Assembly: GCA_021296095.1 (NCBI GenBank) | Contig: JAGWBB010000004.1 | Span: 1 to 51,567, forward strand | Reading direction: 5' to 3' | Source: Desulfurellaceae bacterium | GTDB lineage: Bacteria; Desulfobacterota; Binatia; Bin18 | DNA length: 51,567 bases | Part shown: piece by piece, positions 1-51,567 of the stretch | Numbering within the stretch: the first letter of the stretch is position 1 | Layout of the letters: the number at the start of each line of letters is the position of its first letter | Made by a program: the position numbers and the translations under genes | Notes under the pieces: generated by a model | Database searches by the model: none | What the model was told of the DNA's origin: nothing | The model's input: only the letters and a program-made list of their open reading frames with translations

Positions 1-78
1 GTAGAGCAGCCCGCCCAGGCTCAAGCTGAGCAGCCCGCCGAGCAGGCCGCCGAGTACGCGTTTCGTCCAGCGCAGCAT
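1..78 (-). CDS. N-terminus of an exported or membrane protein (partial)
   Basis: Twenty-six codons read leftward from an ATG at 76-78 and run off the window edge without a stop. The visible part starts with MLRWTKR and continues as a Gly/Leu-rich hydrophobic stretch, the pattern of a signal peptide or first membrane helix. A purine-rich GAGAGG lies about 17 bases upstream, further away than usual for a ribosome binding site. Function cannot be inferred from this fragment. It could be a chance open frame, but basic residues followed by a long apolar run at a contig edge favour a real gene. Confidence 0.4.
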   Translation of the reverse strand, partial: MLRWTKRVLGGLLGGLLSLSLGGLLY

Positions 79-736
79 AGGAATGTAGAGAATTCCTCTC
101 GATTTCTGTTCGTCCAGCGCGGCTGTGAAGTCCGCCGTGCGGAGTGTGACTGAGAATTCCGCGTGGTGTCAAGCTCGATCGCGCGGCCGCCGTGAGAGAA
201 ACAGTCGGCCGCCGACACGCCACAGTGAGACAGGCCGAGACGCTGTCCCAACAAACGAGCGTTTTGCGAGACAGCGCCACGAGGGCCGGGCAGGACGGCT
301 GAGCGGGGCAAATGGGTGCGATTTACCCGTCTCAGCAATCTGTGTCAGAGATACTCGATGACTCGGCCGTAAAATGGGACGCTTATGGGGCGGTCTTACG
401 ACTGATAATTTCTATTTATGTCCAGGTTCAGTCCAACCGCTGACCCCGACGCCAGGCCCAGGGCGGCACGAATTCCTCCGCCCAGATGCCGGCCCGGGCC
501 GCCCTGGCTTGGTCTTCCTCGGGGATATACAGGTTGACAGGGGGAAAGTGGGGGATTAGGCGGTGCGGCGCAATAGCGGGCGTTATCGGACACGGCCGCC
601 TGCGCAGACGTGGGGCATGTTAGGAAAACCAGGGACTTCCGACCCTGAGCGGGCCAGGTGTGGCTGAACGATCTTAGGGAAAAGGGCGGCGTGGCCGAAT
701 GATTTCCGGTCATGACCCGGCAGGGCTCACGCCTCA
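79..736. other. Gene-poor interval
   Basis: About 660 bases without a convincing intact gene. Open frames here lack ribosome binding sites and look compositionally random. The only protein-like signal is the leftward remnant at 428-529, described separately. The interval holds the promoter region of the leftward gene at the edge and the downstream flank of the SGNH hydrolase gene. Confidence 0.5.
428..529 (-). pseudogene. Possible C-terminal remnant of a staphylococcal-nuclease-like gene
   Basis: The leftward frame ending with TGA at 428-430 encodes 33 residues that include EEDQARAARAGIWAEEF and then VPPWAWRRG. This closely resembles the conserved C-terminal tail of SNase (thermonuclease) homologues, where a helix rich in Ala and Arg ends in GIW or GLW and is followed by PPWEWRR. 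Upstream codons in this frame do not resemble the beta-barrel of the family and no start codon with a ribosome binding site is visible, so this reads as a decayed 3' end. The assignment rests on remembered family motifs only. Confidence 0.35.
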
Positions 737-2287
737 TTAAAACAGGCCCGGCACAAACCGCCCGCCCGTGTCCTCGGTGGTGCACCGACCATTGTCCACC
801 GCGCTGCCGCTCTCCCCACAGCACACATCGCCCTCGCTGCACGTAAAGCCGTCAAACAGCAGCCGCGAGGCCAGCGTTTGTCCCCGGCTCGAAGGGTGGA
901 AACAGTCACAGCACGACACGTCCTGTTCGGTAAACTTGTACTCCCACGACGCGTTGCTGAAGCTCAGCTGGGTCCCGTCCGCCTTGGACGCTCCGCCCAC
1001 CTGTTCTCCGCCGATCACGAGCGTCGGCGAGGCGTGTCCGGCCGGAATAGCGGCGTACTCATAGGTCACCCGCTCAAGAATATCGCGGTACTGCCGGGCC
1101 ATGGTATACGCGTCCGCGATCCGTTCATCCGAGCAGTCCGAGGTGAGCGAGCCGCAGATACCGTTCTCGCGGACCAAGGGAGCAAATTGCCAGATCTCGC
1201 CACACGGCACCCCTGCTTGTACCCTTTCATCGTTCACACACGAGGCTTTCTGGGTGTGGTTGCACAGCTGCGAGACCCGCACCAGCGAGGCTACGCCGAT
1301 TTTCAAATCCGGCACTTCAATCAGAATATCCAGGCCCTTGCGAAATTCGCGCTCAAAGGCTTCGGGCGTGGTCCGACAGTGCCGGTTGGGGTCCTGGTCG
1401 CCGCCCTGCGGACAGCTGGCGTTGAGCTTGTCGATCATCCCGCCACAGATATCGTTGTGGCCGAGCACCACGGTCGTATAGCGGGGGGCGGCTAGAGGCT
1501 CAAGATTCGCCTTGATCTGCTGCGTCTGCTCGACAAAGTCGTCCAGCATCGTGGCGCCCGACTCGGCGCTGTTGGGGCTGACGACCTTGATCGCAGCGTC
1601 TTGACGAGACTCCAGCCTCTCGGCCTGACTCACGACCCCATCGTCGGGGGTCAGGCTGGTAGCCCAGTTCAACTCCTCCTGGTCCTCGTTGGGACATGCA
1701 TTGATATCGGCGTTGAACGCCTTGGTGATACTGTCGCCGACGGCATCCATCGACTGGATGCTGGCCGCAAAGGGGTCTGTGCGGGCGATCAGGAAGTTTT
1801 GCAGACTCTCCTGCCAGGCGACAATGCTGTCGGTGCCCTCGCGCGGAAAGTCTTCGAGCCGCGCATGTCTGCCCACGCCTTCCAGAAATTCGGCTCCGAA
1901 CTCGGTGACGGTCACCGTCGCCTGGGCGAACTCCTGGCCGTCGGCCCTGACGCTGAGCGTATGGCGGCCGGGCTCGAGCAGGCTCCAGTTGAACAGCAGC
2001 CCAAAACCGTTCGTGCCGTCATCGCCACACGCCCCTCGGGTGTCGTTACGGCTGGTACCATAGGCGGCTTGCCAGGGTTTCGTCTCATCGTCGTCAAAGA
2101 TCACCTCAATTTGCTCGGCCTCGCACACCCAACCCGAGATTACCCCGATCCCGCTCTGGAACGAATCGGGACGAGGGTTCTCCAGAAACGCGGGCGGCTG
2201 GGCCGGAAGCAAGGACGGGCGGCTGAATCCGATGATGCCGCTCATGAGGCTGGCGAACAGCAAGGCTGTGTAGCGCGGTGTTCTCAT
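737..2287 (-). CDS. Secreted SGNH/GDSL-type hydrolase with N-terminal 'SGW' module
   Basis: A 516-residue exported protein. The start at 2287 is chosen because AGGAGG lies 7 bases upstream and the next residues form a signal peptide (about 1-30, ending near LPAQ). Residues about 34-168 form a module with SGIGVISGW-C-EA, a second Cys in GACGDD, and NGF and NW motifs; it recurs in two other secreted enzymes of this window. The catalytic part follows: GDSIT at 184-188 (nucleophile Ser186), GHND further on (oxyanion block), and a C-terminal DCFHPS that supplies the usual Asp-x-x-His pair. The family includes esterases, lipases and carbohydrate deacetylases; the substrate cannot be told. Many Cys in the second half suggest disulfides outside the cytoplasm. 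It is transcribed divergently from the TonB receptor gene. Confidence 0.85.
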   Translation of the reverse strand: MRTPRYTALLFASLMSGIIGFSRPSLLPAQPPAFLENPRPDSFQSGIGVISGWVCEAEQIEVIFDDDETKPWQAAYGTSRNDTRGACGDDGTNGFGLLFNWSLLEPGRHTLSVRADGQEFAQATVTVTEFGAEFLEGVGRHARLEDFPREGTDSIVAWQESLQNFLIARTDPFAASIQSMDAVGDSITKAFNADINACPNEDQEELNWATSLTPDDGVVSQAERLESRQDAAIKVVSPNSAESGATMLDDFVEQTQQIKANLEPLAAPRYTTVVLGHNDICGGMIDKLNASCPQGGDQDPNRHCRTTPEAFEREFRKGLDILIEVPDLKIGVASLVRVSQLCNHTQKASCVNDERVQAGVPCGEIWQFAPLVRENGICGSLTSDCSDERIADAYTMARQYRDILERVTYEYAAIPAGHASPTLVIGGEQVGGASKADGTQLSFSNASWEYKFTEQDVSCCDCFHPSSRGQTLASRLLFDGFTCSEGDVCCGESGSAVDNGRCTTEDTGGRFVPGLF

Positions 2288-2433
2288 CCAGACTCCTCCT
2301 CTCGCTTCCGGGCAGGCGCGTCCCCGGGCAATCCCCCCTTGTCCGGCTGCGAGTCGCACGCTATAGCCGTCTACGGACACGGCAGATTGCTTCGACCCTT
2401 CCTCGGACACTCACAAGGACGAAAGTGACAGCT

Positions 2434-4878
2434 ATGGACCTTCTCGACAAGACGGTTGAAAACCAGCAAACGGGCCGGCGCGCACTATCGACGCCGGTCG
2501 TCCTGGGCCTGATCGGGCTGGGCCTGGTCCTGGGAGCTGGCTCACCGGCCCAGGCCCAGGATTCCACACCGGACGCCACCCCGCAGGCCACCCCGGAAGA
2601 ACAGGCAGCAGCCTCTGACGACACCTTCGCGCTGGAAGATGTGATCGTGACCGCCCAGAAACGATCTCAGCCGAGTCAGGACGTGCCGCTATCGATCACC
2701 GCCTTTGACGCCGAGCAGATTGACGCCCTCAAGGTCCGCGACCTGGGCAGCCTGTCGATCAACATGCCGAATGTGACCCTGGACGATGTTGGCACGGCAC
2801 GCGGTATCGCCAACTTTTCGATTCGGGGCCTGGGCATCAACAGTTCTATTCCGTCCATCGATCCGACGGTCGGCGTCTTCGTCGATGGGATCTACATCGG
2901 TACGAACGCGACGGTCCTGTACGACGCCTTCGACCTGGAGAGCATCGAGGTCTTGCGCGGCCCGCAAGGCGTTCTGTTCGGCCGCAACGTGGTGGGCGGG
3001 GCCGTGCTGGTCAACACGAAAACCCCGACGGACCGCTATGAAGCCACGGTCCGCAGTGCGGTTGAGGGCGGCGGCAAGGCGCCCAACATACACGTGTCGA
3101 GCACGCTCAACGCCCCGCTGACCGACACCCTGCGCGCGCGCTTCACGGTCTACTCCAACCAGGACCAGGGCTGGTTCGAGAACGAGCACGACGGCCGGGC
3201 CTTCGGCGCCCAGGATACGCTGATGCTGCGGCCGGTCGTCACCTGGCAGCCGACCGAGTCCCTGGACCTGACCCTGCGCTACGAGTATCAGGATATCGAC
3301 GGTGACGGCCCGGCGTCTCAGAACCATACCAACGGCTCCGGCCTGTCCAACCCTTTTGCCAACTTCGACCGCGACAGCTTCAACTTCGCTGTCGACGAAG
3401 AGGGCCATATCAAGTCCGAGGTCCACTCCTTCAACACCCGTCTGGATTGGGACGTGCCTCTGGGCCACGGCACGGTCACCAACATCTTCGGCTGGCGTGA
3501 CGGCTGGGGAGATGCCCTGAGCGATATTGACGCCACACCGCTGCCCCTGTTTCACGGCGGCGCCGTCCAAGTCGCGGAACAGTTCAGCAACGAGCTGCGC
3601 TACAGCGGCCTGTTTTTGGACAAGCTGTTCCTGACGACCGGGTTTTACTACTTTCAGAACGATATCGGCTATCACGAACACCGCAACCTCGCCTTCGGGA
3701 CCATCCTCCAAAACGGCGGTGGCGACTATGAGGTTGAAACCTTTGGGCTGTTCACGAACGCCGACTACGACCTGACCGACCGGCTGACGCTGACCGCCGG
3801 GCTGCGCTATACCCATGAGACGAAAGAAGCCGATATCACGAACCTGACCCGCAACGGCGCGACGCCGTGTCACATCGTGAACGGCCCCGACTGCCCGAGC
3901 CACTTCACGGATGAGGAAAGCTGGAACAACCTGTCGCCCAAGATCGGCCTGACCTATCGGTTTGACGACGAGAGCCTGGTCTACGCCCACTGGACGCGCG
4001 GCTTCCGGTCCGGCGGCTATAACCTGCGCGACACCTTTTACGATCTCAGCAGCGACCTGCCGAGCGCGCAGGTCGCTCTGCTCGAACGGCTCGGCCTGCA
4101 GGTGACCCGCGACCTTGGCGCCGAGGCCTTCGACGAAGAGCGGATTGATAATTTCGAGATTGGCTTCAAGAAAACCTTCGGCGCCCGCGCCCGCCTCAAC
4201 GCAGCGTTTTTCTACAACTTCGTCGACGACATGCAGCGCGAACTGGCGCTGACCGAGGACCTGCCCGTCCTCGATCCCGACACGGGTCTGCCCAGCCTCA
4301 CGTTTGTGGACGGGCGGCCAACGCTGCAAACCCAGGCGAACGTCGTGCAGGTGATTCGGAACACGGCCGACGCCGAAATGTGGGGCTTCGAGCTGGAGGG
4401 GATGTTTGCCCTCACCCCCAGCCTCGTCCTGCTCGGTTCGGCGGGCTTTGTCGAGACGGATTACGCCACGGTCAAGTTCGACCTCAACCGCGACGGCCGG
4501 GTGGACGGCAGAGATGAGGACCTCGAACCGCCCCGCGCCCCGCGCTGGACCTACAGCATGGGCCTGCTGCACACGCTGCGCCTGGGCAGCCGTTTGCGGC
4601 TCGCCTCGCGGGTCAATTACGCCTACCGGGACAAATGGTATGACACCGACGACAACCTCGGCTTCAACCGGCAGCAGAAAATGCTCCAAGCCGGCCTCGA
4701 CCTGCACATCAACGACGGTCAGTGGGTGATCGGTCTGTACGGCAAGAACCTGCTGAACCAGGCCAGGTTTGGCGGGAATACGCAGCTGCCATCGGGACTC
4801 GGCGGTGGCACCTTCTCGCCGCTGGCCAGAGGCCGCACCTTCGGCCTGGAGCTGACCTACCATTTTATCGGCGCCTGA
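2434..4878 (+). CDS. TonB-dependent outer-membrane receptor
   Basis: An 814-residue receptor of the usual family length. The start at 2434 gives MDLLDKTVEN followed by a signal peptide ending AQAQ (about residue 43); earlier ATGs in the frame overlap the divergent gene and lack a signal sequence. The plug domain starts after a TonB-box-like LEDVIVTAQKR and contains the typical SIRGLG and VFVDGIY strands and LRGPQGVLFGRN. The C-terminus ends in an aromatic beta strand, ELTYHFIGA, as outer-membrane barrels do. The protein resembles the large class of receptors of Caulobacter and sphingomonads that import diverse organic substrates. Neighbouring DUF1329 and DUF1302 genes suggest a hydrophobic organic substrate rather than a siderophore, but this is inference. 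Confidence 0.93.
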   Translation: MDLLDKTVENQQTGRRALSTPVVLGLIGLGLVLGAGSPAQAQDSTPDATPQATPEEQAAASDDTFALEDVIVTAQKRSQPSQDVPLSITAFDAEQIDALKVRDLGSLSINMPNVTLDDVGTARGIANFSIRGLGINSSIPSIDPTVGVFVDGIYIGTNATVLYDAFDLESIEVLRGPQGVLFGRNVVGGAVLVNTKTPTDRYEATVRSAVEGGGKAPNIHVSSTLNAPLTDTLRARFTVYSNQDQGWFENEHDGRAFGAQDTLMLRPVVTWQPTESLDLTLRYEYQDIDGDGPASQNHTNGSGLSNPFANFDRDSFNFAVDEEGHIKSEVHSFNTRLDWDVPLGHGTVTNIFGWRDGWGDALSDIDATPLPLFHGGAVQVAEQFSNELRYSGLFLDKLFLTTGFYYFQNDIGYHEHRNLAFGTILQNGGGDYEVETFGLFTNADYDLTDRLTLTAGLRYTHETKEADITNLTRNGATPCHIVNGPDCPSHFTDEESWNNLSPKIGLTYRFDDESLVYAHWTRGFRSGGYNLRDTFYDLSSDLPSAQVALLERLGLQVTRDLGAEAFDEERIDNFEIGFKKTFGARARLNAAFFYNFVDDMQRELALTEDLPVLDPDTGLPSLTFVDGRPTLQTQANVVQVIRNTADAEMWGFELEGMFALTPSLVLLGSAGFVETDYATVKFDLNRDGRVDGRDEDLEPPRAPRWTYSMGLLHTLRLGSRLRLASRVNYAYRDKWYDTDDNLGFNRQQKMLQAGLDLHINDGQWVIGLYGKNLLNQARFGGNTQLPSGLGGGTFSPLARGRTFGLELTYHFIGA

Positions 4879-4939
4879 TGAAGCAGGGGCGGGTGTCTCC
4901 CGCTCAGGCTCATCCGCAAACGCCCGGCCCTGCCGCGCA

Positions 4940-4980
4940 GCAGCCCCTCTCCCGCCGCCCGGCAGGGGCTGCTTCACTTT
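4940..4980 (+). terminator. Possible terminator after the TonB receptor gene
   Basis: GCAGCCCCT at 4940-4948 pairs with AGGGGCTGC at 4964-4972 across a 15-base GC-rich loop, followed by TTCACTTT. The stem is strong but the T-tract is interrupted, so the site may be a partial terminator or simply a stable hairpin that sets receptor expression apart from the downstream genes. Confidence 0.45.
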
Positions 4981-5031
4981 GCCGAGTCTGATACATAGGG
5001 GCGGTTCTGACAAAAAAAACGGGAGGCAAAC

Positions 5032-6276
5032 ATGAAACACGCGTGGTACGGACTCCTCGTCGGCCTGCTGCTCGGTGGTGGCTGGCAGCCAGCCCTGGCC
5101 CAGCTTGACGACGCCCTCATCCAACAGGCCTTTTATCCGTATGCCGTAGAGAAGCCGGCCCTGGCCGGACTGGAGCCGGGGACAAGCATCTCGGCAGACT
5201 CGTGGCAGGCTGCCGAGAGCTATCTGCCGGTCGAGATCCTGGACAAGATCAAAGCCGGAGAGTTCACCTTCAGCATCCAGGAGACGACCGATTTGCCGGT
5301 CAGCGAGGCGTATATTGAAGCCACCCGCCAGCACGCCGGCCAGGTCCGGATCGGGGACGACGGCGAGCTGAGCGGCTATGTGGCCGGCCTGCCCTTCCCC
5401 GTGCTTGACCCGGCTGACCCCCAGGCCGGGGAGAAGGCGGCCTGGAACGTACGCCACCGCGACCTTGGCGATACCATCCAGGTGTGGAATACCTTTCGGC
5501 TGCTCGACGCCTCGGGCGAGGCCGACCGGGAGTTCGAGAACTACTATGTCGTGGCCCAGGGCATGCACCGGCCGCGGGCCGAGGCCAACCGTTGGGAAGA
5601 GGACGGCGTGTTGCAGAAAGAGTTCTTCCACATGCTGACCCCGTTTGACCTCAAGAACACCATGAGCCTCAAGCACCGCTTCGCCAAGGACAGCGCCAAG
5701 GATGCGGATTGGATGTACACCCCGGCCAGCCGCAAGATTCGCAAGCTGATCGTCAAGCATGAGGACGCCTCGTTTGACTCGGGCTTTCTGAACGAGGACT
5801 TCTTTGGCTACTCGGGCTACATCAGCGCCAGCACCTGGAAGCTGCTGGGCTCGCGCCTGCTGCTCGCCCCGGTGGGCGCCAAAGCCGCCGCGACCACCTT
5901 TGGCGGCCGCGGCACCTGGTATCCGGTCGATCCCTGGGAGCTGCGCCAGATGTGGGTGCTCGAAAACATCCCCAAAGCGTCCGACCACCCGTACAGCAAA
6001 CGCCTGCTGTATATCGACCAGCAGATGTTCGTGCCGGTCTACATGCTGGCCTATGACCGCAGCGGAGCCCACCACAAGACCCTGTTCGAGCTGTACGGCA
6101 ACCCGCAGTTCAACCCCGGCAACGAACACGTCCGCGCCCCGATGTGGGTCGGCGAGTCGATGATCGACTACGAGGACAATTTCGCCTCAATGACCATGGT
6201 CGACAAGGTCGTCTACGACCAGCCTCTGCCCGACGACTTTTTTCAGCTGAACCAGATTGTGGCCCGCGGCCGCTAA
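5032..6276 (+). CDS. DUF1329 family exported protein
   Basis: A 414-residue protein with a signal peptide (MKHAWYGLLVGLLLGGGW, cleavage near ALA-Q, residue 24) and a clear GGGAGG ribosome binding site. It has the hallmarks of the DUF1329 family: a central N-x-R-H/W-x-R-like segment, a YTPASRKIRKL-like strand and a FGYSGYI segment typical of its LolA/LolB-like lipoprotein-binding fold. The family is periplasmic and usually encoded next to DUF1302 outer-membrane proteins and RND-type exporters in proteobacteria. The same pairing is seen here, with the DUF1302 gene starting 14 bases downstream. The exact role is not established; lipid or hydrophobic-compound handling between membranes is the favoured idea. 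Confidence 0.85.
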   Translation: MKHAWYGLLVGLLLGGGWQPALAQLDDALIQQAFYPYAVEKPALAGLEPGTSISADSWQAAESYLPVEILDKIKAGEFTFSIQETTDLPVSEAYIEATRQHAGQVRIGDDGELSGYVAGLPFPVLDPADPQAGEKAAWNVRHRDLGDTIQVWNTFRLLDASGEADREFENYYVVAQGMHRPRAEANRWEEDGVLQKEFFHMLTPFDLKNTMSLKHRFAKDSAKDADWMYTPASRKIRKLIVKHEDASFDSGFLNEDFFGYSGYISASTWKLLGSRLLLAPVGAKAAATTFGGRGTWYPVDPWELRQMWVLENIPKASDHPYSKRLLYIDQQMFVPVYMLAYDRSGAHHKTLFELYGNPQFNPGNEHVRAPMWVGESMIDYEDNFASMTMVDKVVYDQPLPDDFFQLNQIVARGR

Positions 6277-6290
6277 GGCAAGGTGAGCGG

Positions 6291-7988
6291 ATGCGGCACA
6301 ACACCCCCCTCGGACACCGTAGCCCCGTCCGGCCGGTCCACCTCCTACTGGCCGGGCTGGCCCTCCTCGTTTCTCTCTCCCAGGCCCAGGCTCAGTTCAC
6401 CGCCGACCCGCTGTCCTTTTCCGGCAACATCCAGACCCAGCAGATCTTCCGCCATCCCGAGGTCGACAAGTGGTCGATCGTCCAGCAGCGCAACACCGTC
6501 CGCCTGCGGCTGGAGTACGACTGGGTTCGGAGCGGCCAGCTCATCGACCGGTTCGACCTGCCGTGGATCAAGTCGGCCCATTTCGTCGGCCTGTACCGCG
6601 GCTCGTATGACAGCGTGTACGACTTCCGACCCGGCCCCCGCCAGGAGATCTTTCCCTACAAGGGTCGGGCCGGCCGGGGTCAGAGCCTGGCCGAACTCGA
6701 CACCAAGGCCGCCCAGGCGCTGCGCTTTGAGAGCGTCTTCCGCGAGGTGTATACCGATATCGAGCTGGCCGACCTGCCCCTCAGCCTGCGGCTGGGACGC
6801 CAGATGATCGTGTGGGGCGAGTCGGACAACCTGCGCATGCTTGACCGCACCAACTCCCTGGACGCCACCTGGCACGGCGGCGGGGTGGGCCAGGAAACCT
6901 GGGACGACCTGCGGATTCCGTACTGGATGATCCGCGCCACCTATAATTTTGGGCAGGTCGGCAGCCTGAGCGACGTGTTTCTCGAAACCTACTGGGTACC
7001 GGGCCTGTGGACGCCGCTCAAGTTCGGTTACACGCCGGGCCGGCCGTGGAGCTTCCCGTTTGCCAACACGCTGGGAGACTTCAAGCTGCTCAAGGGCACT
7101 GTGCTGGGCCGGCAGGGCGACTACCACAAGAATGTCAGCGAGAACAGTCAGGTCGGCGTGCGGCTGGGCGGAACCACACCGTCGGGCCTGACGCTGACCC
7201 TCAACTATCTGTACCAGCGCACCGCCCATGAAGACGGGGTCAATACGGCCAGCCTGCGCGGCCGCAACCAGTGCCGGCTGGGCTCGGCCAGCTGCCCGTC
7301 GGTCGCTGCGGTCGCGGCCAGCAACACGGCCCTGCTGGCGCGCGGTATCCTGCCCGCCGAGGCCTATTATCCGTACACCCACACGGTCGGCATCTCGGCC
7401 AGCTATGCCGACGACACGTATACCGAGGGTGTGTTTCGGATGGAGACGATTTACGAGTTCGGCAAGCCGTTTGCCGACAAGCGTAAACCGATTCTGGTTC
7501 TGGACGCGGCCGCCAATCCGGTGCCGAGCGGCCTGCTGGGCGTCAAAAAGAGCGACGTGTGGCAGGCCTTTGTCGGCTTTGACCGGCCAACCTGGATCAG
7601 GAGTCTGAACCGGCGTTCGACCTTTTTTCTGACCAGCCAGCTGTTCTGGCAGTATATTCCGACCAGCACGTCTCGCTTCCAGGGCCAGCTGTCGGCAACC
7701 GACAAGGTCCGCAACTGGGAGGCGGTCGGCACAATTGCGGCCAGCACCCTGTATATGCGGGGCCGGCTGCTGCCGGTCGCGTTTTATGTGCTGGACCCGA
7801 TGAACCACTATAGCTCGCAGTTCGGCTGGGTGGTCGATTATTACATCACCCCGCGGCTGATCGTCCGCCTCGCCCAGAGTTATTTCTTTGTGCCCGGCTA
7901 TGGCGGCCAGGTTGACGAGAGCTGGGGCCTGGGCGGGCTGTATCGACGCTGGGACGAGACCGTGCTACGGCTGACCTATCAGTTCTGA
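6291..7988 (+). CDS. DUF1302 family outer-membrane protein
   Basis: A 565-residue protein. The start at 6291 follows AAGGTGAG and gives a basic N-terminus and a signal peptide ending SQAQAQ near residue 35. The rest is rich in alternating polar and aromatic strands (for example LRLEYDWV, LRLGRQMIVWGESDN, TLTLNYLYQRT) and ends LRLTYQF, a typical C-terminal outer-membrane strand. The conserved G-R-Q-x-x-x-W-G motif (residues about 180-187) is characteristic of DUF1302. Together with the preceding DUF1329 gene it probably forms a two-gene unit. A transport or channel function is likely; the substrate is unknown. Confidence 0.85.
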   Translation: MRHNTPLGHRSPVRPVHLLLAGLALLVSLSQAQAQFTADPLSFSGNIQTQQIFRHPEVDKWSIVQQRNTVRLRLEYDWVRSGQLIDRFDLPWIKSAHFVGLYRGSYDSVYDFRPGPRQEIFPYKGRAGRGQSLAELDTKAAQALRFESVFREVYTDIELADLPLSLRLGRQMIVWGESDNLRMLDRTNSLDATWHGGGVGQETWDDLRIPYWMIRATYNFGQVGSLSDVFLETYWVPGLWTPLKFGYTPGRPWSFPFANTLGDFKLLKGTVLGRQGDYHKNVSENSQVGVRLGGTTPSGLTLTLNYLYQRTAHEDGVNTASLRGRNQCRLGSASCPSVAAVAASNTALLARGILPAEAYYPYTHTVGISASYADDTYTEGVFRMETIYEFGKPFADKRKPILVLDAAANPVPSGLLGVKKSDVWQAFVGFDRPTWIRSLNRRSTFFLTSQLFWQYIPTSTSRFQGQLSATDKVRNWEAVGTIAASTLYMRGRLLPVAFYVLDPMNHYSSQFGWVVDYYITPRLIVRLAQSYFFVPGYGGQVDESWGLGGLYRRWDETVLRLTYQF

Positions 7989-8021
7989 GCGCGCCCGAGA
8001 CGACACACCACAGGAGGAGCT

Positions 8022-8627
8022 ATGGCAGAACAATGGACGCTGAGCGGTGATTATTTTGAATCGTGCAACTGCGACCTGGTGTGCGCCTGCCTGATCCAGG
8101 CCGCCCCGCCACGGGGACGCTGCGACGCGGCCCTGGCCTTTCATGTTGACCAGGGCAGCTACGGCCAGACCAGCCTCGACGGCCTGAACGCCGTGCTGGT
8201 GGCGTCGTTTCCCGGTCCGGGCAGGATGCGGGACGGCAACTGGACGGCTGCGGTGTATGTGGACGCGGCCGCGTCCGAAGCCCAGCAGCAGGCCCTGGGC
8301 GCCATTTATTCGGGTCAGGCCGGCGGACCGATGCAGATGGTTTTTCTGCTCGTCAGCAATTTCCTGGGCGTCAAAACCGCGCCCATCCGCTACGAAATCG
8401 ACGGCAACGCCCGCCGGCTGAGCATCCCCGATATCCTGGATATTGATATCGAGGCGGTCACCGGTCGGGACGGCAGCGAACCGCTGTGGGCGACCAACGC
8501 CGCCCATCCGGTGTCGCCCAAACTCGCCCTGGCCCAGTCCACGGCCTACCGCTACGCCGATCACAACCTGGCCTGGGATGTGAGCGAAACGAACGGCCAT
8601 TTTGCACCGTTCAGCTGGCAGAGCTAG
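8022..8627 (+). CDS. DUF1326 family protein
   Basis: A 201-residue soluble protein preceded by AGGAGG. It begins MAEQWTLSGDYFESCNCD and has the diagnostic CNCDxxCxC cluster of the DUF1326 family, which suggests metal or thiol chemistry. It has no signal peptide. DUF1326 genes are commonly adjacent to DUF2182 membrane-protein genes, as here (the next gene starts 6 bases after the stop), so the two products probably act together. The biochemical role is not known to me. Confidence 0.85.
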   Translation: MAEQWTLSGDYFESCNCDLVCACLIQAAPPRGRCDAALAFHVDQGSYGQTSLDGLNAVLVASFPGPGRMRDGNWTAAVYVDAAASEAQQQALGAIYSGQAGGPMQMVFLLVSNFLGVKTAPIRYEIDGNARRLSIPDILDIDIEAVTGRDGSEPLWATNAAHPVSPKLALAQSTAYRYADHNLAWDVSETNGHFAPFSWQS

Positions 8628-8633
8628 GCGCGC

Positions 8634-9407
8634 ATGCGCGGCCGCGACAGCCTGATCATCATTGGCGCCCTGGTCGCGGTGTCGCTCGTGGCCTGGGTGA
8701 TCACGGTCCGCCAGATGGGCGGCATGGGCCTGGGCCTGATGGCTCCCAGCATGACCATGGGCCGGCCCGTGTCGGTCGCCAACGCCGGGCTGTACGTGCT
8801 CCTGTGGGGCGTCATGATGGTGGCCATGATGTTTCCGTCCGTAGCGCCCATGGCCGTGCTGTTCTCGACTATCGCCCGCCGCAAGCGGGAGCGGGCCGAC
8901 CCGTTTGTCCCGGCCTGGATCTTCGTTGCCGGCTATACCGCAGTGTGGACCCTGACCGGTGGCCTGGCGTATGCCGGAGACGTGGCGATTCAGGCTGTCC
9001 CACAGGCGTTTCCCGACCTGCGGACCTACGGCCCGGTAATCGGCGGTGGCCTGCTCATCCTGGCCGGCCTCTACCAGTTGACGCCGCTCAAATACCTGTG
9101 TCTGAGCCAGTGTCGCTCACCGCTCGGCTTTTTGCTCCAGCACTGGCGGGAGGGCCCGGGGGGCGCGTTTCGGATGGGCGTACAGCACGGCCTGTTCTGT
9201 CTGGGCTGCTGCTGGAGCCTGATGGCGGTGATGTTTGTGATGGGCACCATGAACCTGGTCTGGATGGGTATTCTGGCGCTGGTGATCTTTGCGGAAAAAG
9301 TCGTGCCGCACGGCGTGACCCTGGGCAAAGGAGTCGGCCTCGTACTGATGGGGCTAGGGCTGCTGCTGGCGATATCCACCGGCGCTGGACCGGTCTCGGG
9401 CCAGTAA
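8634..9407 (+). CDS. DUF2182 integral membrane protein
   Basis: A 257-residue polytopic membrane protein with about seven hydrophobic segments. It has the Met-rich motif of the family in the second helix region (MMVAMMFPSVAP) and the later G-x-x-H-G-x-x-C-x-G-C-C-W-x-L-M signature (HGLFCLGCCWSLM). The clusters of Met, Cys and His in membrane segments are why the family is often labelled metal-binding. It is tightly linked to the upstream DUF1326 gene. The stop codon lies inside a perfect palindrome (9404-9432). Confidence 0.85.
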   Translation: MRGRDSLIIIGALVAVSLVAWVITVRQMGGMGLGLMAPSMTMGRPVSVANAGLYVLLWGVMMVAMMFPSVAPMAVLFSTIARRKRERADPFVPAWIFVAGYTAVWTLTGGLAYAGDVAIQAVPQAFPDLRTYGPVIGGGLLILAGLYQLTPLKYLCLSQCRSPLGFLLQHWREGPGGAFRMGVQHGLFCLGCCWSLMAVMFVMGTMNLVWMGILALVIFAEKVVPHGVTLGKGVGLVLMGLGLLLAISTGAGPVSGQ

Positions 9408-9432
9408 GGGCGGGTTTCAAACCCGCCCTTAC
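9404..9432. repeat. Perfect 14-bp inverted repeat overlapping the DUF2182 stop
   Basis: GTAAGGGCGGGTTT at 9404-9417 is mirrored exactly by AAACCCGCCCTTAC at 9419-9432 around one central C. There is no T-tract after it, so a classical terminator is not supported. The form (GTA-GGGCG...CGCCC-TAC) is that of dispersed palindromic elements seen between genes in many GC-rich environmental genomes. It includes the last bases of the DUF2182 gene. Confidence 0.65.
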
Positions 9433-9557
9433 GAGGTCACCTCTCCAGCAAGACCAGTCGGCAACGAACCCGCAGCTTGCCCTCCTGCGTAGGGGTGGGT
9501 ATGGTGAGGCACGGTGCCGAGGTCTCAGTGACCCGGCGTACTCCCAGAGCCATCCCC

Positions 9558-9932
9558 ATGAGTGTGGAATTGATCAGCATGCTGATAGCCGTCGTCGCGG
9601 TCGGGGCGACCCTGGCCGGCTTGATGCTGAGCGGGCAGCGGGCCATTCGCACCGAACTCGCCGCCCAGCGCAAGGAGTTCAGCACCGAACTCGCCGCCCT
9701 GAGACGAGACATCAGTACCGAACTCGCCGCCCAGCGCAAAGAGTTCGGCACCGAACTCGCCGCCCTGAGACGAGACATCAGTACCGAACTCGCCGCCCAG
9801 CGCAAAGAGTTCAGCGAGCGGTTTGCCGCCTTGGAGCAGCAGATCGCCGAACTGCGCGAGCGCATGGCCCACCTGGAAGGCTTGCTCGACGGGCTGCGCG
9901 AGGCGATTGCCATCCAGCGGGGAGCCGCCTAG
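9558..9932 (+). CDS. Small membrane-anchored coiled-coil protein with 11-residue repeats
   Basis: A 124-residue protein. The start at 9558 gives MSVELISMLIAVVAVGATLAG, one N-terminal membrane helix (about residues 5-27). It is followed by a charged helix made of five consecutive 11-residue units of the form TELAAQRKEFS / TELAALRRDIS (residues about 32-86), then a heptad-like tail (LEQQIAELRERMAHLEG). The 11-residue period fits a hendecad coiled coil. An upstream Met at 9477 would add 27 residues without similarity to a signal and is not favoured. No enzymatic motif is visible; a structural or scaffolding role at the membrane is plausible. Confidence 0.7.
   Translation: MSVELISMLIAVVAVGATLAGLMLSGQRAIRTELAAQRKEFSTELAALRRDISTELAAQRKEFGTELAALRRDISTELAAQRKEFSERFAALEQQIAELRERMAHLEGLLDGLREAIAIQRGAA
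9651..9815 (+). repeat. Five tandem 33-bp coding repeats
   Basis: Units start at 9651, 9684, 9717, 9750 and 9783. Odd and even units alternate between two versions, so the longer period is 66 bp; copies one and two of the 66-bp unit differ at only a few bases. Each 33-bp unit encodes 11 residues beginning TELAA. The near-identity at DNA level points to recent tandem duplication. Confidence 0.85.
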
Positions 9933-9988
9933 CGCCACCTCTCCTGATCGGGGATGCAAACACGGAGGGTGAATCCTCCTCGCCCCAG

Positions 9989-10011
9989 CCCTCTCCCTCA
10001 AGGGGAGAGGG
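9989..10011. repeat. Inverted repeat CCCTCTCCC / GGGAGAGGG
   Basis: A 9-bp perfect stem (9989-9997 with 10003-10011) around a five-base loop lies in the 143-base gap between the coiled-coil gene and the ATC-hydrolase-like gene. The same motif is a common dispersed intergenic palindrome in environmental genomes. It is not followed by a T-tract. Confidence 0.55.
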
Positions 10012-10075
10012 AGCAAGACACAGCCTTTCTTCCTGGTAGAATGAGGTATCGACACGCAACACGGAGAGCAGCGCT

Positions 10076-10768
10076 ATGAAAGTCGCCTTTGGCAGTCTCC
10101 AGGCAAACGGTTGGGGCAAAACGTTTCTGCGTCACCTGGGCAGGGAAATCGGGGCAAGCCTGCCCGGCGCACCCGGTCCGGTGTTGGAGCGGGTGCGGGG
10201 TGCGGCTCAGCAGCTCTTTGACGCCGAAAGATCGTCGCTGCCGGATAAACAAGGCCGCATGATTCTCGCCATGTGCGTAGTCGTCTTGGCCGCCTACCGG
10301 GAACTCAGCACGCTCACCGGCGATGCGCAACGCGCCTACAGCCTGGTCGAAGCGGCTTTTTGCAAGTCGTATCAAACGCTCTTCAAGCTCATGTACCGCG
10401 CACTGCTCGTCTTTCGCGATCCGGTCCGGCGCCTGTCGGCCATGGATCTGGCGAAAAACGGACACAGAATGATGGGAGCAGGCATGGGCTTTGGCCAACA
10501 CACGGACGCCGACAGCACGACCATGGTCGTCAGCCGCTGCGCCTTCCACCAGTTTTTTGTTGATCACGGTGAGCCGTCTCTGACCCGCCTGATCTGTGCC
10601 TGGGACAGAAACTGGATGGACGTCCTCAGCGCCTCGAAGCGGCCGGTCCGTGTCGAACGCCCGCACACGATTTCAACCGGGGCGGAGACCTGCCACTTTC
10701 GTTTTGTTCGAGACCCGGACAAGCGCGACACAAGGACCCACGACGTTATTGAGACGCCCGTGGAATGA
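10076..10768 (+). CDS. L-2-amino-thiazoline-4-carboxylate (ATC) hydrolase-like protein
   Basis: A 230-residue soluble protein preceded by a GGAGAG ribosome binding site. The layout fits the ATC-hydrolase-like family: a helical N-terminal half (AFCKSYQTLFKLMYRALL) and a C-terminal half with three spaced Cys in contexts VSRCAFHQFF, LICAWDRNW and ETCHFRF. In Pseudomonas the namesake enzyme opens a thiazoline ring in cysteine synthesis, but most family members are of unknown activity. The gene sits between two palindromic elements and seems to be its own unit. The specific substrate is not supported by context. Confidence 0.6.
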   Translation: MKVAFGSLQANGWGKTFLRHLGREIGASLPGAPGPVLERVRGAAQQLFDAERSSLPDKQGRMILAMCVVVLAAYRELSTLTGDAQRAYSLVEAAFCKSYQTLFKLMYRALLVFRDPVRRLSAMDLAKNGHRMMGAGMGFGQHTDADSTTMVVSRCAFHQFFVDHGEPSLTRLICAWDRNWMDVLSASKRPVRVERPHTISTGAETCHFRFVRDPDKRDTRTHDVIETPVE

Positions 10769-10813
10769 GGGGGGCGCAGCAAAGCGTTTCGCAAGCTTGA
10801 CGGCGCCCCCCTC
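10767..10813. repeat. Large hairpin between ATC-hydrolase-like and deacylase genes
   Basis: GAGGGGGGCGC at 10767-10777 pairs perfectly with GCGCCCCCCTC at 10803-10813. The 25-base interior can form smaller stems (AGC with GCT, GCG with CGC). It begins one base after the start of the upstream stop codon. There is no T-tract, so it could be a rho-independent-like hairpin, an mRNA stabiliser or a dispersed palindromic element. Confidence 0.5.
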
Positions 10814-10857
10814 GGCACGATAGGGAACGGAAAACGGGAATATGGAAGGAGTTTTGC

Positions 10858-12537
10858 ATGGCCTACGATGTGTTGATTAAAAACGGGACGATTGTGGACG
10901 GGACGGGAGCCCCGCGCTACCGCGCGGATGTGGCGGTGGCCAACGGCAAAATTGCCGCCATCGGCAAGATCACCGACGGCGCGAAAAAAGTCATTGACGC
11001 CTCGGATCTGGTGGTGACGCCCGGCTTTTTCGATCCCCACACCCATTACGACGCCCAGATCTGCTGGGACCCGGTCATCACCTGTTCGTCCTGGCATGGG
11101 GTCACCAGCGTCATCATGGGCAACTGTGGCGTGGGCCTGGCGCCGTGCAAGCCGGACGTGCGGGACATCGCGGCCTGGGATCTGGTCAACGTCGAGGCGA
11201 TTCCCTTTGAGGTCCTGGCCAAAGGCATGACCTGGGACTGGGAGACCTTTCCCGAATATATGGACGCCGCCGCCAAGCGCGGCTCGGGCATCAACCTCGG
11301 CTTCATGGCGCCGCTGACCCCCTTCCGCCACTATGTCATGGGCGAAGAGTCCATGGACCGGGCGGCCACGTCGGAAGAGACGACCCAGATCGCGGCCCTG
11401 CTGCGGGGGGCGATGGAGGCCGGGGCGTTCGGTTTTTCAACCACCAACGGTCCCCAGCACATCGGCTATCAGGGCCGACCGCTGGCCTGTCGGCTGGCCA
11501 GCCGCGAAGAGCTGGCAGCCTACGGCGGGGTGCTGAGAGGCCTCGGCCGGGGCACGATTGAGCTGGCGCTCAACGACAACCCGGGTGTGGTGTCCGAGAG
11601 CGACTATGCGCTGTTGGATCATCTGGCCACCTCCAGTCAGCGACCGGTGACGTGGCTGGCCCTGCTGTCGCGGGACGACAAGCCGGATGTGTGCATGGAT
11701 ACCCTGGAGCGGACCCTGCCGCTGATCAAGCGCGGCGTCGTGCCCCAGGTCTCGCCCCGACCCCTGAGCGTGCAGATCAACCTGCGCAACCCGTTCATCT
11801 TCGCCAACCTGCCGTCGTGGAACCCGGCCTTCAACCGCACGGCCGAGGAGCAGATCGCGCTGTACCGCGAGCCAGCCTTCCGGCAGGCCTTTCGCAAGAC
11901 CATGGACGAGCCCCGGGTTTTTGCCGGGCAGTGGGACCGGGTGATTGTCCACGAGGCCAGCACGCCGGAGCTCAAACAGCACGAGGGCAAGACGGTCGCC
12001 GACGTGGCCCGGGAACGCGACGCCGACGGGCTCGACACCTTCCTGGATCTGGCCATCGAGGACGGGCTGGCCATGCAGTACGTCATGTACCTGTTCAACG
12101 CCAGCGAAGAGCGGGTGGCCGAGCTGATCAACCATCCGAACACCCTGATCGGGCTGTCCGACGGCGGTGCTCACGTTGACATGCTGTGCGACGCCGGCTA
12201 CTGCACCTACCTGCTCGGCCACTGGGTCCGCGAAAAACAGGCCATCACGCTGGAGCACGCGGTCCGGCGGCTCACCTCGGAGCCGGCCGGCTTCTTCGGC
12301 GTGCACGACCGTGGCAGCCTGGAACAGGGCAAGGCCGCGGACATCGCCATCTTTGACCCCGAGACCATCGGCTCACCCAAGCGGCCCGAGATGCGCCACG
12401 ACCTGCCGGGCGGCGGCCGGCGCCTGGTCATGCCGGCCCACGGCGTGCTGCATACCATCGTGAACGGCCAGGTCTTGTACCAGGACGCCCAGCATACTGG
12501 GGCGATGCCGGGTCAGGTGTTGCGCTCACACGCCTAG
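10858..12537 (+). CDS. N-acyl-D-amino-acid deacylase family amidohydrolase
   Basis: A 559-residue enzyme of the amidohydrolase superfamily, COG3653-like. It opens with the beta-sandwich segment YDVLIKNGTIVDGTGAPRY. The metal motif follows as FFDPHTHYDAQ (about residues 58-68) with a nearby NCGVGLAPC, where the Cys of the SNCG-like motif is a metal ligand in D-aminoacylases. The C-terminal half has SDGGAHVDM, matching the catalytic Asp region, and ends in the conserved RGSLEQGKAADIAIFDPETI sandwich. It probably hydrolyses N-acyl-D-amino acids or related amides in the cytoplasm; specificity is open. AAGGAG lies just upstream. A strong terminator follows, so it is likely transcribed alone or as the last gene. 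Confidence 0.85.
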   Translation: MAYDVLIKNGTIVDGTGAPRYRADVAVANGKIAAIGKITDGAKKVIDASDLVVTPGFFDPHTHYDAQICWDPVITCSSWHGVTSVIMGNCGVGLAPCKPDVRDIAAWDLVNVEAIPFEVLAKGMTWDWETFPEYMDAAAKRGSGINLGFMAPLTPFRHYVMGEESMDRAATSEETTQIAALLRGAMEAGAFGFSTTNGPQHIGYQGRPLACRLASREELAAYGGVLRGLGRGTIELALNDNPGVVSESDYALLDHLATSSQRPVTWLALLSRDDKPDVCMDTLERTLPLIKRGVVPQVSPRPLSVQINLRNPFIFANLPSWNPAFNRTAEEQIALYREPAFRQAFRKTMDEPRVFAGQWDRVIVHEASTPELKQHEGKTVADVARERDADGLDTFLDLAIEDGLAMQYVMYLFNASEERVAELINHPNTLIGLSDGGAHVDMLCDAGYCTYLLGHWVREKQAITLEHAVRRLTSEPAGFFGVHDRGSLEQGKAADIAIFDPETIGSPKRPEMRHDLPGGGRRLVMPAHGVLHTIVNGQVLYQDAQHTGAMPGQVLRSHA

Positions 12538-12560
12538 GCGGCTGTCCGCACCACCCTCAC

Positions 12561-12600
12561 AAAAGGCAGGGGCTGAACGGCTCCCTGCCTTTTCTTTTTG
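12561..12600 (+). terminator. Rho-independent terminator after the deacylase gene
   Basis: AAAAGGCAGGG at 12561-12571 pairs with CCCTGCCTTTT at 12583-12593 across an 11-base loop. It is followed by CTTTTT. The T-run ends just before the ribosome binding site of the next gene, so the downstream lipoprotein genes need read-through or their own start site. Confidence 0.85.
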
Positions 12601-12612
12601 CAGGAGGACCGC

Positions 12613-12888
12613 ATGCCGAGAGGGAAGACAGGGATCGGGGGACTCATCGTGGCAATCCTGATCGGGCTGGCCGCCTGTCAGCCGCCGCCGGAAGAAGCCG
12701 CGCCCGAGCCACAGCTGAGCCCGCGCCAGGCGTGCTATGAGGCCTGCACCAGAACGGTTGACGCCAGCCGGGCCGCGTGTCGGGACGAGCTGCTGGAGCA
12801 GGGCGCCCTGGATCGGCTGATGGACTGCAACGTCACCGCCGACCAGGAGCTGGCCGGCTGCCGGGCCGGCTGCCAGGAACAGTCCTAG
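12613..12888 (+). CDS. Small Cys-rich lipoprotein
   Basis: A 91-residue protein with AGGAGG six bases upstream of the ATG at 12613. A basic N-terminus and hydrophobic helix end in the lipobox LAAC (lipidated Cys22), followed by a Pro/Glu linker. The mature part has six more Cys, including two Cx3C pairs (CYEAC at 41-45 and CRAGC at 83-87), which suggests a disulfide-stapled helical hairpin. I do not recognise the family. The next lipoprotein gene starts two bases after the stop, so the two are probably co-transcribed. Confidence 0.7.
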   Translation: MPRGKTGIGGLIVAILIGLAACQPPPEEAAPEPQLSPRQACYEACTRTVDASRAACRDELLEQGALDRLMDCNVTADQELAGCRAGCQEQS

Positions 12889-12889
12889 C

Positions 12890-13279
12890 ATGTCCCCGCT
12901 ACGCTGTGTCTGGCTTCTGTTCGGCGCGCTGTTGCTGCTCGGCTGCGGCCCAAGCCCCGACGATGCCCGCCGCGAGTTGGCCCTGTACGGGCTGAAGTGG
13001 GATCAGGTGCACTTTCTGACCTACGCCGAACTGGGTGGCACCCGGATCGTCGAGCTGTTTCTGCGGGGTGGTATGGACCCGGATGTGACCGATCCGATGG
13101 GTCGCACAGCCCTGATGAAAGCGGCCGTCAACGGCCATCTTGAGACGGTCCAGACCCTGCTGGCGGCCGGGGCCGCCCCGCACCTGAAGGATGCCTTTAC
13201 CGGTCAGACTGCCGTCTCGCTGGCCAGACAGCACGGTCACGCCGAGATCGTCAGTCTGCTTGAACAATCGACCGAATAA
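12890..13279 (+). CDS. Ankyrin-repeat lipoprotein
   Basis: A 129-residue protein with a lipobox (LLLLGC, Cys19). About two to three ankyrin-type repeats follow: GGTRIVELFLRGGMDPDVTDPMGRT-type, then ALMKAAVNGHLETVQTLLAAG and AVSLARQHGHAEIVSLL. Ankyrin repeats mediate protein binding; a lipid-anchored periplasmic binding role is likely. It is tightly coupled to the preceding Cys-rich lipoprotein gene. Confidence 0.75.
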   Translation: MSPLRCVWLLFGALLLLGCGPSPDDARRELALYGLKWDQVHFLTYAELGGTRIVELFLRGGMDPDVTDPMGRTALMKAAVNGHLETVQTLLAAGAAPHLKDAFTGQTAVSLARQHGHAEIVSLLEQSTE

Positions 13280-13326
13280 GAGGTCCACCACTTGCGGGGC
13301 AGCTTCAGCTCAGCGGGACCGTTCCA

Positions 13327-14621
13327 ATGTCTCGGTTCATCAGCCTTAGCGGCATCGTCCTGCTCATCGCCATCGCCGTCCTGCTGTCCGACAACCGACG
13401 CCGCATCTCGGGCCGCCTCATCGGGGCCAGCCTCCTGCTGCAGGGGGTGATTGCCGGCCTCTTCCTCGCCTTTCCACCCGTCGTCAGCCTGGTTGACCTG
13501 CTCGCCCGGGGCGTGGTCCGGCTGTTGTCGTTTGCCCAGCGCGGCGGCCAGTTTGTGTTCGGCTCCCAGCTGCTTGACGCCGGCGGGCCGTGGGGCTTTA
13601 TCTTTGCCGCCCAGGTGTTGCCGGCCATTGTGTTCATTGCGGCCCTGATGTCGGTGCTGTACCACCTGGGCGTCATGCCCCGTCTGGTCGGTCTCCTGGC
13701 CGGGCTGTTCAGGCGCAGCCTGGGGTGACGGGCAGTGAGGCCCTGGTCGTGGCGGCGAATATCTTTGTCGGTCAGACCGAAGCCCCGCTGTGCGTCAAGC
13801 CGTATATTGCCGGGATGACGCGCTCGCAGCTGATGACGCTGATGACCGGCGGCTTCGCCACCGTGTCGGGCGGCGTACTGGCGGCGTATGTCGGGCTGTT
13901 AAGCCGTGGCGATCCGGACCTGGCCGTGATATTCACCCACCATCTGCTGACGGCCAGCGTCCTGTCGGCTCCGGCCGCATTTTTGATGGCCAAAACCCTG
14001 GTGCCGGAAACCGAGTCGGCGCCCGAGGAAAGCGGGCCGGCGCAGCTGGCTGCGGGCGACACTCACAATGTGCTCGACGCCCTGGCCTCGGGCGCGACCG
14101 ACGGCCTGTGGCTGGCCCTGAATATCGCCACCATGCTGGTCGCCTTCGTCGCCTTTCTGGCCCTGCTGAACTGGCCCTTGGAGGCGCTGAGCACCTGGAC
14201 TCCGGTCGCCGCCTGGCGCGCCCGCCTGGGTCTGCCGCCGCTGAGCTTGCAGATGCTGTTCGGCGTTGCGCTGACCCCGCTGGCCGCCGCCATGAGCATT
14301 CCCTGGGAGGAGTGTCGGGTCTTTGGCGGCTTATTGGGCGAAAAGCTGCTGGCGACCGAACTGGTCGCCTACCAATCCCTGGCCTCACTCCTGGACCCGG
14401 ACAGCGCGGCCATCAGTCGGCGCACCGCGCATATTGCCAGCTACGCCCTGTGCGGCTTTGCCAACTTTGCCGCGATCGGAGTCCAGATCGGCGCGCTGCG
14501 GGTCCTGGCGCCGGACCGCCGCCGCGACATCACCCGCCTGGCCCTACGGGCCATGATTGGCGGCGCGCTGGCCTCGTGGCTGACCGCCTGCGTGGCAGCC
14601 GTGTTCCTGCCCCTTGACTAA
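13327..14621 (+). CDS. Concentrative nucleoside transporter (NupC/CNT family), frameshifted
   Basis: The N-terminal third (13327-13728) and the rest (from about 13722) lie in different frames. Together they read as one CNT-family permease: SDNRRRISGRLIGASLLLQ near the start, then an LGVMPRL segment, and after the break GSEALVVAANIFVGQTEAPL, the family's signature substrate/sodium-site segment, and later SIPWEECRVFGGL and GFANFAAIG. The break sits in a run of four G at 13722-13725; adding one G would join the frames as LG-VTGSEAL. This is either a real frameshift inactivating the gene or a homopolymer error in the assembly. The intact protein would take up nucleosides with Na+ or H+. It converges with the antiporter gene, overlapping by four bases. 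Confidence 0.8.
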
Positions 14622-16372
14622 GCCGGCTCTTTTTTGACCGGGACCAACTGGTGCTCGCGTAGGGCGTCCTGCAAGACCGGCCACAGACTTTGCGCGTCCG
14701 GGGCGTGTTGCAGCTGGTCGCGCACCTGCTCCTGGCCTATCTCGCGGGCCAGGGCGGCCAGGATTTGGAGTTGCAGACCGTCGTCGGCCACCGGCGTGAG
14801 GAGCAGGAACACAAAATGGACCGGCAGGCCGTCGGGCGCGTCCCACTCGATCCCGTACTCGGAGCGACCGAACACCAGCAGCGGCTTGCTCAGCCCCTCC
14901 AGCCGGGCGTGGGGAATGGCCAGCCCGCTGCCCAGCCCGGTGCCCATCAGTTCTTCGCGCTCGCTGACCGCAGCAAAGACGCGCTCGGCATCCAGACCCT
15001 GGGCGGGCGGGGCATACTCGGCCGCGGCCTGACATAGCTCGTGGATGACCGCCCCGCGGCTGGTGCCGCGCAGCCCGGCGACGAGCGCCCGGCGCAGGAA
15101 GAATTCGAGGATATGAATTTCCTGGCGGCGGCGTACCGACCAGACCAGCCACGGGGCGACCAGCAGCGAGGAGATAATGGCCGAGAAAATAATCGCCACA
15201 AACACCGGCACGGTCAGGATCTCGTATTCAAGCGCCACCGCCGCGACCACGATGCCGGTCACCCCGCTGGGCGTAAAGGCAATACCGATCGACACCCGGT
15301 CCACCCGCGACAAGCCCGTGCCAAAGGCACCCAGCCAGGCGCCGAGGTATTTCCCACCGATGGACACCAGGGTCACGAAGGCAATCAGAAAGGCATCAAA
15401 ATTCTCGAAGAAGTCCACCCGCAGGGCAATGCCGGCAAAATACAGCGGGACGAAAATCGCGTGGACCATCTGGGTCAGAATCTGGCGGATGCGTTCGGAC
15501 AGGGTGTCGGCCTGGCCGGCCATGATGCCGGCCAGAAAGAAGCCGAGCAGGGCGGTCAGGCCGATCCAGGCCGTGACCGCGCCGCACAGCAGCCCCAGAC
15601 AGCACACGAACGACAGCACCGCGCCGGGCTGTTGGGGGAGCTGGCGGCCAATGAACGCCACCGCTTGATCCACCGCTCGCAGGCCAACGGTCAGGCACAG
15701 GCCGGTGAAGGCGACCGTGACCAGCAACAGCATGACGACCGAGCCGAGGTCCAGAACGGCCTGGGTTGACGCAGCCAGGACCAGGCTGAAGATGACCCAG
15801 GCCAGGATATCGTTGACCGCATAGCCGCACAGGGTCAGCAGGCCCAGGTCGCTTTTGATGAGATCCAGATCGTGCAGCACCCGGGCAATGATGACCATGG
15901 CGCTGATGGCCATGGTTGTCCCCAGAAACAGGGAAAAGGCAATGCGGCGTTCGGGCGTTGGCAGATAGGAATCGGGCAGCAACAGCGACAGCCCGAAGCC
16001 GACCAGGAGCGGCACGATGACCCCGATGATGCCGATCCGCAGCGCAGAGGCGCGCTGGCGCCAGGCGGCCGACACATCGACCTCCAGGCCGGTTTCCAGC
16101 AGCAGGAACAGGACGCCGAACCACGACACCGTTTCCAGCATGGCCTGCTGGATGGGATCGGCCGGAAACAGGGTGAGGTGGACGCCAGGCACCAACCGGC
16201 CCAGCAGGGTCGGCCCCAAGAAGACGCCGACCAGGATTTCGCCGACCAGCGGAGGGTGGCCGAAGCGACGCAGGAGTTCTCCACAGCCCCGCGCCAGAGC
16301 CAGCAGCAGCAGGACCTGGAGCAGAAAGATGAGCAGATGGTGTTCGCTGAGGATGGGCTCTTGGCCGGTCAT
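14618..16372 (-). CDS. CPA2-type Na+(K+)/H+ antiporter fused to a PTS EIIA-type domain
   Basis: A 584-residue protein. Residues about 1-400 are a 12-13 helix cation/proton antiporter of the Kef/NapA type, with the family-typical PPLVGEILVGVFLGPT, LLLETGLEVD and GYAVNDILAW (transport-site Asp). Residues about 420-575 are a PTS IIA domain of the fructose/nitrogen class, with the phosphorylatable His in GSGLAIPHAR (His488). Such fusions suggest that ion exchange is gated by phosphorylation from a nitrogen- or sugar-type PTS phosphorelay; no other PTS gene is in this window. It is transcribed convergently to the nucleoside transporter. Confidence 0.9.
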   Translation of the reverse strand: MTGQEPILSEHHLLIFLLQVLLLLALARGCGELLRRFGHPPLVGEILVGVFLGPTLLGRLVPGVHLTLFPADPIQQAMLETVSWFGVLFLLLETGLEVDVSAAWRQRASALRIGIIGVIVPLLVGFGLSLLLPDSYLPTPERRIAFSLFLGTTMAISAMVIIARVLHDLDLIKSDLGLLTLCGYAVNDILAWVIFSLVLAASTQAVLDLGSVVMLLLVTVAFTGLCLTVGLRAVDQAVAFIGRQLPQQPGAVLSFVCCLGLLCGAVTAWIGLTALLGFFLAGIMAGQADTLSERIRQILTQMVHAIFVPLYFAGIALRVDFFENFDAFLIAFVTLVSIGGKYLGAWLGAFGTGLSRVDRVSIGIAFTPSGVTGIVVAAVALEYEILTVPVFVAIIFSAIISSLLVAPWLVWSVRRRQEIHILEFFLRRALVAGLRGTSRGAVIHELCQAAAEYAPPAQGLDAERVFAAVSEREELMGTGLGSGLAIPHARLEGLSKPLLVFGRSEYGIEWDAPDGLPVHFVFLLLTPVADDGLQLQILAALAREIGQEQVRDQLQHAPDAQSLWPVLQDALREHQLVPVKKEPA

Positions 16373-16564
16373 GGCTCCCCCTAGGCGACTCTCATAGCCG
16401 ATCTGGGGGCGTTCGTCTGCTCCTCAGCCCGATTTTCTTCGCCTGGGTCGCCCGTCCAAACTCGGCAGAATCCGCTCCTGGTCCATTGCCTTCAGGCCGG
16501 CTTCACCAGAGTTCCACGTGGGCTCGACGGCTCGTGGTGGAGCCCCGGGCGGGCTCCTGTACCG

Positions 16565-18109
16565 TCACGGACTATGATCTATCAGGCTATCAATGATGGA
16601 GTAGAGCATGCTGACAGTCTCGCTGCTGTAAAGATCGCCGTCGTCGTGGGAATTGGCAGCCGCTATATATGCGCGCCCTCGGCTTGGGACTGCCCGGATC
16701 ACCGCAAAGAACCCACAATACCGACCACCGCCACCTTGCGCAAAGAGCCACAGCAAGCTCCCGTGGCCTTGGTAGACAACCCACCCAGCCGCTCCTCCAT
16801 AGTTTCCTGGTATAGGGATGAGCAATTCGTCCAACTGCGCTCGATTGAGAATTGCGGGACTCGTGTGGGGAAATTGCAACGCGACGAACTTGGCGAAGTC
16901 TTCGAGTGAACAATACACGTCTCCAGCTGGAGCCAAGGGACCACCATAACCCAATTGAGCAGGTATCCACACGCCAGCACTATCGCGTCGGTGACTCCAG
17001 GGCTGATCGACCTCATGGGGGGTGTTCGGCGCTCCGAATCCCGCGCTGAACATCCCCAACGGCGCGAACAGGCGCTCCTCCATCAAGGTCTCCCAGCTCT
17101 GGCCCGTCAGCTTCTCTGCCATAGCCGCCGCAACCATATAGCCGGCGTTGGAATAGCTATACTCGCCGATGGAGCTCCCTGGAGGGTCGGCCAGATTTTC
17201 TCGAAGGATTCGGTAGCGCCGTTCAATTATGGGAAGCGTCGGATGAGACGTCCACCAGGCCGGCACGTCGTCTGGAACGCCGCCTTCATGACGAACCAGC
17301 TGCCACAGGGTGACGGCGCGGTACTCGGGATGTATCTCATCGCGCAATTCGGGAAAGACCTGGGCAATCGTGGTCTGCCAGCCGTTGACGAACGTCCCAT
17401 CCGCCACCACGGTCGCCAGCATAGTCGATGTCATGGCCTTGGTGAGGGAGCCCATTTTCACCAGATCATTGATCGTCAACTCCTCGGATGATCCCTGCCG
17501 GCGTACTCCGGCCGCCGCGATGGCCTTGATCCCCGCTTCGTCGATAATCGCCGCAATCAGTCCCGGCGACTTGCCCTCCGCCACCGGACCGGTCAGGTAC
17601 TTGACGATAGACTGGTCCACGGAGCGGGTCTGCACGGCCGCCATCTCCAGATGTTGGGTACTCTGGTTCCAGGCAAACCACGTAATCTCTCCGGGACTCG
17701 GGAAATCCGGGACCCGGACCCGGGCGCGCGCCCCCACCACAAACTCCTCGCCGGTGGTGACGACCGTAAACGTACTCCGGGCAAACTCTACACCGTTGTC
17801 GTAAGCGACGGCCGTGTGCGCGCCATCGCCCAGGATGGCCCAGTTGAAGAAACTGAAAAAGCCGTTATGGCCATCATCGCCACACACCGAGGCCGTATCG
17901 CCTCGCGGAAACCCATATGTCGCAGGGATCGGGACGCCCGCGTCGAGGCTGATCGTGATGTCCCCTTGAGCCTCACATTTCCAGCCGGAGATGACCCCGA
18001 TGCCCGACAGCGTGTCCCCGTTACCAGGAATATCGAGGGCCGATTGGGCGTGTGTCAGCGCGGGGGATAGCAGAACGAGCCCAAGGCAAAGGGCAGGCAA
18101 GGCGTACAT
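16565..18109 (-). CDS. Secreted beta-lactamase-fold serine hydrolase with N-terminal 'SGW' module
   Basis: A 514-residue exported protein with a signal peptide ending THAQ (about residue 22) and an AGGAGG-like site upstream of 18109. Residues about 25-157 form the SGIGVISGW-C-EA module shared with the SGNH hydrolase and the metalloprotease. Residues about 165-510 are a class C beta-lactamase/DD-peptidase-like domain: GSLTK at 220-224 (Ser221, Lys224 of SxxK), then YSYSNAGY (YxN motif). A late HGSLLW segment may provide the third motif. Such proteins are usually esterases or D-amino peptidases rather than resistance enzymes. It lies downstream of the metalloprotease gene on the same strand, with a 206-base gap. 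Confidence 0.87.
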   Translation of the reverse strand: MYALPALCLGLVLLSPALTHAQSALDIPGNGDTLSGIGVISGWKCEAQGDITISLDAGVPIPATYGFPRGDTASVCGDDGHNGFFSFFNWAILGDGAHTAVAYDNGVEFARSTFTVVTTGEEFVVGARARVRVPDFPSPGEITWFAWNQSTQHLEMAAVQTRSVDQSIVKYLTGPVAEGKSPGLIAAIIDEAGIKAIAAAGVRRQGSSEELTINDLVKMGSLTKAMTSTMLATVVADGTFVNGWQTTIAQVFPELRDEIHPEYRAVTLWQLVRHEGGVPDDVPAWWTSHPTLPIIERRYRILRENLADPPGSSIGEYSYSNAGYMVAAAMAEKLTGQSWETLMEERLFAPLGMFSAGFGAPNTPHEVDQPWSHRRDSAGVWIPAQLGYGGPLAPAGDVYCSLEDFAKFVALQFPHTSPAILNRAQLDELLIPIPGNYGGAAGWVVYQGHGSLLWLFAQGGGGRYCGFFAVIRAVPSRGRAYIAAANSHDDGDLYSSETVSMLYSIIDSLIDHSP

Positions 18110-18315
18110 CGCACACCTCCTGAAAGAGCGCTGCGGGCAGCCCCCTTCTATACAGCAGGGCTTCGTGTCTCAAGGACAATGAAATACGACAAACCGCTCG
18201 GTTGCTCGGACGGGGTACGGAGAGCCCCAAGAGGTCATCTCCAGCAGGCTGGAAAGGTCTGAGGTTATCTGGAGAGCCTGCGCCCACGCGTTCCTATCAT
18301 AAGGAGGGGTCATGC

Positions 18316-21300
18316 TCAGGGAATAATCACGAAGTTCTGGAGCGCCTCTTCCCACCGCAGCGTCGTGGTCTCACCCGGGTGAGGGAAGTCCACGAGGGGA
18401 AACGTGCCGCTTACCCTCTCCAAGAATTCCACCCCCAGCGTCGTCACCCGCACCGTGGTACGGGCAAACTCCAGCCCATCGGCCAGCGCCCGAATCGCGT
18501 GCTCCCCCGGCCCCAGATTGTTCCAGTTCACCAACAGGACAAAGCCGTTGTTGCTATCCCCGCAGACCCCCCGGGTATCGCCCCGGGGGGTCCCGTAGGC
18601 CGCCGGGACTGGGGTGCCGGCCAGCTCAATGACAATCTCTTGCGCTTCGCAGGCCCAGCCCGAGATGATCCCAATCCCGCTCTGGGACGAACCCAGGGAC
18701 GGGTTCTCCAACACGGCCTGAAGCCCGGCCACCCGGTTATGGCCCCCACCCTTGTCGGGCTGCCCATCGGTGATGACAAAGTTCTGCTGGGCTTCGTTCC
18801 ACCGCACAACAGTGGTCTCACCCGGATGAGGGAAGTCCGCAAGGGGAAACGTGCCGCTCACGTCCCGTAAGAATTCCACCCCGAGCGTTGTCACCCGCAC
18901 CGTCGTGCGGGCAACCTCCAGCCCATCGACCAGCGCCCGCACCGGATGCGCTCCCGGTCCCAGATTATTCCAGTTGACCAGCAGGCTGAAGCCGTTGTTG
19001 CTGTCTCCGCACACCCCCTGGGTATCGCCCCGGGGTGTCCCGTAGGCCGCCGGGACTGGAGTGCCAGCCAACTCAATGATGACCTCCCCCGCCTCACACG
19101 CCCAGCCCGAAATGATGCCGATGCCGCTCTGGGACGAGCCCGGGGACGGGTTTTCCAGACGCGCTTGTGGTGGTGGAGGTGGGGGAAGGGTATCGAAATC
19201 GGACGAGAACACGGCCACGTCGTCGATGTACCAGCCGTCGGCCGTCTGAGCCGCATCGGACCAGAGGTAAAAGGCAAGGCGGACCGACTCTCCAACGAAA
19301 GGAGTCAAATCAATTGATGTCTGCTGCCACGTCGGATTCGTACCAGTGAACGTTCGTAACTGTTCCTCCGTCCGCCACGAGCCATCCTCCTGCTGTGGTA
19401 GTGCGAGGACCCACACGCTGCCCTGATCGCCACTGGCAAAGTCGTACCGATGCCGAAAGGTCAGGGCTGCTGACTCGACCTCAGTCAGGTCGATGACTGG
19501 AGACCAAAGACCAGTGATCTGATCATTCTGATAATGGCCGCCCGGACTATCCGTCCAGGCCCGGATTCCACTTCGGGCGGACACCATAGTCTGCGCCCAT
19601 GGAGAACTCCTCAACCAACCATTAACTCCGCTCTCCATATCGTCTTCAAACAGCACCTCATTCGCTCCGGCCTGCGTCACCCTAAACGTCCAGCCCCCGA
19701 TAGTCAGCGTACCGGTCCGGGCAGTGGAACGAGGATTCCTCGTCACCGTATAGCTGACGCGCCCCTGCCCCCTGCTGCTCGCTCCGGAGGTCACACGAAT
19801 CCAGTTGGTACTGCTCCTCGCTGACCAGTCACACTCACTCGTCGCCTCGACCTGGACGCTGGCGCTGTCCTCACCGGGTCCGAAGATATGTGAGGAAACA
19901 GGCAAAAAATCGATGCAGGTGCTGAATGTGGCCGGGTCGGTGTTGATGGTCACGCGGTAGCTCGTGGACCACGCTGCGTCAACGGAGACCTGGAGGCTAT
20001 TCTTCCAGTCCGTAAAGATCTCGCCCACCGTCCACATCGCCCCTTCGTCGTTCGGGTCGCCGTTGTTGTCCACGTCCACCACCTGGGCCAGTCGGTCTGC
20101 CAACGTCGTATCGACTTTATGGATAACCACCGCTTCATCCGGGATTTCCTCATCGTAGCCGGCAAACAGCCGCGCCTCGACGGTGTAGAAGTCGGTGGCC
20201 GAGTCCCCGATGGGAATCTCGGCCATCAGGTAGCCCTCAGTACCGGGCTGGGCTAACCGTTCGAGGGTAATCGTGCGGGTCGTGTCGGGCGGGGCGACAT
20301 ACTTCCGGTCGGCTGGAATCCAGCCCAGAAAGTCCTTGTGGTAGGCGATGGTATGGACTGCTACGTTGCCATACTCGGGATCAGAGAATAAGGCCGGCGA
20401 CCATCCACCCATAACGTCCCAATAAGAGTCGTATGTCTCATCATACGGACCCGAGGAATGCTGCAAGCCCAGGGCGTGACCCATCTCGTGGGCCCAGACG
20501 TGTTGCTGAGGCTGATATTCTGGAGGCATCCATGTCACACCCCAAAATCTCCGTTGTCCATCCAGTGTCAGGAAGTGACTACCGCCCCTGGCTAGATTCC
20601 CAATGGGGGGAGCGAAATCCTGGTTAAAAACTATCGTAAAACCATCGAAATCAGGGAAGAATACATCTGTGTCTGCGGCAGCCGTGCAATCGGCTGCTGT
20701 TTTTTCAAGATCATAATCATACAAGCCGCCGTCTCTCACTATGGGAGCAGGTCGAGAAGTAGCGTAGTACGATCTTGGGTGGGGCAGGTTGTACCAGCCC
20801 ACCACCACACTCCCGGCCAAATCGGGAATGTTCCCGTCTGAAACCTCGTTCCAATAATGGCCCAGGCTAGGATAGGATGACCCCATCAGCTTCTCATAAA
20901 AGCTGACCGGCTGCGGGGTGACATGTCTGGCATCGGCAAAACGGCACAGAATAGTTACCCACGCCTGGGAACCTGAGAGCGGCTCTCTACAGCACAGCGT
21001 GACTTTGCCCGGTGCTGCTACAGCCTCATACGCGGAAAGACAGCGGCTCTCCTCATCCGTTACTACCCACACATGCCCGGCATACGTTTCTTGTGTATAA
21101 CTTTCACCTGGTCGGAGCGTCGCGTGCAAGACGCGCTGGCCAGCGAAGTCCGACCAGTAGACATAGCGAGGCTCACTCGTCTGATTGTCAAAGACGATGG
21201 TGGTGTGCTGCCCCCCTCCTTCTTCGGAGACAAGAGTATCCTCCACACTGCACGCGAGCGGCTCCAACTCCACGGCATCGGTGTTGGACAAAACGGCCGT

Positions 21301-21690
21301 CAGCCGCTGGTGTGAGAAGAGGGAGGTTTCATCCAGAGACACGGCCAGCTCGATGGAGCTGACCCGGAATCGGGCCGAGGCGTCAGTCCCGTCCGGCTCC
21401 CACTCTCCCGCCACCGTCACCCGCTGGCGGTTCAAAGCGACCGGGCCACCCAGCGGCTGCATGAGGTCTATAGCAATCAGCAGTTCGTGCCGCTCGCCCG
21501 AGTCCTCGGTCAACACATAGGTGATTTCAGCGGCAAAGCCGGCATCGGACGGGGAATCGGCGACGATAAAGGTGAACCAGCCAGTGAGGGGCTGCGGCTG
21601 GGCTGCGGCCGGCTGCGCGGAGAGCGCCCACGCTCCGAGTAGGAACAGAACTGCCCAGCTCTTTGCGCTCCCCAAAAGTAAACCTCTCAT
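18316..21690 (-). CDS. Large secreted metalloprotease: VHL-like, metzincin, BACON, jelly-roll and two 'SGW' modules
   Basis: A 1124-residue exported protein. The start at 21690 gives a signal peptide (to about residue 30), with GGGAGAGAAG upstream; an earlier ATG at 21735 lacks a signal. Order of parts: an unassigned N-terminal domain (about 33-150); a region at about 160-232 with FDNQTSEPRYVYWSDFAG, LRPGESYTQETYAGHVWVV, matching von Hippel-Lindau beta domains; a zinc protease domain with HEMGHALGLQH (401-411) and a DSYWDVMGG Met-turn-like segment; a BACON-like domain (about 585-675, ending FRVTQAG); a MAM-like jelly-roll (about 678-830, ending GWYIDDVAVF); a Pro linker; and two SGW modules (845-973 and 994-1124). 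The third His makes it metzincin-like rather than a classic M6 peptidase. It probably degrades extracellular protein. Confidence 0.88.
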   Translation of the reverse strand: MRGLLLGSAKSWAVLFLLGAWALSAQPAAAQPQPLTGWFTFIVADSPSDAGFAAEITYVLTEDSGERHELLIAIDLMQPLGGPVALNRQRVTVAGEWEPDGTDASARFRVSSIELAVSLDETSLFSHQRLTAVLSNTDAVELEPLACSVEDTLVSEEGGGQHTTIVFDNQTSEPRYVYWSDFAGQRVLHATLRPGESYTQETYAGHVWVVTDEESRCLSAYEAVAAPGKVTLCCREPLSGSQAWVTILCRFADARHVTPQPVSFYEKLMGSSYPSLGHYWNEVSDGNIPDLAGSVVVGWYNLPHPRSYYATSRPAPIVRDGGLYDYDLEKTAADCTAAADTDVFFPDFDGFTIVFNQDFAPPIGNLARGGSHFLTLDGQRRFWGVTWMPPEYQPQQHVWAHEMGHALGLQHSSGPYDETYDSYWDVMGGWSPALFSDPEYGNVAVHTIAYHKDFLGWIPADRKYVAPPDTTRTITLERLAQPGTEGYLMAEIPIGDSATDFYTVEARLFAGYDEEIPDEAVVIHKVDTTLADRLAQVVDVDNNGDPNDEGAMWTVGEIFTDWKNSLQVSVDAAWSTSYRVTINTDPATFSTCIDFLPVSSHIFGPGEDSASVQVEATSECDWSARSSTNWIRVTSGASSRGQGRVSYTVTRNPRSTARTGTLTIGGWTFRVTQAGANEVLFEDDMESGVNGWLRSSPWAQTMVSARSGIRAWTDSPGGHYQNDQITGLWSPVIDLTEVESAALTFRHRYDFASGDQGSVWVLALPQQEDGSWRTEEQLRTFTGTNPTWQQTSIDLTPFVGESVRLAFYLWSDAAQTADGWYIDDVAVFSSDFDTLPPPPPPQARLENPSPGSSQSGIGIISGWACEAGEVIIELAGTPVPAAYGTPRGDTQGVCGDSNNGFSLLVNWNNLGPGAHPVRALVDGLEVARTTVRVTTLGVEFLRDVSGTFPLADFPHPGETTVVRWNEAQQNFVITDGQPDKGGGHNRVAGLQAVLENPSLGSSQSGIGIISGWACEAQEIVIELAGTPVPAAYGTPRGDTRGVCGDSNNGFVLLVNWNNLGPGEHAIRALADGLEFARTTVRVTTLGVEFLERVSGTFPLVDFPHPGETTTLRWEEALQNFVIIP
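18319..19158 (-). repeat. Two tandem copies of the 'SGW' module
   Basis: The last two modules of the metalloprotease (18319-18711 and 18772-19158) differ at 18 of 129 aligned residues by eye, with long identical DNA stretches. They are separated by a 20-residue linker rich in Gly and charged residues. They are much closer to each other than to the single modules in the SGNH hydrolase and serine hydrolase, which indicates a recent internal duplication. Confidence 0.85.
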
Positions 21691-21945
21691 CGTTTCTTCT
21701 CTCCCAGGGGCACGACTCTTCAATTCTCCGACCACGCTCTCAGCCGCGTCTCAGCTACAAGCTTGCTTGACCTTATCGTGCAAATCGGTCCCGATGGAAG
21801 AGTCTGCGTGCAGCACAGCGCACGGCGTATGCGAAGGCAGGTGCATAGTGAGACGCCCCGTTTCTGCCCTCCCTCTTCTCCTCCCCAGAGGGGTAGATAG
21901 AGCAAGAGAAATCGAATAAGGCTGTAGGAGGAGTGCCGACACGCT

Positions 21946-22269
21946 ATGGCGACCACCAGCCCGTTTGATACCCTGAAGTTTTCCATACAACTCCGTGAGG
22001 GAGGATTCACACAGCAGCAGGCAAACACCCTGACCAACTCGCTACAGGAAGCCCTGAGCGCTACTGTTGCAACCAGGGCTGACCTGGACCAGGTGAAGAC
22101 AGAGTTGAAGACTGACATCGTGACCCTGCGGGAAGACGTGGCGAAAGGCTTTCAAGACGTGGCGAAAGGCTTTCAAAATGTCTACAAGTTCATGCTCGTT
22201 TCCACTCTCACCATTGCAGGGACCATCATAGGGACGGCTATAGCTCTGGTACGCTACCTTGCCCCGTAA
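21946..22269 (+). CDS. DUF1640-like coiled-coil membrane protein
   Basis: A 107-residue protein. It begins MATTSPFDTLKFSIQL-REGGF, then has a coiled-coil stretch with ATRADLDQVKTELKTDIVTL and two short DVAKGFQ repeats. It ends in a membrane helix (FMLVSTLTIAGTIIGTAIALV). This matches the layout of DUF1640/CCDC90-like bacterial proteins: conserved N-terminal cap, coiled coil, C-terminal anchor. AGGAGG occurs about 14 bases upstream. Function unknown; such genes are often found singly, as here. Confidence 0.75.
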   Translation: MATTSPFDTLKFSIQLREGGFTQQQANTLTNSLQEALSATVATRADLDQVKTELKTDIVTLREDVAKGFQDVAKGFQNVYKFMLVSTLTIAGTIIGTAIALVRYLAP

Positions 22270-22319
22270 GGCGGCAGAATCAGCGCTATTCTGTTCACAA
22301 TAAGTAAGGAGGGAGGCGC

Positions 22320-23735
22320 ATGGCTACATCGGTTGCCCCACACGAATCCCCCAACGGGCGGGCATTGACACCCCAACAGCGCCCGCTGCGAGACTTCCAG
22401 ACCTATATCGTCGATCAGCCCGAGCAGGGCTTTTTCACCATCGACCGCGCGCTGTTCACCGACCCCGACATCTTTGAGCTGGAGATGGCGTATATCTTTG
22501 AGGGCAGCTGGATCTACGTCGCCCACGAGAGCCAGCTGCCCCGGCCCAACGATTTCTTCACCACCACCATGGGCCGTCAGCCGGTCCTCCTGATGCGCAA
22601 CCAGGCCGGCGAGATCGGCGGTTTCATCAATACCTGCCCGCACCGGGGGGCGACCGTGTGTCTGGCCAAGCGGGGCAATCAGAAGGTGCTGACCTGCCCC
22701 TACCACGGCTGGTCGTTCAACACCAACGGCGGCCTGGTCAGCGTCAAGGACCGCGACAGCGGCGCCTACCCACCCGTGTTCGAGCGTCAGGACCACGGCC
22801 TGTCGCGTATCCCGCGGCTGACCAATTATCGCGGGTTTCTCTTTGCCAGCCTGAACCCCGACGTGCCCGAGCTTGACGAGCATCTGGGCGCGGCCCGGAC
22901 CTGCATCGACATGCTGGCCGACCAGGCTCCTGAGGGCCTGGAGGTGCTGAGGGGCAGCGCCGACTACACCTTTGCCGGCAACTGGAAGCTCCAGGCCGAA
23001 AACGGGGTGGACGGCTACCACTTTGACGTGGTCCACCGCAGCTTCATGGGCGTCATTCAGCGCCGGGCGGCCGCCCGGAACGATGCGGTCAAAGCCCTGG
23101 ATGTCCAGCGGCTCGAAGCCGCGACCGTGGCCAACGGCAGCTACGACCTGGGCAATGGTCACACTCTGTTATGGACCGACTATCCCAACCCCCAGGTCCG
23201 GCCGTCCTACGGGCGCCGGGACGAGATGGCGAGCCGCCACGGCGAGCCGCACGCGCGCTGGATGATGGACCGGCTGCGCAACCTGTTGCTGTACCCCAAC
23301 GTCTTCTTCATGGACCAGATCTCAACCCAGCTGCGGGTCATTCACCCCCTGGCGCCGGATAAAACCCGGGTGTCAACCTACTGTATCGCGCCGGTCGGGG
23401 AAGCGCCCGAGATGCGCGAGCACCGGCTACGTCAGTACGAGGACTTCTTCAACGCCAGCGGGGTGGGCACGCCGGACGATCTGGCCGCCTTTGAGGCCTG
23501 CCAGCGGGGCTATGAGGGCCGCCAGGTCCGCTGGCAGCAGGGCTATGTGCGGGGCGCCCGACGCCTGGTCCGCGGCCCGGACGCCGAGGCTCAAGCCTTG
23601 GGGCTTCAGCCCGACTCCAGCGCCCCCGACTTCCGGGACGAGACGATCTACCACGGCCACTACCGCCAGTGGCTCAAACTCATGCGCCAGGGCGCGGCCC
23701 AGACCAACGGCGCCGGAGACGGCCATGGTGTCTGA
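22320..23735 (+). CDS. Rieske aromatic-ring-hydroxylating dioxygenase, alpha subunit
   Basis: A 471-residue oxygenase alpha subunit, preceded by AAGGAGGGAGG. The Rieske [2Fe-2S] ligands are Cys106/His108 (CPHRGA) and Cys126/His129 (CPYHGW). The mononuclear iron site is in NGVDGYHFDVVH, with His234 and His239, and Asp231 as the bridging residue. The protein resembles the benzoate/toluate/anthranilate dioxygenase group (BenA, XylX). The beta subunit gene overlaps its end. No ferredoxin reductase is encoded next door, so electrons must come from elsewhere. Likely role: cis-dihydroxylation of an aromatic acid; the substrate is not determinable. Confidence 0.92.
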   Translation: MATSVAPHESPNGRALTPQQRPLRDFQTYIVDQPEQGFFTIDRALFTDPDIFELEMAYIFEGSWIYVAHESQLPRPNDFFTTTMGRQPVLLMRNQAGEIGGFINTCPHRGATVCLAKRGNQKVLTCPYHGWSFNTNGGLVSVKDRDSGAYPPVFERQDHGLSRIPRLTNYRGFLFASLNPDVPELDEHLGAARTCIDMLADQAPEGLEVLRGSADYTFAGNWKLQAENGVDGYHFDVVHRSFMGVIQRRAAARNDAVKALDVQRLEAATVANGSYDLGNGHTLLWTDYPNPQVRPSYGRRDEMASRHGEPHARWMMDRLRNLLLYPNVFFMDQISTQLRVIHPLAPDKTRVSTYCIAPVGEAPEMREHRLRQYEDFFNASGVGTPDDLAAFEACQRGYEGRQVRWQQGYVRGARRLVRGPDAEAQALGLQPDSSAPDFRDETIYHGHYRQWLKLMRQGAAQTNGAGDGHGV

Positions 23736-24222
23736 GCTGCTACCCCGGTGTACGGACCTGTTGTACGAAGAGGCCGCGTGTCTCGACCAGCGGCGCTGGG
23801 CCGAGTGGCTGGCGCTGTATACCGAGGACGCCGAGTTCTGGATTCCGGCCTGGGACGACACCAACCAGCCGACCGACGATCCGCGCTCGCAGCTGTCGCT
23901 GATCTACTATCGGGACCGCTCGGGTCTGGAAGACCGGGTGTGGCGGATCGAGTCGGGCACGACCATCGCTTCGGTGCCCATGCCCCGGACCTGTCACCTG
24001 GTCACCAATATCCGGGTGACGGATGTCGTCGACCGCCAGCCCCGCGTCTCGGCTCACTGGCAGGTCAACCTGTACCGGACCGAGCTGCGGCAGGCGGCCA
24101 GCTATTTCGGCTTTTACGAATACGTCCTGCATCCCGAGGCGGACCGGCTCAAAATCGCCAAGAAAAAGATCATTGTCCTGAACGACGAGATTGAGACGGT
24201 GCTGGACGTGTATCATGTCTGA
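23725..24222 (+). CDS. Aromatic-ring-hydroxylating dioxygenase, beta subunit
   Basis: A 165-residue protein starting at 23725, overlapping the alpha subunit gene by 11 bases, which indicates translational coupling. It has the cystatin/NTF2-like beta-subunit features: LLYEEAACLDQRRWAEWLALY, then the acidic EDAEFWIPAWDDT segment, RIESGTTIASVP-type strands and a C-terminal KKIIVLNDEIETVLDVYHV. It is the structural partner in an alpha3beta3 oxygenase of the benzoate class. Confidence 0.92.
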   Translation: MVSELLPRCTDLLYEEAACLDQRRWAEWLALYTEDAEFWIPAWDDTNQPTDDPRSQLSLIYYRDRSGLEDRVWRIESGTTIASVPMPRTCHLVTNIRVTDVVDRQPRVSAHWQVNLYRTELRQAASYFGFYEYVLHPEADRLKIAKKKIIVLNDEIETVLDVYHV

Positions 24223-24273
24223 GCCGGGGCAGCGGAGGTGTAACCGCCAGTCCGCATGACCACAGGAGGCATC

Positions 24274-25146
24274 ATGTCCACGCCACACCATATCCAAGGC
24301 TTCAGCGTCGGCGCCATCCAGATCGCAAAAGTCCTGGACAGCCTGGAGCCGACCAGCCCCCGCTTTATGTACGTCGATAAACGCAAAGACGACTTTGACC
24401 CCTACCTCGACTGGCTCCAGCCCCACTTTGTGAACGACAGGAAGCTGATGCTGCTCAGCATTCATGCCTTTATCCTCAAGACCCGTCACCACACGATCAT
24501 GATTGACACGTGCATCGGCAACGACAAGCGGGGTCTGGCCTTTGAGCAGTGGAACGGTCGCCGGGCCGCGTTTCTGCAAGACTGCGCCGCAGCCAGCTGT
24601 GGCCCGGAGGCCATCGACTACGTGTTCTGCACCCACATGCACCTCGATCACACCGGCTGGAATACCCGGCTGGAGGACGGTCGCTGGGTGCCGACCTTTC
24701 CCAACGCGACCTATCTGTTCAGCACGGACGAGTGGGAGCACTGGAAGGACGCGCCCGCCCCCGAAGATCAGGCTGTGGTCGAGCAGAACATTCTACCCAT
24801 TCTTGAGGCCGGCCAGGTCGCGTGGGTGGACGAGGCCTGGAGTCTGGATGACGAGGTCAGCCTGCTGCCGACCCCTGGCCACACGCCCGGCCACTGTAGT
24901 GTGCGGCTGCGCTCAAACGGCTACCAGGCGATCATCACCGGCGATATGATGGTCAACCCGGTCCAGATCGCCGAACCCGGCTGGAGTCAGCAGGCCGATA
25001 CCGACAAGGCGCTGGCGATCGCCACCCGGACGCGCTTCATCGACACCTACTGCGACACGGAGACGCTCATTCTGGGCACCCATTTTAATACGCCGACCGG
25101 GGTCCACATCGTCAGCACGGGCCAGGACAAGCGGATTCGGTGTTAG
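24274..25146 (+). CDS. MBL-fold metallohydrolase
   Basis: A 290-residue protein. The start at 24274 is chosen because AGGAGG ends 4 bases upstream; an ATG at 24256 precedes that site. The zinc-binding motif is HMHLDHTGW (HxHxDH), with later GHTPGHCSV and TGDMM segments and a final GTHFNTP supplying the remaining ligands. It most resembles lactonase/quorum-quenching-like and glyoxalase-II-like hydrolases of the superfamily. Its place directly after the dioxygenase genes (52-base gap) suggests a shared catabolic role, for example hydrolysis of a lactone or ester intermediate. This is inference. Confidence 0.85.
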   Translation: MSTPHHIQGFSVGAIQIAKVLDSLEPTSPRFMYVDKRKDDFDPYLDWLQPHFVNDRKLMLLSIHAFILKTRHHTIMIDTCIGNDKRGLAFEQWNGRRAAFLQDCAAASCGPEAIDYVFCTHMHLDHTGWNTRLEDGRWVPTFPNATYLFSTDEWEHWKDAPAPEDQAVVEQNILPILEAGQVAWVDEAWSLDDEVSLLPTPGHTPGHCSVRLRSNGYQAIITGDMMVNPVQIAEPGWSQQADTDKALAIATRTRFIDTYCDTETLILGTHFNTPTGVHIVSTGQDKRIRC

Positions 25147-25185
25147 AGCCTCGTCTCCCGGGCGGTGTGAGCCCTCACCTGCGGC

Positions 25186-25214
25186 TTGTTCTGGCATCGG
25201 GCTTCTGTTAGAGT
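25186..25214 (+). promoter_or_regulatory. Candidate promoter of the RRM gene
   Basis: TTGTTC at 25186-25191 and TAGAGT at 25209-25214 are spaced by 17 bases, and TG one base before the second box forms an extended -10. Transcription would start near 25221, placing the hairpin at 25264-25299 in the untranslated leader. Box matches are moderate. Confidence 0.35.
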
Positions 25215-25263
25215 TCCCGGCGCTGGGTCGGTCCGATTCAGTGAGTTTAGTTCGAGAGAGATC

Positions 25264-25306
25264 AGGCCCCTGGAACTGCACTCATGGTTCTCGGGGCCTT
25301 TTTCTT
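25264..25306 (+). terminator. Terminator-like hairpin in the leader of the RRM gene
   Basis: AGGCCCC at 25264-25270 pairs with GGGGCCT at 25293-25299. An inner GAAC/GTTC pair (25273-25276 with 25287-25290) extends the stem to a compact hairpin, and the T-run TTTTTCTT follows at once (25299-25306). The U-tract ends about 16 bases before the start codon of the RRM gene. It either ends transcription from the MBL gene or acts as an attenuator or antiterminated switch for the RRM gene. Confidence 0.7.
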
Positions 25307-25322
25307 GTCGGAGAAATATTGT

Positions 25323-25607
25323 ATGGCGACGAAACTCTTTGTTGGGAATCTGTCCTTTAACACCACCCCGGAGGAACTGGAAGCCGCCTTCAGTCAGTCC
25401 GGAAGTGTGACCTCGGTGAATATCATCACCGATAAGTCTACCGGTCGCTCGCGGGGCTTTGGCTTTGTTGAAATGGGCAGCGGGGAAGAAGCCCAGGCTG
25501 CGATTGAAAACCTGCACGGGCAGGAGCTGCAGGGCCGTCCTTTGACCGTCAACGAAGCCAAGCCGCAGCAGCCGCGTGGCGGCCGCGACCGCGACCGGCG
25601 CTGGTAG
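25323..25607 (+). CDS. RRM-domain RNA-binding protein
   Basis: A 94-residue protein that is a single RNA-recognition motif. RNP2 is KLFVGNLS (residues 4-11) and RNP1 is SRGFGFVEM (about 43-51). A short basic tail with PRGGRDRDRRW follows. GGAGAAA lies 7 bases upstream of the ATG. Such short RRM proteins occur in cyanobacteria and many proteobacteria, bind single-stranded RNA and are often cold- or stress-linked. The terminator-like hairpin just upstream suggests control at the level of RNA structure. Confidence 0.93.
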   Translation: MATKLFVGNLSFNTTPEELEAAFSQSGSVTSVNIITDKSTGRSRGFGFVEMGSGEEAQAAIENLHGQELQGRPLTVNEAKPQQPRGGRDRDRRW

Positions 25608-25627
25608 ACAGGCTCTCGACTCCACAT

Positions 25628-25660
25628 CGGGTGTCTTGTCCAATCAGGACACCCGGCCTT
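25628..25660 (+). terminator. Possible terminator after the RRM gene
   Basis: CGGGTGTC at 25628-25635 pairs with GACACCCG at 25648-25655 across a 12-base loop. The tail GCCTTCTC is only weakly T-rich. It lies 20 bases after the RRM stop, where a terminator is expected. Confidence 0.45.
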
Positions 25661-25804
25661 CTCCCGCCTGGCGCGCGGCCGCAGGCCCGAAAAAGACAAA
25701 CGTCCGGGTTCCGATGCTCTGGGCAGACCTACGGGGTGTCATACGAAGCGCTGCGCATAGGGTATTCTTCCCGGCTTGGGTTTTGGGCTGTACGCATCCT
25801 GTTT

Positions 25805-26281
25805 TTACCCGGACTCCAGTGTGCCGGCGTCGGCTAGGGTCGCCGAGGCGATCCGGGCGTGGTCCGGTACGGCCGCCCGAACCCGGCGTCGAAAGACGGC
25901 CAGGCGGGGCGGGTGCGGGAAAAAGAACAGGTGGCTGCGACAGTTACAGTCAGACGCCCCAAAACCGGGCAGCGGGACCTGCGCCGAGCCCAGGCGTCCC
26001 ACGCTCTCCGCCCAGCTATGCTCGCGGTGCTGCGGGTCGTGGCTGTACCAGACCAGCTCGGGCGCGGTAGCCCGGCGCAGATAGTCAATGTGCCAGTGGG
26101 GGCGTTCCGAGACCCGGCAGTGGTGGCGGAGCCGGACGCGCAGACCGCCCGGACCAAAGGCGCTGCCGATATAGACATACCAGCCGGGCCGGACCGCCAG
26201 ACTGCCACACCGACCGATTTGGATACGCCCGCCGGATCGGGCGCGCAGCAGCAGCGCATAAGTGCCGGGCCGGGCGTCCAT
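25805..26281 (-). CDS. GIY-YIG nuclease-like protein (DUF123)
   Basis: A 158-residue protein. It begins PGTYALLLRA, followed by GWYVYIGSAFGPGGLRVRLRHH, the GIY-YIG core of the DUF123 subgroup. It then has HWHIDYL and a C-terminal LPGFGASDCNCRSHLFFF, the Cys-containing tail typical of the subgroup. DUF123 proteins are found in archaea and bacteria and are presumed DNA nucleases. It starts 13 bases after the stop of the phosphatidyltransferase gene, so they are likely co-transcribed, though no functional link is obvious. Confidence 0.85.
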   Translation of the reverse strand: MDARPGTYALLLRARSGGRIQIGRCGSLAVRPGWYVYIGSAFGPGGLRVRLRHHCRVSERPHWHIDYLRRATAPELVWYSHDPQHREHSWAESVGRLGSAQVPLPGFGASDCNCRSHLFFFPHPPRLAVFRRRVRAAVPDHARIASATLADAGTLESG

Positions 26282-26294
26282 ACCGAGGCCCGCC

Positions 26295-27536
26295 TCAGGC
26301 GTCGAGCGAGCGCGACGAGAAGACCGCCCAGTTCAGCCGTCCGGCTTTGTGCAGCAGGACGGCCAGAATGCACCAGAACACCTGAACGCCAATCGCCGCG
26401 CTCCACAGGAACCACGAGAGTTTCTGGACCAGGGCGCACAGCAGGACGATGATCGAGTAGTCACGGCTGGTCAGCCCCTCGATCATATTCTGGATGATCG
26501 CGTTCTCCCAGCCGCCCTGCTGTTTGCCCTGTTCCTCGGTCTTCTCGGCCATGGTCACAAAGGGAAAACAGATCGCCGCCCCAACAGCCAGGGCGCCGCC
26601 CAGCAGGGGCGCGTAGGTGGCCCCGCCCTGTTTCCAGACCGCGATGCCAACCCCCACAAAGATGGCGATATGGACCAGGGTATCGAGGGTGATGTCGAGC
26701 CAGGCTCCCAGGGGGGACTCCAGAAACTTCACCCGGGCGACCTCGCCGTCAACACAGTCTACGACTGCGGACAACTGCAACAGCAGGCCGCCCAGAATCG
26801 GCCAGGCATAGCCCCCGCCCCAAAAGCAGGCCGCCCCCAGCAGACCGACCCCGCACGACAGCAGGGTGATGTGGTTGGGCGTCAGCGGGGTACGGAGCAG
26901 CAGACGGGTCAAGGGACGCGACAGCTTACGGTTGAGGTAGGCATCAACCAGACCGTCCCGGGGGTTGGGCAGAGACAGCAGCAGGGCTTTCTCAACGCCG
27001 GCAGCCAGACTGGGGCGAGACACCTGGGCCAGAAAATAGCCCTCGGCCGCAAAGCGCTGCACCGCTGCGCCCCAGTCTCCCCCAGCCAGCTCGGCGCCTG
27101 CGGTTTGCAGGCGCGCCAGGGCCGTGGGCAGGGCGGGCAGCGGGAAGACGACCAGCGCGCAGTCCTGTGGCGCTTGGCCCACCGCCCAGACAGCCTGGGG
27201 CGCCGCCGCCTCGGCCAGGTCGCGGGCCAGATCGGCCGCAAACACGGTCTGGACCTCAAAGGCGAGACACTGCTCAGCGTCCGGCCCGCCCGGCTGCGGG
27301 TCGGGAGGCGTCTCCTGCGGACCGAGCCACACCAGCCGGCTGCTCAGCCGCAGGTCGCCGGCCAGCGAGCGGCGCAGCGCGCTCGTCTGTTCGGCCGTGT
27401 GGGCGGAGACCAGATAGCAGGTTTTTGCGCCGGCGCGTTGGGCGGTGAAAATCGCCCGCTTGAGCAGGGACAGCCCGCCGACCACAGTCAGCGGATGATA
27501 GCGGGTGGGCAACAGAATGACAGCGGCACTAATCAT
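26295..27536 (-). CDS. CDP-alcohol phosphatidyltransferase with N-terminal nucleotidyltransferase-like domain
   Basis: A 413-residue protein. Residues about 195-405 are a CDP-alcohol phosphatidyltransferase with the full motif D-x2-DG-x2-AR-x8-G-x3-D-x3-D, seen as DCVDGEVARVK...GAWLDITLD, and several membrane helices. Residues 1-190 resemble a sugar-nucleotide/CTP transferase fold, as in the inositol-phosphate cytidylyltransferase/DIPP synthase fusions. However, the usual G-x-G-T-R nucleotide loop after the first strand is replaced by AVILLPTRYHP, so this domain may be inactive. The product is probably a phospholipid or a phosphodiester such as DIPP; the alcohol acceptor is unknown. It is divergent from pyk. 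Confidence 0.85.
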   Translation of the reverse strand: MISAAVILLPTRYHPLTVVGGLSLLKRAIFTAQRAGAKTCYLVSAHTAEQTSALRRSLAGDLRLSSRLVWLGPQETPPDPQPGGPDAEQCLAFEVQTVFAADLARDLAEAAAPQAVWAVGQAPQDCALVVFPLPALPTALARLQTAGAELAGGDWGAAVQRFAAEGYFLAQVSRPSLAAGVEKALLLSLPNPRDGLVDAYLNRKLSRPLTRLLLRTPLTPNHITLLSCGVGLLGAACFWGGGYAWPILGGLLLQLSAVVDCVDGEVARVKFLESPLGAWLDITLDTLVHIAIFVGVGIAVWKQGGATYAPLLGGALAVGAAICFPFVTMAEKTEEQGKQQGGWENAIIQNMIEGLTSRDYSIIVLLCALVQKLSWFLWSAAIGVQVFWCILAVLLHKAGRLNWAVFSSRSLDA

Positions 27537-27673
27537 ATGACGTTCTCGGTGGACGGTCGGCTCCCCGCCCCCACCTCTGTCATATATGCTATTTTGACAC
27601 CTGTCAGCTACGGACCAGCCGGGTCCTGTCCCGGAAGTGCACTACCCACAGGTCCAAAGGAGATATCAGCCGC

Positions 27674-29083
27674 ATGCTCCCGCTCAACGACCGCAAAACC
27701 AAGATCGTGGCCACTATCGGGCCGGCCAGCGACTCCCCGGACCAGCTCCAGGCCCTGTTGACGGCCGGAATGAACGTCGCCCGGCTCAACTTCTCCCACG
27801 GCAGCCACGATGAACATGGCCGACGGATCGGGCGTTTGCGCCGGCTGGCCGAAACCGCCGGTAGGCCGCTGGCCATTCTCCAGGATTTGGCCGGTCCCAA
27901 GGTGCGCATCGGCGACTTTGCTGCTGGCCCCATCGAGCTGCAAGCCGGCGGGCGTTTTACGCTGACCTCCCGGCCCGTTGTCGGCGACCGGGATGCGGTA
28001 TCGGTCTCCTACGCCCGGCTGCCCCAGGAGGTCAGGCCCGGGGATACGCTGCTGCTGGCCGACGGCCAGATTGAGCTGGAGGTCAGACAGGTCGGCGGCC
28101 ACGACATTCGGTGCGCGGTCGTGGTCGGAGGAACGCTGAGCGCCAACAAGGGAGTCAACTGCCCCTCGGGGCTGATGGGGCTGCCGATCCTCGACGAGCA
28201 GGACAGCGTCGATCTGCGCTTTGGGATTGAGCGGGGCGTCGATTATATCGGCCTGTCGTTTGTCCGCACGGCCGACGACGTGGTGACCGCCAAGCGGGCC
28301 ATTGCAGCCTGTGGGAGCGAGACACCGGTGATCGCCAAAATCGAAACCCAGGCCGCGCTGGGCAATTTTTCCAAGATTCTGGCTGCAGCCGACGGCATTA
28401 TGATTGCCCGCGGGGATCTGGGCATTGAGACCCCGTTTGCCCGTGTCCCCCACATCCAGAAGCGCCTGATCCGGGAGGCCAACCAGCAGGCCAAGCCGGC
28501 CATTACCGCCACCCATATGCTGGTCTCGATGGTCACCTCGCCCCGCCCTACCCGCGCCGAAGTCGCCGATGTGGCCAACGCCGTGCTGGACGGCAGCGAT
28601 GCAGTCATGCTGTCCGAAGAAACCGCCGTCGGCCGCTATCCGGCCCGGGCGGTGCGCACCATGGCCGATATCGCTCAAGAGACCGAACAGACCCTCACCC
28701 GGCGGCTCGACTGGAGCATCCCCCCCGACAGACCTGATGCCGAGGCCGACGCGATGGCTCACGCCGCCTGCGATATTGCCGCCACGCTCGAGGTCGCGGC
28801 CCTGGCGACCGTCACCGTGTCCGGCTTTACCGCCCTGCGGATTGCCAAGTACCGTCCGCCGCAGCCCATTGTGGCCGTCACCCCGCGGGCGGAAACCTAC
28901 CGGCGTCTGGCCCTGGTCCACGGGGTCATTCCGATCCTGCTGCCGACCGCGACTGAGGACCGTGAGGCGTTGCGGCGCGACGCTCGGGAACTCTTGCGCG
29001 GTTCCGGCTTGGCGGGCCGCAAGGTGGTGTTTATTTCCTTTGTCTCGGACGCGAGCTACATTCTGACCACCGAACTCTTATAG
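27674..29083 (+). CDS. pyk: Pyruvate kinase
   Basis: A 469-residue enzyme of normal length that makes ATP and pyruvate from phosphoenolpyruvate in glycolysis. Family marks: KTKIVATIGPAS at the start, RLNFSHGSH, LQDLAGPKVRIG, the active-site segment PVIAKIETQAAL with the general Lys, MIARGDLGIE, and DAVMLSEETAVG. The C-terminal domain is complete. AAGGAG lies about 11 bases upstream. It converges on nadE, with the two stop codons overlapping by six bases. Confidence 0.96.
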   Translation: MLPLNDRKTKIVATIGPASDSPDQLQALLTAGMNVARLNFSHGSHDEHGRRIGRLRRLAETAGRPLAILQDLAGPKVRIGDFAAGPIELQAGGRFTLTSRPVVGDRDAVSVSYARLPQEVRPGDTLLLADGQIELEVRQVGGHDIRCAVVVGGTLSANKGVNCPSGLMGLPILDEQDSVDLRFGIERGVDYIGLSFVRTADDVVTAKRAIAACGSETPVIAKIETQAALGNFSKILAAADGIMIARGDLGIETPFARVPHIQKRLIREANQQAKPAITATHMLVSMVTSPRPTRAEVADVANAVLDGSDAVMLSEETAVGRYPARAVRTMADIAQETEQTLTRRLDWSIPPDRPDAEADAMAHAACDIAATLEVAALATVTVSGFTALRIAKYRPPQPIVAVTPRAETYRRLALVHGVIPILLPTATEDREALRRDARELLRGSGLAGRKVVFISFVSDASYILTTELL

Positions 29084-31102
29084 CTCGTCCTCCAACTCGG
29101 CCAACCAGTGGGCGACCTGGGCGTCGCTCGGCATGCGCCAGTCGCTGCGCGGCGACAGGCTCACCGAACCGACCTTGGGGCCGTCCGGCAGACACGAACG
29201 CTTGTACTGATTGGCAAAGAAGCGGCGCAGAAACACCCGCAGCCAGCGCCGGAGTTCCGGCGGCGCGTAGGCCCGGCTGAAACGCGCCTGAGCGGCCAGG
29301 TACAGAATCTTGGCCGGCGCGGTGCCATAGCGCAAAAAATGGAACAGAAAGAAGTCGTGCAGTTCATACGGGCCGATGATGTCTTCGGTCTCCTGGACAA
29401 TGTCGCCGGCCGGGCTGGTTGGCAGCAGCTCGGGCGAGATCGGGGTTGCAAGCACGGCCCGCAGCGTGGCCTGGACGGCCCCGCTGAACTCGTGCTCGGC
29501 CGCCCAGGCGACCAGAAAACGGACCAGGGTCTTGGGAATGCCCACATTCGGGTTGTACATGCTCATGTGATCGGCATTATACGTGGCCCAGCCCAGGGCC
29601 AGCTCGGACAGGTCTCCGGTCCCGATCACAAACGCACTGTTCATCAGCAGACTGGTCCGCATCCGGGCCTGCACGTTCTCAAACACCAGATCGTGGCGCG
29701 CCTCGGGCGGCAGCTGCTTCAGCTTGTGGCTCAGTGCCTCGACGCTCAGCCCGTCCAGCCGGATGCCGAACGGCCGGTGACCGAGGGCCCGCATCTCGTC
29801 CAGACACAGCTGGCGAATATCGATCTGGCGGCTGCTCACGCCGAGCTGGTGCATGAGGTCGGTCGCATTCTTTCTGGTGCGCTGCGTCGTGCCATAGCCG
29901 GGCATGGTCAGGGCCTGGATGCGCTGGCGCGACAGCCCGATCGCATCCGCAGTCCGACACGTCACCAGCAGGGCCAGGGTCGAGTCCAGCCCGCCCGACA
30001 CCCCAATCGCCACCGGCGGGGTGCTGAGGTGGCGCAGACGCCCGCCCAGGCCCGCGACCTGGATGCGAAAGACTTCTTCGCAGCGTTCGCGCAGGTCGTC
30101 CTGCCCGGCCGGAACAAAGGGCTGGGCCTCCACCCGTCGCGCCAGGCGAGCCGGGGTCGGACGCGAGGCCAAGGCGAACGGCTGGCGTCGCAGGCGCGGC
30201 AGCCGGGGGTCGCGGGCGTCGTGAAAACTGCCCATCCGCAGCCGGTCGGCGTGCAGGCGCTCGAGATCGACATCGGCCACACACAAGGTCTCGTCCTGGC
30301 CAAAAGGCCCGGACTCGGCCAGCAGGGTGCCGTTTTCGGCAATCAGGCAGTGGCCGCCAAAGGCCAGGTCGGTGCTGGATTCCCCGCCACCACAGGCGCT
30401 GTAGACATAGGCGGCAATACACCGGGCAGCCTGACCGGTCACCAGCTGACGACGGTAGGCAGCCTTGCTCGTTCCCTCATTGCTGCCCGACAGATTGACC
30501 AGCACGGTCGCGCCCTCAAGGGCCTGACGCGAACTGGGCGGTTGCGGCACCCATAGGTCTTCACAGAGTTCAACCCCGACAGCGAGGTGCTGCCAGCCGT
30601 CGGCCACAAACACGAGGTCATTGCCAAACGGGACCGGCCGGCCGAACAGGCTGATGTCCGGGCTCGGGGCGGCCGCAGCCGGAGCAAACCAGCGGCGCTC
30701 GTAAAACTCCCGGTAGGTGGGCAGAAAAGACTTGGGCACGACCCCCAGCAAGGCGCCCTGATAGATGACCGCCGCGCAGTTAAACAGCTGGCCCTCGACA
30801 GCCAGCGGCAGGCCGACCAGGACCAGCCCGGAAAACCGTCCGGGGGTGTGTCCGGTGAGGTCTTCCAGGGCAGCCAGCGCGGCCCGCTGGAGGGGCTGGT
30901 GGTGAAACAGGTCGGCGCAGGTATAGCCGGTCAGACACAACTCGGGAAAAACCAGGACGGCGACATCCTGGTCCTGGGCGCGTTCCAGCATGGCCAGGAT
31001 ACGCTGGGCGTTAAAGCCGCAGTCGGCAACCCGGACGGACGGCGAAGCCGCCGCGACCCGGACAAACCCAAACCCGGCATGGTCGGCGAATGGCACGGAC
31101 AT
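29078..31102 (-). CDS. nadE: Glutamine-dependent NAD+ synthetase
   Basis: A 674-residue two-domain enzyme. The N-terminal glutaminase (nitrilase fold) has the Glu-Lys-Cys triad in VFPELCLTGYT, KSFLPTYREF and VGVELCEDLW. The C-terminal ATP-pyrophosphatase domain has the P-loop IGVSGGLDSTLAL, then TGDLSELALGWATYN-like and YNPNVGIPKTLV segments. It amidates deamido-NAD+ with glutamine-derived ammonia, the last step of NAD synthesis. Length matches the bacterial glutamine-dependent type. Confidence 0.95.
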   Translation of the reverse strand: MSVPFADHAGFGFVRVAAASPSVRVADCGFNAQRILAMLERAQDQDVAVLVFPELCLTGYTCADLFHHQPLQRAALAALEDLTGHTPGRFSGLVLVGLPLAVEGQLFNCAAVIYQGALLGVVPKSFLPTYREFYERRWFAPAAAAPSPDISLFGRPVPFGNDLVFVADGWQHLAVGVELCEDLWVPQPPSSRQALEGATVLVNLSGSNEGTSKAAYRRQLVTGQAARCIAAYVYSACGGGESSTDLAFGGHCLIAENGTLLAESGPFGQDETLCVADVDLERLHADRLRMGSFHDARDPRLPRLRRQPFALASRPTPARLARRVEAQPFVPAGQDDLRERCEEVFRIQVAGLGGRLRHLSTPPVAIGVSGGLDSTLALLVTCRTADAIGLSRQRIQALTMPGYGTTQRTRKNATDLMHQLGVSSRQIDIRQLCLDEMRALGHRPFGIRLDGLSVEALSHKLKQLPPEARHDLVFENVQARMRTSLLMNSAFVIGTGDLSELALGWATYNADHMSMYNPNVGIPKTLVRFLVAWAAEHEFSGAVQATLRAVLATPISPELLPTSPAGDIVQETEDIIGPYELHDFFLFHFLRYGTAPAKILYLAAQARFSRAYAPPELRRWLRVFLRRFFANQYKRSCLPDGPKVGSVSLSPRSDWRMPSDAQVAHWLAELEDEL

Positions 31103-31135
31103 GCTCTTTCCGCGGCGCTGGTTCAGCGCGAACCG

Positions 31136-31537
31136 CTAGGATAAACGGTCGAAATGGACCTCAATGTGGGTCGGCTGGATACGTTTTTCGAGAGCCCGGC
31201 GGATGGACCGCTTGAGGACGCTGCGGGTGGGCGGAAACAGGAGGCCCAGCCCGATTGCATCGGTCAACACGCCGGGCGTAATCAGCAGCACGCCCGCGGC
31301 CAGAATCAGGACCCCGTCGATCAACTCATTCGCCGGCGTCACCCCCCGCTGCGACTCGGTCTGGATCTTGCGCCACGTCCGCCAGCCCTCCAGTCGGGCC
31401 AGATACGCCCCGGCCATGCCCGTGCCGAGGACGAGCAGGATGGTCGGCCCGGCCCCCAGGTAGGTCCCGATGGTAATCAGCAGGTAGAGTTCGATCAGGG
31501 GCACGAGGGTGAAGAGGAGGAACAGACGGAAAAACAT
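31136..31537 (-). CDS. fxsA: FxsA family membrane protein
   Basis: A 133-residue membrane protein with three to four helices. It has the FxsA pattern: N-terminal FLLFTLVPLIELYLLI, then a GWRTWRKIQTESQRG loop, and LIDGVLILAAGVLLITPG followed by DAIGLGLLFPPTR. FxsA in E. coli counteracts F-plasmid exclusion of phage T7; the chromosomal role is not well defined. It lies 33 bases upstream of nadE on the same strand and may be co-transcribed with it. Confidence 0.9.
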   Translation of the reverse strand: MFFRLFLLFTLVPLIELYLLITIGTYLGAGPTILLVLGTGMAGAYLARLEGWRTWRKIQTESQRGVTPANELIDGVLILAAGVLLITPGVLTDAIGLGLLFPPTRSVLKRSIRRALEKRIQPTHIEVHFDRLS

Positions 31538-31740
31538 GGATTCAGTGAAACAAAAGACAGCTCAAATGTCAAAAGGCAAAACGCAAATGGCAAAAGCTTA
31601 AAACGACTACAAAGCTGTCAGAAGCGCCTTCTCTTTCTCAGCTTTGACCTTTGACTTTTGACCTCTCATCCGACTGGGTCGCTGGCACGACGCAACCGAA
31701 TGTGTCAGATTCAAGAGCCTAGCTTGGAGAGGAGGCTGCG
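31538..31740. other. AT-richer divergent intergenic region
   Basis: About 200 bases between fxsA and the HAD gene. It is clearly less GC-rich than its surroundings. It contains repeated short TTTGAC-like words near 31645-31665 and a separated inverted pair (GACAGCT near 31556, AGCTGTC near 31615). It probably holds divergent promoters. No gene is seen. Confidence 0.4.
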
Positions 31741-32475
31741 ATGGCTGCGGTTCGGGCCGTGCTGTTTGACTTCGGCGGAACGCTTTTTGACTATGAAACC
31801 CTGGCCGCAGGCGAGCGGGAAACCCTGATTGACCTCGCCCGCTGGGCAGGTGTTAAGGCCGACGAGCGGGACATCCGACGGACCTATCGGGCGACGCTCA
31901 AGCACGTCTTTTACGACTACCTGGACCGTCCGTATTATCTGCACCGTGACTTGTTCGACGAGGTCTTGCACGGTCTGGCCAACGCCTACGGGGTGAGCCT
32001 CAGCACCGAGTTGCTCGGCCGCTACCGGGCGGCTCAGTTCGCACGCCGGACACAAGACTTCGTCCTGCGGGACGGCGTTCAAGACACGCTTCGCGCCCTC
32101 CGCAGCTGCGGACTCCACCTCGGCATCGTCAGTAATGTGGACGATGACCAGTTCAGCCATATGATGCAGATCAGCGGCCTGGCGCCGTATTTTGACGCGC
32201 TGCTGACCAGCCAGCAGGCCCGGTCGTGCAAGCCCGATCCAGGCATCTTTCGCCGAGCCCTGGAACAGGCTGGCTGTGAGCCGCACCACGCCTTTTTTGT
32301 CGGTGACTCGCTGGACCAGGACATTGCCGGCGCCAACCGGCTGGGGCTGCGGTCGGTCCTGATCTGGTCCCGGGATGACCAGCCGCCGCCCGACCGCGAG
32401 CCGCGCCCCCAACACGTCATTCGCCATATTCCGGACCTGCTGCCGCTTATCGCCGAGGCACAGAAGGACGGCTGA
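31741..32475 (+). CDS. HAD superfamily hydrolase
   Basis: A 244-residue HAD subfamily IA protein. Motif I is LFDFGGTLFD (nucleophile Asp10). The usual second Asp is Gly, a variation found in some HAD-IA groups and in dehalogenase/phosphonatase-like members. Motif II is IVSNVDDDQF, the Lys motif is in SCKPDPGIF, and motif IV is FFVGDSLDQDIAGA. A helical cap lies between motifs I and II. GGAGAGGAGG precedes the start. It is coupled to the AsmA-like gene, whose start overlaps the stop of this gene. Substrate unknown. Confidence 0.9.
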   Translation: MAAVRAVLFDFGGTLFDYETLAAGERETLIDLARWAGVKADERDIRRTYRATLKHVFYDYLDRPYYLHRDLFDEVLHGLANAYGVSLSTELLGRYRAAQFARRTQDFVLRDGVQDTLRALRSCGLHLGIVSNVDDDQFSHMMQISGLAPYFDALLTSQQARSCKPDPGIFRRALEQAGCEPHHAFFVGDSLDQDIAGANRLGLRSVLIWSRDDQPPPDREPRPQHVIRHIPDLLPLIAEAQKDG

Positions 32476-32476
32476 T

Positions 32477-35242
32477 ATGCGAAAACTGATGCTTGGTGGT
32501 CTGGTCCTGCTGCTCCTGATCGGCGGCCTGCTGGCATTTGCCGTATCGAATCTCAACAGTCTGGTCGAGGCCAATAAGGACCGGCTGTTGGCCCAGGCCG
32601 AGCAGGCCCTGGGCCGTCCGCTGCAGATTGGAGACATCGAACTCAGCCTGTGGGGCGGGATCGGCGCCCGGCTGCAAAACGTGGCTCTGGCCGACGACCC
32701 GGCCTTCTCCTCGGAGACCTTTGTCCGTGCGACAGACCTGCAAATCAGGCTCAAGTTCATGCCGCTCCTCAGGCAAGAGCTTGAGGTCGGGCGGGTCATT
32801 GTGCGTGACCCGGTCATTCGGCTGATTCGCAACGCCCAGGGCGTGTTCAATTTTGCCAGCCTGGGCCGAGGGCAGACGCAGGACGCTTCACCTCAAGACT
32901 CCGGCGGGACGCAGGCCGTTCCGCCCCAAGCCTCGGAGGCAGCCCCGGCCAGCGGCGGGGAGGGTCTTCTGCTGCTGGTCGCCCTGGCCAATATCGTCAA
33001 CGGCGATATCCACTACACCGACCGTCAGACCCGGACCGAGCTGCGCCTCAGCCAGATCGACCTGGAGGTCGAGGATCTGAGCCTTGATCGACCCCTCAGC
33101 CTGGAGCTGTCCGCAGCGTTTCTGGCCGAGCAACAGAACCTTCGCGTATCGGGCAGCTTCGGCCCGCTGGGCCCGGAGGTGCAGGTCGAGCAGCTGGCCG
33201 TTGACGCCAGCCTCAGCCTCGACCCGCTCGATAGCGTTGCTCTAGGCCAGGCTTTACCCCAGGTTGTCGAGACACTTCCGCCCGGCCTCGGCCTGTCCGG
33301 TCCGCTGCGCCTCAGCAGCCGCGTGTCGGGAACGGCCGCCGCTCTGATGGTATCGGATGTGCGACTGACAGCCTCGGTGTTCGAGTCCGATCAGGCCAAC
33401 CTGCGGGTGACGGGCGAGGTGGGTCCGCTGGGCGCCGACATGGCCGCCCTGCGCCTCAGCGGCGATATTGCCCTGGGGCCGCTCGCCCTGCCCCGACTCC
33501 TGCGCTTTGACCCGCTGGCCGCCCATCTCCCGCCTGAACTGAGGGCTGAGGGTCCGGCTACGGTAACGCTCCGGGCCGAGGGCGGGCTGGACGATCTGGC
33601 CCTCACCGCAACAGTCGAAGCCACGGACAGTGCGCTTGCGTTTGGCGACCGGTTTCGCAAACCCCGGGCCACGCCGCTGGTGATAACAACCGAGGCCCGC
33701 CTGATGCCGGAGCGCGTCGATCTCCAGGAGGCAAAAATCCAGCTGCACACCCTGGCCCTGACCACCAGCGGCGAGGTCAGCCTCGGCAATCGCCCAAACC
33801 TGGATCTGCGGCTGGACTCCAATCGGGTTGATCTGGCCGGCTGGAGCGGGATTGTGCCTGAGCTGCACGCTTTGTCTGCCGCCGGACAGATGGAGCTGCA
33901 CTGCCGCATCAAGGGACAGATAAGCGAAGAGCGATGGCCCGACGTGACCGGCACGTTTGACCTCCACCAGGCGAGCGCCAGCCTGGCCCAACTCCCCCAA
34001 CCGCTGACCGCCCTGAACGCCTCGATTCGCTTGACCGGCCAGGGCGCCAGCATCCAAAATGCCTCGGCTCGGATCGGCAGATCGACCCTCGCGTTTGCCG
34101 CAGACCTTGCCCGCCTGAGGCCCGTGGACGCACGCTACAGCCTGAGTTCGCCCGAGCTGTGGCTGGCGGATGTCCTGACCGATGGGCAGGCCGCCTCGGA
34201 TGTCCTCAGCAGTCTCAAGAGCGAAGGCCGGCTGCGGCTGGAAGGCGGACGGCTGGCGCTCGGCGCCACGCTCTCCTCGGCCCAGGGCCGACTGGCCGCA
34301 GTTGACTATACGGACCTCCAGGCCGAGCTGTCCCTGTCAGACCAGGTAGCCAGGCTTGAGCGGCTCAGTGTCGATACGCTGGGCGGCTCGGTCGTTGCCT
34401 CGGGACGTTACGATACGGCTGCCAGCCCGCCCCGGCTCCGACTCGCCTCGCAGGTCTCGAACATTGAGCTGGCCGAGCTGTTCAGGGTCTCCCTGCCCGG
34501 GGCGTCCGACTCCGCGCACGGCACGGCCGATTTCAGCCTTGAGCTGACCGGCAGCGGCCGGGACTGGCCAGCCCTGAAACCGAGCCTGGACGGTCGGGGT
34601 GAGCTGGAGATCAAGGACGGGGCGCTGACCGACATCAACATTGCCGACGAGGTGCTGCGGCAGGTCACCGGTATTCCGGGTCTGACGAATTTTGTTTCGC
34701 CACGCGTGCGCCAAAAGTACCCGGCTCTTTTCAGTCGCCGAGACACCGAGTTTCTTCAGCTGGGCGGCCGTCTTCGGCTCAGCCAGGGCAGAATCCTGCT
34801 TGACGACGTGCAGCTGGCGGCGGCCGATTATACGACCCAGGGCCAGGGCTGGCTGGACTACGACCAGACCGTTGATTTTCAGGGTCAACTCATTCTGGCC
34901 GAGGAGCTGTCACAGGATATTCAAGACGGCGTGCGGCTGGCCAGTCTGCTCAGCAACGATCAGGGACGGATTGCGCTGCCCTTTGCCCTGCGCGGCAGCC
35001 TGCCCGGCGCAAAACCCGTGCCTGACATCACGGCCATAGCCCGGCGGGTCCAGCGCGGTCTTGTCACCCAGGGCGTCGAAGCCCTGCAAGACAAGGTCTT
35101 GAACAAACTCCTACCCCCGACGGCGACGCGTGACGGAGGGACACAAGACGGCCGGGACGACGCCCCGGCCGATCCGGTCAGGCCCGAGGACGTGTTAAGA
35201 GAAGGCTTGCGGGAAGGGCTGAGGGGCCTGTTCGGACGCTAA
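32477..35242 (+). CDS. AsmA family protein
   Basis: A 921-residue envelope protein. The start at 32477 follows AAGGACGG and gives MRKLMLGGLVLLLLIGGLL, an N-terminal anchor. The AsmA N-terminal pattern comes next (ANKDRLLAQAEQALGRPLQIGDIELSLWGGIGARLQNVALADDP). Long repeated beta-rich blocks follow, then the C-terminal AsmA-2-like part, GRGELEIKDGALTDINIADEVL and FSRRDTEFLQLGG. AsmA/TamB/YhdP proteins form long periplasmic grooves and help move phospholipid to the outer membrane. It is translationally coupled to the HAD gene and converges on lpxD with a four-base overlap. Confidence 0.9.
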   Translation: MRKLMLGGLVLLLLIGGLLAFAVSNLNSLVEANKDRLLAQAEQALGRPLQIGDIELSLWGGIGARLQNVALADDPAFSSETFVRATDLQIRLKFMPLLRQELEVGRVIVRDPVIRLIRNAQGVFNFASLGRGQTQDASPQDSGGTQAVPPQASEAAPASGGEGLLLLVALANIVNGDIHYTDRQTRTELRLSQIDLEVEDLSLDRPLSLELSAAFLAEQQNLRVSGSFGPLGPEVQVEQLAVDASLSLDPLDSVALGQALPQVVETLPPGLGLSGPLRLSSRVSGTAAALMVSDVRLTASVFESDQANLRVTGEVGPLGADMAALRLSGDIALGPLALPRLLRFDPLAAHLPPELRAEGPATVTLRAEGGLDDLALTATVEATDSALAFGDRFRKPRATPLVITTEARLMPERVDLQEAKIQLHTLALTTSGEVSLGNRPNLDLRLDSNRVDLAGWSGIVPELHALSAAGQMELHCRIKGQISEERWPDVTGTFDLHQASASLAQLPQPLTALNASIRLTGQGASIQNASARIGRSTLAFAADLARLRPVDARYSLSSPELWLADVLTDGQAASDVLSSLKSEGRLRLEGGRLALGATLSSAQGRLAAVDYTDLQAELSLSDQVARLERLSVDTLGGSVVASGRYDTAASPPRLRLASQVSNIELAELFRVSLPGASDSAHGTADFSLELTGSGRDWPALKPSLDGRGELEIKDGALTDINIADEVLRQVTGIPGLTNFVSPRVRQKYPALFSRRDTEFLQLGGRLRLSQGRILLDDVQLAAADYTTQGQGWLDYDQTVDFQGQLILAEELSQDIQDGVRLASLLSNDQGRIALPFALRGSLPGAKPVPDITAIARRVQRGLVTQGVEALQDKVLNKLLPPTATRDGGTQDGRDDAPADPVRPEDVLREGLREGLRGLFGR

Positions 35243-36327
35243 GCGCTCCGCTTGGGTGCGTCTTCTCCCTTCTGGCCCTGGCCCTCCTGGCCCTCCTGGC
35301 CGCCCACAAGCCGGCCAATCGCCCGCTCCACCCGTCGCAGCCGACGGACCACTTCGGGCAGCCTGGGCAGCAGGGCCGAATAGCGGCGCCAGGAAAAGAT
35401 ATCGACGGCCGGATAGCCGCCGATAACGGAGTCGGGCGGCACATCGTTGGGAATGCCGCTCTTGGCCGCCACCCGCGTCTTGTCGCCGATCGTCAAATGA
35501 CCGGCAACACCGACCTGACCGCCCATTTGCACCCCTGAGCCGACTTTGGTGCTGCCCGACAGTCCGACCTGAGCGGCCAGCAGCACGCCCTGGCCAAGCT
35601 CGCAGCCGTGGGCAATCATCACCAGATTGTCGATCTTGGTCCCCCGACCGATGCGCGTCGCCCCCAGGGTGGCCCGGTCAACGGTGGTGTTGGCGCCGAT
35701 TTCGACCTCGTCCTCAAGCACGACATGACCGGTCTGCGGATTCGGCACAACCGTCCCGTCGGGCAGCGGCACATAGCCGAACCCGTCCCCGCCAACGACC
35801 GCCCCACTCTGCAGGACAACCCGGTGGCCGATCCGCGTGCCCTCGCGCACTACCGCGCCGGCGTGGGCGGTAAACCGGTCGCCAATCCTGACCTGGGGAT
35901 AAATGACGACATGGGCGGCGAGGCGCGCCCCGCGGCCAATCACCACCTCGTCGCCGACCACGGCGTAGGGTCCGACCGAGGCGCCCTCGCCAATTCGAGC
36001 CGAGGGCGCAATCACGGCCGTGGGATGAATTCCCGCAGGCGGGACGTAGGGCGGATAAAACCAGCCCAGCACCTGAGACAGGGACAGCGCCGGGTTGTCC
36101 ACCCGGACCAGGGCCAGCCTGTCCGCAAGCTGTCCGAGCGGCACGTCCCGAGCCACCAGGACCGCAGCCGCCCTGGTCAGCGGGAGTTTGGCCGCGTATT
36201 TTTTGTTGGTCAGAAAGGTCAGCTCTGCCGGTCCGGCCTCTTCGATGGGCTTGATGCCGTCAATCTCCAGCGCGCCGTCGCCGTGGAGTTCGGCGCCTAA
36301 GCGCTCGGCGATGTGTCCAAGTTTCAT
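35239..36327 (-). CDS. lpxD: UDP-3-O-acylglucosamine N-acyltransferase LpxD
   Basis: A 362-residue enzyme that adds the second acyl chain in lipid A synthesis. The N-terminal uridine-binding domain (about 1-100) is followed by a long left-handed beta-helix of hexapeptide repeats. The active-site region contains [17 protein letters not shown], with the catalytic His in IAHG, as in all LpxD. A short helical tail ends in low-complexity [24 protein letters not shown] precedes the start. Its presence shows that the organism makes lipopolysaccharide. It is not next to lpxA or fabZ here, unlike in many proteobacteria. Confidence 0.95.
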
Positions 36328-36475
36328 CCGGCCTCTCCTTTCACCCTTGCCTATGTGTCGCCCCTATCGCTCTCCCACCACTACCGGCCCACCCTTTGCT
36401 TGTCACTCCCCGGCCTGTGTGTTAGGAACACCACTGGCCGCCGCCAAAATCCGGGACGAAAACGCAAAGGCATTC

Positions 36476-37348
36476 ATGCAAACACTCAAACTCGGGATTC
36501 CCAAAGGCAGTCTGGAAGCCACCACCATCGACCTGTTTCGCAAAGCCGGCTGGAAAATCACCACCAGTTCGCGGAGCTATTTTCCCAGCATTGATGACCC
36601 GACGCTGCGCTGCATGCTGGTCCGGGCTCAAGAGATGGCCCAGTATGTGGAATCCGGCGCGCTGGATGTCGGACTGACCGGCAAAGACTGGATCATGGAG
36701 CAGAACGCCGATGTCGAGGTGGTCAAAGATCTGGTCTACTCCAAGGCCAGCTTTCAGCCGACCCGCTGGGTCATTGCGGTGCCGCACGATTCGCCGATCA
36801 CAACTCCTCAGGATTTGCACGGCAAACGGATCGCCACCGAACTGGTCGCCTACACCAAGCGCTACTTTGCCGAACGGGATATCGATGTCGCGGTCGAATT
36901 TTCGTGGGGTGCGACCGAGGCCAAGGCGGCCGAGGAACTGGTTGACGCGATTGTTGAGGTCACCGAGTCCGGTTCGACCATCCGCGCCCACGGCCTCAGG
37001 ATCATCCACGAGCTGTTCACCTCCAACCCGCAGCTGATTGCCAACCGTCGAGCCTGGCAGGACCCGGCCAAAAAGGAGCACATCCAGCAGATTGCCCTGC
37101 TGCTGACCGGCGCCCTGGAAGCCGAGGCCAAGGTCGGCATCAAGATGAACGTGCCCAAGGAAAAGCTCGACCACATCGTCGAGATGTTGCCGAGCCTGAC
37201 CGCGCCTACCGTCTCGCCGCTGTACAAGACCCCGTGGTTTGCGGTCGAAAGCGTGATCAGCGAGAGCCGGGTCAGAGAGCTGATCCCCCAGCTCATCAAG
37301 AACGGGGCGGTGGGGATTATCGAATATCCCCTGAACAAAATCATCTAG
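36476..37348 (+). CDS. hisG: ATP phosphoribosyltransferase (long form)
   Basis: A 290-residue HisG, first enzyme of histidine synthesis. The start at 36476 gives [26 protein letters not shown] lies about 6 bases upstream. The phosphoribosyl-binding part has [12 protein letters not shown], and the PRPP loop is seen in [16 protein letters not shown]. The C-terminal 75 residues (from about 215, [22 protein letters not shown]) are the regulatory ACT-like domain of the long form, so HisZ is not needed and histidine feedback is expected. No other his genes are nearby. Confidence 0.95.
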
Positions 37349-37351
37349 GCG

Positions 37352-37379
37352 CAAAAAAGCCCGCACCGAAAGATGCGGG
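37352..37379 (-). terminator. Rho-independent terminator of the rpmF unit
   Basis: Read leftward, GCCCGCA and TGCGGGC (37358-37364 with 37373-37379) form a 7-bp stem with an eight-base loop, followed by six T (37352-37357). It terminates transcription from rpmF. It also sits four bases after the hisG stop, but has no T-tract in that direction. Confidence 0.8.
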
Positions 37380-37400
37380 CCGAAGGCGAATCTCGGATCG

Positions 37401-37601
37401 CTATTCCTCTTCTTCTTCGATGGGCTCGGTCAGCCGCCTGCCCCGATAGTAATACGCACCGTCGGTGCCGATGTGGGCGCGGTGCGACAGGTGGGTTTCG
37501 CCGGTCTGGGTATCCGTCCGCAGCGCCGGAGCCGACAGGGCGTGGTGAGCCCGCCGCTTGTTGCGTTTGGTGCGCGAGGTTCGTCGTTTGGGGACCGCCA
37601 C
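37401..37601 (-). CDS. rpmF: Ribosomal protein bL32
   Basis: A 66-residue bL32, small-protein component of the 50S subunit. It starts with GTG at 37599-37601, preceded by AAAGGA, and reads MAVPKRRTSRTKRNKRRAHHAL, the classic bL32 N-terminus. The zinc-ribbon Cys residues of some bL32 proteins are absent here (Cys-minus form: no Cys in the chain). The tail is acidic (EPIEEEEE), which is unusual. In many bacteria rpmF sits between yceD and plsX or fabH; here it follows a ferredoxin gene instead. Confidence 0.95.
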   Translation of the reverse strand: MAVPKRRTSRTKRNKRRAHHALSAPALRTDTQTGETHLSHRAHIGTDGAYYYRGRRLTEPIEEEEE

Positions 37602-37625
37602 AGGGTTTCCTTTCTGCGCCCTCGC

Positions 37626-38096
37626 TCAGGCCGGGGCTTCGTCGCCCTGTTCCTCCATGGTGCTGAGGAAGGCGTCCTTGTCCGCTCCGGTCATGATAAA
37701 AATCCCCTCCCAGCCGCACACCTCTTCGCACAGCTGGCAGCCGACGCAGGTCTTTTCGTCAACATCGACGCGGCCGAGGTACTGAGGACCGTTATGGACC
37801 GAGGGCGTGATACAGTCAAAAGGGCACACGTCGATACACACGCCGCAGCCGTTGCAGTTATCGAGATGGACTACCGCGATGGGCCGCTCAACCCGCTTCA
37901 AGACAGAGGTCACCGTCCCGAAGGTATCCAAAATGGCGGCGTCGGGGCAGATCACGCCGCAGGCCCCACAGTCGATACACAGCGAGGGTTCGATAAAGTA
38001 GGCTTTTTTGGACTCTCCGCTGATGGCTTTGGTCGGACAGCGCTTCTCGCAGGCGCTACACCCGGTGCAGTTTTCCGCCACGATGGTGAACGGCAT
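37626..38096 (-). CDS. Ferredoxin with four CxxCxxCxxxC motifs
   Basis: A 156-residue electron carrier. The start at 38096 gives MPFTIVAENC. Four cluster motifs are present: Cys10-13-16-20, 40-43-46-50, 81-84-87-91 and 117-120-123-127. The last is followed by Gly rather than Pro. This predicts up to four [4Fe-4S] clusters. There is no signal peptide or Tat motif. It is preceded by a small membrane-protein gene (11-base gap) and followed by rpmF. It could serve a membrane redox complex through that partner; this is inference. Confidence 0.88.
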   Translation of the reverse strand: MPFTIVAENCTGCSACEKRCPTKAISGESKKAYFIEPSLCIDCGACGVICPDAAILDTFGTVTSVLKRVERPIAVVHLDNCNGCGVCIDVCPFDCITPSVHNGPQYLGRVDVDEKTCVGCQLCEEVCGWEGIFIMTGADKDAFLSTMEEQGDEAPA

Positions 38097-38107
38097 ACGG
38101 CCACTCC

Positions 38108-38290
38108 CTATTTCTGCATTTCGTCGAGAATTTCGTCGGCCCGGCCCTCTTCGATCAGTTGGTCGTTTTTCCGGCCTTCCCGAAAGGCGAGCCAAGTGAA
38201 GTACAACACCAGAAACATCAAGCCGACAATAGGGATATTGTCGGGCTTGGTGATGATTTCAACGAACTGTTCCCAACCTGTTTTCTGCAT
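38108..38290 (-). CDS. Small single-helix membrane protein
   Basis: A 60-residue protein starting at 38290 with MQKTGWEQFVEIITKPDNIP. It has one membrane helix (about 21-38, IVGLMFLVLYFTWLAF) and a charged tail (REGRKNDQL...DEILDEMQK). An upstream Met at 38455 would add 55 residues of arginine-rich sequence overlapping the coxB start and is rejected. It is transcribed with the ferredoxin gene. I have no family name for it; the layout suggests an anchor for a redox complex. Confidence 0.7.
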   Translation of the reverse strand: MQKTGWEQFVEIITKPDNIPIVGLMFLVLYFTWLAFREGRKNDQLIEEGRADEILDEMQK

Positions 38291-38386
38291 AACTGCCCCA
38301 ACACTAGCGAGCCCCCCACATTTTGTCAACGAAGGGGGCGCGTCGCTCGCAGACCGCGTTCGGTTTTGGCCGCCCGCCCCCTCCCC

Positions 38387-38414
38387 TTGCGGCAGAACGG
38401 TTTTTCGGTATACA
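38387..38414 (+). promoter_or_regulatory. Candidate promoter of the cytochrome oxidase operon
   Basis: TTGCGG at 38387-38392 and TATACA at 38409-38414 are spaced by 16 bases, 40 bases ahead of the coxB start. The -10 box is good and the -35 box weak. Confidence 0.35.
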
Positions 38415-38453
38415 TGGGAGCGATTCTGCGCAGGGAAAAAGGAAAGGGTATTC

Positions 38454-39233
38454 ATGTTAGAGTGGCTGCCTGAAGACGTCTCGCCGTACGGAGCGGAGAT
38501 CGATTCGCTCTTCTATTTCATCTATTACCTGACCGCTGCGGCTTTCATTGTCGTCACCGCCCTGATGCTCATCTTTCTGTTTGTGTACCGAGACCGGGGC
38601 GACCGGCGGGCGGCCTACACCCACGGCAACACCCCGCTGGAAATCATCTGGACGATCATTCCGGCCATGGTCTTCATCGGTCTGGGGTTGGCCAGCACCT
38701 CGCTGTGGGAGGATATCAAGCTCGTGCCGCCCGACACCGATACCGTGGTCAAGGTGACCGGCAAGCAGTTCAACTGGGAAATCCTGTATCCCGGTCCGGA
38801 CGGCGAGTTCGACACCGCCGACGACAAGCAGGTTGACAACGATATCCGGGTTCCGGCCGGCGAGCCCATCCGGGTCATCCTGGCCTCCAGAGACGTGATT
38901 CACAGCTTCTTTCTGCCCAACCTGCGCTTTAAGCAGGATACCGTTCCAGGTCGAGAGATCATCGGCTGGTTTCAGGCCAACAAGCCGGGCCGGTATGAGA
39001 TCCCGTGCGCCGAGCTGTGCGGCTTCGGCCACTCGGGCATGAAGGGCTGGCTGTACGCCCTGGCCCCGGACGAGTATCAGGCCTGGGTAGACGAGCAGTG
39101 GCCGCCGCCGCCACCGGCAGCAGCAGCGCCGGAAGCGACCGCCGCAGCCACGGACGTGCCCGACGCGCCGGAAGCGGCGGCTGCGGAGACCGCCCCCGAC
39201 ATGCCCGAGGCAGCCCAGACTACCGCTGAATAA
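38454..39233 (+). CDS. coxB: Cytochrome c oxidase subunit II
   Basis: A 259-residue subunit II, preceded by GGAAAGG. Two N-terminal membrane helices (about 17-44 and 61-83) anchor a periplasmic cupredoxin domain. CuA ligands are complete: His150 (DVIHSFF), Cys185, Glu187, Cys189, His193 and Met196 (CAELCGFGHSGM). The C-terminal 50 residues are a Pro/Ala/Glu-rich tail, not a fused cytochrome c (no CxxCH). It accepts electrons from cytochrome c and passes them to subunit I. It is the first gene of the oxidase operon. Confidence 0.96.
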   Translation: MLEWLPEDVSPYGAEIDSLFYFIYYLTAAAFIVVTALMLIFLFVYRDRGDRRAAYTHGNTPLEIIWTIIPAMVFIGLGLASTSLWEDIKLVPPDTDTVVKVTGKQFNWEILYPGPDGEFDTADDKQVDNDIRVPAGEPIRVILASRDVIHSFFLPNLRFKQDTVPGREIIGWFQANKPGRYEIPCAELCGFGHSGMKGWLYALAPDEYQAWVDEQWPPPPPAAAAPEATAAATDVPDAPEAAAAETAPDMPEAAQTTAE

Positions 39234-39287
39234 GCGGCAACCGAGCGAGACCAAGAGCCAGACAGATCAAGCCATAGGAGACAGACC

Positions 39288-41069
39288 ATGAGCGACGCAG
39301 GAGCGGTAGAAGCCCAGGAGGCCCATGCTCACGACGCCCACCACGAGCTGGGATTTATCCGCACCTATATCTTTTCCACCGATCATAAGATGATCGGACG
39401 CCAGTTCTTATTCTCAAGCGTCCTGATGCTCGTCATCGGCGGCCTGCTGGCCATGATGATGCGCTGGGAACTGGCCTGGCCGGAAACCCCGGTACCGTTC
39501 ACCAGCTGGATTTCCGAGCCGTTCATGTACGCCGAGCCGGAGCACGGCCTGTACGGGGCGTATATGGACCCGGCCTTCTACAACTCGCTGTTTACCATGC
39601 ACGCCACAATCATGATTTTCTTTGTGGTCATGCCGTTCATGGTCGGCGGGTTCGGCAACTTCTTGATCCCGCTGATGATTGGCGCGGGCGATATGGCCTT
39701 CCCGGTCCTCAACATGCTGTCGTTCTGGACTGCCGTACCGGCTATCGTGCTGATTCTGTGCAGCTTTTTTGTCGAAGGCGGCGCGGCCGGCGGCGGCTGG
39801 ACCATGTATGCCAGCCTGTCGGCCGATGCGACCTATGGTGCCGGTGCTCAGGGCGTCAACCTGTGGATTATCAGCCTGCTCATCCTGGGTTTTTCGTCTC
39901 TGATGGGCTCAATCAACTATATTACGACGGTCATCAATATGCGGGCGCCGGGCATGACCTGGTTTCGCATGCCGCTGGTCATCTGGTCGTTGTTCGTGAC
40001 CGCCATCCTGCTGCTGCTGGCCCTGCCAGTCCTGACCGCCGCCCTGGGCATGCTGCTGTTTGACCGCACAATGGGCACCAGCTTCTTCCTGCCGGCGGGT
40101 GGGGGAGAGCCTCTGCTGTGGCAACACCTGTTCTGGTTCTTCGGCCACCCCGAGGTGTACATCCTGGTCCTGCCGGCGATGGGCGTCACCTCGGATATTC
40201 TATCCGCATTTTCCCGCAAGCCCATCTTCGGCTATCACGCCATGGCCTTCTCCATGATCGCCCTGGCCTTTTTGTCGTGGATCGTGTGGGGGCACCACAT
40301 GTTCCTGAGCGGCATGAACCCGGTGCTGGGAACCGCGTTTATGTTGACCACGATGGTCATCGCCATTCCGTCCGCCATCAAGACCTTCAACTGGCTCGGC
40401 ACCCTGTGGGGCGGGACCATCCGGTTTACCAGCCCGATGCTGTTTGCCCTCGGCTTTGTGTCCAATTTTGTGATTGGCGGCCTGAGCGGCATCTATATGG
40501 CGGTCACGCCGGTGGATATCTTCATTCACGACACCTACTTCATTGTCGCCCATTTCCACTATGTGGTGGCCGGCATCATCTTCGGCATGTTTGCCGCCCT
40601 GTACTACTGGTTCCCCAAACTGTTCGGCCGGATGATGAACGAACCCCTGGGCAAGCTGCACTTTGCCCTGACCTACATCTTTTTTAATTGCGCCTTCTTC
40701 CCCATGCACTTCCTGGGGGTGGCGGGTCATATGCGGCGCATCTACAACCCGCTGCAGTATGAGTTTCTGGTCGATCTGCAGTGGTGGAATGTGTTCATCA
40801 CCATGAGCGCCTTCTGTCTCGGGGCGTCCCAGCTGATTTTCCTGTTCAATTTCGTGTGGAGTCTGTTCGCCGGCAAAAAGGCCGAGGACAATCCTTGGCA
40901 GGCCAACACCCTGGAATGGACCGCGCCCTCGCCGCCGCCCCACGGCAACTTCGAGACCGTCCCGACCGTCTACCGCGGCCCGTATGAGTACAGCTCGCCG
41001 CTGGTCCAGGAGGACTGGCTGCCCCAGGATAGACGGCTCGGGCCTGAGGCTGCCGCAGCCTCGCACTGA
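39288..41069 (+). CDS. ctaD: Cytochrome c oxidase subunit I (A1 type)
   Basis: A 593-residue heme-copper oxidase catalytic subunit with 12 or more helices, and GGAG upstream. The CuB site has GHPEVYILVLP (His with cross-linked Tyr, and the Glu that marks the A1 subfamily), WGHHMFLSGM (two His) and HFHYVV (heme ligands). D-channel residues are present (GGFGN, and IGAGDMAFPVLN with the channel Asp). The K-channel Lys is in SAIKTFNW. A proton-pumping aa3-type oxidase is expected. The C-terminal tail is hydrophilic. Confidence 0.97.
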   Translation: MSDAGAVEAQEAHAHDAHHELGFIRTYIFSTDHKMIGRQFLFSSVLMLVIGGLLAMMMRWELAWPETPVPFTSWISEPFMYAEPEHGLYGAYMDPAFYNSLFTMHATIMIFFVVMPFMVGGFGNFLIPLMIGAGDMAFPVLNMLSFWTAVPAIVLILCSFFVEGGAAGGGWTMYASLSADATYGAGAQGVNLWIISLLILGFSSLMGSINYITTVINMRAPGMTWFRMPLVIWSLFVTAILLLLALPVLTAALGMLLFDRTMGTSFFLPAGGGEPLLWQHLFWFFGHPEVYILVLPAMGVTSDILSAFSRKPIFGYHAMAFSMIALAFLSWIVWGHHMFLSGMNPVLGTAFMLTTMVIAIPSAIKTFNWLGTLWGGTIRFTSPMLFALGFVSNFVIGGLSGIYMAVTPVDIFIHDTYFIVAHFHYVVAGIIFGMFAALYYWFPKLFGRMMNEPLGKLHFALTYIFFNCAFFPMHFLGVAGHMRRIYNPLQYEFLVDLQWWNVFITMSAFCLGASQLIFLFNFVWSLFAGKKAEDNPWQANTLEWTAPSPPPHGNFETVPTVYRGPYEYSSPLVQEDWLPQDRRLGPEAAAASH

Positions 41070-41115
41070 GCCGGGACGCGCTGGCTGACCCGGCTGTGCA
41101 GACAGCCGGGTTCAT

Positions 41116-42066
41116 ATGAGCATGGCACACCTCAGTCCTTCCTCAGCCCTGTCCACATTTTCCCCCTGGCCCTACCGGTTTGCCCTGCTGACCACCGTCT
41201 GCACCCTGCCCCTGCTGTTTGTGGGCGGCCTGGTCACCAGCCTGGGGGTCGGGCTGGCCGTCCCGGACTGGCCGACGACATTTGGCTACAACATGTTCCT
41301 CTACCCCTGGTCGCAGATGGTTGGCGGCATCTTCTACGAGCACAGCCATCGCCTGCTCGGCTCGGCCGTTGGCTTCTTGACCATCCTGCTTACGGTCGCC
41401 CTGTGGACAACGGAACGGCGGCCGTGGATGCGCTGGCTGGGTGTGGTCGCACTGCTGGCCGTGATCGTCCAAGGCGTGCTCGGAGGACTGCGGGTGGTCC
41501 TGCTCGAAAACCTGCTGGCCCTGATTCACGGCGGCTTGGCCCAGGCGTTTTTTGCCTTCCTGGCCGCCCTGACCCTGCTGGCCTCGGCCGAATGGCAGGA
41601 CCGACAGCCGCAAAAAACGGTCGCGGACGCTGCCTCGGTCCAACGCCTGAGCGTGATCACGACGGTGGCCGTGTATGCCCAGATCGTCCTGGGTGCGGTC
41701 GTACGCCACACCGGCAGCGGGGCCGAAGTCCATATCCTGGGCGCCGTCCTTGTCACCGGTCTCGTCTTCTGGCTGGTCGATTGGATCGTCCAGTCGTACG
41801 CCGACCATCCGTCTGTCCTGCGTTCGGCCCTGCTGCTGCGGCGTCTGCTGTTCGTGCAGCTCGGGCTGGGCGTGCTGGCCTATCTCGGCAAATACACCGC
41901 CAGCGGAGCTTTTCTCAGCCCCGTCGTTGTTGTGCTGGCGACCGTCCATGTCGTCATTGGCGCGCTCATGTTGGCCACCGGCGTCCGCCTCAGCCTGCGT
42001 TCCTATCGTGACGGCGTGGCGCCTTCCGCTCGTCCTGCATTCACCCCGGAACAGGTTTCGGCATGA
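41116..42066 (+). CDS. ctaA: Heme A synthase (COX15/CtaA family)
   Basis: A 316-residue membrane protein with eight helices. It has the pair of heme-binding His contexts typical of CtaA (EHSHRLLGS and ALIHGGLAQ), with GLAVPDWPTTFG and later VRHTGSGAEVH. It oxidises heme O to heme A for the oxidase encoded beside it. An ATG six bases downstream (41122) is an alternative start. It overlaps ctaB by four bases. Confidence 0.93.
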   Translation: MSMAHLSPSSALSTFSPWPYRFALLTTVCTLPLLFVGGLVTSLGVGLAVPDWPTTFGYNMFLYPWSQMVGGIFYEHSHRLLGSAVGFLTILLTVALWTTERRPWMRWLGVVALLAVIVQGVLGGLRVVLLENLLALIHGGLAQAFFAFLAALTLLASAEWQDRQPQKTVADAASVQRLSVITTVAVYAQIVLGAVVRHTGSGAEVHILGAVLVTGLVFWLVDWIVQSYADHPSVLRSALLLRRLLFVQLGLGVLAYLGKYTASGAFLSPVVVVLATVHVVIGALMLATGVRLSLRSYRDGVAPSARPAFTPEQVSA

Positions 42067-42980
42067 TACTCCGCACACATGCGCCGACCATGGGTCGCAC
42101 CGACCGTCTGGATCGGGTCTGGCAGCGCAGCTTGGCCTTTCTCGAGCTGACCAAGCCCCGGATCGTGAGTCTGGTCCTGATTACGACCTGTGTCGGTTTT
42201 TATCTGGCCTCACTGGGCGTCGCCGACTACCGGCTGCTGCTGCACACCCTGCTGGGCACGGCCCTGGCCGCCGCTGGGACCCTGGCCCTCAACCAGGTGC
42301 TCGAACGCGAGGCCGATGCTAAAATGCGACGCACCCAGCTGCGGCCGCTGCCCGACGGACGCGTCCAGCCTCTCGAGGCGTATGTGTTCGGGACGCTGGT
42401 GACCGTCGCCGGACTCGTCTATCTGGCCTGGACCGTCAACTTGGCCAGCGCCACAGTCACCACAGCCATTGTGGTCAGCTACCTGGGAGTCTACACCCCG
42501 CTCAAGAAAACGACCTCGCTGTGTACCCTGATCGGTGCCGTGCCCGGTGCTCTGCCGCCGGTCATTGGCTGGGCGGCCGTCCGCGGCTCGATTGATCTGG
42601 AGGCCTGGATCCTGTTTGCCATCATGTTTCTGTGGCAGATGCCGCACTCGCTGGCCATAGCCTGGCTGTACCGGGACGACTACGCCCGAGCCGGATTCCA
42701 ACTCCTGCCGGTCATCAACCCCGACGGGAAAAGCACCGGCCGGCAGGTGACCAGCCACTGTCTGGCGCTGCTGGCCGTCGGCCTGCTGCCGACCCTGGTC
42801 GGTCTGGCCGGACCGCTGTATTTCTGTGTAGCGTTCGGGCTGGGCAGCATGTTCCTGTGGTACAGCGTTCGTCTGGCGCTGGCCCGCTCGCCGGAGTCCG
42901 CCCGGCGACTGTTGTTTGCCTCGCTGATTTATCTGCCGCTGCTGCTGGCCGTGATGGCCTTTGATAAAGTCCCGCTGTAA
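42063..42980 (+). CDS. ctaB: Protoheme IX farnesyltransferase (heme O synthase)
   Basis: A 305-residue UbiA-type membrane prenyltransferase with about nine helices. It has the allylic-diphosphate motif NQVLEREADAKMRRT and then RPLPDG, and later YTPLKKTTSL and KSTGRQV. It makes heme O, the substrate of CtaA. Its start overlaps the ctaA stop (ATGA). A later ATG at 42090 is an alternative start. Confidence 0.95.
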   Translation: MILRTHAPTMGRTDRLDRVWQRSLAFLELTKPRIVSLVLITTCVGFYLASLGVADYRLLLHTLLGTALAAAGTLALNQVLEREADAKMRRTQLRPLPDGRVQPLEAYVFGTLVTVAGLVYLAWTVNLASATVTTAIVVSYLGVYTPLKKTTSLCTLIGAVPGALPPVIGWAAVRGSIDLEAWILFAIMFLWQMPHSLAIAWLYRDDYARAGFQLLPVINPDGKSTGRQVTSHCLALLAVGLLPTLVGLAGPLYFCVAFGLGSMFLWYSVRLALARSPESARRLLFASLIYLPLLLAVMAFDKVPL

Positions 42981-43005
42981 GTGCGCTGGAAACCTGAGGA
43001 TGACC

Positions 43006-43116
43006 ATGTCGAGCCGAGAAGAGAAACACACGGTCAACCGTATCATCGGTCGCGGTCTGGCCATTTTTATCGCCCTGTATCTTGCCGCCACGGTGTGTTT
43101 TATTATCCTCGTCTGA
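43006..43116 (+). CDS. 36-residue single-helix membrane protein in the oxidase operon
   Basis: An ATG at 43006, with GAGGA five bases upstream, opens a 36-codon frame: MSSREEKHTVNRIIGRG, then one membrane helix (LAIFIALYLAATVCFIILV) and TGA at 43114. It fills the gap between ctaB and the first subunit III gene, with a 30-base space to the next start. Tiny helices of this type act as accessory subunits or assembly factors in other oxidases. An in-frame ATG at 43000 would add two residues. Real expression is likely from spacing and composition, but unproven. Confidence 0.6.
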   Translation: MSSREEKHTVNRIIGRGLAIFIALYLAATVCFIILV

Positions 43117-43146
43117 GCTGGTGGAGAAGATCCCGAGGAGCGTCCC

Positions 43147-43794
43147 ATGCCAAGCGCCACTGCCGCCCTGCCGCAGACAGCTGAACAAGCTCAGGCCCGG
43201 CCGTCTCCAGGCTTTGGAGGCGGCCCCCCCCCAGGCGTAGCCGGTCCGCCGATCAGCAACGCCCGACTGGGCATGCTGATGCTCATCAGCGCCGAAACCA
43301 TGTTCTTTGTCGGCTTGATCGGGGCCTACGTGGTCTTTCGGGCCGGCAGCTCGGTCTGGCCGTCCGGCCATCTGTACCTGCCGGTCGGCGTGACCTGGGT
43401 GAACACCCTGGTCTTATTCGTCAGCTGTTACACCATGCACCGGGCCATTGCCGCCCTGCGCCTCGACCGCCTGCGCAGTGCGGGCAACTGGCTGGGCCTG
43501 ACCGCGCTGTTGGGCAGCGTCTTCTTAGGCGTCCAAGGCTATGAATGGACACAGCTGGTGCGGGACGGTTTGACGATCTCAACCGGTATCTATGGCGCCA
43601 CCTTCTACACTCTGATCGGCTGCCACGGCCTGCACGTTTTGGCCGCCGTGGTCTGGCTGCTCGTCGTCCTGGTCCTGGCCAAACGCGGCGCGTTCTCTGC
43701 CCGTCGGCCGGTTGCGGTTGAGGTGTGCGGCATGTACTGGTACTACGTTGGTGGCCTGTGGGCGCTGTTGTTTCCCTTGGTCTATCTGAACTGA
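43147..43794 (+). CDS. ctaE: Cytochrome c oxidase subunit III, first copy
   Basis: A 215-residue subunit III of the five-helix bacterial type. A Pro/Gly-rich N-terminus is followed by LGMLMLISAETMFFVGLIGAYVVFR, then QGYEWTQL and TFYTLIGCHGLHVLAAV, and the final MYWYYVGGLWALLFPLVYLN. GAGGAG lies about 9 bases upstream. It stabilises subunit I and sustains proton uptake. It differs clearly from the second subunit III gene at 44107. Confidence 0.92.
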   Translation: MPSATAALPQTAEQAQARPSPGFGGGPPPGVAGPPISNARLGMLMLISAETMFFVGLIGAYVVFRAGSSVWPSGHLYLPVGVTWVNTLVLFVSCYTMHRAIAALRLDRLRSAGNWLGLTALLGSVFLGVQGYEWTQLVRDGLTISTGIYGATFYTLIGCHGLHVLAAVVWLLVVLVLAKRGAFSARRPVAVEVCGMYWYYVGGLWALLFPLVYLN

Positions 43795-43813
43795 TCGGCA
43801 CGCGGAGCGGACG

Positions 43814-44110
43814 ATGTTAGCGAAAATGCTGATATATCCCGGTCTCATCAGCCTGGCGCTGATTCCGGCCCAAGCCCTGGCTCAGGGCTGTGCCATGTGC
43901 AAGACAGCCCTGTCCGGCTCTGAGGACCCCCTGGCGGTCGGCATTTTCTGGAGCGTCATGCTGATGATGACCATGCCGTTTGTGCTGTTGGCCTCGGTCG
44001 GCGGCTGGATCTTTTACACCTACTGGAACGCCAGCCGTTCCCCACATCCGCCAGCGGAAGTGCTGGCTTTTGACCCTACCCAGACAAAAAAGAAGGAGGA
44101 TCAGCCTTGA
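43814..44110 (+). CDS. Small membrane protein with CAMC motif
   Basis: A 98-residue protein. A signal-like helix (about 7-22, ending ALAQ) leads to GCAMCKTALSG. A second helix (about 43-70, FWSVMLMMTMPFVLLASVGGWIFYTYW) follows, then a charged tail. The CxxC just after the first helix could bind heme or copper or form a disulfide on the periplasmic side. It lies between the two subunit III genes. Not a family I can name; an oxidase accessory or copper-insertion role is inferred from position only. Confidence 0.75.
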   Translation: MLAKMLIYPGLISLALIPAQALAQGCAMCKTALSGSEDPLAVGIFWSVMLMMTMPFVLLASVGGWIFYTYWNASRSPHPPAEVLAFDPTQTKKKEDQP

Positions 44111-44727
44111 GCGAAGCGGTTATTGAGACACAGGGGGCTGTTGAACCAGCCGAATCGCCATTAACCCCGGAAAGCTGGGGTAAACTTGGCATGTGGGTTT
44201 TCCTGGCCGGTGATGCCATGTCGTTCGGCGGGCTGCTGGCCGGCTACGGCGCGCTACGGGCCCGCAGCCCGGACTGGCCCGATCCGCTGGATGCGCTGGG
44301 CATTCAGCTGACGGCAGGCATGACCTTCCTTCTCATCTGTACCAGTGTCACCATGGTCAAGGCCTTGTCGGCGGCCCGGCATAGCGATCTGGCCGGTTTC
44401 AAAAAATTCATGCTGCTGACGATTACCGGCGGGACCATCTTTCTCCTGCTCCAGGCCTACGAGTGGACCCACCTGACCCACGAAGGCATGACCATGAGCG
44501 ACAATCCCTGGGGAGCGGCGCTGTTTGGCACGACCTTCTACATCCTGACCGGCTTCCACGGCTGCCACGTGTTTGGCGGGGTGGCCTATCTGACATGTAT
44601 TCTGATCAGCGGCAGCAAGGGCAGATACCTGGGCGAAGATGCCAATCATGTCGAGATCGTCGGCCTGTACTGGCACTTTGTCGACCTGGTCTGGATCCTG
44701 GTCTTTACTTTCGTGTATTTGCTATAG
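44107..44727 (+). CDS. Heme-copper oxidase subunit III, second copy
   Basis: A 206-residue subunit III-like protein. It starts with TTG at 44107, overlapping the previous stop (TTGA), with AAGGAGGA 7 bases upstream. Family features: WGKLGMWVFLAGDAMSFGGLLAGYGALR, LLQAYEWTHLTHEGM, TFYILTGFHGCHVFGGVAYL and a final LYWHFVDLVWILVFTFVYLL. It is more like the subunit III of NO-reductase-like or SoxM-type operons than the first copy. Two subunit III genes in one operon are notable. Confidence 0.9.
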   Translation: MSEAVIETQGAVEPAESPLTPESWGKLGMWVFLAGDAMSFGGLLAGYGALRARSPDWPDPLDALGIQLTAGMTFLLICTSVTMVKALSAARHSDLAGFKKFMLLTITGGTIFLLLQAYEWTHLTHEGMTMSDNPWGAALFGTTFYILTGFHGCHVFGGVAYLTCILISGSKGRYLGEDANHVEIVGLYWHFVDLVWILVFTFVYLL

Positions 44728-44739
44728 GGAGAATCCGCC

Positions 44740-45069
44740 ATGGAGAATGCCCACCACGAACCCAACTACATGAACATCTTCTGGGCCTTGACGATCTTAA
44801 CGATCATTGAGGTTCTGGTTCCGGTTCTCGGCGTATTCAGCCGCCCGGTCAACGGCACCATCCTGGTTCTGCTGGCGGTGGTCAAAGCCATGCTGGTTGC
44901 CCTGTACTTCATGCACCTCAAGTTTGAGCGCACTACGCTGGGCGTCATCGCCCTCACGCCGATGATCATCTGCGTCTTTCTCATCCTGATGCTGCTGCCG
45001 GATCTGACCGACGAGGGGAAAACCTACACCCCGCCGGACACGCCTGCGGTCAGCGCCGCCGAGCACTGA
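44740..45069 (+). CDS. Cytochrome c oxidase subunit IV-like protein
   Basis: A 109-residue membrane protein with three helices. It starts MENAHHEPNYMNIFWALTILTIIEV. Then VVKAMLVALYFMHLKFERTTL matches the prokaryotic subunit IV family (COX4_pro), which has the hallmark LYFMHLKFE. The third helix is near 71-86. It is the last gene of the operon, followed by a strong terminator. Confidence 0.93.
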   Translation: MENAHHEPNYMNIFWALTILTIIEVLVPVLGVFSRPVNGTILVLLAVVKAMLVALYFMHLKFERTTLGVIALTPMIICVFLILMLLPDLTDEGKTYTPPDTPAVSAAEH

Positions 45070-45104
45070 CGCCAGTCTTTGGCTTTTGAGTGCGCAGTGA
45101 ACAC

Positions 45105-45139
45105 AAAAGGCATCCGGAGCTGATTTCGGATGCCTTTTT
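45105..45139. terminator. Bidirectional terminator between the oxidase operon and DUF983 gene
   Basis: AAAAGGCATCCG at 45105-45116 pairs with CGGATGCCTTTT at 45127-45138 across a 10-base loop. The T-run (TTTTT) serves the oxidase operon, and the leading A-run serves the leftward DUF983 gene. Confidence 0.9.
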
Positions 45140-45156
45140 CATGCCCGCCGTCTGCG

Positions 45157-45525
45157 CTATTCGGCCGGTTTGCCCCGTGTCACCGCATAGGCCAGACTGA
45201 GCCACAGGCTGCGCGAATAGCGAAAGAACCACAGGGGAAACAGCCCGGCAAAGCCGAGCCACACTACCAGCTGCCGGGTGAGGCTCATATCGGTATACGC
45301 GTGGAGGGCCAAAAAGCCAGGCAGGCCCAGCGCCACCGTGGCGGCATAGTTGATATAAATCGCCCCGACAAAATAGCCCTGCTCCTGTTCAAACACGTAG
45401 CCACACTGCGGACACCGCTCATGCATGGTAAAAAAGCCGCTGAACAGCCGCCCGTCTCCGCACCGGGGACAGCGCAGGCGCACGCCCCTCAGTAGCACCT
45501 GTCCAAGCCAGTAGCGAGCCATCAT
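45157..45525 (-). CDS. DUF983 family membrane protein
   Basis: A 122-residue protein. The start at 45525 (or three bases later) follows AAGAGAGAA. An N-terminal zinc ribbon (CPRCG and CPQCG) leads to two to three membrane helices, with a GYFVGAIYINY segment. DUF983 genes are often near cytochrome oxidase genes, as here, but their biochemical role is unknown. Confidence 0.88.
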   Translation of the reverse strand: MMARYWLGQVLLRGVRLRCPRCGDGRLFSGFFTMHERCPQCGYVFEQEQGYFVGAIYINYAATVALGLPGFLALHAYTDMSLTRQLVVWLGFAGLFPLWFFRYSRSLWLSLAYAVTRGKPAE

Positions 45526-45638
45526 TTCTCTCTTGGCGGATACGCTCTTTTGCCTTTTCACGTTACAGGCAAGGTGGGAATGCGGCAAGAACATTGCTCA
45601 CGGCTGTCGCATGTGATACACCCAACAGCTCTTGTCGT

Positions 45639-45710
45639 GCCCTCGTGGTGAAATGGATATCACACAGGTCTCCGGAACCTGGGGTCCGGGTTCGATTCCC
45701 GGCGAGGGTA
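45639..45710 (+). tRNA. tRNA-Arg(CCG)
   Basis: A 72-nt cloverleaf. The acceptor stem is GCCCTCG with CGAGGGT (terminal G-U), the D arm is GTGA/TCAC, and the anticodon stem CAGGT/ACCTG holds loop CTCCGGA (anticodon CCG at 45672-45674). A four-base variable loop, T arm CCGGG/CCCGG with loop TTCGATT, and discriminator A follow. CCA is not encoded. It reads the CGG arginine codon. The type I restriction locus starts 55 bases downstream. Confidence 0.93.
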
Positions 45711-45765
45711 TATCCTTCCTGTTTTCTCTATTCCCATCCGTTCGATGAATAGGGAAGAACTCGCC

Positions 45766-48180
45766 ATGGAAAAGACACGTCTTAGCGAGAGCGATGTGCG
45801 CGCCAAGTACATCACGCCAGCCTTGCACCAGGCCGGCTGGGACGAGTCACAGATTCGCCGCGAGGTCAGTTTCACCAAAGGCCGCATTATCGTGCGCGGC
45901 AAGCTGGTCAGCCGGGGTGAGGGCAAGCAGGCCGATTACGTCCTGCACTACAAGCCCAATCTTCCCATTGCGGTGATTGAAGCCAAGGACAACATTCACG
46001 CGGTTGGTGATGGCATGCAGCAGGCTCTCGACTATGCCGAGACGCTGCATACCCCTTTTGTCTTTTCCTCCAACGGTGAGGGCTTTGTGTTCCACGACCG
46101 GACCGGCCTGAGCCCTGAGCGGGAAGCCAACCTCAGCCTAGACGCCTTTCCCTCGCCGTCCGACCTGTGGGAGCGCTACCGCGTCTGGAAGGACCTGAAA
46201 CCAGAGACGGAGAATGTTGTCACGCAGGATTATTTCAGCGATAGCAGCGGGAAGACCCCGCGCTATTATCAGGTCAACGCCATCAACGCCGCCATTGAGG
46301 CTATTGCCAAGGGCCGTGAGCGCCTCCTGCTGGTCATGGCCACTGGGACGGGCAAGACCTACACGGCCTTTCAGATCATCTGGCGACTGTGGAAGGCAGG
46401 CCGCAAGAAGCGCATCCTGTTTCTGGCCGACCGCAATGTGCTGGTTGACCAGACGATGGTCAACGACTTCCGGCCTTTCGGTCCGGCCATGGCCAAGTTG
46501 TCGCCCAGGGCCAAAACTATCGAAAAGACTATCGAACGCGCGGGCGGCTCTTCCGAGGACCTGAGTGCCGCGATTGACCGCAAGCGGCGGATTGACACCT
46601 CGTATGAAATCTATCTGGGCCTGTATCAGGCCCTGACCGGGCCGGAGGACCGTCAGAAAGTCTTTCGCCAGTTTTCGCCCGGTTTCTTCGACCTGATTGT
46701 GATTGACGAGTGCCATCGCGGCAGTGCGGCCGAGGATTCGGCCTGGCGGGAAATCCTGGACTATTTCTCGTTGGCCACCCACATCGGTCTGACGGCCACG
46801 CCCAGGGAAACGGCCTACGTGTCCAACATCGGCTACTTCGGCGAGCCGGTGTACACCTATTCTCTCAAGCAGGGCATCCGCGACGGATTTCTGGCACCCT
46901 ACAAAGTCATCAAGGTGCATATCGACCGCGACGTGGAGGGCTATCGGCCCGAACCCGGTCAGCTGGACCGGGACGGCCGCGAGGTCGAGGACCGCCTCTA
47001 TAACACCAAGGACTTTGACCGCACTCTGGTATTGGACGAACGGACCAAACTGGTGGCCCGCAAGATCACCCAATTTCTGAAGGAAAGTGGCGACCGCTTC
47101 CAGAAGACGATTGTCTTCTGCGTTGACCGGGAGCACGCCGCCCGGATGCGCCAAGCCCTGAGTAACGAGAACGCCGACCTGGTGGCCGAGAACCACCGCT
47201 ACGTCATGCGTATCACCGGCGGCGACACCGAGGGGCAGGCTCAACTGGACAACTTCATTGACCCAGAATCCACATATCCCGTGTTGGTCACGACCTCGCG
47301 GCTGCTCTCGACCGGGGTGGATGCCCAGACCTGCCGACTCATCGTGCTTGACCGTGAGGTGGGCTCCATGACCGAGTTCAAGCAGATTGTCGGCCGCGGC
47401 ACCCGCGTACACGAAGACACGCGCAAGTTCTACTTCACCCTGATAGATTTTCGGGGCGCGACCGGCCATTTCGCCGACCCCGACTTTGACGGCGAGCCGG
47501 TACAGATATACGAGCCCGGCGAGGACGGTCCCATCACTCCGCCGGACGAAGAAGAGCAAGAAATCATTGGCGATCCTCCTCCGGGGCCTCCCCCGGATAC
47601 GCGACGCAAGGTGTATGTGGACGGCATCGCCGTGACAATCGTCGCCGAGCGGGCGGAATACCTCGACGGGTACGGCAAGCTCGTCACCGAGTCCTTGCGC
47701 GACTTCACCAAGAAGGCACTGAAAAAACGCTTTGCCAGCCTGGACGATTTTCTCAAGCGCTGGAAGGCGGCCGAGCGCAAGCAAGCCATTCTTGAGGAGT
47801 TGGAGGCCGAGGGGCTGGCGCTCGATACGATTGCCCAGGAACTCGGCAAGGAACTCGGCAAGGACCTCGACCCCTTTGACCTCATCTGCCATGTCGCCTT
47901 TGACGCCAAGCCGCTGACCCGCCGCGAGCGCGCCCAGCACGTCAGGAAGCGCGACGTGTTCCACAAGTACGGTGGCCCGGCCCGCGCCGTGCTCGACGCC
48001 CTGCTGACCAAATATGCCGACGAGGGCGTGCTCAACCTCGACGACGCCAACGTGCTGCGCATCCCGCCGTTTACCACACTCGGCACGCCGGTGCAGCTAA
48101 TCAGAGCCTTTGGCAGCAAGGACAGATTCCTGGCCGCCGTTCACGACCTGCAAGCCGCCCTGTATCAGGAGACCGCCTAA
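45766..48180 (+). CDS. hsdR: Type I restriction enzyme R subunit
   Basis: An 804-residue endonuclease/translocase subunit. The start at 45766 follows GGGAAG; the ATG at 45745 has no ribosome binding site. The nuclease site PD-(D/E)xK is seen as Asp57, Glu72 and Lys74 (ADYV...IEAKD). The SF2 motor has Walker A MATGTGKT (191-198), DECH (IDECHRGS), LTATP and the late RGTRVHEDT motif. The C-terminal part is the EcoEI/EcoKI-type HsdR domain binding the methylase. It cuts unmodified DNA after translocation, together with HsdM and HsdS. Confidence 0.95.
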   Translation: MEKTRLSESDVRAKYITPALHQAGWDESQIRREVSFTKGRIIVRGKLVSRGEGKQADYVLHYKPNLPIAVIEAKDNIHAVGDGMQQALDYAETLHTPFVFSSNGEGFVFHDRTGLSPEREANLSLDAFPSPSDLWERYRVWKDLKPETENVVTQDYFSDSSGKTPRYYQVNAINAAIEAIAKGRERLLLVMATGTGKTYTAFQIIWRLWKAGRKKRILFLADRNVLVDQTMVNDFRPFGPAMAKLSPRAKTIEKTIERAGGSSEDLSAAIDRKRRIDTSYEIYLGLYQALTGPEDRQKVFRQFSPGFFDLIVIDECHRGSAAEDSAWREILDYFSLATHIGLTATPRETAYVSNIGYFGEPVYTYSLKQGIRDGFLAPYKVIKVHIDRDVEGYRPEPGQLDRDGREVEDRLYNTKDFDRTLVLDERTKLVARKITQFLKESGDRFQKTIVFCVDREHAARMRQALSNENADLVAENHRYVMRITGGDTEGQAQLDNFIDPESTYPVLVTTSRLLSTGVDAQTCRLIVLDREVGSMTEFKQIVGRGTRVHEDTRKFYFTLIDFRGATGHFADPDFDGEPVQIYEPGEDGPITPPDEEEQEIIGDPPPGPPPDTRRKVYVDGIAVTIVAERAEYLDGYGKLVTESLRDFTKKALKKRFASLDDFLKRWKAAERKQAILEELEAEGLALDTIAQELGKELGKDLDPFDLICHVAFDAKPLTRRERAQHVRKRDVFHKYGGPARAVLDALLTKYADEGVLNLDDANVLRIPPFTTLGTPVQLIRAFGSKDRFLAAVHDLQAALYQETA

Positions 48181-48183
48181 TCC

Positions 48184-49638
48184 ATGTCTGTTCGCACCTC
48201 GGTCAAATCCATCCAGAACATCATGCGCCAGGACAGCGGCGTGGACGGCGACGCCCAGCGCATCAGCCAGCTGTGCTGGATGTTTTTTCTCAAGATCATC
48301 GACGATCAGGACCAGGAGTTGGAACTGATGCAGGCCGACTACACCTCCCCGGTCCCGCAGCGCCTCCAGTGGCGGACCTGGGCCGCCGACCCCGAGGGCA
48401 GGACCGGCGAGGAACTGTTGACCTTCATTAACGCCGAGTTATTCCCGGCTCTGAAGGACCTGCAAACCGCCCAGACCGGAGCCCGTGGCCGTGTGGTGCG
48501 CGAGGTCTTTGAGGACGCCTACAACTACATGAAGTCCGGCCAGCTGATGCGGCAGGTGGTCAACACAATCAACGACATTGACTTCAACAATCTGAGTGAG
48601 CGCCAGCATTTCGGCGACATCTACGAGCAGATTCTGAACGACCTGCAATCCGCGGGCAATGCCGGCGAGTACTACACGCCGCGCGCCGTGACCGCCTTCA
48701 TGGTGGACCGCATTGACCCGCACCCCGGCGAGAGCCTGTTCGACCCGGCCTGCGGCACCGGCGGTTTTCTGAGCTGCGCGCTGCGCCACATGCGCCAGCG
48801 CTACATCAAGCGACCCGAAGACGAGGCCGCCCTGCAAGCCGCCCTGCGGGCCGTGGAGAAGAAGCCCCTGCCGCATATGCTGTGTGTGACCAACATGCTG
48901 CTGCACGGCGTTGAGGACCCCAGCTTCGTGCGTCACGACAACACCCTGGCCCGGCCGTATATCGGCTGGGGACAAAAGGACCGGGTGGACATCGTGCTGA
49001 CCAACCCGCCCTTTGGCGGCAAGGAGGAAGACGGCATTGAGAGCAACTTCCCGCAGCATTTTCGGACCAAGGAGACCGCCGACCTGTTCCTGGCTCTCAT
49101 CGTCCGGCTGCTGAAGCCGGGCGGACGCGCCGCCGTGGTCCTGCCCGACGGCTCGCTGTTTGGCGAGGGTGTCAAGACCCGGCTCAAGGAACATCTGCTG
49201 GAGGAGTGCAACCTGCATACCATCGTCCGTCTGCCGAACTCGGTGTTCCGGCCCTACGCCTCCATCGGCACCAACCTGCTGTTTTTCGAGAAAGGCGCAC
49301 CGACACAAGACATCTGGTTCTACGAGCACCGCGTGCCCGAGGGCCAGAAAGCCTATTCCATGACCAGACCGATCCGGCTGGAGCACCTGCAAGACTGCGT
49401 GGACTGGTGGGGCGGAACGGAGCGCAAAGGCCGCGCGGAAACGGAACGCGCCTGGAAGGTGACCGCCGAAGAGGTCAAGGCGCGCGGCTACAACCTGGAC
49501 ATCAAGAACCCCCACACCCAGGAGGACGAACTGGGCGACCCGCAAGAGCTGCTGGCCAAGCTCACCGAGACTGAGGCCGAAGCCGCCAATCTGCGCGACC
49601 AGCTCAAGACAATCTTGGCGAAAGCGTTGCTGCGATGA
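48184..49638 (+). CDS. hsdM: Type I DNA methyltransferase M subunit
   Basis: A 484-residue N6-adenine methylase. The N-terminal helical HsdM domain (about 1-140) leads to the SAM-binding motif LFDPACGTGGF (185-195) and the catalytic NPPFGG (274-279). The C-terminal part ends in a coiled coil (TETEAEAANLRDQLK). It starts three bases after the hsdR stop. Its stop overlaps the ATG of a truncated hsdS copy (ATGA at 49635-49638), the normal hsdM-hsdS coupling. Confidence 0.96.
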   Translation: MSVRTSVKSIQNIMRQDSGVDGDAQRISQLCWMFFLKIIDDQDQELELMQADYTSPVPQRLQWRTWAADPEGRTGEELLTFINAELFPALKDLQTAQTGARGRVVREVFEDAYNYMKSGQLMRQVVNTINDIDFNNLSERQHFGDIYEQILNDLQSAGNAGEYYTPRAVTAFMVDRIDPHPGESLFDPACGTGGFLSCALRHMRQRYIKRPEDEAALQAALRAVEKKPLPHMLCVTNMLLHGVEDPSFVRHDNTLARPYIGWGQKDRVDIVLTNPPFGGKEEDGIESNFPQHFRTKETADLFLALIVRLLKPGGRAAVVLPDGSLFGEGVKTRLKEHLLEECNLHTIVRLPNSVFRPYASIGTNLLFFEKGAPTQDIWFYEHRVPEGQKAYSMTRPIRLEHLQDCVDWWGGTERKGRAETERAWKVTAEEVKARGYNLDIKNPHTQEDELGDPQELLAKLTETEAEAANLRDQLKTILAKALLR

Positions 49639-49668
49639 AGGCCGAACACCTGCTCACCCACTTCGACC
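49635..49668 (+). pseudogene. Orphaned 5' end of hsdS
   Basis: Thirty-four bases (encoding MKAEHLLTHFD) match the start of the intact hsdS at 50397-50430 at 32 of 34 positions, and overlap the hsdM stop in the ATGA form expected for hsdS. After residue 11 the frame diverges into non-homologous sequence and stops at 49823. This is the original hsdS start, cut off from its body by the toxin-antitoxin cassette. Confidence 0.75.
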
Positions 49669-49694
49669 ACTACACCCCCAAAGCATTGCTAAAA

Positions 49695-49712
49695 AGTAGC
49701 CTATACGCTACT
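49695..49712. promoter_or_regulatory. Palindromic operator candidate of the toxin-antitoxin operon
   Basis: AGTAGC at 49695-49700 and GCTACT at 49707-49712 form a perfect palindrome around CTATAC, 8 bases before the toxin start. A -10-like TATAC lies at its centre. Position and symmetry fit autorepression by the HTH antitoxin. Confidence 0.5.
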
Positions 49713-49719
49713 GAAAGAT

Positions 49720-50052
49720 ATGCCCGAGAGTCGATATCGACAGGCTGTCGCCTATGTGGCGAACGATGGGAGCACGCCATTCGCGGAGTGGCTTCGTACA
49801 CTGAAGAATCGGAAAGCGCGTAATAACATCCGTGTCAGAATAGCACGACTCCGCCTCGGCAACCTTGGAGATTACAAATCCGTCGGTCATGGGGTGTTGG
49901 AACTCCGCGTAGATAGCGGCCCAGGCTATCGGGTGTATATCGGACAAGACGGCTCACGTTTTATCCTCCTTTTGTGCGGGGGAACGAAACGGACCCAAGC
50001 GGTGGATATCAAAAAGGCCCAAGAGTATTGGGCTGACTATATTGGGAGATGA
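49720..50052 (+). CDS. RelE/HigB-type toxin (addiction module killer protein)
   Basis: A 110-residue protein of the RelE/ParE superfamily, HigB-like subgroup. Marks: PFAEWLRTLKNRKARNNIRVRIARLRLGN, then the subgroup's HGVLELRVDSGPGYRVYIGQDG and LLLCGGTKRTQAVDIKKAQEYW. It probably cleaves mRNA at the ribosome. Codon and base use are less GC-rich than in hsdM. The antitoxin gene follows after 4 bases: the toxin-first order is typical of higBA. Confidence 0.9.
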   Translation: MPESRYRQAVAYVANDGSTPFAEWLRTLKNRKARNNIRVRIARLRLGNLGDYKSVGHGVLELRVDSGPGYRVYIGQDGSRFILLLCGGTKRTQAVDIKKAQEYWADYIGR

Positions 50053-50056
50053 GCAT

Positions 50057-50377
50057 ATGGCAAGGCGCACTATTCCCTACGAAGACCTCCTCTATCAGGA
50101 CCTCCAAGACCCCGAAGAAGCTGTAGCGTATCTGAACGCTGCCCTGGACGACGAATACGCAAAGGGGGCAGAGGTCTTTCTCTTGGCCCTCCGTGATGTC
50201 GCCAAAGCTCGTGGCATGAAACAACTCGCTCAGGATACGCAGCTCAGCCGGGAGAGCTTGTACCGAACATTGTCCCGCAAGGGCAACCCGCGCTTTTCTA
50301 CGCTTGAGGCCGTGCTGAAGAGTCTGGGACTGAAACTGAGCGTAACGGTGAACCCCTCGGAAACGACGGCTGCCTAA
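50057..50377 (+). CDS. HigA-like antitoxin
   Basis: A 106-residue protein with start at 50057 and GGGAGATGAG just upstream. An N-terminal segment typical of this antidote family (DLLYQDLQDPEEAVAYLNAALDD) is followed by an XRE-type HTH (about 60-100, MKQLAQDTQLSRESLYRTLSRKGNPRFSTL). It neutralises the toxin and likely represses the operon at the palindrome upstream. Confidence 0.9.
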   Translation: MARRTIPYEDLLYQDLQDPEEAVAYLNAALDDEYAKGAEVFLLALRDVAKARGMKQLAQDTQLSRESLYRTLSRKGNPRFSTLEAVLKSLGLKLSVTVNPSETTAA

Positions 50378-50396
50378 CCTCCGCGTCGCCTCTCCA

Positions 50397-51515
50397 ATGA
50401 ACGCCGAACACCTGCTCACCCACTTTGACCGCCTCGCCGACGCGCCGGACGCCATTCCGCGCTTGCGCCGGTTCATTCTCGACTTGGCTGTACGCGGCAA
50501 GCTGGTCGAGCAGGACCCGAATGATGAGCCGGCGTCGGAACTGTTGAAGCGGATTGCGGCGGAGAAGGCGCGGTTGGTGAAGGCGGGGGAGATGAAGAAA
50601 CGAAAGCCCTTTGCACCGGTTGAACAAGGAGAACAACCCTTCGTGGCGCCGAGCTGTTGGGCTGCGACAAGGCTGGCGTTCATCGCCGAATGCTTAGATT
50701 ATATGCGAAAGCCGGTAAACGGGACCGAGCGCGAACAACGAATCGCGAATAAGTCTCAGTCTGAATTGTTCCCGTATTTCGGTGCAACACAGCAACAGGG
50801 ATGGATCGACGACTACATATTCGACGAGGAACTTGTTCTGCTCGGTGAAGATGGAGTGCCTTTCTTCGAGCCTCTACGCAAAAAAGCTTATCTGATCGCA
50901 GGAAAATTCTGGGTCAATAACCATGCCCATGTGTTTCGCACCATTCTCGTTTCACATCCATACCTGGTCCACTACTTAAACGTCTTTGACTATTCGGGGA
51001 GAGTGGTTGGGGCGACACGATCAAAGCTTAACCAAGCCAAGGCCCTTGATATTCCGATAATGCTCCCGCCCCTCGCCGAACAACACCGCATCGTCGCCAA
51101 AGTCGATGAACTGATGGCTCTCTGCGACCGGCTGGAAGCAGCACGGAAAGAGCGAGAAACCACGCGCAACCGACTGGCAGCGGCAAGCCTCGCTCGTCTC
51201 AGCGCGCCCGCCCCCGACCCGGCGGTATTTCAGAGCCACACCGCCTCCGCCCTCAACAACCTCGCCCCCCTCACCACTCGCCCCGACCAGATCAAGGCGC
51301 TCCGTCAGACTATCCTCAGCTTGGCGGTACGAGGGAATTTGGTGGAGCAGGACCCAAACGATGAGCCAGCAGCGGAGCTGCTGAAGCGGATTCGGGGGTG
51401 GCGGAGTCGTGCAATTGCACAAAAGAAGATTCGAGCGCCACGGAAGCCCCTGGCACCGATAAAGAATGAAGAAAGCCCTTATTCTCGACCTAGAGCGGTT
51501 CACGTTAAGCTGTAG
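50397..51515 (+). CDS. hsdS: Type I specificity subunit HsdS, apparently one-TRD form
   Basis: A 372-residue protein, shorter than the usual 400-600. Order: conserved segment (about 20-75, LAVRGKLVEQDPNDEPASELLKRI), one target-recognition domain (about 80-215), a central coiled-coil region starting LPPLAEQHRIVAKVDELMALCDRLE, and a second copy of the first segment (about 300-360, LAVRGNLVEQDPNDEPAAELLKRI). The frame ends at YSRPRAVHVKL, just where the second recognition domain should begin. No upstream hsdM coupling exists at this copy (start is 20 bases after the antitoxin stop) and no clear ribosome binding site is seen. It may be truncated, or a functional half-subunit. Confidence 0.85.
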   Translation: MNAEHLLTHFDRLADAPDAIPRLRRFILDLAVRGKLVEQDPNDEPASELLKRIAAEKARLVKAGEMKKRKPFAPVEQGEQPFVAPSCWAATRLAFIAECLDYMRKPVNGTEREQRIANKSQSELFPYFGATQQQGWIDDYIFDEELVLLGEDGVPFFEPLRKKAYLIAGKFWVNNHAHVFRTILVSHPYLVHYLNVFDYSGRVVGATRSKLNQAKALDIPIMLPPLAEQHRIVAKVDELMALCDRLEAARKERETTRNRLAAASLARLSAPAPDPAVFQSHTASALNNLAPLTTRPDQIKALRQTILSLAVRGNLVEQDPNDEPAAELLKRIRGWRSRAIAQKKIRAPRKPLAPIKNEESPYSRPRAVHVKL

Positions 51516-51532
51516 CCGTGCCACTCTCGTCA

Positions 51533-51553
51533 TGCCGGACGTGATCCGGCATC
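51533..51553. repeat. Short palindrome after hsdS (dispersed repeat type)
   Basis: ATGCCGGA at 51533-51540 pairs with TCCGGCAT at 51546-51553 around CGTGA. The surrounding words (CGTCATGCCGGA, GATCCGGCATCCAG) are those of an intergenic repeat found widely in bacterial genomes. It begins 18 bases after the hsdS stop and may mark the break point. Confidence 0.6.
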
Positions 51554-51567
51554 CAGCGGCCGAGCGC

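Follow-up and report, generated by a model that had tools for sequence, protein, structure and literature searches.

Two described kinds of Ig-like domain come closest to the module examined here. One is Big_7 (PF17957), which is itself called only an Ig domain; the other is the C-terminal domain of type IX secretion, where Ig-like domains act as sorting signals. The module, which we refer to as SGW, was found in a 51,567-nucleotide stretch of DNA (the window), part of a contig of 117,666 bases in a genome of 4.32 Mb. The host is a member of the Ca. Binatota/Binatia lineage, bin18 group, which is sponge-associated. Our literature search found no paper on the module, and one paper on sponge Binatota is silent on it.

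SGW resembles Big_7 in its Ig-like sandwich, and its residues 1-92 can be aligned with that family via intermediates that we term GW/RxD-type Ig domains; it differs from Big_7 in its extra C-terminal strands, two fixed cysteines and terminal placement. Like the type IX domains, it is an Ig-like module that can stand at the very C-terminus of an exported protein; unlike them, it also occurs directly behind the signal peptide.

Module copies and their carriers in the window

Four copies of about 132 residues were read in open frames of the window, all on the minus strand (Table 1), and their alignment of 137 columns contains 45 invariant ones. All four had been claimed in an earlier, sequence-only reading and lie where it placed them, except that the profile redraws the limits of the C-terminal pair to those in the table. 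Its three unrelated carriers were also recovered: a GDSL lipase (PF00657, E 8.6e-10; motifs GDSI, GHND and DCFH), a beta-lactamase-family hydrolase (PF00144, E 2.8e-33; motifs SLTK and YSN) and a metalloprotease with the motif HEMGHALGLQH (TIGR03296, E 8e-16, below the curated cut-off). In the metalloprotease, BACON and InhA-like MAM domains precede the two tandem modules, and the envelope of the last copy reaches the final residue of the protein, with 0 residues after it.

Table 1. Genes, SGW modules and signal peptides of the three carriers in the window
Feature	Position	Strand	Basis
Gene: signal peptide, one SGW module, SGNH/GDSL hydrolase	737..2287	-	ORF 737-2410
SGW module, N-terminal copy on SGNH hydrolase	1784..2188	-	Profile match, E 9.4e-71
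Gene: signal peptide, one SGW module, beta-lactamase-family hydrolase	16565..18109	-	ORF
SGW module, N-terminal copy on beta-lactamase-family hydrolase	17639..18040	-	Profile match, E 3.3e-70
Signal peptide of beta-lactamase-family carrier, MYALPALCLGLVLLSPALTHAQ	18044..18109	-	Read in sequence; hydrophobicity heuristic
Gene: signal peptide, M6-type metalloprotease, BACON, MAM-like domain, two C-terminal SGW modules	18316..21690	-	ORF
SGW module, first of metalloprotease C-terminal tandem pair	18769..19158	-	Profile match, E 1.3e-70
SGW module, last of metalloprotease tandem pair	18322..18714	-	Profile match, E 6.8e-71
Signal peptide of metalloprotease, MRGLLLGSAKSWAVLFLLGAWALSAQPAAAQ	21598..21690	-	Read in sequence; heuristic

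The most likely start of the SGNH gene is the ATG at 2287, which is followed by the signal peptide MRTPRYTALLFASLMSGIIGF, and that of the protease gene is the ATG at 21690; start codons and signal peptides were picked by a hydrophobicity heuristic, not a dedicated predictor. By this heuristic a signal peptide is recognizable on every window carrier, as the sequence-only reading had stated, and together with the secreted-type partners this backs its view of SGW as an extracellular accessory module.

Other genes of the window lie on the plus strand. A NupC/CNT-like nucleoside transporter is apparently split over two overlapping frames (13327-13728 and 13590-14621), as judged from the translations, which suggests a frameshift near 13728, either an assembly error or real. 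A membrane-anchored coiled-coil protein at 9477-9932 carries several near-identical repeats (RKEFSTELAALRRDISTELAAQ), and the translations at the window end (45745-51515) resemble the type I restriction-modification genes hsdR, hsdM and hsdS.

Predicted fold and conserved residues

AlphaFold modeled the last tandem copy as a beta-sandwich with a mean pLDDT of 93.8, in which the final 30 residues form three strands; the models belong with Ig-like beta-sandwiches of seven or so strands. When the last 38 residues were removed, the mean pLDDT was 89.0, the strand at residues 2-4 was lost and the mean over the first ten residues fell from 95 to 63, although the alignment behind the shortened model was smaller and partly different, which leaves the comparison not fully controlled. 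These models suggest a single unit of all 132 residues, in which the C-terminal extension would pair with the strand at the N-terminus. Searched with Foldseek, as had been proposed from the sequence, the PDB gave no match at E<=0.001 and returned only generic Ig-like and CBM48-like domains. A search of solved structures by sequence found no homologue (best E 1.1).

R44, D46 and N63 show practically no variation among 150 copies, and conservation is strong at W20, R44, D46, C22/C51, G57, F58, N63, W121 and Q126; these residues might be structural. Cys22 and Cys51 are both present in 145 of the 150 copies and both missing in 4, and because they co-occur or are jointly absent, the disulfide proposed in the sequence-only reading is likely.

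Part of this evidence has been read in favor of a carbohydrate-binding module that would bring an enzyme to its substrate polysaccharide. One paper lists Big_7 among the carbohydrate-binding domains of chitinases (PMC8950537). SGW has conserved aromatics, and among the PDB folds nearest to its core are the CBM48-type domain of feruloyl esterase 6rzn and the esterase wtsFae1B (TMq 0.56-0.57, E 0.01-0.02). These Foldseek values are weak and generic, however, few carriers are polysaccharide-active, and Big_7 is termed an Ig domain only; we regard carbohydrate binding of this kind as distinctly improbable.

Relation to Big_7 and other Ig domains

No Pfam or NCBIfam model matches the window copies, and to that extent the description of the module as unnamed stands; the family nevertheless runs into Pfam Big_7 through intermediates. 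Big_7 gave no match at E<=1 to the three window carriers, and all 33 members of the A2 module set missed its cut-off, with weak matches in 2 of them (best E 0.022). Its gathering score of 24.1 bits was passed by two Competibacteraceae carriers, L105 (28.3 bits) and L084 (24.7 bits), and by a distant SGW member, L164 (24.2 bits), all of these being whole-protein scores and two of them only just over the cut-off. In L105 and L084, the best Big_7 stretches fall inside the second SGW module.

The intermediates are the GW/RxD-type Ig domains of the same and related genomes, some of which pass Pfam Big_7. They share the GW, R-x-D, SG/NGF-like, N and G-H motifs with SGW but lack the C22/C51 pair, have longer loops and in some cases carry a CC motif. 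In profile-profile comparisons, SGW residues 1-92 matched the GW/RxD-type domains at E 3.2e-18, and the GW/RxD profile matched canonical Big_7 at E 7.7e-7, whereas SGW compared directly with canonical Big_7 gave nothing, so that the link is bridged only through GW/RxD. From these comparisons, the SGW module most probably belongs to a known Ig-like family as a diverged branch, a variant of the Big_7-type Ig domain. A categorically new fold was rejected on the Ig-like prediction and the profile bridge. Since the GW/RxD-type domains share them, the GW, R-x-D and NGF motifs, which had been taken as hallmarks of the module and are indeed conserved in it, are older than the module itself.

Two distant SGW relatives in the host genome, L163 (G000 C46) and L164 (G000 C10), lack both Cys22 and Cys51. 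Some relatives of this type have a CC motif, and they sit on beta-propeller and imelysin proteins. Such relatives are evolutionary intermediates to Big_7.

Placement in exported proteins

We examined 102 complete carriers, comprising the 80 best contig-scan matches and the host genome; these include orthologues and so cannot be counted as separate events. In 55 of them the module is C-terminal, ending 0-10 residues before the stop and standing in tandem in 44, and in 37 it is N-terminal, beginning 19-44 residues downstream of the start and immediately after the signal peptide. A further 5, all short ORFs, have it at both ends, and in the remaining 5 it is internal. Of these internal carriers, L060, L085 and L098 have a partial or frame-shifted neighboring copy and look like damaged terminal cases, and the other two (L088 and L125) look truly internal. 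In a relative with a single-contig genome (G007), all 18 intact carriers are terminal (9 N-terminal, 8 C-terminal and 1 both). A clear signal peptide was found in 91 of the 102 by the heuristic. On a tree of 150 modules, 9 changes of the N- or C-terminal label are counted, where shuffles give about 43, so that modules mostly inherit their position and move only occasionally. Two Cache proteins (L147:2546-4273 and L194:1790-3718) have a split second module, the last strands of which (model positions 104-132) lie about 70 residues later, near the C-terminus.

Such placement bears on the reading of SGW as a passive end-cap or spacer, a protease-resistant, disulfide-bonded stabilizer of exported proteins without a specific partner. 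The generic Ig-like fold, the paired cysteines and the great diversity of partners would all fit. Spacers, however, usually lie between domains, and SGW is nearly always terminal, in contrast to the canonical Big_7 copies of related genomes, most of which are internal (a small sample); the invariant polar residues R44, D46 and N63 also exceed what a spacer needs, though they are perhaps structural. We consider a passive role unlikely.

Terminal placement also invites comparison with sorting signals. The known C-terminal sorting tags (type IX CTD, PEP-CTERM and GlyGly-CTERM) were rejected, since SGW is not restricted to the C-terminus: 9 of the 18 carriers in G007 have it at the N-terminus only, and the N-terminal copies among the 102 carriers bear out the earlier statement that it is no classical C-terminal tag. 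No SGW member matched any NCBIfam sorting model below E 0.04. The exosortase model TIGR02602 found no match in the host genome, which also rejects PEP-CTERM, and SprA_N (PF14349) found none there, but the control genomes gave none either. The secretin search of the host genome returned a single match, PilQ in a PilM-PilQ type IV pilus locus (G000:C6:44267-44779; L186 and L187), and no GspD, though many proteins look secreted. Type II secretion was rejected as the export route, the only secretin found in the genome belonging to that pilus locus.

A sorting or export signal of another kind, read at either chain end by an outer-membrane export or attachment machine, would agree with the terminal placement, with PilQ as the sole secretin found in the absence of GspD, and with the established sorting role of Ig-like C-terminal domains in the type IX system. 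It would have to operate from both ends, unlike known C-terminal sorting domains, the host genome showed no exosortase, and no partner machine was found; we think such a signal quite unlikely.

Partner domains and distribution among genomes

Domain searches of the carriers beyond the window identified proteases (M4, M10, M12B-like and S8), propellers (PD40, DUF5122 and lactonase/NHL) and LRR, cadherin, fn3, Cache, Dabb, SnoaL, imelysin, PASTA and PhoPQ-related domains, and many carriers have no known partner domain. The partners are united by export, not by any chemistry.

The profile of the four window copies, a search suggested by the sequence-only reading, matched the host genome 47 times at E<=0.01, with the window copies themselves at about 1e-70 and most others below 1e-30. 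Within the class Binatia, SGW was detected in 27 of 148 genomes, in a survey where copy counts for large genomes are floors (at most 28 candidates scored per genome). All 16 genomes of the host's own family carry it, in 3 to 58 copies by a fuller count, as do 11 genomes of a second family (f5), one genome of which has none; no module was found in the other Binatia families, two of about 15 sampled families being positive. The contig scan used a six-sequence alignment, a first family-wide alignment having been too diverse. Outside Binatia, it detected SGW in Competibacteraceae (Competibacter and Contendobacter) and a few other MAGs, mostly labeled gammaproteobacterial (Luminiphilus, Pseudomonadales), with some labeled cyanobacterium, Phycisphaerales or unclassified bacterium; the odd labels of the non-gammaproteobacterial MAGs may be wrong. 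Thirteen non-Binatia genomes have 1-13 counted matches each, some of which are more distant relatives. No relative was found among viral contigs, and a viral origin of the module was rejected on this ground.

The SGW family is expanded in certain clades, as is well supported by the computation. Near-strict terminal placement and this distribution are the main new result; the sequence-only reading had missed the placement, the copy number per genome and the two-clade distribution.

A possible docking role

Because unrelated proteins share the module, at their ends and often doubled, its best reading is an Ig-like retention or docking module at the chain ends of exported proteins, a proposal that in our judgment stands about an even chance of being right. 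Computation shows or well supports that the copies form one family related to Ig domains, with paired cysteines, terminal placement and export signals; we infer the binding, its ligand and the holding of proteins in place. SGW would be a disulfide-stapled Ig-like sandwich, with a Big_7-type core (residues 1-92) and a three-strand C-terminal extension, added nearly always at the ends, either behind the signal peptide or as the final one, mostly two, domains. After export, the module would bind one common partner, which might be a glycan on the surface, a protein of the envelope or matrix, or another SGW module, and this binding would keep enzymes, propellers, LRR proteins and sensors on the cell surface or within the matrix. 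Against docking, periplasmic-type partners (Cache, Dabb, SnoaL and imelysin) do not demand surface display, the conserved residues may be structural, and the Foldseek matches are generic.

A bolder version of the idea is that SGW is the address label by which Ca. Binatota and Competibacteraceae would retain proteins at the surface or export them, through an unrecognized pathway with one receptor that would accept the module at either free end. The Binatota genome concerned has the type IV pilus secretin as the only secretin found, and we treat this version as a long shot.

In an uncultured lineage, a module family not described before marks dozens of exported proteins in each genome, and these otherwise anonymous proteins thereby gain a common handle. 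Annotation would benefit as well, since SGW widens the Big_7/Ig-like region and would give many hypothetical proteins a name. Bacterial Ig-like domains are not usually confined to chain ends as this one is, and its placement leads to a testable prediction, namely that the proteins carrying the module share docking or sorting.
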